Source: a virus | DNA: 32,805 nucleotides | IMG/VR virus record: IMGVR_UViG_3300034117_001391 | Location: 1 to 32,805 of that record | Direction: 5' to 3' (one strand) | Shown here: positions 1 to 32,805 of the stretch, in pieces | Numbering within the stretch: the stretch's first letter is position 1 | Layout: the number at the start of each line of letters is the position of its first letter | The notes under the pieces: generated by a model | The model's database searches: none | Told to the model about the DNA's origin: nothing | What the model saw: the letters and a program-made list of their open reading frames with translations, nothing else | Translations under genes and position numbers: made by a program

Positions 1-203
1 TTTCTTCAGCCATTAGATTTCTTCCTGCAATAGTTGAATGTCAAATTCAATAGGTTCATTTCCTTTATGTAGCCAATCAAGATAATCAGCATAATCTTTA
101 TTACCTTCAGCAAAAGGAATAGTGGCTTTATCAGATAATCTGACAACTGATTCCTCATAGATTGTTTTTCCATTAGGAAAGACTTGTGCCATTTTCATGT
201 ATT
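1..203. repeat. Variant copy of 32476-32678 at the contig end
   Basis: These 203 bases align without gaps to 32476-32678 (constant offset 32475) with about 28 substitutions by my count, roughly 86% identity. Identity becomes perfect at 204-330, which equals 32679-32805. The segment holds the first bases of the XhlA-like gene (start codon at 11-13) and almost all of a second version of the small gene at 32488-32682. I read it as an alternative strain haplotype attached to the closed circle, not as a real tandem duplication. A genuine duplication cannot be excluded from sequence alone. Confidence 0.75.
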
Positions 204-207
204 TCAT
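13..207 (-). CDS. Small tail-fiber-associated protein, variant allele
   Basis: A 64-residue protein that differs from the one at 32488-32682 at 7 positions (N-terminal KY/TF, V/L, I/V, E/Q, D/E, K/A) while the DNA differs at about 28, so most changes are silent and the protein is under purifying selection. It carries the motif NKDYxxYLDWLxxGNEP, similar to a short motif seen in small phage proteins encoded beside tail fibers; no function is assigned. Its start overlaps the stop of the fiber gene at 204-1337, and its stop overlaps the start of the next gene (XhlA-like), only the first bases of which are present here. It is probably the same locus as 32488-32682 from another strain. Confidence 0.7.
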   Translation of the reverse strand: MKYMKMAQVFPNGKTIYEESVVRLSDKATIPFAEGNKDYADYLDWLHKGNEPIEFDIQLLQEEI

Positions 208-1337
208 AGTTCCGCCGATGCTGAAAAGCTAGTTCCGTATCTAAAGTATCCAAAGCTTCCGTTGCCTCTATACCCTCTACTGACCCAACCTAAGGGTGAG
301 GGTGAGATAATTCCGCTATTGACGGCGTTGTCGTAGTTAGTAAAGGTTTGCGTCACGGTTGGGGTCACTCTCATAAGCACCGGAAAATTGATAAACGATG
401 AAGCGCCAAATCCATTTGGATCGGTCTGGTAGTTGAAGTCAATAGCGGGCGCTCCTGTTGTGGCATAAAAATAGCGCTGGCAAGAAGCTAACTCAGCCGC
501 AACGTTTGGACCATTTCTTTTATAGGCAGTTGCTTCGCTTCCAACTTCAAGCTGGACTCCAGTGATTCTAAAGAAGTCGTTAGCGCCAGCGGTTCCAGTT
601 GGTGAGTAAAGAAAAAAGATTTGCAAAGCATCTGCAGTTGTTGGAACTGTAAAAGTAGCTGAGTATCTTGTCCAGCTTCCAGTAATAGCAACATCAGTGT
701 CTGTTCTCAAAAAGTTAGCGTTTGAAGATAAGTAAATTCCATTAGTTGAATAAGCAACCGCGCTAGGTGCCACGCTAGATGAGACAATTCCAAAATTTAC
801 TAGGTTGCCTGTCGCGCTAAAGTTAGACCCTCTAATTGCGTAGAAGCTAAGTGTGACAGTTTTGCCTCTAAGCCAAAGTCCAGCTTTCTCAAAATTTTGA
901 GTCAGAACTAAAGCATTAGTTGAAGTATTTCCTGAGTCTCTAATTATGTTTGTAGCAAATTCAAAATCTGTTGGAGTAGTTGTTGAGCGAGACATTGTTC
1001 CGCCTGAGGCGGCCGAAGTTCTTGCAACCTTCCACTGATCCGCGCCGTAAAGTTGTGCGCCAAAAGGAAAACTGTTGCCTCGCTGCCAGATGTCAAAGGC
1101 GCTATTCAAAACAAGATTTACTCCGTTTTGAAGTCCGCCCTGATTGAGTCCAATAATTGCGTCAGCTGTTGTTCCTGTGTTTAGGATCGGAGATGTGACG
1201 TTTACTGTAGAAGTTCCAGGAAGACCCTGCGGGCCGGTAGGTCCAGTCGCACCGGTGTTTCCTGTTTCGCCTTTAGCTCCAACTAGGATCGGCAACCAGG
1301 TTGAAGTGGCTGTGTCGTAATACTTTAGTTGCGCCAT
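204..1337 (-). CDS. Tail fiber / minor tail protein with short collagen-like segment
   Basis: This 377-residue protein begins with a short N-terminal domain (MAQLKYYDTATSTWLPI) typical of phage fibers. A collagen-like Gly-X-Y stretch follows at about residues 21-42 (for example GATGPTGPQGLPG). The rest is a Ser/Thr/Asn-rich, probably beta-structured body with a jelly-roll-like region (LQIFFLYSPTGTAG, then FFRITGVQLEVGS) of the kind found in carbohydrate-binding fiber ends. It starts inside the stop of the upstream tail gene (TAATG overlap at 1337) and its C-terminal end lies in the region shared by both contig ends. The role is inferred to be adsorption at the tail tip; the receptor is unknown. 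Confidence 0.75.
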   Translation of the reverse strand: MAQLKYYDTATSTWLPILVGAKGETGNTGATGPTGPQGLPGTSTVNVTSPILNTGTTADAIIGLNQGGLQNGVNLVLNSAFDIWQRGNSFPFGAQLYGADQWKVARTSAASGGTMSRSTTTPTDFEFATNIIRDSGNTSTNALVLTQNFEKAGLWLRGKTVTLSFYAIRGSNFSATGNLVNFGIVSSSVAPSAVAYSTNGIYLSSNANFLRTDTDVAITGSWTRYSATFTVPTTADALQIFFLYSPTGTAGANDFFRITGVQLEVGSEATAYKRNGPNVAAELASCQRYFYATTGAPAIDFNYQTDPNGFGASSFINFPVLMRVTPTVTQTFTNYDNAVNSGIISPSPLGWVSRGYRGNGSFGYFRYGTSFSASAEL

Positions 1338-3790
1338 TAGTTGTACCCGTAAACCTTTACTGTTCCGCTATGAGTTCCAGTGATAGTTAGAGAAAATCCT
1401 GTGTAAGAGCTATCAGTTGGAACGCCCCCTTGAAGAACTGCGCTCACATAAGAAGTAGTTGTCGAAATGTATGTAGTCCTAGTCGTATTGAAAGGGTTGA
1501 AAACTTCAACGCTATGTGAGTTCATGCTATTAGCTGCGCCCTCTGTCCAACCAAGTAGCAGATTTGGTCTAGCCGTTCCGCCAGCTATCGTGACGCCGCC
1601 CGAGCTTTGGTAATAAATTCCGTGACTTCTTTGATTAGAGGTTGTGTAGTTAGTTCCAGATACTCTCATCTGCATGTTTACTTCAGTGTTTACGGTTGCG
1701 CCAGATGAAACATGAAGAATTTTGTAATGATTATAGTTGGAGGAAAAAACATCATTGACATGTAGAGTGGTAATTCCCGTGAAAGTTATCAAACCTGTAG
1801 TTGAATTTATTGAAGCTGATCCTGACACTGTTGTGACGCTGGTCGGAATAATTGGAACAAGACCTGGTGTAATTGGCGTTGCCGGAGTTTGCCAGTTTGC
1901 GTTGTAGTCTGTGGCGTTTATCTTTGTAAGAACCTGCCCAGTCGTGCCACCTACAGGAACGCTTGGGGGAGTAACCCATTGCGTGTTGTAATTTGTAGAG
2001 TCAATCTTTGTAAGCATTTGACCTGCAGTTCCGCCAGTTGGAACGGGAATGTCAGAAGGAGCGTCACTGTCTAACCAAAGAACTCCTGTCGAAGTCGGAG
2101 CGCTTGGGGATACAACTAATCCGCTATTGCCGACCTGGGTCGCCGTCAGGATGATCGAAGGCACTGCAGGGTAAACTGGCGATGATCCGGCGGGCAAAGC
2201 TTCAACAGTAAGACTTAGACTATCTCCGGCCCAGTAAACTTGGACATAATCTCCTGCGGCAGCGGTGGCAACATAGTTTATTGTTATGACCTGACGGTTA
2301 GGATTACCTGCACCTTTACGCGGTTGGAGATCCATCTCAGTCGCCGAATCGGCGTAGTCAACTCCGTTTTTTCTTACCCAGAAAACAGACTTAGCAACAG
2401 TGGTTCCAACGTTTGTGATCTGGATTGAAAAAGTCAAACTGTAAGTTCCGGAATTAGCAAAAAGAACTCGGTTTCCGCTTGTGATACTTACGCCAATTGC
2501 TTCGGCTGTTGTTCCAATTGCGATGACCTGTGCTGCCGTCACGGAAGCAAGTGGCTGATCCGTCATGTCATAGAAAGATCCGTAGAACCCAACCGAACCG
2601 CCGCCGCCGCCTGATCCGCCACCTGTAGGTTCGTTTCTTTCCAGGTTGCTAATTCGGTCTTCTTGATTGTTCTGAACAGTGTTTGTTCGAGTCTCTTCAG
2701 TCGCAGTGTCAGGTTCACCTACGGTTGCTAAAAGAAAAGCGCCGGAATCAGTAATCGAAATTGCTACTTCTGTAACTGTTGCAACCGCTGTTGTGAGATC
2801 CGCAACAACGCTAACTTTGTCGCCAAGGTTCCAGTCGTATCCATAACGCATAAGTCCGTCGTCCGCGGGCTTGACAGAAATACCTTCTAAAGTTCTTCCG
2901 CCCTGAGCAAGCAGCTCAAGACCGGATTGCTCAAGTAAAGCTGAATCTTCAGCGTCTCTTTGATCTTTGAAAACTTCGATCCTTCGACCCCAAGCGGTTT
3001 CCGAATCTTCAGACTGAGTATTGGCGACTTCAAGTATTTCGCGCAGTTCGCCTTGTCCTTGCCCTGCAACAATAGCCCGGGTAACACTTGGCTTGGAGTA
3101 TGCGTATTCAGAAGCTGTAAGTCTATTGTTTGCAACGTCAAGTCTGATGTCGCCTGATCTGTCAACAGGTTCATAAACAGAAAAAACTAATTCGTTATCC
3201 TGCTGCTTTATGTCAAAACCCAAACCGTCTGTAGAAGCCAGCTTAGTAAACGCCGATCCTAAAACCTCAAACCGTAGTCTGCCCGTTATTGTCGAGCCAA
3301 GTCCCGTGTCGGCGGCTAAAGCCAAACCTGGAACGCGTCTTTCGACTGGTGCAGATGGTCCGAGGTTTGCGTCGACATAGTGATACAAAACAGTCGATGC
3401 AAGTCCTGTTAGTTCGTCGTATGCGGCTGTTTGAAGACCCGCATCTGGTTGACTAGGGTCAGGGTAAGCTAATCTTTCAAGAAGCAAAACAGAATCGTCA
3501 ACGCCTTCGATTTCCCAAGTCCCCTCAGGATCGTCTGACGTCTGGACTTTTTTTGCTGCGGTTGTAGGACCAGTAAAAATTACGCCATTTGGACCAGTGA
3601 CAATTATTCCTGCTCCAGGTTGACGAAGTTGACTTGCGGCAAAACTGCCAGACGGTAAAACCGCCTTCCAAGATCCAACGTTGTTGAACCTCAGCACGAC
3701 AGTAAAACCAACAAGTTCCTGCTCAGTGATCTGAGCAACTCTTTCTAAAGAACTATTGCGAACCTCAACGGTTAGGTCGACAACTTGCAT
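1337..3790 (-). CDS. Gp37-like minor tail protein (baseplate/tail tip)
   Basis: An 817-residue tail protein. The N-terminal half (about residues 1-380) resembles the Siphovirus ReqiPepy6 Gp37-like family, a baseplate-hub type protein that follows the distal tail protein in many actinophages. A Gly-rich linker (GGGSGGGGG, near residue 395) separates it from a fiber-like C-terminal half. That half contains two copies of a repeat of the form GGTxGQxLTKIxxTxYNxxW, a repeat common in phage fibers, and a terminal beta-rich domain. It overlaps both neighbours by single bases (stop/start overlaps at 3790 and 1337), showing translational coupling inside the tail operon. It probably combines tail-tip structure with surface binding. 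Confidence 0.75.
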   Translation of the reverse strand: MQVVDLTVEVRNSSLERVAQITEQELVGFTVVLRFNNVGSWKAVLPSGSFAASQLRQPGAGIIVTGPNGVIFTGPTTAAKKVQTSDDPEGTWEIEGVDDSVLLLERLAYPDPSQPDAGLQTAAYDELTGLASTVLYHYVDANLGPSAPVERRVPGLALAADTGLGSTITGRLRFEVLGSAFTKLASTDGLGFDIKQQDNELVFSVYEPVDRSGDIRLDVANNRLTASEYAYSKPSVTRAIVAGQGQGELREILEVANTQSEDSETAWGRRIEVFKDQRDAEDSALLEQSGLELLAQGGRTLEGISVKPADDGLMRYGYDWNLGDKVSVVADLTTAVATVTEVAISITDSGAFLLATVGEPDTATEETRTNTVQNNQEDRISNLERNEPTGGGSGGGGGSVGFYGSFYDMTDQPLASVTAAQVIAIGTTAEAIGVSITSGNRVLFANSGTYSLTFSIQITNVGTTVAKSVFWVRKNGVDYADSATEMDLQPRKGAGNPNRQVITINYVATAAAGDYVQVYWAGDSLSLTVEALPAGSSPVYPAVPSIILTATQVGNSGLVVSPSAPTSTGVLWLDSDAPSDIPVPTGGTAGQMLTKIDSTNYNTQWVTPPSVPVGGTTGQVLTKINATDYNANWQTPATPITPGLVPIIPTSVTTVSGSASINSTTGLITFTGITTLHVNDVFSSNYNHYKILHVSSGATVNTEVNMQMRVSGTNYTTSNQRSHGIYYQSSGGVTIAGGTARPNLLLGWTEGAANSMNSHSVEVFNPFNTTRTTYISTTTSYVSAVLQGGVPTDSSYTGFSLTITGTHSGTVKVYGYN

Positions 3791-4653
3791 TAGTGAAGAA
3801 CCTCGCGTCTTAGGTTGAATGATCCGCTGATCTTTGTGTTTGAATCAGCTCCGGTTGCGGTAATGTTTACAGTGCTTTCTCCGGCCTGAAGACTAAAAAG
3901 TTTTGGTGCAGGACCAAGCCCAGAATAAGCGTTAGTCCCTGTTTGGGTAGTCACAGTTCCGAGCTCAGTATTGATAAGAATCGAGTCGCCAGTTTCAAGC
4001 AGGTCTTCGTAAATAAAACTAGAACCGTTTGAAGAAATTTCAACAGAACTTGCAGGTCCGTCAATACGCCAAAAAACAGGAGTTTCAACGTCACCTTGGT
4101 TGTTTACCAAAATTGTTCCAAGTGCTTGACCAGAACTAACCTGTAATTGGCTAAGTGATCGTGATCCTACGGTTACACCTAGCAGACCTCGAGGAACTTC
4201 GCTCGCCGTTACGCTAAAAGTTGTTGCTTCTGAGTTTACCCAAAAAGGCTGTGGAGCTCTTGCGCTTATTACCCATCGAGCAAATTTTTGGTTTGCGTCA
4301 GATCCGAAAGTAGTTTCTGCGCCACCTTCCATGTATAAGGTAAGTGACCAAATGTCGCCCGTTGCGTATCGACCTTGAAGAACAAAGTCACGAGCCATAA
4401 TTTTTGAAAGCCTGCGCAACTTGTCTTCCAGATCTAAACCTGTTTCGCTTAGAACCGTAATTGGTAAGTCCAAAACTCTAATGCCGCGTTTCAAAAACTT
4501 GAATGTGCCGCCGTTTCCTGCACTCGGATCGATCCTGACAATTGGTTGTGGAACTCCAAAACCTGTGGTCCCAGTCTCAAGAATGTAGTCTGGTCCGTTT
4601 AGACTTACTGAGTCGTTGTTCGCGCCAATTAGAAAAAAGTCAATGTTTACCAA
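3790..4653 (-). CDS. Distal tail protein (Dit-like)
   Basis: This 287-residue protein directly follows the tape measure gene and precedes the Gp37-like protein, the standard position of the distal tail protein that joins the tail tube to the tip. The N-terminal part (FLIGANNDSVSLNGPDYIL, then VLDLPITV and LRRLSKIM) fits the phage tail/Dit family seen in actinophages, with a C-terminal beta-rich domain. The start overlaps the end of the tape measure gene by 7 bases and the stop overlaps the next start. The call rests on gene order plus general resemblance; no catalytic motif is expected. Confidence 0.75.
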   Translation of the reverse strand: MVNIDFFLIGANNDSVSLNGPDYILETGTTGFGVPQPIVRIDPSAGNGGTFKFLKRGIRVLDLPITVLSETGLDLEDKLRRLSKIMARDFVLQGRYATGDIWSLTLYMEGGAETTFGSDANQKFARWVISARAPQPFWVNSEATTFSVTASEVPRGLLGVTVGSRSLSQLQVSSGQALGTILVNNQGDVETPVFWRIDGPASSVEISSNGSSFIYEDLLETGDSILINTELGTVTTQTGTNAYSGLGPAPKLFSLQAGESTVNITATGADSNTKISGSFNLRREVLH

Positions 4654-6383
4654 CCTGTAATTACCCTGGCTCTCTTTACGGCTTGCAACAAAGCTTGCTC
4701 TGCATCAAGCGACTGGTTAGGTGCTGCATAGTAATTTATTGTTTGACCGGCTTGGCTTCCAACTCCCATTAGTTGCTCAAACCTGTTTAGAGGCATAACA
4801 ACTTCCGGTCCGGCTTCTCCAATTAGAGCAGTAGTCGGTTGGTCTACAAAACCGCCATCGGCTAGTGCAGGAATTCGACCAATTTTTGCTTTTGCTATCT
4901 GGTCAATTTTGAAACCAAATGTTTGTCCGCCAATTAGAGGAACCCAGTCAGGAGCTTTGAACTTTAGTTTGTTCAGGGCACCAATAACAAAATTCAAACC
5001 GTCAATAATTGAGTTGACCATAAACTCAATGCCGCCGATAATTATGTTTGCGACAGTTATTACTATGTTAGCAATACCGTAAAAAACAGTTTTGAAAACT
5101 TCAAAGATTGGAGTCAGGATCACAAGAAGTCCGCCAAGAATTCCTGTCAAAAAGCTGACTGCACCTCCAAGAACGCCTGCTATTACCTGCGCAACAATTA
5201 CTAAGACAGGAGTAAGAAACTTGATCAAACCAATCAATAGCGGCAGGATCAGCATGACCAATGGCAGAAACGCTTGAACGATTTCTAGGATTGCTGGGAT
5301 CATAGGAAGTAATGCTTCAACTATTTCTATGATCGGTGGTAAAAGAGCATCTAGGATCGGGAGCAACATGTTGAATAATTCAATCAAAAAAGGCAGTGCG
5401 GCTTCTACTATCAAAACAAAGGCGTCAAAAAGTAGACTTATGATTGGAACAAGTCCGCCAAATAAAGTTGCAAGAGTCGGTAAGAAACCCGCGACTGAAG
5501 TGAAGAGTGGAGTGAGCGAAGTAAATAAAGCTCCAAGTGCAGGTCCGGCTTGTTGGATCAATGGAGTTATCGCCGACACCAATACAGCAAATGCCGGAGC
5601 AAGTGCAGTTCCAGCAGTAATCTTTAGTTCTTCGAAGTTTGCTTTTAGTATTCTCTGAGAGTTAGCAAGTCCGTCAGACGTATTAGCAAAGTCGCCCTGT
5701 GTTTTTGCAGTTGACTCAAGTAGCAAACCATACCGAGCTTGAACTTTTTGCGTCTCTGTCAACGCTTCGCCCTGAGCAACAATTCCTGCTCTTACGGCGT
5801 AAGCCTTGACTTCGGTGTCAAGAAGATTTATACCAAATCTTTTTAGCGGTTCTGCTTCACCTGCAAGACCAGACTGAAAAACTCCAAGTGCTTCAGAAAC
5901 GTCAATGTTGAAAACAGAGGCAAAGTCTGCGGCTCTTTCCGTTAGTGATCCGACAACACCTGCAACGTCTCCTTCGCTGCCAGCAATTCTTTCTGCAAAA
6001 GCAGAAAACCTAACAGCGGCATTATTGAAATCAGTGGAGGAGACACCCAACCTGGTTGCGGCATCTGATCCTAGTTTAGCAATGTCTCCGGCCGCAGCTC
6101 CGTAAGCGACTCGAACGGCGTTAGCGGATTCGCCAAAATCGCTTGCTGCGGTTATTGTTGACTTTACAAAAGACCCAATTGCAACAGTTGCAGCGGCAAA
6201 TCCAACTTGAAGAGCAAGTCCAACGCGACTACCGAAACCAGAACCAACTCCATTTGCAAGTGCATCTCCACCAACTCCACCTGCGGCAGACATTTGTCCT
6301 GACAGTTGCGAGTTTAGTTTTGAAGCAATGCCGTCAATCCGAGGTGTAATTTGAACATAAGCTTCTGCAATTCTGGACGCCAT
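4647..6383 (-). CDS. Tape measure protein
   Basis: A 578-residue protein whose length should set tail length; at the usual 0.15 nm per residue this suggests a short tail of about 85-90 nm (estimate from the family rule). The N-terminal part is Gly/Ala-rich and amphipathic. Residues about 280-470 form a long series of hydrophobic segments (for example LPMIPAILEIVQAFLPLVML), expected for a protein that inserts into the host membrane during DNA entry. The C-terminus carries LADGGFVDQPTTALIGEAGP followed by EVVMPLN, a motif very common near the end of siphovirus tape measures. It lies directly after the two chaperone frames. Confidence 0.93.
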   Translation of the reverse strand: MASRIAEAYVQITPRIDGIASKLNSQLSGQMSAAGGVGGDALANGVGSGFGSRVGLALQVGFAAATVAIGSFVKSTITAASDFGESANAVRVAYGAAAGDIAKLGSDAATRLGVSSTDFNNAAVRFSAFAERIAGSEGDVAGVVGSLTERAADFASVFNIDVSEALGVFQSGLAGEAEPLKRFGINLLDTEVKAYAVRAGIVAQGEALTETQKVQARYGLLLESTAKTQGDFANTSDGLANSQRILKANFEELKITAGTALAPAFAVLVSAITPLIQQAGPALGALFTSLTPLFTSVAGFLPTLATLFGGLVPIISLLFDAFVLIVEAALPFLIELFNMLLPILDALLPPIIEIVEALLPMIPAILEIVQAFLPLVMLILPLLIGLIKFLTPVLVIVAQVIAGVLGGAVSFLTGILGGLLVILTPIFEVFKTVFYGIANIVITVANIIIGGIEFMVNSIIDGLNFVIGALNKLKFKAPDWVPLIGGQTFGFKIDQIAKAKIGRIPALADGGFVDQPTTALIGEAGPEVVMPLNRFEQLMGVGSQAGQTINYYAAPNQSLDAEQALLQAVKRARVITGW

Positions 6384-6384
6384 G

Positions 6385-6801
6385 TTATTCCTTCGGGTTC
6401 ATAAGTCTAAGTTTTTCTAGCACCTGTGAGCGCAATTGTGCTTTCTTCGGTCTAAGCCTGTTGACGTTTGCGTTAGGCCAAGGCGATGGGTACGGTTTTG
6501 GCTTTTTCTTACTGTTGACCATAGCCAATAAGTCGTAAGAGTGGGAGGCTACAATCCAGTTTCTGTCAACAGGATAATCCCAATTGTTTTTTGCGGCTTG
6601 AGTCCAGGAAGACGGATCACGAAGCAAAACAGCAATTAGTCTTACGGCTTCAATCCAAGGTATTGAAATGCCTATGTCCTGAATTCCAAAATTGAAACGA
6701 GATCTCAGGTCGTATGCGATTTCTGATGGGTGCTCTTCGATTATCTCTAAGAGCTTACAGATTCCCCCAATGACGCACCTTGAGTCCAACCTTCGAGCCA
6801 A
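6385..6801 (-). CDS. Tail assembly chaperone, second frame (gpT-like)
   Basis: This open frame overlaps the upstream chaperone and lies in the -1 frame relative to it. It probably has no start of its own and is made only by frameshifting at 6762-6768. The frame contains family-typical segments: LLEIIEEHPSEIAYDLRSRF, then WIEAVRLIAVLLRDPSSW, as in actinophage tail chaperones. If the shift occurs at GGGGGAA, the fusion would be about 208 residues: 82 from the first frame and 126 from this one. As in lambda gpG/gpGT, the short and fused forms would load tail tube subunits on the tape measure encoded immediately downstream. The upstream part of the open frame (6766-6801) is unlikely to be translated in this frame. 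Confidence 0.85.
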   Translation of the reverse strand: MARRLDSRCVIGGICKLLEIIEEHPSEIAYDLRSRFNFGIQDIGISIPWIEAVRLIAVLLRDPSSWTQAAKNNWDYPVDRNWIVASHSYDLLAMVNSKKKPKPYPSPWPNANVNRLRPKKAQLRSQVLEKLRLMNPKE

Positions 6802-7010
6802 GCAGCAAATTCTTTTGCAGTCATCGAGTCAATAGCTTTTAGTTCAGGTGAGTCTTCGCCCAAGATGTATTCAATAATTGTAAACGCTTTGTCGGCGTCG
6901 TCAACGGTTTTTCTTGCTGCTCTTAAAGCTCCAACTGGCAAACTGCCAAAACCTGGAACGCTGTATTTTTTGCCTTTGTGATCAAATTCGTATTTGTCTT
7001 TAGCGGTCAT
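6747..7010 (-). CDS. Tail assembly chaperone, first frame (gpG-like)
   Basis: An 87-residue protein lying between the major tail protein and the tape measure, the canonical place for gpG-type chaperones. It starts at an ATG preceded by a purine-rich AGGAAGTAAAA site. The C-terminal segment MTAKEFAAWLEGW followed by SLGESVSS resembles the ends of actinophage G-type chaperones. A slippery heptamer lies 5-6 codons before its stop, and shifting to -1 there fuses it to the frame at 6385-6801. Confidence 0.88.
   Translation of the reverse strand: MTAKDKYEFDHKGKKYSVPGFGSLPVGALRAARKTVDDADKAFTIIEYILGEDSPELKAIDSMTAKEFAAWLEGWTQGASLGESVSS
6762..6768 (-). promoter_or_regulatory. Programmed -1 frameshift site GGGGGAA
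   Basis: On the minus strand codons TTG GGG GAA of the first chaperone frame contain the heptamer G GGG GAA. Slipping one base back turns the reading from ..Leu-Gly-Glu-Ser.. into ..Leu-Gly-Gly-Ile-Cys-Lys.., entering the second frame. The second frame is offset by 209 bases (2 modulo 3), exactly what a -1 shift requires. GGGGGAA is, as far as I recall, among the slippery sequences used by siphophage tail chaperone pairs. The A-site codon pairs imperfectly after the shift, so the efficiency cannot be judged here. Confidence 0.75.
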
Positions 7011-7052
7011 TTTTACTTCCTAGTTAGATTTTGCGGTCTGTAAGTTTGAAGA

Positions 7053-7092
7053 CCCAAGGGAGCAGGTCGACCGCTTCGCCCACTCCCTTGGG
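7053..7092 (-). terminator. Inverted repeat downstream of the major tail protein gene
   Basis: CCCAAGGGAG at 7053-7062 is perfectly complementary to CTCCCTTGGG at 7083-7092, giving a 10-bp stem with a 20-nt loop. It sits just after the major tail protein stop and before the chaperone gene. No clear U-tract follows on the minus strand, so it may be a weak terminator or an mRNA 3' stabiliser that raises tail protein expression over downstream genes. Confidence 0.55.
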
Positions 7093-7098
7093 AGTTTG

Positions 7099-7632
7099 TT
7101 ACGGAGCTGGTTCGAATTCGGAGTGGAAGATGTCAGCAACGCGACCAGCGGAAGCGTAAGCTGTCAAAGTAACGCCGTAAGAAACGGCTTCTCCGTTTTG
7201 AATTGTCTGTGCTTCTACAGATAGAACCTCTCCTGCTGGGACGTAGTGACGAATTACTTTGTCGCCGTCCACAATGTCAATTACAAAAGACTTACGTCCT
7301 CCAGTGTTGACCGGGTTTAGCTCAATCTTGCCGTCGACCAAAGTCGATCCGAAGTAAAGCTCAAGAGTTTCTTCAGTTGTTTCTAGCAACGCGAATGTGT
7401 AAGTAACTGTTCCTTCAGTAATTACTTCGCGGACCAGGTCGGCATTCTGCCAAGCTCTGATCTGGTTTGTTGACTTGTCTGATGCAAACTCAACTCCGTC
7501 TGCGGATACGTAGCCAAGTGAGCTAAATCCGGTCAGGGTTGAAGTTGCGGTTGTTGGAGCAGCAGCAGTTGTTGGGCCAACGTAAACTTCGCCCGTAATT
7601 CCGACTACCACGTTTTCGGCGGTTAGTGCCAT
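7099..7632 (-). CDS. Major tail (tube) protein
   Basis: A 177-residue protein located after the head-tail completion genes and before the tail chaperones, the standard position of the tube subunit. The sequence (ALTAENVVVGITGEVYVGP, then STNQIRAWQNADLVREVITE and TYTFALLETTEETLELYFG) fits the actinophage tail tube family with its beta-sandwich fold. It is flanked by hairpins on both sides, consistent with a separately regulated, highly abundant structural product. The ATG follows a GAAAGGAAATAC ribosome binding site. Confidence 0.88.
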   Translation of the reverse strand: MALTAENVVVGITGEVYVGPTTAAAPTTATSTLTGFSSLGYVSADGVEFASDKSTNQIRAWQNADLVREVITEGTVTYTFALLETTEETLELYFGSTLVDGKIELNPVNTGGRKSFVIDIVDGDKVIRHYVPAGEVLSVEAQTIQNGEAVSYGVTLTAYASAGRVADIFHSEFEPAP

Positions 7633-7651
7633 TTGTATTTCCTTTCGAAAG

Positions 7652-7686
7652 GTAGCCAGTGGCTACGGTTTTCAGCTTGAGCTGAA
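7652..7686 (-). other. Pair of short hairpins upstream of the major tail protein
   Basis: Two adjacent palindromes fill the 56-bp gap before the tail tube gene: GTAGCC-agt-GGCTAC (7652-7666) and TTCAGC-ttga-GCTGAA (7671-7686). They lie in the leader of a highly expressed gene and may act as partial terminators for upstream transcripts or as a 5' stabilising leader. Function is inferred from position only. Confidence 0.45.
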
Positions 7687-7688
7687 AT

Positions 7689-8099
7689 TTATAGTGTTGA
7701 GCCTTTTGTAATTAGCTCTAGTGTCATGTAGCGACACTCTTGCGGTCCTGCTTCGTCAACTCTTATTGGGGACAAAACAACTTGACTAAGTTTGATAGAT
7801 TCGCCTGTCATAGTGACAGATAGGGCTTCAATGAGTCGGGCGAGATCCGAAGCGTCTGCGTAAGTATTTGCCCAAATTTGTATGCCAACTCTTTCTGACT
7901 TTCTCACCCAATCAAGCTTTGGTCCGCCGTCTGCGCGTATAACAATGATCCTAGTGGGATAAGGAACTAGATCTGCGGCAGGTTTTATTGTTGAAACGTG
8001 AACGTCTTGAGCATAGGTTTCTGATCGTGCTTCTAATTCCGCTTTTACAGCTGCAACTAAAACTTTTTCAACGTCAGGAAAAATAACTGCTGGCATCAT
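7689..8099 (-). CDS. Tail terminator / head-tail completion protein
   Basis: A 136-residue protein directly upstream of the tail tube gene. Its layout (PDVEKVLVAAVKAELEARS near the N-terminus, then PYPTRIIVIRADGG, and a C-terminal YMTLELITKG strand) fits the tail terminator family of actinophages, which caps the tube and joins it to the head. The start overlaps the stop of the preceding gene by 4 bases. The specific role is assigned by synteny and is moderately sure. Confidence 0.68.
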   Translation of the reverse strand: MMPAVIFPDVEKVLVAAVKAELEARSETYAQDVHVSTIKPAADLVPYPTRIIVIRADGGPKLDWVRKSERVGIQIWANTYADASDLARLIEALSVTMTGESIKLSQVVLSPIRVDEAGPQECRYMTLELITKGSTL

Positions 8100-8353
8100 T
8101 TTTTAGTGGCTCCTAAAGCTCTGGCTAATGCGCCAGTTCGCATTTCAATAAAACGCGCTTCCGGTCGCGGATCAATAACGTTTGCAACAACACGGCTTTT
8201 GCGAGACTCCGTATCAATTTCAACACGGAAGTCAGGTCCGGCTTTTGAAGCAACGTCTTCGCCAACTTCTTTTAGAAAATTAGCAACTTCTGAACTCTTT
8301 AGAAGTTTACCTATTTCGGCTCTGTCAAGGTTTATGTAAACTGAGTTAGCCAA
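8096..8353 (-). CDS. Small head-tail joining protein
   Basis: An 85-residue protein between the stopper-like and tail-terminator-like genes. Translation probably begins at TTG at 8353, because AAGGAAG lies 4-5 bases upstream. The content is mixed alpha/beta with FLKEVGEDVASKAGPDF and RPEARFIEMRTGALARALG; actinophages usually have a similar small gene here (HK97 gp10-like neighbour). No function can be assigned more precisely than head-tail completion by position. Confidence 0.6.
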   Translation of the reverse strand: MANSVYINLDRAEIGKLLKSSEVANFLKEVGEDVASKAGPDFRVEIDTESRKSRVVANVIDPRPEARFIEMRTGALARALGATKK

Positions 8354-8684
8354 TGCGCTTCCTTAGGTGAACAACAGTCCCTGAGTCAAATCCTGTAAAC
8401 GGACTTAACCAATCCTGGCTCTGTCCGTCCTGAACCCAATTAGTATTTCTGATTACAAAAAGATCTCCAACTTGCACGGCGGTTCCATTTGGAAGATAAA
8501 CAGTAATCTTGCTATCAATCGGATCCCTAGCCGCGTCTACAGGCTCCCCAGTGGCCCCAAAACCAACCAGGGCGTCCTTTATTGTAATAGTTGTGGTGGA
8601 ATAGGTTGGGTTGCCGTAATCGTCTGTAGACGTCACTGAACGCCTTCTGATAATGATTGTTTCGCCGCCACGAATGAAGCTCAT
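8346..8684 (-). CDS. Head-tail stopper-like protein
   Basis: About 112 residues if translation starts at the ATG at 8684 (MSFIRGGETIIIRRRS); the open frame extends upstream to a TTG at 8705, which seems less likely because the ATG follows the upstream stop by two bases and has a GGAGACAGG site upstream. The beta-rich sequence (TITIKDALVGFG, KITVYLPNGTAVQVGD, FVIRNTNW) fits the small head-tail closure proteins that act between the adaptor and the tail terminator. The gene order adaptor-stopper-small protein-terminator matches other actinophages. Confidence 0.65.
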   Translation of the reverse strand: MSFIRGGETIIIRRRSVTSTDDYGNPTYSTTTITIKDALVGFGATGEPVDAARDPIDSKITVYLPNGTAVQVGDLFVIRNTNWVQDGQSQDWLSPFTGFDSGTVVHLRKRIG

Positions 8685-8686
8685 GC

Positions 8687-9127
8687 TTAGTTGACCTGTC
8701 TCCAAATTGGCTCAGTTGTTTCAGGGTTTGGAAAAGGCCAGTAATCCGGAGATCTCATTGCTGGCGCAGAATTGAATGAATAAGCTTTGCCAGATTTGTT
8801 TGGTGCGAGTAGAGATTTTTCATCGGCAGAAAGCCAAATGTCAACGTTATCTCCAAAGTTGCGAGCCTGCCCAAACGGACCAGTTGTCTGTTGTACGTAA
8901 TTTAGGGATTCAGGGTTTCGTAAAAGTCTTGTGACCATACGGCAAACAACTAGGATCACCGTATTGATGGGCAATTCGTCGTCATCGATCCGGACTTGAA
9001 TTCCTGGATACTCAGACAAAATTACTGATTCGGCATCGTCAATTAGGGCCTGAATGAGATCCGTGTCAGTTGGAACTCCTGCACCAACCCATCGGTCTTG
9101 TACGTCTTGCGGCGTTGTCCAGCTCAT
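8687..9127 (-). CDS. Head-tail adaptor (connector) protein
   Basis: A 146-residue protein immediately after the capsid gene. The N-terminal half (PQDVQDRWVG, DTDLIQALIDDAESVILSEY, INTVILVVCRMVTRLLRNPE) matches the helical Gp19/Gp15-type connector family of actinophages, which docks on the portal and seals packaged DNA. The C-terminal part (GPFGQARNFGDN, LSADEKSLLAP) is also typical. ATG start with an AAAGGCA-type site upstream. Confidence 0.82.
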   Translation of the reverse strand: MSWTTPQDVQDRWVGAGVPTDTDLIQALIDDAESVILSEYPGIQVRIDDDELPINTVILVVCRMVTRLLRNPESLNYVQQTTGPFGQARNFGDNVDIWLSADEKSLLAPNKSGKAYSFNSAPAMRSPDYWPFPNPETTEPIWRQVN

Positions 9128-9154
9128 GAGTGCCTTTCTAAATTTGTTGGGGTG

Positions 9155-9194
9155 GTGTCAGGAGACACCCATGTAAATAGATGTCTCCTGACAC
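9155..9194 (-). terminator. 13-bp perfect inverted repeat after the major capsid gene
   Basis: GTGTCAGGAGACA (9155-9167) and TGTCTCCTGACAC (9182-9194) are perfectly complementary, with a 14-nt loop. The element begins 14 bases after the capsid stop codon in the minus-strand direction. It lacks a U-tract on the minus strand, so it is not a textbook intrinsic terminator. A role in transcript attenuation or mRNA protection after the most abundant structural gene is inferred. Confidence 0.6.
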
Positions 9195-9207
9195 GCGAGT
9201 TTTGCTA

Positions 9208-10056
9208 TTACGCAGTTAGCTTCTTGAAAGCTGCAATGTCGCCAACGCGGAAACCAACTTCGATTTCTGCTAGAACAGCGAACATGTTCTGCTGGAATAG
9301 GTTGATTGTGGTCTCGCCAGAAACCAAGGTCGCCTGATCGGAGATCTTGATCTGTACGTCGCCAACCTGACCCCAGATTGCCTGTGACCAGTCACCAGCA
9401 AAACCAAGTACGTCAGTTGTGGTGTCTAGGTAAGCTGCACGAGACTTGAAAACTGGACGTCCAAGAACAGATCCAATTCCGCCTTCAGTTTGTGCGTTAC
9501 TAATGAATAGCGGGCGAAGAACATCGTCCTTCTCGCCTAGAAGCTTTGCTTCTCCCTGAGGGGAAACAATGATTCCGTTCATGTCGTAACCGGATGCGCC
9601 GATTGCAGATAGAGCAGCAACCATACCGTTGTAGTCAAGAACCTGAGATCCAGCAGATGCTAGAGTGTCAAAGTCTGAACCCGGTGCGGTTCCGTGGAAT
9701 GCAGTTGTGTCGAACTTCTTTGCAAGAGCAGCAGGAAGTCTGTCTGCTAGTGCTGAGTAAAGTGCAGGTAGGTCGCGACGGAACTCGTTTGAGAAAGTCT
9801 CGATTACTGCCAACTTGTAAGGACGAAGAACCTTGTTGCTAACGGTTGGGTTAGAAACTGGCTTCTCGTCAGTCTCGCCAACCCATGAAGCAACTGGCTC
9901 GCCTGTGATGATGCTAACTGCTGCGCCTGAACCTGGAAGTGCAAGACGACGTGCAGCGGTCTGAATGACGGATGCTTCCTGGACCTTTGCCAAGATTTCT
10001 CCGGATACTGCTTCAGGCAGGTAAACGCCTGAGGTGCTTCTATTGATGTCAACCAT
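9208..10056 (-). CDS. Major capsid protein (HK97 fold)
   Basis: A 282-residue protein preceded by a scaffold gene and followed by head-tail connectors. It shows hallmarks of the HK97-like capsid family: N-terminal PEAVSGEILAKVQEASVIQT, then ITGEPVASWVGETDEKPVSN, and a LRPYKLAVIETFSNEFRRD segment forming the E-loop/P-domain boundary. No long N-terminal delta domain is attached, consistent with a separate scaffold protein. I found no protease gene in the head cluster, so maturation may not require prohead cleavage by a phage protease. Confidence 0.92.
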   Translation of the reverse strand: MVDINRSTSGVYLPEAVSGEILAKVQEASVIQTAARRLALPGSGAAVSIITGEPVASWVGETDEKPVSNPTVSNKVLRPYKLAVIETFSNEFRRDLPALYSALADRLPAALAKKFDTTAFHGTAPGSDFDTLASAGSQVLDYNGMVAALSAIGASGYDMNGIIVSPQGEAKLLGEKDDVLRPLFISNAQTEGGIGSVLGRPVFKSRAAYLDTTTDVLGFAGDWSQAIWGQVGDVQIKISDQATLVSGETTINLFQQNMFAVLAEIEVGFRVGDIAAFKKLTA

Positions 10057-10074
10057 GTGGTTGTTCTCTCTTTC

Positions 10075-10548
10075 TTAGAGTATGTTTGCCAAAGCAGCGG
10101 CGAACTGATCCCCAGTAGACTGACCACCCGAAGATGGTTTTCCCTGGTTCAAGTCCGGCTTTGGAGTGTTTGGTTTTGACTGATCCGCAATGAGCGAAAG
10201 CAGTTTGTCAGCCGCGCTTTCCAACTCTTGACGAGTTGTTCCGTGCAGCAGATCGAGCGCGTCTGTTGGAATGCCCTTCTGAGAGGCAACTTCAAACTTC
10301 AGCAATTTAGTCGAAGACTCAGAAGCTTCGGCTTTGAAACGAGCCAATTCGTCGGCCATCTTTTCAACTTCAGATTTTTGACTTGTTTCGAACTCGCGCC
10401 ATTGATTAGCAGCTTCGTGATCTGCTTTAGCCCGAGTTTCCCATTTGCGAGCTTCAGCCTTCCAATCAATTTCTGGTGAACCCTGCGGTTCTGAAACTGA
10501 TTCGTTGGTTGTTGCTTCTTCAACTGGTGTAGTGATTTCTTCACTCAT
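10075..10548 (-). CDS. Capsid scaffolding protein
   Basis: A 157-residue, highly charged, mostly helical protein between the MuF-like gene and the capsid gene. The central region (about residues 28-105: KAEARKWETRAKADHEAAN, then EKMADELARFKAEA) is a predicted coiled coil, and the C-terminus is polar and Gly/Pro/Gln-rich (PDLNQGKPSSGG) before a short hydrophobic end. This is the layout of the DUF4355-like scaffold proteins. It should assemble with the capsid protein and leave the procapsid. Confidence 0.83.
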   Translation of the reverse strand: MSEEITTPVEEATTNESVSEPQGSPEIDWKAEARKWETRAKADHEAANQWREFETSQKSEVEKMADELARFKAEASESSTKLLKFEVASQKGIPTDALDLLHGTTRQELESAADKLLSLIADQSKPNTPKPDLNQGKPSSGGQSTGDQFAAALANIL

Positions 10549-10610
10549 TGCGTTTTGCTCCTATGCAGGATAATCAGCCATGCGGCTGCGTCCGACGATG
10601 TGCCGGAAGT

Positions 10611-11369
10611 CTAATTCCAACCTGTAATTTGGCGAACCAACCTCAGGTGGTTTTTTGTAGTCAGTGTCAATTCTGGAAATTTTTTTGCAGCAACGTTTCT
10701 TTTGAAACTTAGATAGCCCACTTCTTCACGCCTTGCTTGTAACTCTTTGTTTGCTAATGCGTAAGCAGATCTTACTTGAGAAAAAATAGGAAGCTCCGTC
10801 GGGCTTTCTCCTTCAAAAATTGGTCTTGAAGTGCACCTGCAAAAATCATGATACTTTGAAAATGAATTTGTTTTTCTTACTTCAGCCACTGCAGCCATTG
10901 TCAGGCAAAATGCGCAAGCATCAGAACTTGGAATTCTTTCGTATTTTTTTCCGCCTGGGTCAGAAACAATGTTAAGAGATAAATTTTCCCGGTCTGCTCC
11001 AGCGACTAAGCGCTGGACATTCCCGGCTAACAAGGAAACGACTGTTTCAAATGGTCTATCGTTATAGGTATTTGCTATTGCAAAACCTATTGCTGCATTA
11101 GCCGGTGTTACCGTGTCGTAATCAAAAATTTGTGCTGAGTAATCAGTCGAAAGGTTTGCTAAAGCCCGGCTTTCATTGTAATAGTTTGCCGATACAACCT
11201 GGGCGGCTGTAGAAAACTCTGAAGCTATAGCTGGGATTGTTTCTCGTAAAGCTCCAGCAACATCGTTTACAGGCTCATCTTTTACTAATGTCAAAACGCC
11301 AACAACCTCGGCCATTGCTAAAGTAGCTATGTTGTTTATTGCGTCCCGGTGATCACTAAGAAGTGACAC
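10611..11369 (-). CDS. MuF-like minor head protein
   Basis: A 252-residue protein after the portal, with a start codon (GTG at 11369) inside the end of the portal gene. The second half contains the Cys/His cluster DACAFC near residue 150 and KYHDFCRCTSRPIFEGE near residue 175, the C-x-x-C ... H-x-x-C-x-C arrangement of MuF-like head proteins (VG15/Mu gpF families). Such proteins bind the portal and are packaged in small numbers, possibly entering the cell with the DNA. There is no extra toxin domain. Confidence 0.82.
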   Translation of the reverse strand: MSLLSDHRDAINNIATLAMAEVVGVLTLVKDEPVNDVAGALRETIPAIASEFSTAAQVVSANYYNESRALANLSTDYSAQIFDYDTVTPANAAIGFAIANTYNDRPFETVVSLLAGNVQRLVAGADRENLSLNIVSDPGGKKYERIPSSDACAFCLTMAAVAEVRKTNSFSKYHDFCRCTSRPIFEGESPTELPIFSQVRSAYALANKELQARREEVGYLSFKRNVAAKKFPELTLTTKNHLRLVRQITGWN

Positions 11370-12747
11370 GCCTGCTCGCTAGTTCTGCAACCGTTGGATT
11401 GCTCTGTGAGGCGGCCGTTGCTGCAGCTGCAAGGTTACCAACTAAATTTGTTGCCCTAGCAACTCGCTTCTCGGCCTTTAGAACTTCTTTATCCGAGTCA
11501 GTAAGACCAATGCGGTTGTAAGTAACTTCTGAGTCTCCAAGCAATACACCGGCAGCAATTAGCTTCACGGCTTCGTCCGCGGCTGCAGCTCTTGTAGGAG
11601 TTGAAGCGTCTCGCCAGATTGGGCGAATAGAACTTGCTTCTGCTGGGATTGATCCGTCGCGAACCAATAGCGCTAGTCTAGCAACTTCCGCCCAAGTGCG
11701 ACCAAATTGCTTCTGGCGTCTTTCAGCGCGCTTTACAAGTCTTGCTTCCATTTGGCGAATTGCATCGGCACTTGATGGGTTGTCTGTTTGGAAACCGAGG
11801 TAAGAAGAAGGTATTGCTGTTTCGGCGGCAAGCAACTGAGCATAAGCCCTGATCTGCTCAAAGTATGGTGAAGTAGAGTTTGCGGCAAACTGTCCGACCT
11901 GAGGAACTTGACCATCTTCATTTGTTGGAACTCCAAGGTAACGACCTTGATAAACAGTCCAAGGGTTCAAAGGATTTCCGTCAGCATCGGTAAAAATGTC
12001 TTCAGGTGCTCCAAGAATGTAACGCTGCGGAGCTGAATAAAACTCTCTTGCAACTTCAGCACCAAGCAATGTTCTCATTGCGCTATCTGTATAGCTTCTA
12101 ACTGCAGGGGTAATTTCTGATCGGCCATAAGGATCCGAGCTGCGTGGGTTATTAGGTAATGAAGCAACTAATACTCGACCAAGCCTGTGCTCGTCACGGT
12201 CAACGTCAAACCACATTCCGTTTGCATACTCAAGGCTAATGTTCACATCTGGCAGATACAAGGTTCCAAAATTTGGCACGCCATTTTCAGATCTGTGAAC
12301 TAAAAGAGCTGCGGACAAGCGTCTTGTTCTCATGTCGTAATGAGCAGTCATGGTTGTTGGCGACTCAATTGTAATTAGCGGGTCAGGCTCGCCTTCGCGG
12401 CCTTTACCAACAACAATAAAACCGGTTCCAAAAGTAAGTGCATCACGATGACCAAGGGTTGACTCAAGATCAAGTTCGTTTGCACGGAAAATTTCATTCA
12501 AACCAAAAGCATCGCCACCAATGTACCCTTCAAGGTCTAGGCGCTCTTCAAGTACGTCAACAGCGGTTCCGGCCCAACCAACAACGGATTGAACAGCTGT
12601 TAGTTGTGGTGGGATTGAAATGCGAAGATCTTTTAGTCGGTTTTTACCTTCGTAATAGCGACCCAGTTCTGCATTCTTTGCATCGTGGCTTTGCAGTTTC
12701 CTGAACAAGTGGTCAACTATGCCAAGTTCATCTGGAGTTAGGCTCAT
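11356..12747 (-). CDS. Portal protein (SPP1 Gp6-like)
   Basis: This 463-residue protein follows the large terminase with a 4-base ATGA overlap. It matches the SPP1 Gp6-like portal family: N-terminal LGRYYEGKNRLKDLRISIP, then VVGWAGTAVDVLEERLDLEG, a central LVASLPNNPRSSDPYGRSEI, and a long C-terminal helix with SSADAIRQMEARLVKRAER. Twelve copies should form the DNA channel at one capsid vertex and dock the terminase and later the adaptor protein. The C-terminus is rich in Ala, as in related actinophages. Confidence 0.92.
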   Translation of the reverse strand: MSLTPDELGIVDHLFRKLQSHDAKNAELGRYYEGKNRLKDLRISIPPQLTAVQSVVGWAGTAVDVLEERLDLEGYIGGDAFGLNEIFRANELDLESTLGHRDALTFGTGFIVVGKGREGEPDPLITIESPTTMTAHYDMRTRRLSAALLVHRSENGVPNFGTLYLPDVNISLEYANGMWFDVDRDEHRLGRVLVASLPNNPRSSDPYGRSEITPAVRSYTDSAMRTLLGAEVAREFYSAPQRYILGAPEDIFTDADGNPLNPWTVYQGRYLGVPTNEDGQVPQVGQFAANSTSPYFEQIRAYAQLLAAETAIPSSYLGFQTDNPSSADAIRQMEARLVKRAERRQKQFGRTWAEVARLALLVRDGSIPAEASSIRPIWRDASTPTRAAAADEAVKLIAAGVLLGDSEVTYNRIGLTDSDKEVLKAEKRVARATNLVGNLAAAATAASQSNPTVAELASRRVTS

Positions 12748-14294
12748 AAAATGATAGCCTTTCGAGTAGTAGATGTCTTGCGGTCTTTGATTACTGATCT
12801 TGCCCCATTAGCAAGAACTGAACATGCCAAGAGGTCAACTTTTCGTGGTGAACCACGCTTCTCCTTACGGAAAGAGCCTGACTCTGTAGCAACCGCATTC
12901 AGAACGTGTCTCTGAAGTCTTGGATCGCCGTCATGACCGATCTCTTTGGCTACAAGATCGGCTAAAAACTGTTGCGCCATTGGTGCTATTCTGTGGTTGG
13001 TTGGTGGAATACGCTCAACTTTTCTGCGCCAGCGTTTTGACCATTCAAGAACATCAGGCTCGTAAAAGCTTGGATCGCACCAAAACAATTGTACGTCGTA
13101 TTCAGCAAACATCCGCTCAATAGAAGCGTTGACGTCTGCGCGGTCGACCGTCCATTCAGGATCTTGCGGATCAGGTTCCCAAACGTTCAAAACTTTTAGT
13201 GTTCCTGTTTCAACATCAATAGCAACAAGCCCTGTTGCGTCACCTGATACAGAACCGTCAAAACCAGCACAAATTTTTGCGCCTGGTTTGATTGTGGTTT
13301 CTCTTAGTGCCTCGGACCAGTGATGCGGACTAATAAAGTCTTCACCGGCTAATCTAACCCACTGGTTGAGTCTATAACGCTGGAAGCCTGCGAAGCCTGC
13401 AGATCCTGCCGAAGCAATGGCAGCTTCAAAGTCTCCCTGGTCAAGTAGTCCTTCAGCCAGGTTTGGGTTTGCGATGGTCCAGCTTGCCGGGTTTGTCGGA
13501 TCGGCGTCTTGGCCAGCTTCCCACCACCAAAACCCGAACTGCGGATCGTCAATTTCTCCAGCGGCAACTCTTTTTCCGTGCTCATACAAACGTCCAAGCA
13601 AAGTGTCAGTGTTTCCACCCGCGGTCGTGATACCGACAACAAGCGATTCGGGTCTATCGGCCGATCCTTGAGTAAGCGCTTCCCAAAGCTCATCGCCACG
13701 GGTATTGCTAATCGAAGAAGGCCAAGCATGCAATTCATCAGCAACAACAAGCGACGGTGCAAGACCGTGGGCTCGCATTGCATCAGCTGACAAGGCTCTA
13801 TAAACGCTTCCTTTACTCGGAAGCTCTAGTGCGTCTCTATAAACTTTTACAATTCGAGAAAGTGCGGGATTATCAAGAACCTGTTGGCGCGCTTCACCAA
13901 AAACAATTTTGGCTTGTTGACGATCGGAAGCGGCCGAATAAATCTGACCACCTTGCGGTCCGTGAACTAGGTGCTCAAGAGCTAACGCCGTTCCTAATAA
14001 ACTTTTTCCGTTTTTCCTTGGAAGTCCGATTACAGCCCTGCGATAGCGAAGTAAATTTGTTTCTGGATCAAGTTCTAAAAGCCTGTCCATAAGCCAGTTT
14101 TGCCAGCTTGTAAATTCTAAAGGTTCGCCGGCCTTGAAGCCGCGAGAAGCTTTCAAAAGTGTTGCTGCGAAGTCTGAAACGTCCGGCCCCCTGGTGTGGT
14201 CGGATAGGGTTGGAACTGACCAAGCAGGAGCCCAAGCGTCAGCCGCGGTTGCCAGCACGCTCTTGTCGGCGCTTTTGTAAGTCATCGAGTTCAT
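12744..14294 (-). CDS. terL: Terminase large subunit
   Basis: The ATPase/nuclease that cuts and pumps DNA. Counting from the longest open frame (TTG at 14315), the Walker A segment is GLPRKNGKSL at about 97-106, Walker B is LVVADELHAW at about 189-198, and the coupling motif ITTAGG lies at about 229-234. The nuclease domain begins at CAGFDGSVSGDATG (Asp353) with a later FWCDPSFYEPD. The start is unsure; ATG at 14294 is preferred because CAGGG lies 7 bases upstream. The gene overlaps the small terminase by about 56 bases. Confidence 0.93.
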   Translation of the reverse strand: MNSMTYKSADKSVLATAADAWAPAWSVPTLSDHTRGPDVSDFAATLLKASRGFKAGEPLEFTSWQNWLMDRLLELDPETNLLRYRRAVIGLPRKNGKSLLGTALALEHLVHGPQGGQIYSAASDRQQAKIVFGEARQQVLDNPALSRIVKVYRDALELPSKGSVYRALSADAMRAHGLAPSLVVADELHAWPSSISNTRGDELWEALTQGSADRPESLVVGITTAGGNTDTLLGRLYEHGKRVAAGEIDDPQFGFWWWEAGQDADPTNPASWTIANPNLAEGLLDQGDFEAAIASAGSAGFAGFQRYRLNQWVRLAGEDFISPHHWSEALRETTIKPGAKICAGFDGSVSGDATGLVAIDVETGTLKVLNVWEPDPQDPEWTVDRADVNASIERMFAEYDVQLFWCDPSFYEPDVLEWSKRWRRKVERIPPTNHRIAPMAQQFLADLVAKEIGHDGDPRLQRHVLNAVATESGSFRKEKRGSPRKVDLLACSVLANGARSVIKDRKTSTTRKAIIL

Positions 14295-14754
14295 CACGAA
14301 CCCTGACTTCTGCAAGGCCTAATCTTGCCCTGTCCGCCGGTGAAAAACCTAACGAAGAAAGCCAGGCTGTCATTTGAGCTCGCAGCTCTTTCATCTGGCT
14401 TATGTATGGGTGAGTAACAATTGACCCATTGCTGGTAATGTACGTTCTTTCAGCAAGTCCGGTCGCGAACGCGTTTCGGATCTCGGAGTATTCATCGAAA
14501 GCTTCACACAACAAAGTAACGGTTGTTCGGTCTGCAGCTGGAGCAAGCCACTGACGACCAGCTTCCCAGGTGTGATTCCAAAGCTCGAGTCCAGGATCAA
14601 GTAATGACAACGGAGCTTCTGGGATCGAACTAATTCCGTCAATCCCGCTTCCAGGTCCTGGTGCGGGTGGAAGTGTTTTGTGACCTGGGTTTCCCAAGGC
14701 TCTTTGCATTTCTGCGGGTTTGGCAGGTCTTCCTGTCGGTCTTCCGGTGGCCAT
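14239..14754 (-). CDS. Terminase small subunit (P27 family)
   Basis: A 171-residue protein with a Pro-rich basic N-terminus (TGRPTGRPAKPAEMQRALGN) and a C-terminal part that matches the P27-type small terminases: RTYITSNGSIVTHPYISQM followed by LGFSPADRARLGL. It recognises phage DNA for packaging and loads the large subunit, whose gene overlaps its end. The ATG has a weak upstream site in a 143-bp gap. The HNH gene on the other side of that gap fits a cos-type packaging arrangement. Confidence 0.88.
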   Translation of the reverse strand: MATGRPTGRPAKPAEMQRALGNPGHKTLPPAPGPGSGIDGISSIPEAPLSLLDPGLELWNHTWEAGRQWLAPAADRTTVTLLCEAFDEYSEIRNAFATGLAERTYITSNGSIVTHPYISQMKELRAQMTAWLSSLGFSPADRARLGLAEVRVRDELDDLQKRRQERAGNRG

Positions 14755-14897
14755 GCGGCTCCTTGTCTTGTGTCCATGCGGACTTCTTAGTTTTAGGTCT
14801 TATTTGAACCGCCCCCTTTGCTTTCAAGGTTGCATTCATACGCTAACCGCCTCGTGACCGATCCTATAGGGGGAGGGGGCATACCGCCTGGGGTAGA
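14755..14897. other. Noncoding gap between HNH and small terminase genes, candidate cos/pac
   Basis: This 143-bp gap has no convincing gene. It contains a strikingly G/C-run-rich stretch at about 14866-14895 (including GGGGGAGGGGG on the plus strand followed by ATACCGCC). In phages with an HNH gene next to the terminase, the cohesive-end site is often close by, so this is the best candidate cos region. No overhang can be deduced from the sequence. Confidence 0.35.
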
Positions 14898-15245
14898 TTA
14901 GAACCGTCGTTTGATTCTCATAGACTTCTTGGCTTCGTTGCCTTCTTGACTACTCTTTGCCCTATGGCAATGAGGTTCGACGTGATCGTGGATAGCTTTC
15001 AGGTTCGTCAAGCTGTGGTCGTCGCCAGCGATTACGTGGTCGACTGCATCAGCTCCTGGTTGGTTGCAAACGTAACAGATTCCTTTGTCTCGCTTCAACA
15101 CAACAAGCCTTCGAGTGTTCCAGTCCCTGGGTAGCCTGGCCTTACGTGTCGAATTCTGCCATGGCCGCTGGTGGTTAGAACATCTACCCATTTTCAATAC
15201 ATACTCCCGGCACCCTGTTTCTAAACACGGTGTTGGTGCAAGCAT
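14898..15245 (-). CDS. HNH endonuclease, terminase-associated
   Basis: A 115-residue protein with two N-terminal Cys/His clusters (PCLETGCREYVLKMGRCSNH) and an HNH core: GICYVCNQPGADAVDHVIAG (C-x-x-C and D-H), the LTNLKAIHDHVEPHCHRAKS region supplying the Asn and final His residues, and a basic tail (KKSMRIKRRF). HNH proteins beside terminase genes are known in many cos phages to work with the terminase in end generation. Its ATG overlaps the stop of the FmdB-like gene (TAATG). A homing endonuclease is less likely given its position. Confidence 0.85.
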   Translation of the reverse strand: MLAPTPCLETGCREYVLKMGRCSNHQRPWQNSTRKARLPRDWNTRRLVVLKRDKGICYVCNQPGADAVDHVIAGDDHSLTNLKAIHDHVEPHCHRAKSSQEGNEAKKSMRIKRRF

Positions 15246-15424
15246 TAGGTAAGCTTATCTGTTGAAACCCAACCGTGACCCTTGAAGATCACTGCTGCGG
15301 TCTTGTACTGGCGTATTAGGTTCTTAGAACAATCAGGGCAATTCGTTCTTGCCTGTGGTTCTTTTATAGATCTGACTTCCAGGTATTCATGACCTGCTTC
15401 ACATCGATACTCGTACGTGGGCAA
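15245..15424 (-). CDS. FmdB-like zinc-ribbon protein with TTG start
   Basis: A 59-residue protein read directly from the DNA. It starts at TTG (15424-15422) and reads MPTYEYRCEAGHEYLEV.., the characteristic beginning of FmdB-family small zinc-ribbon proteins. Then come NCPDCSKN and AAVIFKGHGWVSTD, which also match the family (VFKGxGW/FYxTD). One Cys of the usual first CxxC pair is missing: CEAGH replaces CxxCGH, leaving one Cys and a His there, so zinc binding may be altered. A purine-rich AAAGAAAAGAAAAG precedes the start. The family's role is poorly known; regulation is suspected. Its stop overlaps the HNH start. Confidence 0.82.
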   Translation of the reverse strand: MPTYEYRCEAGHEYLEVRSIKEPQARTNCPDCSKNLIRQYKTAAVIFKGHGWVSTDKLT

Positions 15425-15520
15425 AAGTCTTTTCTTTTCTTTATTCGGCTAGACAGCTATACTGGTTTGCGGTATTTGCGTGGCCTTAGACACTAAGCTT
15501 GCAATACCAATACAGCTGAG
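15425..15520 (-). other. Noncoding stretch with a long imperfect hairpin after the tmRNA-like element
   Basis: On the minus strand 15518-15507 (CAGCTGTATTGG) pairs over 12 positions, two of them G-U, with 15465-15454 (CCAGTATAGCTG). Inside the loop a second hairpin forms (CTTAG-tgt-CTAAG). The outer stem begins two bases after A73 of the tRNA-like element, so it may help 3' end processing or be part of the same RNA. No U-tract follows, so it is not a typical terminator. The A-rich leader of the FmdB-like gene follows it. Confidence 0.55.
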
Positions 15521-15598
15521 TGGACCTGTAGGGAATTGAACCCTAGTGCGTTGTATTCGCATTGTGCGCTTTGTACAACGTCGAAACCATTCAAGCCC
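15521..15598 (-). ncRNA. tmRNA-like tRNA-like domain without a tag-coding region
   Basis: Read on the minus strand, GGGCTTG (15598-15592) pairs with CAGGTCC (15528-15522) in a 7-bp acceptor stem that includes G3:U70, followed by A73 (15521). The D-arm region reads AATGGTTTCGA and continues into CG, almost identical to the conserved GGUUUCGAC motif of tmRNA. A perfect 7-bp stem (CGTTGTA/TACAACG, 15580-15574 and 15555-15549) replaces the anticodon arm, corresponding to tmRNA helix P2, and is joined by 3 nt (CAC) to a T arm with stem TAGGG/CCCTA and loop TTCAATT. CCA is not encoded. In a normal tmRNA P2 leads to pseudoknots and a tag frame; here it closes on 18 nt. Alanine charging is predicted from G3:U70; function unknown. 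Confidence 0.78.
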
Positions 15599-15725
15599 TT
15601 TGAAGTTCCCACCGCCGCCCCTCAACACTCAACCTGAGGCAGTCTTTGACTGTGGTTTTGTGGAGCCTTCATAAATAGTAGAGGTGTTTTGATAGGTGAA
15701 AGTTAGCCCAAAAGCTAAAAATTCT
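15599..15725 (-). other. Noncoding leader between early and late modules
   Basis: No gene of convincing length is found here. It contains small palindromes on the minus strand: TTAGC-TTTTGG-GCTAA just after the upstream gene's stop, CAGTC-aaa-GACTG (within 15640-15653), and CCTCA...TGAGG. It precedes the tmRNA-like element and the whole late operon, so the late promoter probably lies here. No confident -35/-10 pair could be chosen; TACTAT near 15671-15676 is a possible -10. Confidence 0.4.
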
Positions 15726-15923
15726 TTAGAAGATTGGTGGATCGCCAGGTCTCCAGTGGTTTCTTGCTTCTCGTTTAGCCTTGTTCAAACGCTTGCGATT
15801 AGCCGCTAAAGCCTCATAAAGGTCTCCAGTAACAGCCTTTTGAAGTTCTTTTACAACCAAATCTAAAGCCTCTTGGGCTTCTGTAAGCTCAGTAAAAGCT
15901 TCGTGTTTAGTCTTCGCCGGCAA
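15726..15923 (-). CDS. Small coiled-coil protein
   Basis: A 65-residue, strongly charged protein predicted to be almost wholly helical (EAFTELTEAQEALDLVVKEL, then LAANRKRLNKAKREARNHW). The end, WRPGDPPIF, is a compact Pro-rich tail. Translation begins at TTG (15923), overlapping the end of the preceding gene, with AAGGGAAAC just upstream. I do not recognise the family. It is the last gene of the early module before the noncoding region with the tmRNA-like element. Confidence 0.65.
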   Translation of the reverse strand: MPAKTKHEAFTELTEAQEALDLVVKELQKAVTGDLYEALAANRKRLNKAKREARNHWRPGDPPIF

Positions 15924-16086
15924 TAGTTTCCCTTATGTTTGCAAGCATTTGAGTTAGCTGAACCAGTTCGTTAGCTAATACAACTGTTTCCGAGGTCGTA
16001 TCTTTCAACGCTTCTAGGCGCTCATCAAGGCTTGCGCTTAGTGCTTCAAGCTGCTCAAGTTCTTTCTTTCCAATACTTTCAGTCAT
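15907..16086 (-). CDS. Small helical protein
   Basis: A 59-residue acidic protein beginning at ATG 16086 (MTESIGKKELEQLEAL). This start is preferred over upstream extensions because AAGGAAG lies 9 bases before it. The whole chain looks like one long coiled coil (LSASLDERLEALKDTT, ELVQLTQMLANIRETI). It overlaps both neighbours by a few bases. It and the next small coiled-coil protein may act together, but this is only suggested by adjacency. No family recognised. Confidence 0.7.
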   Translation of the reverse strand: MTESIGKKELEQLEALSASLDERLEALKDTTSETVVLANELVQLTQMLANIRETIAGED

Positions 16087-16204
16087 TTTTTTCTTCTTCC
16101 TTCGGCTGCGTTGTGTGGCAATTACATGTGCACTTCTGTTCCAAATTACTTTCCCAACAGGCCTCATGCCAACCGGTCAAGCACCAACCATACATAGACG
16201 TCAT
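16079..16204 (-). CDS. Small Cys/His-rich protein (probable zinc binder)
   Basis: A 41-residue protein found in the gap. Its ATG (16204) overlaps the upstream stop as ATGA and has AGGAAG 8 bases upstream. The sequence has the pattern W-C-L-T-G-x-H-x-x-C .. C-T-C-N-C-H, a Cys/His arrangement I recall from many small uncharacterised actinophage proteins, probably a compact zinc fold. The end is charged (PKEEEKND). It overlaps the next gene by 8 bases, in keeping with this operon's style. Confidence 0.7.
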   Translation of the reverse strand: MTSMYGWCLTGWHEACWESNLEQKCTCNCHTTQPKEEEKND

Positions 16205-17130
16205 AACAATACTTCCTGCGGATCGCTCCAGGTAAATGGCAGTCGTGCAACCTTGTAGTCAGTTGCGGGCTTATAGGTTCGCATTTTGACTTTGCTATTA
16301 CCTCGGTTTTGGAACTTAACGTGTTTGAAGTATTCGCAAAGAGTATGCTCAAGAGCGCGATCATCGAACTTTAGCCGTGTTGTGTTTTCGAATAGCATTG
16401 GCATTGGTAAAAAGTCAAATGCGTCAGAAAGCTCAGACTGCAAACTCTTTAGGTTACCTTGATCAGTATCTTCGCAATACTTGAGCCCAGCTTTTGCACC
16501 AGGCCCCATTGCAGGACTAAACCAATTGCTTACTGAATTATTCGCTGCGTCTAATGCACTGCCAACCCATACGAGGTCCATAAGAAGCTGATCAGCAAGG
16601 AAGTCGCCAATACTAAAGATTGACCGCAGTAATTGCCAAGCTTTGCGAGCGTCTCTTTCAAGAACTATTGCACGGCTGATTGCTTCCGCTGCGGGAATCA
16701 AATCTTTGTTGCTTGTTGCATGGCATAGCTGCGACAGGTCTGGGCATCGAACATAAGCCCCAGTAAAGTTTGCCTTTCTATTGCTCAAAAACCCGTATAA
16801 CCGAATTGGGTTTGCAAACGCATTTTCTAGAGTATCAAACTCTTGAAGCATTGCCTGAGACGTTTCAATTTTGTTGAATAGTCTGAATCGAATTGTGTCA
16901 GCAACTGTTTGAGCAAACGTGTATTCAAAATGATCGGCAACTGCCCAACCTTGAATTTCATTGAACAGGTAAATGCTGTTTCGATCAAGTTCGCGCCAAA
17001 TGTTTGTGTAGTGATGCTGATCCAATACGGCGCTTTCTTCAAGATCAAGACTATAACCGTAAGTTTTCCGCAGCCAAATCTTGTGCCTAAGGGTCGCAAA
17101 CTCTTTGATTGGTAAAACTTGATTATTCAT
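16201..17130 (-). CDS. Putative DNA base-hypermodification enzyme (HMUDK_hel/aGPT-PPlase-like)
   Basis: A 309-residue protein resembling, in my reading, the helical family of 5-hmdU DNA kinase helical domains and alpha-glutamyl/putrescinyl thymine pyrophosphorylases, enzymes that act on hydroxymethylated pyrimidines in phage DNA. Visible motifs: RHKIWLRKTYG (15-25), HYTNIWRELDR (40-50, the family's FTNVYRExDR signature), FSIGDFLADQLLMDL (172-186, a DNA-glycosylase-like turn) and MGPGAKAGL (208-216, like GPGAxRGL). No kinase P-loop is present, so it corresponds to the helical part only. It shares the early operon with dNMP kinase, a ThyA-like enzyme and a dUTPase-like enzyme. The exact reaction is unknown. 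Confidence 0.7.
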   Translation of the reverse strand: MNNQVLPIKEFATLRHKIWLRKTYGYSLDLEESAVLDQHHYTNIWRELDRNSIYLFNEIQGWAVADHFEYTFAQTVADTIRFRLFNKIETSQAMLQEFDTLENAFANPIRLYGFLSNRKANFTGAYVRCPDLSQLCHATSNKDLIPAAEAISRAIVLERDARKAWQLLRSIFSIGDFLADQLLMDLVWVGSALDAANNSVSNWFSPAMGPGAKAGLKYCEDTDQGNLKSLQSELSDAFDFLPMPMLFENTTRLKFDDRALEHTLCEYFKHVKFQNRGNSKVKMRTYKPATDYKVARLPFTWSDPQEVLL

Positions 17131-17351
17131 TTCTTTGCTCCCTTAGCTTTATTGTAAGCAAGTATTGCGCTGCGATCTCTTGCGCCTTCTTCGTATCTTC
17201 CGAGGTGAAACGCATTGTTGACGTGTTCTGTTGTAAGAATACCGTCAACGGCTTGCGCAGCAATTGGTGTTTGCTTGCGCCAGCTAGTATCGTATCTTTC
17301 GCGTTCTAAATCAAGCCACCAAATTTCAACTGGGTCACTCCTCTGCGCCAT
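17127..17351 (-). CDS. Small conserved-type protein, function unknown
   Basis: A 74-residue protein starting at ATG 17351 after AAAGGACTAAAAG. The sequence begins RSDPVEIWWLDLERERYD and ends with a basic NKAKGAKK tail; it is rich in acidic and aromatic residues early and basic residues late. No family recognised. Its stop overlaps the start of the base-hypermodification homologue by 4 bases, so the two are translationally coupled. Confidence 0.68.
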   Translation of the reverse strand: MAQRSDPVEIWWLDLERERYDTSWRKQTPIAAQAVDGILTTEHVNNAFHLGRYEEGARDRSAILAYNKAKGAKK

Positions 17352-17355
17352 TCTT

Positions 17356-17676
17356 TTAGTCCTTTCTAAACTGACTACTGTTTACCCAAATTTCGCCAGG
17401 GTCTCCACCCCAGGCGTCCCAAGCAACGCGACCAGGAGACGGATAACCGGCTTCTCCTCGGCTGAAACCTTTTGCCTTCTTGTCGACGGCGTGACGAGCA
17501 AAATAAGATCTCATTCTGTTGATCGTATCATCGCTTACAGGATTACCGTTTGCTAGTTGTGAAGCTCTTGTTCGTCCAACGGCGGTAAATCCTGATCCTG
17601 CTTTTCCTTCAGCAATCCATTCAACGGCTCTTGCCGCTGCGTCCTGGACCAACTTTGGTGGTTTATACGTTGCCAT
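17356..17676 (-). CDS. Phage protein with GYPSxGRxAWxxWGGD signature
   Basis: A 106-residue protein made of one small domain: VQDAAARAVEWIAEGKAG, GRTRASQLANGNPVSDDTI, RMRSYFARHAVDKK and GYPSPGRVAWDAWGGDPGE. This domain occurs in many phage and mobile-element proteins, either alone or fused to head proteins; I know of no firm function. The pattern of two helices and a conserved Trp/Gly-rich end suggests a binding module. It lies in the early operon, away from the head genes. Confidence 0.72.
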   Translation of the reverse strand: MATYKPPKLVQDAAARAVEWIAEGKAGSGFTAVGRTRASQLANGNPVSDDTINRMRSYFARHAVDKKAKGFSRGEAGYPSPGRVAWDAWGGDPGEIWVNSSQFRKD

Positions 17677-17690
17677 TATTTCCTCTTTTC

Positions 17691-17897
17691 TTAGTTTGTT
17701 TTCATGTAAATTTCGGCCCGTGAGCCATTACGGTTTGCAACTCGGATTTCAAAGTCATAAGCTTTTGCGTACCTGTAAGCCGCACTCACGCCCATTTCAC
17801 CGATAAAGGCCCAACTACCAGGACGAGACTTGATCTCGCTCGCAATAGTTTGCCAATTACGGTTTTTTTGAACCGGTGGCTCTTTCCAGTCAATCAC
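17691..17897 (-). CDS. Small alpha/beta protein, function unknown
   Basis: A 68-residue protein starting at GTG (17897) behind an excellent AAGGAG site. The sequence has NRNWQTIASEIKSRPGSWAF near the N-terminus, a helix (VSAAYRYAKAYDFEIRVAN) and a final strand AEIYMKTN. Similar small proteins with 'W..IA..L...PG.W' occur in actinophages without a known role. No catalytic motif seen. Confidence 0.68.
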   Translation of the reverse strand: MIDWKEPPVQKNRNWQTIASEIKSRPGSWAFIGEMGVSAAYRYAKAYDFEIRVANRNGSRAEIYMKTN

Positions 17898-17917
17898 TGC
17901 TTTCTCCTTTATTAGTT

Positions 17918-18067
17918 TTATTTTTGAAACTTTTCAGCAAAGTAACCCGCGCCAAGGACCACTAAAACAAGAACAGTCGCTGATGCCAGCGGCGTGTTTC
18001 TGTTCGCAATGGCAACGATACCTTCAACAAAAACCCACGAAAGGCCTGTAGCAAGTACAAACTTCAT
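17918..18067 (-). CDS. Small two-segment membrane protein
   Basis: A 49-residue hydrophobic protein: MKFVLATGLSWVFVEGIVAI forms the first membrane segment and ASATVLVLVVLGAGYFAEK the second. ATG 18067 is chosen over the longer frame because GGAGG lies 8 bases before it and the ATG overlaps the upstream stop as ATGA. It lies in the early operon, far from the lysis genes, so a role in early host takeover or superinfection control is possible but not shown. Confidence 0.72.
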   Translation of the reverse strand: MKFVLATGLSWVFVEGIVAIANRNTPLASATVLVLVVLGAGYFAEKFQK

Positions 18068-18186
18068 TTGATGAACCTCCTTTTCAAAGCTGGTTTCCAA
18101 AACGCGTGCCAACGGTTTTCAAGTGTAAGACGAATTTCGAATAGTCTTCTGTGCAAACTGGTTGCCTGTCTTCTGTGCCTAGCCAC
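18064..18186 (-). CDS. Small basic protein, GTG start
   Basis: A 40-residue, strongly basic protein (VARHRRQATSLHRRLFEIRL at the start; AFWKPALKRRFIK at the end). GTG 18186 overlaps the end of the preceding gene by 8 bases and has GGGAGAG 3-5 bases upstream; its stop overlaps the following ATG as ATGA. This tight fit on both sides is the main reason to accept it. The many Arg and Trp residues suggest nucleic acid binding. No family recognised. Confidence 0.5.
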   Translation of the reverse strand: MARHRRQATSLHRRLFEIRLTLENRWHAFWKPALKRRFIK

Positions 18187-18364
18187 GATCTCTCCCCTCA
18201 ACAAAGTAAGCTCGTAAAGCTTCAACCGCTGCGGGTCCAATTTCAAGAGTCTCAAAACTAAGATCTCCAACTGTCGACTCAACAACTAAGCCTTCGTCAA
18301 ACATTCCCTTGTCAACAACAACTGTTATTGTGTGACCGTTCAATTCAACTTTGTATGTAGCCAT
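18179..18364 (-). CDS. Small beta-rich protein, function unknown
   Basis: A 61-residue protein starting at ATG 18364 in a TAATG overlap with the gene before it. It begins ATYKVELNGHTITVVVDKGM, suggesting two beta strands, and ends with a helix (PAAVEALRAYFVEGRDRG). I do not recognise the family. It is part of a chain of four overlapping small genes (18543 to 17918) that must be read from one transcript. Confidence 0.68.
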   Translation of the reverse strand: MATYKVELNGHTITVVVDKGMFDEGLVVESTVGDLSFETLEIGPAAVEALRAYFVEGRDRG

Positions 18365-18543
18365 TAGTTATCTTCCTCGTAATCAGAAAGCCAGTTGATC
18401 CACTCATCGTCAAGTGCCTTGTCGGTGTCAACGTCAAGAAAATCAATAACGCTCATTGCAATTTGTTTCATTTCTGCTTCTGTAAAAAGCAGCTCTGAAT
18501 CGTTCAAAGTCAGTTTGTAGTTGCCGTCAATAAATTCAATCAT
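18364..18543 (-). CDS. Small acidic protein, function unknown
   Basis: A 59-residue protein found in the gap between two longer genes. It starts at ATG 18543 overlapping the upstream TAA and ends at a TAA overlapping the next ATG. The chain begins MIEFIDGNYKLTLNDSELLF and is very acidic at the end (DDEWINWLSDYEEDN). Strong acidity and small size are also seen in DNA-mimic and anti-host proteins, but nothing here proves such a role. Confidence 0.75.
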   Translation of the reverse strand: MIEFIDGNYKLTLNDSELLFTEAEMKQIAMSVIDFLDVDTDKALDDEWINWLSDYEEDN

Positions 18544-18938
18544 TATGCAACCACCAATTCCGCTACAGACTTCTTGAAGTCAATGATCAAACAGTGAGCA
18601 CTTGACTCTGGCCATTCAACCACAATTCCATGCTTGCCAAAAATGTTCAGAACAGAAATGCCGGCTTTAGTAATTCCGTTTTCATCAATCAATCCGTTGT
18701 GGTTGAAGTAAACCTGTTCAACGGATTTTTGGTTGCGATCGTAGTAAAGATAAGAGTCATCACAATCAATTTTGAAGTGATTTCCCTGACCACCAAAGTG
18801 CCAAATAATTGCGGCATCTTCTGCAACACCAAGATCAATGCAACCGCTGCAGCAACCTGGTACGTTGCGTCTTGCCTTTACACCGTTCTTGCGAATTTCT
18901 TTCATAGCTTCTTCGAAGCGAGTTTCTAGGGTGTTCAT
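18543..18938 (-). CDS. Conserved-type protein with CCxxC motif, function unknown
   Basis: A 131-residue protein that heads an early sub-operon behind the leader at 18939-19029. Near residues 27-35 it has GCCSGCIDLG, followed by AAIIWHFGGQGNHFKID and YLYYDRN strands, and a C-terminal VVEWPESSAHCLIID. The layout is reminiscent of DUF6891-type proteins (N-terminal helix, CC..C, then a beta-rich half), but I am not sure. ATG 18938 has AGAGGAG 7 bases upstream. No enzymatic motif is recognised. Confidence 0.72.
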   Translation of the reverse strand: MNTLETRFEEAMKEIRKNGVKARRNVPGCCSGCIDLGVAEDAAIIWHFGGQGNHFKIDCDDSYLYYDRNQKSVEQVYFNHNGLIDENGITKAGISVLNIFGKHGIVVEWPESSAHCLIIDFKKSVAELVVA

Positions 18939-19029
18939 TTGGATCTCCTCTGTTTCTATTTACAAAGCCGTTTGGCTTATGTATTTATTATGCCCTGTTT
19001 TGTGCCTAAATGGGTCATTTTAGCCAAAA
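18939..19029 (-). promoter_or_regulatory. Promoter/leader cassette A with conserved hairpin
   Basis: On the minus strand this gap reads: GGCTAAAATGACCCATTTAG, then GGCATAATAAATAC (possible -10), then the hairpin AAGCC-AAAC-GGCTT (18978-18965), then GAAACAGAGGAGA and the start codon. The same order and many of the same bases occur at 24025-24095 upstream of another small gene, and the hairpin-plus-RBS part also at 26588-26651. It is probably an early phage promoter with a structured 5' leader. Confidence 0.6.
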
Positions 19030-19545
19030 TTATGTAATGTTGCCAAACTGTTGCAATTGGCTAAAAGGCTTGTTTTCAAAGGCCTTTTCAATCAATTCTT
19101 CCAGGGAAGTTTGCGATCCGTCAAAACCGTCCAGGTTGACCGACTTTATTGAAACCCTGACTCCAGCATCAGACAGGTCTGTTACATAAACCTTGCTTGA
19201 TCTCCAGCCAACAATTAGCGAATCGTTTTCAAGACAGGGTGAATCAATTGAAAGCGCGTCTCCTAAAGCTCGACAAAGTTTATCGAGGTCAGGCGGGACT
19301 GTTGGCAAAATACGTTTTACAGTTTTGGGCTTGGGCAGCAGGAATGTCGCTTTGATAACAACTGGATCGGTAAAAATACTTTCATCAGCTGTTTGATGCC
19401 ACGCTTGAAACACGGCTTCTGCAACCGTCTTTCTCCAAGGCTTCAAGTTTTTTGACGCCTCAACTACTCGACCGTTGTAAACATTCTTTGATCCTTGCGG
19501 CGCAGGAATACCGTACGCGGTGAAATAAAGTTCTTTTCTAGCCAT
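19030..19545 (-). CDS. RusA-like Holliday junction resolvase
   Basis: A 171-residue protein with the RusA signature: N-terminal FTAYGIPAPQGSKNVYNGRV, then PDLDKLCRALGDALS (three conserved acidic residues of the active site) and the following IVGWRSSKVYVT strand. RusA enzymes cut four-way junctions formed by recombination and replication. The start overlaps the end of the small membrane gene by 8 bases. It goes with the SSB-like and initiator genes just upstream. Confidence 0.88.
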   Translation of the reverse strand: MARKELYFTAYGIPAPQGSKNVYNGRVVEASKNLKPWRKTVAEAVFQAWHQTADESIFTDPVVIKATFLLPKPKTVKRILPTVPPDLDKLCRALGDALSIDSPCLENDSLIVGWRSSKVYVTDLSDAGVRVSIKSVNLDGFDGSQTSLEELIEKAFENKPFSQLQQFGNIT

Positions 19546-19699
19546 GGTATCGACTCGTCAAGTATCCGGTGATTGCGCCAGCAATAACTAAATAACACGC
19601 AACCACGTAACCGATTGAAATCAAAAGACTTGACTCAGCTTCGGCAATGAGGGCAAACAGCAATGCCGCCTGCCCCCACGCCAAAATAACTGCTATCAC
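19538..19699 (-). CDS. Small membrane protein, two predicted segments
   Basis: A 53-residue protein missing from simple ORF lists. GTG 19699 overlaps the SSB-like stop (GTGA) and its TAG lies inside the start of RusA. The sequence is very hydrophobic: MIAVILAWGQAALLFALIAE, a short acidic loop, then LLISIGYVVACYLVIAGAIT and a YLTSRYHG end, so both segments probably cross the membrane. The tight overlaps on both sides support it. Function unknown. Confidence 0.68.
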   Translation of the reverse strand: MIAVILAWGQAALLFALIAEAESSLLISIGYVVACYLVIAGAITGYLTSRYHG

Positions 19700-20028
19700 C
19701 AGGTGTCTGAAACCTGTGTTGCTGGTCGTGATCCACGAACAACCGGTGAAATTTCTTTTGCACGGACTTTCATGCCAACGCCAGTTGTACCGTCCAGTTT
19801 CTGATACGTTGAAACCTTCAACGATCCGCGAACGTTTACAATTGTGTTTTCAGTTGGTGAAATTGCGTCGTCTGGCAAAGTGACGTCAATGTAATCTTTT
19901 CCAACAGTTTCCCACTCGCCAGTGGTTTGGTTCTTTGCTCTTTGTGCGTGACTCAACTTCGCAACTCGACCCCAGTCAAAAGTTTTGACCTCGTTGACGT
20001 AGCCTTCGAACTCGATGTTTAGTGCCAT
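19696..20028 (-). CDS. Single-strand DNA-binding-like protein
   Basis: About 110 residues from ATG 20028 (MALNIEFEGYVNEVKTFDWG); a longer frame starting at 20058 is less likely. The beta-rich pattern (VAKLSHAQRAK, DYIDVTLPDD, NTIVNVRGSLKVSTYQKLDG, VGMKVRAKEISPV) fits an OB-fold SSB-like protein of the actinophage type. A polar tail follows (RGSRPATQVSDTW). It lies between the replication initiator and RusA, which fits a role in replication and recombination. Confidence 0.68.
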   Translation of the reverse strand: MALNIEFEGYVNEVKTFDWGRVAKLSHAQRAKNQTTGEWETVGKDYIDVTLPDDAISPTENTIVNVRGSLKVSTYQKLDGTTGVGMKVRAKEISPVVRGSRPATQVSDTW

Positions 20029-20085
20029 GTGTTTCTTCTTTCTTTGTTTGGGTCCCACTGCTAGCCGTGGGCACTAGTAGCAACA

Positions 20086-20991
20086 TTACTGCAAGTTGCT
20101 CTTTTTGCTGCGTAAGCAAGCCTTGCAAATTACTGCAATTCGGTCATGCTCACATTTTTTCGCCGGATTTGCTTTTGCTAGTTCTTCGGCAAGCCTAGTT
20201 TCTTCAATAATCTTTTTAGTGGTTGCTTTGTCCGAATCCATTTGCTTTGATCTTGACAACCTTAGCTTCTCAGCTTTTTCGTCGGCGGACAGCTCCCTGA
20301 CTGGATACGGTTCGTCTTCCCAACCCTGTCGGTTCAACCAGGTTGTTGGGTAGGGTATGAACTGGGTCACTGGCAGGTTCGGATCTGACGCAAGCCTTTC
20401 CGCAGCTTCAACTATAGTCTTTGAGTCAATCCCAGAATCTATAATTTTTGAAAAAGTTTTTGACGCAGCGGCTTTGCCAACTCTCCTCGGATACCTGTTC
20501 CAAAAGTCTTCAAAATCCGCATGATCAAACTTGTTTTGATCAAGTGGTTTATTTGATGGTTTACCTGATGGTTTATTGTATGGTTTGCGTGACGCTGGTG
20601 TCGCCCCTAAGGTGACGTCTACGTCGCCCCTAGGGTGACGCACAAGTCGCCCCTTGAGTGACGCCGATGTCGCCCCTCTTGCAACTTTGTGATTGACTGA
20701 TCCGTCGCACGCAGCGGGACAAACAAGTCGAATTTCGTACCTGTTAGTCCTGTAGCCAGCCATACGACCGTTTCCGCCTTGCAGGTATACTTCAACTTCG
20801 CCAAGACCTAAAAGCTCCTGTATGGACCTCTGGACCTGCCTAGTTGACGTGTTAGCGTAACGACTTAGTGTTTCTACAGAAGGCCAAGCGCCTCCGTCAC
20901 CGAGGTGATTTGCAATTCCGATCAATACCAACTTGGTTGTTCCGGACGCTTTGCTATGGTGAAGTGCTAAGGCAACCGCTTCAATACTCAT
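20086..20991 (-). CDS. Replication initiator (winged helix-turn-helix)
   Basis: This 301-residue protein has an N-terminal winged helix (about 15-90: TTKLVLIGIANHLGDGG, WPSVETLSRYANTSTRQVQR, SIQELLGLGEVEVYLQGG) as in phage O-type and DnaD-type initiators. A disordered middle is encoded by the iterons and AT-rich repeats. The DnaD-like C-terminal half has FEDFWNRYPRRVGKAAASKTF (with AAERLASDPNLP and IPYPTTWLNRQGWED). The C-terminus has two Cys-containing turns (CEHDRIAVICKAC). The protein should bind the repeats inside its own gene and load host helicase, as no phage helicase is present. Confidence 0.85.
   Translation of the reverse strand: MSIEAVALALHHSKASGTTKLVLIGIANHLGDGGAWPSVETLSRYANTSTRQVQRSIQELLGLGEVEVYLQGGNGRMAGYRTNRYEIRLVCPAACDGSVNHKVARGATSASLKGRLVRHPRGDVDVTLGATPASRKPYNKPSGKPSNKPLDQNKFDHADFEDFWNRYPRRVGKAAASKTFSKIIDSGIDSKTIVEAAERLASDPNLPVTQFIPYPTTWLNRQGWEDEPYPVRELSADEKAEKLRLSRSKQMDSDKATTKKIIEETRLAEELAKANPAKKCEHDRIAVICKACLRSKKSNLQ
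20546..20680. other. Putative replication origin: four 23-bp iterons plus four AT-rich 12-mers
   Basis: Within the initiator gene lie four head-to-tail 23-bp units (20589-20611, 20612-20634, 20635-20657, 20658-20680), each starting GTGACG and containing GTCGCCCCT at the same position. Directly beside them are four 12-bp units beginning GGTTT(A/G) (20546-20557, 20558-20569, 20570-20581, 20582-20593), three of them AT-rich. 23 is not a multiple of 3, so the units are read in different frames, which shows that the DNA and not the protein is conserved. The arrangement resembles lambda ori within gene O: initiator sites next to an unwinding region. Confidence 0.8.
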
Positions 20992-21425
20992 TCAGAATCC
21001 TCGCAGCAAGCAAATTCAGTGCAAGTTACCGCGGTATCGTCAAGGGCTCTCTTACAGGTGAAGCACTTACCTGCAATACCGTCGTATCCGTTAGCCTGTC
21101 TTGCCTCGTTCAACCCACGCTTGACAAAGTACTTGTCTAAAAATTCGTCGGCCGAACAGTCAACAACCAACATCAAGTTCATAAGAAAATGAAAGGCGTC
21201 AACAAGTTCGCTTACAAAGGCGTCTCTGTTTACATGCTTAGACTTAGCCCAAGGTTTCCAACCCGTCTCCGCCAATCCTTCATGCAGCTCGTCCATCAAG
21301 GCTAACATGTTCCAGCGTATCCATTCAATTTTTTCTTCTTCAGTTAGCTTGCTTGGATCTGAACCAAAGCTTTTGACCTGTAAACTGTGTTGAGCCTTCA
21401 AAGCATCTTGAAATGTATTCTTCAA
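20988..21425 (-). CDS. dUTPase/dCTPase-like all-alpha NTP pyrophosphatase
   Basis: A 145-residue protein that starts at TTG (21425) behind an excellent AGGAG site. The core fits the all-alpha dimeric dUTPase/MazG superfamily: IRWNMLALMDELHEGLAE (metal-binding acidic residues near 45-49), then KPWAKSK and FVSELVDAFHFLMNLML (E73, D76). T4 gp56 dCTPase/dUTPase belongs to this superfamily. A short Cys-containing tail follows (KCFTCKRALDD, CTEFACCED), perhaps a zinc knuckle. It would remove dUTP and/or dCTP and supply the mononucleotide to the neighbouring enzymes. Confidence 0.78.
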   Translation of the reverse strand: MKNTFQDALKAQHSLQVKSFGSDPSKLTEEEKIEWIRWNMLALMDELHEGLAETGWKPWAKSKHVNRDAFVSELVDAFHFLMNLMLVVDCSADEFLDKYFVKRGLNEARQANGYDGIAGKCFTCKRALDDTAVTCTEFACCEDSE

Positions 21426-21889
21426 TTGTTTCTCCTCATTTCTATTTCAACCTGAAGTCCGCATGACTCCAGAAACTTGACTGGTGTATCTATGTTAGCG
21501 TGTTCATCAACTTTGGAAACAATAAAAACAACTTTCTTCAAACCTGAATTTGCAACCAGCTTTGAGCAATCCCAGCAGCACGGATTAGTAATGTAAATAG
21601 TTCCACCCTGATAGCTTCTTCGATCAGCAAAAATAAGAGCATTTGCTTCGGCGTGAACACTTACGCAGTTTGAATAACTTGAAGTTCGATCTTGACTGTT
21701 TGACCTCGGACAATACGTTGAACAAGAATCATCGTATTGATAGCCGCTTGGTGGTCCGTTGTAACCAACCGAAACTGGCCGATTACTTGGATCAACAATT
21801 ACTGCGCCAACCTGGCGGTTAGAACAATTGCTTCTTCCAGCCATGGCTTGCGCAACCTGTAACCAGGTATCGTTCCAAGAGCTTCTCAT
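21422..21889 (-). CDS. dCMP deaminase
   Basis: A 155-residue enzyme that converts dCMP to dUMP. The zinc site is clear: HAEAN (79-83) with the catalytic Glu81, and CWDC (105-108) preceded by TNPC. The substrate region VGYNGPPSGYQYDD is family-typical, with additional Cys residues at 56 and 60 for a second zinc site. Its ATG overlaps the stop of the ThyA-like gene, and its stop overlaps the TTG of the dUTPase-like gene. It could feed dUMP to thymidine synthesis or balance the dCMP pool. Confidence 0.92.
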   Translation of the reverse strand: MRSSWNDTWLQVAQAMAGRSNCSNRQVGAVIVDPSNRPVSVGYNGPPSGYQYDDSCSTYCPRSNSQDRTSSYSNCVSVHAEANALIFADRRSYQGGTIYITNPCCWDCSKLVANSGLKKVVFIVSKVDEHANIDTPVKFLESCGLQVEIEMRRNN

Positions 21890-22575
21890 TTTGTTAGCTT
21901 TGGGAAAGGGTAACCAGTTTCAATGTAGTTTTCAATTATCCAAAAGTGTCTTTCGTAAAGGTGTAAGCTCGCAGCGTTCCAAATAATGTGACCGCTTGAA
22001 ACTTGAAGTCCTTGTTCATTTAGCTCCTTGACCAAAAGATCTTGAACATACTTGTGCCAAGCATAATCGTTTCTATAACCAAACACGGCATCATTTGATC
22101 TCATTTGAACAATAACCTGAAGACGATTATCACGAATAAGGTATTGCACCGCGTTCGTACAAATAAAGTCCGTCATACCGTCGCGGTTCCAGTCCGCATG
22201 AATTGTTGGCCTTGTATAAACTGCAGTTGCTCGTCTTGTTTCTGGATCGGCAATTAGGTGTTTGAAAACGTTGTCGTATTGAAAACCGTTTGCCTCGCCG
22301 AACAGTAAATGTCCGTAGTTGCTGTTTATTTCGCCGTTGTGGCTGGCAACTTGTTTCCAAATAAATGGAGTCTCACCAGGAATGTCGTTTACGTTCAAGC
22401 TGCCTGATAAGTACCAATCAAGTTCGCGCTTCAAATAATCGTCATTTTCTAAACCGAAAATACTTCCATGATCAGCGAGGAAAGACTCACCAATAATTTC
22501 AACCGTATTTCCAGTAAACTTTTTGTGCTCAAACTTCCAAGAAAGTTCGTCTCTTATGTCTTCGATCCTAAGCAA
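21886..22575 (-). CDS. ThyA-superfamily pyrimidine (hydroxy)methylase
   Basis: A 229-residue thymidylate-synthase-fold enzyme. Conserved residues: E51 and W73 (substrate pocket), C139 (nucleophile, in DFICTNAVQ), R159-S160, D162, and H205/Y207 (LHLYERH). At the residue that reads the pyrimidine ring (Asn177 of E. coli ThyA, LPFNIA) this protein has Asp170 (YRNDYA). In T4 dCMP hydroxymethylase the same place is also Asp, so dCMP may be the substrate and hydroxymethyl-dCMP or methyl-dCMP the product. Plain dUMP methylation cannot be excluded. TTG start at 22575 with GGAGA upstream. Confidence 0.82.
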   Translation of the reverse strand: MLRIEDIRDELSWKFEHKKFTGNTVEIIGESFLADHGSIFGLENDDYLKRELDWYLSGSLNVNDIPGETPFIWKQVASHNGEINSNYGHLLFGEANGFQYDNVFKHLIADPETRRATAVYTRPTIHADWNRDGMTDFICTNAVQYLIRDNRLQVIVQMRSNDAVFGYRNDYAWHKYVQDLLVKELNEQGLQVSSGHIIWNAASLHLYERHFWIIENYIETGYPFPKLTK

Positions 22576-23071
22576 TTGACCTATCTCCTATCGCTGCATT
22601 TAGTAAGTAAGGAACACGGCTGGAAGCGTTCAAATCTTCAATCAAAGTCCAGCCCCATTGTTTTGCATAATCTTGATAAGCTTGATAAACCTGTTCAACG
22701 TGTTCAGGCTGCAAATAATCTTCGCCGCGCTCGGCAAGTCTTTGCTTTACAACATCAAGCGGCGGACTCATAACAATTTTTACGGCGTTGAAGTTATCAA
22801 GTATGTCTTCAATTGATCCGAGGAAAGGTTCGACCTGCGAAACACCTCGGTAAATTGGTCCATAAATAACTTCACCAACGTGCCAACGATCCGCAATCAA
22901 AAGTTCATCACGGTTGACGTGAAAGAGTGGATCAACGTATTCAACCCTGACTGGGTGTTGTATTGGCCCACGGTGCAACAGCTTTGTTTTGAGCGGCGAA
23001 GCTAAAGCTATTTCCTCGGCAAGGGTTGACTTGCCGGAACCGTCAATTCCCTCAAGAATAATAATTGGCAT
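22568..23071 (-). CDS. Deoxynucleoside monophosphate kinase (thymidylate kinase-like)
   Basis: A 167-residue P-loop kinase: GIDGSGKST at residues 8-16 and DRWHVGEVIYG near 60-70, corresponding to the thymidylate kinase DR(Y/H) motif. A lid region with KQRLAERGED follows. It phosphorylates a (possibly modified) deoxynucleotide monophosphate. The gene overlaps the ThyA-like gene by 8 bases, making the pair translationally coupled, as expected if its substrate is the product of that enzyme. Confidence 0.85.
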   Translation of the reverse strand: MPIIILEGIDGSGKSTLAEEIALASPLKTKLLHRGPIQHPVRVEYVDPLFHVNRDELLIADRWHVGEVIYGPIYRGVSQVEPFLGSIEDILDNFNAVKIVMSPPLDVVKQRLAERGEDYLQPEHVEQVYQAYQDYAKQWGWTLIEDLNASSRVPYLLNAAIGDRSIA

Positions 23072-23403
23072 TAGAACAACCTTCCTTCGTTTTTATCAGG
23101 CACCAAAGACCAAATAATTGCTTTACGACCTGAACCAAGTGTAACCTTATTTCCGGAGTCTTCAACTAATCCGGCACGAACAAGTTCTGCACGCCTAGTT
23201 CGAATTCCGCTTTCTGAAGCCCTAAGCCCAACAGGAAGATCACTGTTTCGCCAAAGATTATCAAAAGCAAGAACTAGCTCAAAATCAGTCATTGGGTTTA
23301 CAAGTAATTGTAAAATAACTTTTTGAACTTGAGTTGAATTTGTAATTGATTCAGCAGCCCAGTGGGAAGTTATTGGGTCAGTTGCTCTTGCAAACGCGGC
23401 CAT
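23071..23403 (-). CDS. Winged helix-turn-helix DNA-binding protein
   Basis: A 110-residue protein with the actinophage signature TDPITSHWAAESI at the N-terminus, a helix-turn-helix (TDFELVLAFDNLWRNSD) and a wing (GIRTRRAELVRAGLVEDSGN, then GRKAIIWSL). Such proteins are common in early regions of actinophages and probably regulate phage or host transcription. Its start overlaps the stop of the preceding gene and its stop overlaps the dNMP kinase start. Confidence 0.8.
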   Translation of the reverse strand: MAAFARATDPITSHWAAESITNSTQVQKVILQLLVNPMTDFELVLAFDNLWRNSDLPVGLRASESGIRTRRAELVRAGLVEDSGNKVTLGSGRKAIIWSLVPDKNEGRLF

Positions 23404-23600
23404 TAGGAAAGCACCTCGCCTTCAAGTTCTTCGACTGATTCAAGAAAACTGTAACCAGCTTCTTGCAGCTCATCAAACAATTTGCCCAAAGCTAAAGATA
23501 ACTCCGGCGAGGTCAAATCATCGATTGGTGAAACACTTACACCCATTGAGTCATCGTATACGGTGAATTTTGCGTTTTCAAAAACAATTCGAGCTTTCAT
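23403..23600 (-). CDS. Small protein, function unknown
   Basis: A 65-residue acidic protein: MKARIVFENAKFTVYDDSM (strands), PIDDLTSPELSLALGKLFDE (helix) and GYSFLESVEELEGEVL. ATG 23600 lies 4 bases inside the preceding gene, after a GAAAGGAGATGA site. No family recognised. Small size and acidity are shared with other early genes here. Confidence 0.68.
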   Translation of the reverse strand: MKARIVFENAKFTVYDDSMGVSVSPIDDLTSPELSLALGKLFDELQEAGYSFLESVEELEGEVLS

Positions 23601-23842
23601 CGAGTCATCTCCTTTGCAATTTTATTGTCGCACGCCCAGAAAGTTCGTGGGTCAACGTAATCATTTCTAACAGTGAATTTTTTACCAAGAAGTTTGCTAA
23701 CTTCTTCTAAAGTAAGATCAGCGTCCTGGACGGAAATTCTTGTCCAGTGTTCGCTGCTTGTAGGCATAATAAAAATTGATTCATAAGCTAATGAACCAAG
23801 GGCTTTTGCAACCGAGGCTTCTTGTCTTTCTGCAAAGTTCAT
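23597..23842 (-). CDS. Small protein, function unknown
   Basis: An 81-residue protein beginning MNFAERQEASVAKALG. The middle reads YESIFIMPTSSEHWTRISVQ and DADLTLEEVSKLLGKKFTVR, suggesting an alpha/beta fold. Start ATG 23842 follows the stop of the small gene at 23845 by a few bases. No family recognised and no motif seen. Confidence 0.68.
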   Translation of the reverse strand: MNFAERQEASVAKALGSLAYESIFIMPTSSEHWTRISVQDADLTLEEVSKLLGKKFTVRNDYVDPRTFWACDNKIAKEMTR

Positions 23843-23844
23843 GA

Positions 23845-24024
23845 TTACTCCCAGCTTTTTCCGTTAGCAATAAAAACCTGAGCAATTTTGAAAGCGTTTC
23901 TGTATTGTCTTAGGCTAGCTTCGGACCAGTCAAGTAGATGTTCTTTTGCAACAACTTCTTCAATTTCAATTGCTTCTTCTTTTGAAACATTCATGATTTC
24001 CATGATGTCCTGGATCTGTGTCAT
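23845..24024 (-). CDS. Small helical protein at the head of an early sub-operon
   Basis: A 59-residue protein found by reading the gap after the leader at 24025. It starts MTQIQDIMEIMNVSKEEAIE, is acidic and helical, continues EEVVAKEHLLDWSEASLRQY and ends AQVFIANGKSWE. ATG 24024 has the conserved CAGAGGAGAAACAA upstream. It resembles the small proteins with a helix-turn-helix-like start of other actinophages, but no family is certain. Confidence 0.75.
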   Translation of the reverse strand: MTQIQDIMEIMNVSKEEAIEIEEVVAKEHLLDWSEASLRQYRNAFKIAQVFIANGKSWE

Positions 24025-24095
24025 TTGTTTCTCCTCTGTTTCTTTGATCAGCCGTTTAGCTGATAGTTCAACTATAGCGCTATTCAGGCCTATTT
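24025..24095 (-). promoter_or_regulatory. Promoter/leader cassette B with conserved hairpin
   Basis: Minus strand: GGTCAAAATGTACC, then TAGGCC, then CGCTATAGTTGAAC (TATAGT as -10), the hairpin TCAGC-TAAACG-GCTGA (24063-24048), then GAAACAGAGGAGA before the start codon. It aligns with cassette A across about 80 bases, and the stem bases differ in a compensatory way while the AAACGG(C) part is kept. This supports a functional RNA hairpin and a shared early promoter. Confidence 0.62.
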
Positions 24096-24437
24096 TGGTA
24101 CATTTTGACCTGTTTCTTCAATTGTTACCTTTTTGTAGTAATTGTCCAAAAGCTCCCATTTCCAGGTCTTTGAATTGAATACTGGGGACTCTTCGGGGAC
24201 CTGCCAGCGCTCGAGCTTCCAACCGTATTGCAAGGCAAGCTCCCGGTAAAGCCAGTTTGATTCAATCAGGCCATTGACCTCGGAACAAAGAAGAACGAGG
24301 TTACTTGGTCGGTTGAGGATCTTGCTGCCTCCCATTCCACGATTGATTCGATGGTTGGGGCTGATACGTTCAGTTTCGCCGCAGTGAAGACAGGATTCAT
24401 CACGATCAATAAGCTTCTGAAACTCTTTGGGCTTCAA
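24090..24437 (-). CDS. HNH endonuclease, small
   Basis: A 115-residue protein with an HNH core: SCLHCGETERISPNHRINRG (C-x-x-C then the N-H-R motif), MGGSKILNRPSNLVLLCSEV (Asn and the second Cys/His group) and a C-terminal helical extension with conserved Trp residues. Translation probably starts at TTG 24437 (TTGA overlap with the preceding stop; GGGAAGAAG upstream). Free-standing HNH genes in early regions may be homing enzymes or repair nucleases; the role here is not determined. Confidence 0.82.
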   Translation of the reverse strand: MKPKEFQKLIDRDESCLHCGETERISPNHRINRGMGGSKILNRPSNLVLLCSEVNGLIESNWLYRELALQYGWKLERWQVPEESPVFNSKTWKWELLDNYYKKVTIEETGQNVPK

Positions 24438-24697
24438 TCTTCTTCCCAGTCTGGTTCATAATCCCGTGTGGCGACCGTGAGGCCCTCAACCCTGAAACCA
24501 ATAGCATTCTCAACCTGGGCGGTCATAACGACTTCACGGGCCTCTGGTGGCTCCGTAGGCTTATCCAGGCAATTGTGCTGCTTTCGCCATTCCCGGACTG
24601 ATCGCATGGCCTTGTCTGTTTTGATTTTGAACTGGGCACCACAAGAACAGGTTTCTCTAACGCTCTCCAAGACCGGCCGATCGATAGGTGAGCTCAA
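24434..24697 (-). CDS. Small CxC zinc-finger-like protein
   Basis: An 87-residue protein with ETCSCGAQFKIKTDKAMRSV followed by WRKQHNCLDKP, i.e. a C-x-C then a distant H-x-C, suggesting a small zinc fold. The second half is acidic (TEPPEAREVVMTAQVENA) and ends DYEPDWEED. The start is uncertain: TTG 24697 is the longest frame, with later TTG possible. Overlaps the coiled-coil gene by about 41 bases. No family recognised. Confidence 0.65.
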   Translation of the reverse strand: MSSPIDRPVLESVRETCSCGAQFKIKTDKAMRSVREWRKQHNCLDKPTEPPEAREVVMTAQVENAIGFRVEGLTVATRDYEPDWEED

Positions 24698-25013
24698 CCA
24701 TTCGTGCCTGGGTTTGTACGCTCATTTGTGATTCGGACAACATTCGCAGCTTTGTCTTGACCCTGTTCAACTGGGCCTTTGCAAGATCAACAGCTAATCG
24801 TTCTTCCTCGGTTTTTAGTTTTGCGGTTGCCTGACGATCAACCACGGTTCCCTGCGATTCAAGAAGGGCGAGCGACTCAGCTCGATCCAAAGCCAACTGG
24901 GCATTGGCTAAAGTTGTCTCAGCCTCAAATTGAATGTCAACACCCTTAGCCGCCTGATCTCGGATTGAAATGAGTTCATTGATAATGTTGTCAGGAGTCT
25001 TGATCAAATTCAT
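24657..25013 (-). CDS. Coiled-coil protein, function unknown
   Basis: A 118-residue protein predicted to be one long helix bundle: NIINELISIRDQAAKGVDIQ, LANAQLALDRAESLALLESQ, ATAKLKTEEERLAVDLAKAQ. The end (YRSAGLGER) overlaps the next gene. The high Leu/Ala/Glu content suggests a structural or adaptor role in replication or recombination. ATG 25013 lies inside the preceding small gene. Confidence 0.72.
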   Translation of the reverse strand: MNLIKTPDNIINELISIRDQAAKGVDIQFEAETTLANAQLALDRAESLALLESQGTVVDRQATAKLKTEEERLAVDLAKAQLNRVKTKLRMLSESQMSVQTQARMVELTYRSAGLGER

Positions 25014-25176
25014 GTTCTAACCTTTCGTTTACGGTTGCTAATCTTTTTGCAATTCTGTTAGCGTCTTTTTGTATCAATTTGGTGTCAAGCCCTGCCAATT
25101 TCATAATCAGCAGGAGCTCAACAACCTCGTTCAAAGCCTCTATGAGTATTTGACGTTTACTCAGAAGGTTTTGCAT
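24991..25176 (-). CDS. Small helical protein, function unknown
   Basis: About 61 residues from ATG 25176 (MQNLLSKRQILIEALNEVVE), overlapping the end of the annealing-type gene by 20 bases and the next start by 23. The sequence is helical and basic, ending VNERLEHEFDQDS. The longer upstream frame overlaps the annealing gene heavily and is not used. The start has no clear RBS, so it may be translated by coupling. Confidence 0.6.
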   Translation of the reverse strand: MQNLLSKRQILIEALNEVVELLLIMKLAGLDTKLIQKDANRIAKRLATVNERLEHEFDQDS

Positions 25177-25666
25177 CGGTGAACGTTTGACCCTTAGCCT
25201 TGATTGCGTCCTGGACGTCTTGCGGAGCCTTCTGTGTTCTTGCTTGGTCCCACAATTGTTTCGCTGCTTCAACACTTGATAGCGCTGTTATTTCAGCTTG
25301 CCAGTCTCGCTGCGGTTTTGCGGCTCTTTCAACTTTTGCCATTTCTTCGCGGCTTGCTCGTTTATTGCCGCTTAGATTCATGTTCGCGAGGGCTCTTCCA
25401 ATCGCACTGGTCTCACAGTTTTCCAAAGCGCTTGTTTTGTTCGCCATGCCAACTCCGTCAACCTCAAAAGCCCAACCAGTTGCCTTGACAAGATCCATTG
25501 ACTGGTCGCCCGAGTTTAGATAAATCCTGGCTTCAACAACCCAGGTTTTATTAGCTCGATCTTCCGCATTGGTGTGGTTGTAAGTAACGACCCTAAGATC
25601 GTCGTGCATTGCGTGAGCTCTTTTCAGACGCTCTTCAACTGTTTCGTAATCGTTCAAATTGAACAT
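25157..25666 (-). CDS. Probable single-strand annealing/recombination protein
   Basis: A 169-residue protein directly after the YqaJ exonuclease. It begins MFNLNDYETVEERLKRAH and contains the segment TSALENCETSAIGRALANMN followed by a basic RASREEMAKVERA, conserved in a group of actinophage proteins next to YqaJ/Cas4-type exonucleases. By analogy with lambda Exo/Bet pairs it should anneal the single strands made by the exonuclease. The assignment rests on context and remembered similarity; an ERF-type label would be unproven. Confidence 0.62.
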   Translation of the reverse strand: MFNLNDYETVEERLKRAHAMHDDLRVVTYNHTNAEDRANKTWVVEARIYLNSGDQSMDLVKATGWAFEVDGVGMANKTSALENCETSAIGRALANMNLSGNKRASREEMAKVERAAKPQRDWQAEITALSSVEAAKQLWDQARTQKAPQDVQDAIKAKGQTFTDAKPSE

Positions 25667-25687
25667 TGTTTTTCCTCTTTCTTTCTT

Positions 25688-26587
25688 TTATTGTTTTTTG
25701 TTTACTAAGTAAGGTGTGCCGCCAGAACGGGCTTGACGAGTTAGCATCCAAGCGCCATCGACAAGACCGCGCTTTGACTTGCTCATGGCGTCGAGTACTC
25801 GCGACTTCATTTCAATAAGCTTCTTATCAGTTACAGAAGCTGCTTCTAAAGCCTCGAAGTAATAAACACCAAGGTCACCAAGCTCGACTTCGCTGTCTTC
25901 GATGTCTGGGTGAAGCTTTCTAACAGTTTCATAAGTAGAAGTTGCACCGTCAAAGTCTGGCTGCTTTTCTTCTTCAAGATACGTTCTGAAGTTTTGAACT
26001 TTTTCAAGGTTTGCTTCCTGTTCAAAGTTATCGGCTGAAACCTCGTATTCGCGATACTTTGATCCGCTGAACAAGGCAACAACATAAGCCTGTGAGAAAC
26101 CAAATGTTTGCAAGTACCAAAGAACCTGTGTCCGGTAGTATTCAGGAACACCGTTTGCCCAGTCGTCTTCGTATCTAGCAGTTTTGATTTCGACGATTAT
26201 GTTTTCACCTGTTTGTTTGTTTACCGCAATGCCGTCTGGGTTGGCAATTTGCCACGGCCGATCTTTGTGATGATAAGTTCCGGGCGAGGAAACAACTTCA
26301 AGCTCTTGATGCTCTTCAATAAATTTCTCCATAATTACGGACTCAAGGCGTCTGCCCCACTCCATGGCTTCGCTGCTTACGTTTTCTTTTTCAATTTTGT
26401 TTAGCTTTTTTGCCCAAAGGCTAAAAGGTGATTCCCACGGATTCAATCCGCAAATGGTTCCAACCTCGCTGCCTCCAATACCCAAGCTTCTCAAATCGTG
26501 CCACTCTTGAGTTCCGGCTTCAAAGTTACCCATGTAAATTGCTTGACCGATGTTTGATCCTGGTTGTGCTATTATTTCTATTGTCAT
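25688..26587 (-). CDS. YqaJ-like viral recombinase/exonuclease
   Basis: A 299-residue nuclease with the YqaJ fold: GIGGSEVGTICGLNPWESP (36-54), MEWGRRLESVIMEKF (75-89), IANPDGIAV (114-122, catalytic Asp118) and IIVEIKTARYED (130-141, the E-x-K of PD-(D/E)XK enzymes). It should degrade one strand of duplex ends for recombination or host DNA use. ATG 26587 follows AGAGGAG in the structured leader. It starts the large early gene run to the left. Confidence 0.9.
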   Translation of the reverse strand: MTIEIIAQPGSNIGQAIYMGNFEAGTQEWHDLRSLGIGGSEVGTICGLNPWESPFSLWAKKLNKIEKENVSSEAMEWGRRLESVIMEKFIEEHQELEVVSSPGTYHHKDRPWQIANPDGIAVNKQTGENIIVEIKTARYEDDWANGVPEYYRTQVLWYLQTFGFSQAYVVALFSGSKYREYEVSADNFEQEANLEKVQNFRTYLEEEKQPDFDGATSTYETVRKLHPDIEDSEVELGDLGVYYFEALEAASVTDKKLIEMKSRVLDAMSKSKRGLVDGAWMLTRQARSGGTPYLVNKKQ

Positions 26588-26726
26588 CTAATTCAACTCC
26601 TCTGTTTAGGTGATAAGCCACCGGTGATTCGTTACTGGTGGCTTTCTTTTTTGTTGTATTATTACCTTACTACCTACCTAGGACAATCCTAAGTATTTAG
26701 GTCAAAATTGATAGAAAAGAGGAGAA
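26588..26726. promoter_or_regulatory. Divergent control region between YqaJ and WhiB-like genes
   Basis: The 139-bp gap holds signals for both directions. Minus strand: TTGTCC with 16 bases to TAATAA as a possible promoter, then a hairpin leader and AAACAGAGGAG before YqaJ. Plus strand: a strong AGAGGAG before whiB. Between them short palindromes with CCTA/TAGG occur: CCTAA-ATAC-TTAGG, AGGATTGTCCT and CCTAGG, candidate operator sites. The WhiB-like or sigma-like protein may act here, which is inference. Confidence 0.55.
26615..26651 (+). terminator. Intrinsic terminator-like hairpin, plus strand (also YqaJ leader hairpin)
   Basis: AAGCCACC (26615-26622) pairs with GGTGGCTT (26637-26644), followed on the plus strand by TTCTTTTTTG. 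This is a good intrinsic terminator reading towards whiB, although no plus-strand gene lies upstream. On the minus strand the same hairpin sits between the promoter and the RBS of yqaJ, where cassettes A and B also have a hairpin. It may insulate whiB from antisense reading and stabilise the yqaJ leader. Confidence 0.6.
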
Positions 26727-27029
26727 ATGCAGTTTGGAAATTCTAATCAAATGAAAGACTGGTGCAAGCTTATGGACGCCATAGCAGCCAGCTCGATCCA
26801 GGTTCCTTGTACAGATCTTGGTGAAGTATTCTTTGATCATAAGCAAAACGCCGGAATGTCCTGGGTCGCAAAAAGAATGTGTCGTGAATGTCCCGTAATG
26901 AGCAAGTGCGCTGAATACGCGATCAAGCACGAAAGCTCAGGGGTCTGGGGAGGCATGTCTGCGGTTGAGCGTCGAACTGCAAGAAAGAACCTCGGTTTAG
27001 ATCCGCTCACCACTGAGGGCGTCGCTTAG
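26727..27029 (+). CDS. WhiB-family Fe-S transcriptional regulator
   Basis: The only plus-strand gene. 100 residues with all Wbl hallmarks: Cys28 (VPCTDL), C52-x-x-C55 and C61 (MCRECPVMSKC) for a [4Fe-4S] cluster, the GVWGG turn (72-76) and a basic end (ERRTARKNLG) for DNA contact. Wbl proteins bind region 4 of the principal actinobacterial sigma factor and alter promoter choice; phage copies can act on host genes. ATG follows AGAGGAGAA. It is divergent from yqaJ and convergent with the sigma-like gene, overlapping it by 33 bases. Confidence 0.94.
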   Translation: MQFGNSNQMKDWCKLMDAIAASSIQVPCTDLGEVFFDHKQNAGMSWVAKRMCRECPVMSKCAEYAIKHESSGVWGGMSAVERRTARKNLGLDPLTTEGVA

Positions 27030-27590
27030 TCTTTGAACCGCCCTGTCAACGCGATTCATCGCTGCAACTTTTGTAACGTTGTTTAGCTCGCCAATTTCTT
27101 CGAGCGTAAGACCGTCGCGGTATCGCAGCTCAATAATTGTTCTCATTTCACGATTGATTCCGTAAAGAGCGCCACGAATGTCAGCCATAATTGCTTGAGC
27201 ATTTCCAAAGTCTTCTGGTGAACCTGTTGAATAACTTTCGCCGGTTACAGGATTGACTTTTGCAATCGTTTCTGGAACAGACTCAAAAACAAACGGCAAC
27301 GCTCTTTTCAGTAATGACACTGTGTAAAAGTTATCTTGCCTCAGTGGTCGACCAATAATTGTTGCTTCTTCCTTAGCGCAATACTTGGCGGCTTCTCTTC
27401 GGAGGGTAACAAACAACTTCCCATCCCCGCCTTCTTCGTTTTTCCAACGATCGATTGGTTCACGGTTTAGTGCAAGCCATAAATACAATTCTGAAATAAC
27501 GTCTTCAGCCTGAACATTTTTCCAACGCGAGGCCGCTCGTTTTCCGACTCTTTCAGCAACTTTCATTTCCTCGGGAGTTATCGAACTCAA
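26997..27590 (-). CDS. Sigma-70-like (sigma factor) regulatory protein
   Basis: A 197-residue protein with a sigma region 2-like N-terminus (about 10-75: SRWKNVQAEDVISELYLWLA, LFVTLRREAAKYCAKEEA) and a region 4-like helix-turn-helix (MRTIIELRYRDGLTLEEIGE, then VAAMNRVDRAVQRLSDAL). Phages of actinobacteria often carry such divergent sigma-like genes. It may direct late or middle transcription. TTG start (27590) overlaps the upstream stop as TTGA. It ends convergently within whiB. Confidence 0.75.
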   Translation of the reverse strand: MSSITPEEMKVAERVGKRAASRWKNVQAEDVISELYLWLALNREPIDRWKNEEGGDGKLFVTLRREAAKYCAKEEATIIGRPLRQDNFYTVSLLKRALPFVFESVPETIAKVNPVTGESYSTGSPEDFGNAQAIMADIRGALYGINREMRTIIELRYRDGLTLEEIGELNNVTKVAAMNRVDRAVQRLSDALSGERI

Positions 27591-28855
27591 ACCGCACCAA
27601 CCACTAAAGCGCTTGGACGGCTACGAGGCCAGAAGTACGGCATTACAGTTTCAACCTTTTGTCCGCGGGTAATTGTTCCTCGCATAATACAAGGATCATT
27701 TACAAGACCTGCTGACTGACTAAACCAGGCCGAGGCGTCACACAAAGCTCCACCTTGTATCCAGTACGTGTCCCCAATCAGCGATTGAAACCTTGGGTGA
27801 TGGTAATGACCAGTAAACAAGATGTCTGAATCGCCAATCGGATCTCTTGTTGCCGCCATAGATTTGAACCAGTTTAGAAGCTTGCCTTCTGTTCCGGCAC
27901 CGGCTCGAGCAATGTGACCGTGTGTTAGTCCAACAACCCAACCAAGAACCTCAACCGTCAAGCTTAGTCGCTCGCGATCTGGAAAGCTAAAGGTTACGGA
28001 CTTTATCTTTGCCAGTTCAAAAGCCTCAGCAATTTGTTCAACTAAAGCAATGTCATCGTTGTCACTCAATGTTGTAAAAGCTTTTCCGTTGTTTCTGTTT
28101 TCACCGTGGTTACCAGGTACAACGGCAACGTGAACCGGCAAACCAAGCTGCGCAACGTCAAGCAGAATTTCAGAAAGCAATCTTCTGGCTAGCTTTACCT
28201 GATCCCTTCGATCAAGGCTAACTGAAAACGTTTGCATTTCATACCAGCCAAGAATACCTTCAACCAAGTCTCCAGTAACTGGAACAAAAATTTGGGTTGC
28301 TGGTTTTCCAGACTTTTCAAGGGCTTCAATGTCTTCTTTTACAATGCGCGAAATTTCAAGTGCCCTGGAAACCATTCCTTGAATACCGTCACCGTCGCCT
28401 TGACCAGCCTGTAGGTCAGTTGGGTGAAACCAATAAGCTCGTTCAACCGAGGAAACTTTTTTGGGCTTTACAACTTTGATTTTTCTTGCTGCGTCAAAAA
28501 TGTCGGCAATGTTTACGACGTCTTTATGCTCAGTCTTTCGTCTAAGCTTAGCTTTGAAGTAATAGAAGCGTTTGACGTTTCCTTCTCCAATGTTTCCGTC
28601 CCAAGCCCTCATTTCTACGCTCGAGCCGTCAACCTCGTAATCAGTTGGATCCATACCTTCTGGAAGCAACTGTAAAAGAAAGTCGTTCCAGTCTTTTGGC
28701 GGTTCTGCTTGAGGTGGCGTTGTAATGTATCCGCCGCGTTCGGTGAGAACTAATGGTTCCCAACCTTTAGGATGTATCTTTTCTTTTCTGACTCTGTTCG
28801 CTGCTCCACCTTCAGTTCCAATTTTGAGCAAGCGATCAAGCGGGTTTTCTGTCAT
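27587..28855 (-). CDS. Calcineurin-like metallophosphoesterase
   Basis: A protein of about 422 residues from ATG 28855 (MTENPLDRLLKIG; AAAGGAATACGA upstream). The metal-binding motifs are present: HPTDLQAGQGDGD, VPVTGDLVEGI, VVPGNHGENR, GLTHGHIA and FTGHYHHPRF, the usual order of the metallophosphoesterase family. The N-terminal 120 residues are a phage-specific region (KDWNDFLLQLLPEGMDPTDY). Family members cleave nucleic acids or phosphoesters; an Mre11/SbcD-like repair role is possible but there is no SbcC partner. Confidence 0.88.
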   Translation of the reverse strand: MTENPLDRLLKIGTEGGAANRVRKEKIHPKGWEPLVLTERGGYITTPPQAEPPKDWNDFLLQLLPEGMDPTDYEVDGSSVEMRAWDGNIGEGNVKRFYYFKAKLRRKTEHKDVVNIADIFDAARKIKVVKPKKVSSVERAYWFHPTDLQAGQGDGDGIQGMVSRALEISRIVKEDIEALEKSGKPATQIFVPVTGDLVEGILGWYEMQTFSVSLDRRDQVKLARRLLSEILLDVAQLGLPVHVAVVPGNHGENRNNGKAFTTLSDNDDIALVEQIAEAFELAKIKSVTFSFPDRERLSLTVEVLGWVVGLTHGHIARAGAGTEGKLLNWFKSMAATRDPIGDSDILFTGHYHHPRFQSLIGDTYWIQGGALCDASAWFSQSAGLVNDPCIMRGTITRGQKVETVMPYFWPRSRPSALVVGAV

Positions 28856-29126
28856 TCGTATTCCTTTCGTTTGGACGGCAAGTACACCATCCGTTCCGGT
28901 GTCGTCCAATTGAAGTACGACCTATCTTTATTCCTGCTTCAAGAAACTTTGCAGCGGCTTGATCTTCTGAAAGACCACCGTTTGCAAAAGTTGTATTTGC
29001 AAGTTGTTCGGCTGCGGACCTGTAGGGTTCAGCTAGTGCTTCAACTACTTTGATTACTTTGCAAGGTCGACCGAGAATAGCAAAAGTTACAGACTGATCG
29101 ATGTCGAATAAAGTATTCAGTGTCAT
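28836..29126 (-). CDS. Early protein with helix-turn-helix-like segment
   Basis: A 96-residue protein, the first gene of the early module after the late terminator. The segment LSEDQAAAKFLEAGIKIGRT then SIGRHRNGWCTCRPN looks like a compact DNA-binding domain of the type found in small actinophage proteins (AA.FL..G...S..SV.RHR). Start ATG 29126 after AAAGGAAAC. It overlaps the metallophosphoesterase start by 20 bases. The regulatory role is a guess. Confidence 0.65.
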   Translation of the reverse strand: MTLNTLFDIDQSVTFAILGRPCKVIKVVEALAEPYRSAAEQLANTTFANGGLSEDQAAAKFLEAGIKIGRTSIGRHRNGWCTCRPNERNTNDRKPA

Positions 29127-29197
29127 AAGTTTCCTTTCTTCTTATCAAAGATAGCAAGAAACCGGTAAAAGTACACGCAACCAAACAAGGTGTTTCT

Positions 29198-29238
29198 AAA
29201 AAAAAAATACCCCCCTTGAACCGAAGTCCAAGGAGGGT
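29198..29238 (-). terminator. Strong intrinsic terminator ending the late operon
   Basis: On the minus strand ACCCTCCTTG (29238-29229) pairs with CAAGGGGGGT (29218-29209) with one mismatch and a 10-nt loop, followed by A and ten T residues (29207-29198). It lies 17 bases past the holin stop. This is the clearest intrinsic terminator in the genome and marks the end of late transcription. Confidence 0.9.
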
Positions 29239-29254
29239 AATTACAGGCGAAGCT

Positions 29255-29440
29255 TTAGTCTTGATCAGGCACGTTCTTGAAGGCCAAGGCTGATCCACCA
29301 ATGCTCAAAAGAGCAGCAACGGCGTTTAGGATTTGAGCAGCCATAACGTCTGTAATGGTTCCGTAAGCAACTAACATTGGAACTGCTAAGGCGACTAAGC
29401 CATAGATAAACTTGCGATGTGCAGGTGTGAATTCAAACAT
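29255..29440 (-). CDS. Holin
   Basis: A 61-residue membrane protein with two hydrophobic segments: FIYGLVALAVPMLVAYGTI and MAAQILNAVAALLSIGGSAL, joined by a short loop, and a short polar end (FKNVPDQD). The layout (EFTPAHRKFIYGL start, YGxIT near the loop) matches holins of actinophages. It is the last gene of the late operon, two genes after the endolysin, separated by two receptor-type genes. Confidence 0.85.
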   Translation of the reverse strand: MFEFTPAHRKFIYGLVALAVPMLVAYGTITDVMAAQILNAVAALLSIGGSALAFKNVPDQD

Positions 29441-29460
29441 GTTTTTCTTCTTTCTTTTTT

Positions 29461-30492
29461 TTATTTAGCTGGTACAAATGTGGACCCGTCCCAGACCTGA
29501 ACTATTCCTGTCGCGAAATCGTCGTTGTCAGGACCTGTCCATACGTTTACGAGTCCAGGAACAAAATCATCGCTATCAGGACCCGTCCAAACTCGGACAG
29601 CACTGATCACCGTAATAGTGCGCGAAGGAGTATTTGCGGTTCCGGTCACGTTTGTCGCTCGGATCACAAAAGTGTAAGTAGCTGGTGTGGTCGGAGTTCC
29701 GGAGATAACACCTGTCGATGTGTTTAGGTTTAGTCCCGCAGGAAGTGCTCCAGAAAAAACAGAATAACTAACAACATCGCTTGCAACAACCTGGTCTGAA
29801 TACGGAGATCCGACGCTTGCGTTTGGATTTACAGTAGAGTCCGAAAACACTGGTGCAGGTGGATTTACAGTTATTGGAAGAGCGGCAGTGTCAACTGATC
29901 CACTTGTGTTTGTAGCTCTAAATACTGGAGAACGAGACTGAAACGTAGTTGTAGCCGTTCCTGTAATTGCTCCTGTTGAAGTGTCGAAATTCAAACCAGT
30001 CGGCAATGAACTTGAAACAATTGAGTAACTTTGTGCGTTGCTTGCCAACACGCCGTCCGAATAAGACTGACCGCGAATCGCAATTGGATTTATACTTGCG
30101 TCCGTAAATACCGGATACGGAAGCATCGTGTAAAAGCTTCCGCTTGCTGTAGCTATTCCCATCGATCCTTTAGGATCATTTGTTCCGCTCAAAGATAAAG
30201 TTGAACCTGTTGGAACTCCAATTGAACCTGATCCAATCGTGTATTGCATTGCGGACCCGCGAAAGTCATAAGTGTAATAAACAAGTCCGCCGCCAAGGGT
30301 AATACCGCCCAAAGCAATGTTCATCCTAGGCGCGTTTGAGTTTCCCGCTACGTTTAGGTTGTAGCTTGTCCAAGCCGTGTTAGTCCGAATAAAATAAGCT
30401 TGCCAATTTACAGTTCCCGGTGCCGCGTCTTGAAGATCGACCCGCGTTTGAAATCCGTTGAGATGCGTGAATGTATAACTTGCGCTTGCCAT
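29461..30492 (-). CDS. Ig-like (He_PIG-type) receptor-binding or tail-tip protein
   Basis: A 343-residue protein. The first 130 residues form a beta-rich domain (SYTFTHLNGFQTRVDLQ). Then two tandem repeats of the Ig-like He_PIG/putative Ig type (SLPTGLNFDTSTGAITGTAT and ALPAGLNLNTSTGVISGTPT), joined by NPPAPVFSDS. The C-terminus has three short repeats with VWTGPDSDDF / VWTGPDNDDF / VWDGSTF. The repeats suggest binding to cell-surface sugars. It sits beyond the endolysin, a frequent place for extra fiber genes. Confidence 0.75.
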   Translation of the reverse strand: MASASYTFTHLNGFQTRVDLQDAAPGTVNWQAYFIRTNTAWTSYNLNVAGNSNAPRMNIALGGITLGGGLVYYTYDFRGSAMQYTIGSGSIGVPTGSTLSLSGTNDPKGSMGIATASGSFYTMLPYPVFTDASINPIAIRGQSYSDGVLASNAQSYSIVSSSLPTGLNFDTSTGAITGTATTTFQSRSPVFRATNTSGSVDTAALPITVNPPAPVFSDSTVNPNASVGSPYSDQVVASDVVSYSVFSGALPAGLNLNTSTGVISGTPTTPATYTFVIRATNVTGTANTPSRTITVISAVRVWTGPDSDDFVPGLVNVWTGPDNDDFATGIVQVWDGSTFVPAK

Positions 30493-30508
30493 TAGTCAGC
30501 TGCTTTCT

Positions 30509-31261
30509 TTAGTAAGAGATCCAAATGTCGCCAACATTGAAACCGCCGACAGGAGCGCTTGGCATTGTTGTCTGCACAATTATGCGCTTGCCAGAAATAA
30601 AGTTTATAGAAGCTGCTGAGTTTAGTTTTGCAGTGGTTACTGATCCGTCTGCAAGTTTTGCGGTTGTTACTGATCCGTCTGCAAGAAACGAAGCCCATGC
30701 AGTTCCGGTCCAAAATTCAGGTTGTCCTGTAGTTGTGTTCAAACCAGCTAGTCCGACTCTTGGGCTAACAGGACGTGTTGCGCTTGTCCAACGACCCCAC
30801 TGAGTTCCTAAAAATTGTCTAACGCTAGTTACGTTTCCAGCTGAAATTGTTGTTGCGCTTCCAGGAACCAAAACTTGCGCCAAGGCCATTTGATAAATTG
30901 CATCAGTCGTCTGGGTAAGTGTTGGTGGAACAGGAGAAGTTGCCGGAGTTCCATCTACCATTTTCAAAATAATGGTGTTTGCTGTTGGGTTCAACTCTAA
31001 GGCAACAATGTCAATTCTAGGGTTTGCGGCAGAAGTTGTTACTGTAAGGTTTTCAGTTGCAGTTGACAAGTAAGCGTGTCCACGAACAATTGCAAAGCCA
31101 GCAGGAACTTTTACAACCATGCCAGAGCTATCTCCGAACGGTTGAAGATCCGAGGCAGATGGATCGCCCGCTACACCGCTGTTTTGTAATCTGTCAAACA
31201 AGGTCGAGTATTGAACCTCAGTTGTATTTTGGTTTTCAAAAGGCCAAGAGGTTTGAGCCAT
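30509..31261 (-). CDS. Minor tail protein / baseplate-fiber protein with repeats
   Basis: A 250-residue protein. The N-terminus (SWPFENQNTTEVQYSTLF) and the middle (AGFAIVRGHAYLSTATENL, then NPRIDIVALELNPTANTIIL) match the phage receptor-binding/baseplate proteins found next to endolysins in actinophages. A trimeric-fiber repeat follows: LADGSVTTAKLADGSVTTAK, encoded by 24-bp direct repeats at about 30640-30690. The C-terminus is VGDIWISY. It probably forms an appendage with its neighbour at 29461-30492. Confidence 0.78.
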   Translation of the reverse strand: MAQTSWPFENQNTTEVQYSTLFDRLQNSGVAGDPSASDLQPFGDSSGMVVKVPAGFAIVRGHAYLSTATENLTVTTSAANPRIDIVALELNPTANTIILKMVDGTPATSPVPPTLTQTTDAIYQMALAQVLVPGSATTISAGNVTSVRQFLGTQWGRWTSATRPVSPRVGLAGLNTTTGQPEFWTGTAWASFLADGSVTTAKLADGSVTTAKLNSAASINFISGKRIIVQTTMPSAPVGGFNVGDIWISY

Positions 31262-31300
31262 TAGTTTCCTTCTTTCTTGTTTTTATTCAACAGTGTATTT

Positions 31301-32242
31301 TTACAATCTGCCGTAAGTTATTGGACCAACAATACCGTCGACCACAAGTCCTTGAGCGCGCTGAAACTCTCTTACGCGTCTTTCAGTTATCTTGCCGAAA
31401 ATACCGTCTTGAGTAATTCCTAAAGCGGCTTGAACGTATTTGACGCTTGATCCAGTCGATCCGACTCTAAGCCAACCTGACAAAGGCGGTTTAGATCCTG
31501 TTTTCGATGGTGCAGGTTTTGCAGGCGCCGACGGTGCATTACCATTTAGTATTTGGTTGACCATCGCTTGAACTGATTTTGCATCATGACCTGCACTAGT
31601 CAAGTTCTGGACTCTTGTCGGACCGTTGCCCCATTTGCCAGCAATAACTTCACGAGCAATAGTCTCAATTGAACTAGGTTTAGAAATTGGCTTTGCACTT
31701 GGTTTTGACGGTGCAGGTTTTGTTGGCGCGGGTTTTGATCTCTTGTTGCACTCAGCAACTATGTAATCCAGTCGCGAAGTCAGGAACGGACCCGGACAAG
31801 CTGTAGCGACGTATTGTGAGTGCCAAGCAATAAAGAACTCAGATTGAGTTTCGTTTTTTATGTTTTTAGCAAATCCTTTTCCTGCTCTAGGAGAGTTGCT
31901 AGCATGATAAACAATTACGTCAATAAGTGCTTCGACCGCGGCACTCGATACTGGCCAATCTCCGCCTGTAGAAGAATTGTCTACTTCAAAAGTCACAGCG
32001 CTTGGATCAGGTTGTCCACCCGTCGAATAAGGTCTACGATCTGGATTTACAATGCCTGTCACAGATCCATCGTTCGCGATGTGGTAAGTCGGGTGAGAGT
32101 TGCGTGAGTTTTTATTTGCAACGTATGAAAGTCCGTTGGTTCCCGCTACGTGGTGGATTACAACACCGTTTATTGGTGATCCGTTTCGACTGCCGCCAAA
32201 TCCGTTATCTTGTATGCTCTTAGTGTTTGGATACCAGCTCAT
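31301..32242 (-). CDS. Endolysin: N-acetylmuramoyl-L-alanine amidase with two wall-binding domains
   Basis: A 313-residue lysin. The N-terminal amidase_2/PGRP domain (1-165) shows zinc ligands H30 (VVIHHVAG), H141 (IAWHSQYV) and C149 (ATACPGPF). A Pro/Lys-rich linker leads to a CW_7-like domain (about 195-240: IARVEI-type helices, WGNGPTRVQNLTSAGHDAKS), a second linker, and a PG_binding_1 domain (255-313: RVGSTGSSVKYVQAALG, DGIFGKITERRVREFQRAQG). It cuts the stem peptide from glycan strands at the end of infection. The holin gene lies downstream and a single-segment membrane protein upstream. Confidence 0.93.
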   Translation of the reverse strand: MSWYPNTKSIQDNGFGGSRNGSPINGVVIHHVAGTNGLSYVANKNSRNSHPTYHIANDGSVTGIVNPDRRPYSTGGQPDPSAVTFEVDNSSTGGDWPVSSAAVEALIDVIVYHASNSPRAGKGFAKNIKNETQSEFFIAWHSQYVATACPGPFLTSRLDYIVAECNKRSKPAPTKPAPSKPSAKPISKPSSIETIAREVIAGKWGNGPTRVQNLTSAGHDAKSVQAMVNQILNGNAPSAPAKPAPSKTGSKPPLSGWLRVGSTGSSVKYVQAALGITQDGIFGKITERRVREFQRAQGLVVDGIVGPITYGRL

Positions 32243-32488
32243 TTACTTTCCTATCATGTTTATTAGAAGACCAACGAGCGAAACAACCGCTGCCGCAAGT
32301 CCTGTGTAAGCCACACGTTCGATCCACGCCAGTCTGGCAAGAGTCAGTTCAACTTCACGTATGCGATCCGGAACGTCGTCAAGGTGATCTAGTTTTTGAA
32401 GAACCTTTACTAAGATCTCACCGTGCTCAAGTTGCTTCTTGTAAATGTCGGCCTGGGTGATCCTGACAGTATGGTTTTCTTCAGCCAT
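32243..32488 (-). CDS. XhlA-like haemolysin/lysis membrane protein
   Basis: An 81-residue protein with a hydrophilic helical N-terminal part (ITQADIYKKQLEHGEILVKV, DVPDRIREVELTLARLA) and one C-terminal membrane segment (AYTGLAAAVVSLVGLLINMI). This is the layout of XhlA-type proteins, which cooperate with holins in some phages. The gene is placed directly upstream of the endolysin. The same start codon appears in the variant copy at positions 11-13. Confidence 0.72.
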   Translation of the reverse strand: MAEENHTVRITQADIYKKQLEHGEILVKVLQKLDHLDDVPDRIREVELTLARLAWIERVAYTGLAAAVVSLVGLLINMIGK

Positions 32489-32682
32489 TAGATTTCTTCC
32501 TGCAATAGTTGAATGTCAAATTCAATGGGTTCATTTCCAGCGTGTAGCCAATCAAGGTATTCAGCATAATCTTTATTTCCTTGAGCAAAAGGAACTGTTG
32601 CTTTGTCCGACAGTCTTACGACTGACTCTTCATAAATTGTTTTTCCGTTAGGAAATAGTTGGGCCATTTTCATAAATGTCAT
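32488..32682 (-). CDS. Small tail-fiber-associated protein
   Basis: A 64-residue protein whose gene lies between the collagen-like fiber gene (read through the circular junction) and the XhlA-like gene. The sequence MKMAQLFPNGKTIYEESVVR is followed by NKDYAEYLDWLHAGNEP, a motif also found in small proteins near phage fibers. It is 57/64 identical to the version at 13-207. A role in fiber assembly is possible but unproven. Stop and next start overlap (TAATG). Confidence 0.72.
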   Translation of the reverse strand: MTFMKMAQLFPNGKTIYEESVVRLSDKATVPFAQGNKDYAEYLDWLHAGNEPIEFDIQLLQEEI

Positions 32683-32805
32683 AGTTCCGCCGATGCTGAA
32701 AAGCTAGTTCCGTATCTAAAGTATCCAAAGCTTCCGTTGCCTCTATACCCTCTACTGACCCAACCTAAGGGTGAGGGTGAGATAATTCCGCTATTGACGG
32801 CGTTG
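32679..32805. repeat. 127-bp exact overlap with 204-330 (circle closure)
   Basis: The final 127 bases are identical to 204-330, ending exactly at the contig end, with the first mismatch at 203/32678. 127 is a common largest k-mer of short-read assemblers, so this is best read as the assembler's overlap where the circular graph closes. It contains the C-terminal codons of the collagen-like fiber gene. The unit genome is therefore 331-32805 (32,475 bp). Confidence 0.85.

Follow-up and report, generated by a model that had tools for sequence, protein, structure and literature searches.

A phage-encoded family of tmRNA tRNA-like domains lacking the mRNA-like domain

Introduction

In trans-translation, tmRNA is charged by alanyl-tRNA synthetase (AlaRS), for which a G:U at pair 3 is the recognition mark, SmpB stands in for the missing anticodon arm, EF-Tu brings the molecule into the vacant A site, and the ribosome then goes on translating on the tag. 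The D-loop motif of the tRNA-like domain (TLD) of tmRNA is contacted by SmpB in known structures.

From Mycobacterium phage DS6A, a TLD-only tmRNA has been described which is reported, in two articles relaying the result of Mao et al. (2009), to be an inhibitor of tmRNA in E. coli (PMC4131195, PMC11915505). Inhibition by a DS6A-like molecule is reported to be strong whether it is chargeable or not, perhaps via SmpB titration (PMC4131195). The TLD-only phage tmRNA is thus already known as a kind, and the DS6A form contradicts an earlier sequence-only reading of the locus analyzed here, which took a tag to be present in every known tmRNA. A database published in 2025 counts 97,179 unique tmRNAs, including 79 of phage origin, and places 9 of all its entries under "standard, no CDS" (PMC11915505). 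For the phage Lacusarx, a tmRNA is thought to counteract host tagging (PMC5648845); a tmRNA annotation was not found in positions 64500-73500 of KY629563 (L313).

Results

The window, i.e., the whole stretch of 32,805 nucleotides of a viral record (IMGVR_UViG_3300034117_001391) that was analyzed, bears a gene for a TLD-only tmRNA-like RNA of 78 nt, running on the minus strand from 15598 (mature 5' end) to 15521 (discriminator A73). All parts named in the sequence-only reading (7-bp acceptor with G3:U70, A73, D-arm motif, P2, 3-nt connector and T arm) are present at this locus, albeit on the minus strand, which had not been stated.

15521..15598, minus strand: TLD-only tmRNA-like RNA (RF00023, 47.0 bits; model R1, 66.7 bits; at least 124 distinct relatives)
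15592..15598, minus strand: 5' strand of the acceptor stem, GGGCUUG with G3 (paired to 15522-15528; covariation)
15580..15591, minus strand: D-loop region with the GGUUUCGAC motif (direct sequence reading)
15549..15580, minus strand: P2 arm (direct reading, folding, family covariation)
15529..15545, minus strand: T arm UAGGG-UUCAAUU-CCCUA, 5 bp (sequence, RF00023 alignment, covariation)
15522..15528, minus strand: 3' strand of the acceptor stem, CAGGUCC with U70 (G3:U70 in 123/124 distinct members)

In 5' to 3' direction, the first half of the element reads GGGCUUG AA UGGUUUCGA CGUUGUA CAAAG CGCACAAUGCG AA and the second half UACAACG CAC UAGGG UUCAAUU CCCUA CAGGUCC A. The seven acceptor pairs include, besides G3:U70, a second G-U at pair 5:68; together with A73, the G3:U70 pair makes up the alanine identity, while CCA is not encoded (CUC is next). 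The P2 arm is composed of the 7-bp stem CGUUGUA/UACAACG, an asymmetric internal loop (CAAAG/AA) and an apical hairpin (CGCA-CAA-UGCG) that can be formed within the 18-nt P2 loop, and the connector consists of the 3 nt CAC. Folding of the lone sequence results in a minimum free energy of -25.4 kcal/mol with P2 rearranged, versus -24.5 kcal/mol for the covariation-supported fold. Hence, single-sequence folding is no proof of P2, which is proven by the comparison of relatives instead. A promoter scan did not reveal a sigma-70-like site near the element.

The Rfam tmRNA model RF00023 aligns end to end with the window element at 47.0 bits, which equals the gathering score (E 9e-16), with 18 nt where the model has 310 positions separating the two strands of P2. 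In this alignment the pseudoknots PK1-PK4 are absent. The element also lacks the mRNA-like domain and has neither resume codon nor tag frame, P2 being closed by the 18 nt, as had been read from the sequence alone. As tag frame and pseudoknots are two defining features and neither is present, the RNA is not a full tmRNA. Model R1, a covariance model built from the RNAs of 19 relatives with the window left out and therefore independent of its sequence, scores the element at 66.7 bits (E 4e-14). ARAGORN called neither a tRNA nor a tmRNA on the element. A cloverleaf with anticodon loop is likewise absent, the second arm being a stem, an internal loop and a short capped hairpin. The halves follow the standard order D, P2, T and are not permuted. 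A phage-encoded TLD in standard order, without CDS and with 78 nt to A73, fits the TLD-only class (about 65-85 nt), and the window element is a real and complete tmRNA TLD without the mRNA-like domain.

A permuted tmRNA was also considered, as ARAGORN calls such genes in XacN1, Rb1, X1, SM1 and S-CAM1, but was rejected due to the standard gene order in the window. A permuted call of 626 nt in the Streptomyces phage BRock overlaps the TLD-only RNA of this phage and looks spurious. Separately, the ARAGORN calls in Xanthomonas phages XacN1, Rb1 and X1 and Pseudomonas phage SM1 (L252, L253, L254, L258) represent unannotated permuted tmRNA genes with plausible tags.

For collecting relatives, a first pattern comprising only the D-loop and T-loop motifs at a distance of 24-54 nt was employed, matching at least 119 viral contigs. 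Among the matches at all loci collected by then, 113 had 6-7 acceptor pairs, and 109 of these 113 had G3:U70. A second, orthogonal scan combined the T loop with the apical module (AAAGCCGCANGCGGA), without any criterion on the acceptor or the D arm. Pattern scans and model together yielded at least 146 elements in 145 records, corresponding to at least 124 distinct sequences. Carriers are mostly metagenomic phage contigs but also cultured Streptomyces and Stenotrophomonas phages, with model-confirmed RNAs in the Streptomyces phages LuckySocke, Alone3, pSt2308, BRock, Shaeky, Riptide and Tomas and in the Stenotrophomonas phage Jojan60, whereas for GiJojo and Naboo the evidence is limited to matching BLAST hits. 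In the cultured phages, the RNAs adjoin or lie within tRNA arrays, without any RNA-gene annotation at these sites, and ARAGORN gave no standard-form call for the RNA in the window or in the cultured phages checked. The BLAST look-alikes in GMA2, Sixama and Armstrong were not counted because of low model scores (21.6-35.9 bits); the GMA2 and Sixama sequences resemble the 3' end of an ordinary tmRNA. One viral contig (L035) carries two TLD-only RNAs on the plus strand, at 5-81 and 1317-1392, which are 1.2 kb apart and score 44.9 and 54.8 bits.

Applied to bacterial and archaeal genomes totaling 257 Gb, the first pattern gave 59 raw matches, of which 4 are strong by the model (L186, L190, L203, L204). 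The only one from a named cultured bacterium, on contig 3 of Cellulosimicrobium cellulans MP1 (L204), lies beside five tRNA genes and two phage-type glycosyltransferase genes, and this locus is probably a prophage or a phage-derived element. With merely four strong matches in this data set, one of them close to phage-type genes, the TLD-only RNA is strongly associated with phages.

As the first pattern fixed letters of the D and T loops, these were excluded as evidence; acceptor, P2, apical hairpin, G3:U70, A73 and the GGAC junction had not been part of it. In alignment A3 (73 rows, the last three weak and probably non-members), a covariation score of 0.708 was obtained, compared to 0.141 after shuffling and at most 0.104 with partners slid, and 96.1% of the pair cells hold standard pairs. 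The apical-module set, whose selection ignored acceptor and D arm, shows a score of 0.596 versus 0.128. Strong covariation is thus seen across the family in the stems of acceptor, P2, apical hairpin and T arm. In the apical-module set, a 7-bp acceptor is formed in 36/37 distinct sequences, all 36 of them with G3:U70 and A73. With both sets pooled, G3:U70 is kept in 123/124 distinct members; A73 is found in 94/94 distinct members of the first set and in 37/37 of the apical-module set. Next to the fixed pair 3:70, acceptor pairs 4-6 show all Watson-Crick types across members. Free variation at pairs 4, 5 and 6 while 3:70 stays G:U and position 73 stays A argues for selection on AlaRS identity and not on folding alone. 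Judged from these sequences, the alanine identity is near-invariant across the family. The sole member with G3:C70 instead of G3:U70 (L111, 7289-7367, minus strand) provides a naturally occurring case for testing whether the RNA can do without charging. The interpretation of the window element as a tag-less tmRNA TLD, as initially put forward, is accordingly corroborated by the Rfam tmRNA match, by covariation in every stem and by near-invariant G3:U70 and A73 in 124 distinct relatives.

A GCG at 15569 indeed starts an 8-codon frame ending in UAG, which had been read as probably due to chance. Ala-codon-to-stop frames occur in 49 of 94 distinct members compared to 60.6 in shuffles and are thus not enriched, so that the frame in the window is a product of chance.

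Most members keep the TLD-type D-loop, the GGAC junction and the P2 architecture. The D-loop motif, however, is less well conserved than the alanine identity, reading GGTTTCGAC in only 17 of the 37 distinct sequences of the apical-module set, i.e., about half, with variants such as GGUAUCGAC, GGUUUAGCC and AGGUAAGAC in some members. Due to this variability, some members of the family may be recognized differently by SmpB, or not at all. Beyond P2 come an asymmetric internal loop, mostly AAANCC with A at 99% in one column, and an apical hairpin of 3-4 bp with short caps such as GNRA, CUUG or CACG. In three relatives found via the terminase (L123, L143, L153), an AARNCC-type loop and the hairpin are kept but the D-loop motif is not, indicating a second conserved feature beyond the TLD alone.

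All genes checked around the window element are on the same strand, and the element divides a terminase/structural block (HNH, small and large terminase, portal, tail) from a replication block (RusA, replication initiator, thymidylate synthase, RecE-like exonuclease).

14898..15245, minus strand: HNH endonuclease gene, directly downstream of the RNA and before the terminase genes (phrog_333, E 7e-20)
12744..14315, minus strand: terminase large subunit (phrog_9, E 2e-96)

The terminase is nearest to those of Pontimonas and Streptomyces phages, at about 35% identity. In relatives of the large subunit, the RNA is located upstream of the terminase at a distance of 962 nt (L123, L124), 1.5 kb (L143) or about 4.9 kb (L153). 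Twelve further terminase relatives searched at a relaxed threshold gave a single weak match (L131, 30.3 bits) that was not counted; hence, the RNA comes and goes within the phage lineage of the window and is not shared by all of it. A small HNH gene between RNA and terminase genes, assigned by PHROGs in the window, is also recognizable by sequence reading in L123 (about 1770-1945), and annotated HNH genes are present near the tRNA/tmRNA region in Microbacterium phage Armstrong and Streptomyces phage Shaeky. A tRNA is encoded within 1 kb at 31/100 member loci, and at 30 of these 31 it shares the strand of the RNA. In 50 carrier records, many of them fragments, no SmpB gene and no second strong tmRNA match to RF00023 were detected; the RF00023 cut-off was passed by 48 of the 50, and the only strong matches are the elements of about 80 nt.

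Discussion

The proposal made from the window alone, of a potentially alanylated RNA bound by SmpB and EF-Tu, for example a decoy, fits all evidence and is supported, with alanylation, SmpB binding and effect being inferred. Specifically, the most likely, albeit not certain, interpretation is that the charged phage RNA with host SmpB and EF-Tu competes with host tmRNA at stalled ribosomes and blunts tagging, a function which is inferred and has not been demonstrated. The RNA would be transcribed with phage genes, trimmed like a tRNA and provided with CCA by the host, and host AlaRS could then charge it with alanine via G3:U70. Bound by host SmpB and EF-Tu-GTP, the charged complex might replace host tmRNA in ribosomes that have stalled on broken mRNA with a vacant A site. 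There, the RNA would accept the nascent chain without offering a tag frame, and host trans-translation (tagging, proteolysis) would be blunted during takeover. Having only the TLD parts, the RNA could compete as far as peptide transfer, this step included, but would give no template. The fold, its conservation, the near-invariant alanine identity and the phage association were observed, as was the lack of a detectable phage SmpB or second full tmRNA in the carrier records; that the RNA is transcribed, charged, bound by SmpB and EF-Tu, admitted to the ribosome and able to affect tagging is inferred.

The near-invariant G3:U70 suggests that charging matters in nature, favoring a complex that reaches the ribosome over plain SmpB titration. 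As inhibition by the DS6A-type molecule is reported with or without charging, decoy action alone does not explain this conservation. Simple competition, on the other hand, does not explain the apical module (AAANCC plus hairpin). Both features would be accommodated by a rather unlikely alternative, in which the charged RNA and host SmpB free stalled ribosomes and the peptidyl-Ala-RNA is then released, e.g., by drop-off and peptidyl-tRNA hydrolase. Phage proteins would escape ssrA tagging, ribosomes would be recycled, and the apical module would help at the step served by the stop codon of the tag; a chain-accepting role needs the charging identity. To our knowledge, however, no release step without a stop codon is known, and the DS6A-type molecule is reported only as a tmRNA inhibitor. 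In favor of tag-free rescue, mitochondrial tmRNAs without tag frame persist alongside a mitochondrial SmpB (PMC11915505). A block of tagging and a tag-free release cannot be separated from sequence. Taken further, the elements might form a large uncatalogued phage RNA family functionally distinct from tmRNA, alanine-charged and SmpB-dependent, with the apical module enabling either release without tagging or an active tagging block and thus serving phages as a general counter to host ribosome quality control; this is put forward only tentatively and is open to considerable doubt.

Better conservation of the alanine identity than of the D-loop motif would also be compatible with a charged tRNA-like RNA that donates alanine or acts in some other way apart from the ribosome, SmpB being uninvolved. 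This is held to be very improbable, since most members retain the TLD-type D-loop, GGAC junction and P2 architecture, and a linked transferase gene was not identified, albeit neighbors were not systematically surveyed. Hardly better founded is a role as RNA-processing signal, i.e., a tRNA-like fold cut by RNase P or RNase Z in the phage transcript: many members are situated in tRNA arrays and the window element between two gene blocks, but processing needs no G3:U70, and P2 and the apical hairpin would be superfluous. Finally, many phages integrate in ssrA, carrying its 3' end, and Milly and Validus show such a 3' match beside the integrase; that the element is left over from an attachment site or a captured host tmRNA gene, or stems from a collapsed assembly, is nevertheless scarcely credible, as the Milly/Validus match covers only a 3' segment of about 31 nt, as expected for a relic, while in the window element both halves are intact and covarying, and recurrence in 145 records including complete cultured genomes, together with covariation, rules out assembly collapse or a pseudogene and removes the grounds (lack of conservation, collapse) on which the element had been said to be refutable.

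The near-invariant G3:U70 makes a direct prediction, namely that the RNA must be charged to work, and testing is possible now in the cultured Streptomyces phages BRock, LuckySocke and Shaeky and in Stenotrophomonas phage Jojan60. By inference, phages probably use this RNA to compete with or redirect host rescue of stalled ribosomes. If the RNAs act as the DS6A form is reported to act, phages would widely manipulate trans-translation by an RNA missed in tRNA/tmRNA annotation.

Compared to one-piece tmRNA (RF00023, ssrA), the window RNA shares the acceptor with G3:U70, A73, a GGUUUCGAC-type D-loop, P2 and the T arm, but is devoid of resume codon, tag frame and pseudoknots, with a hairpin closing P2. 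The TLD parts are also shared with the permuted two-piece tmRNAs of phages, alpha- and beta-proteobacteria and cyanobacteria, which, however, encode a tag and have the T-arm half in front of the D half (e.g., in Xanthomonas phage XacN1), in contrast to the standard order in the window. G3:U70, A73 and the T arm are found in tRNA-Ala as well, whereas the D stem and the 7-nt anticodon loop are lacking in the window RNA. CDS-less organellar tmRNAs from mitochondria and from plastids of Mallomonadaceae (about 65 bp) are likewise TLDs without tag frame (PMC11915505), but are non-phage and, in mitochondria, usually permuted. The DS6A RNA (Phage__Mycobacterium.9 of the tmRNA Website) is the single published phage case, as opposed to the at least 124 distinct TLD-only sequences, nearly all from phages, collected here, and these also contrast with the 9 "standard, no CDS" entries of the 2025 database (PMC11915505). 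As far as the open-access literature was searched, a family of this size with its own conserved module has not been described. New, therefore, are the size and spread of the family, its near-invariant alanine identity and the conserved apical module.
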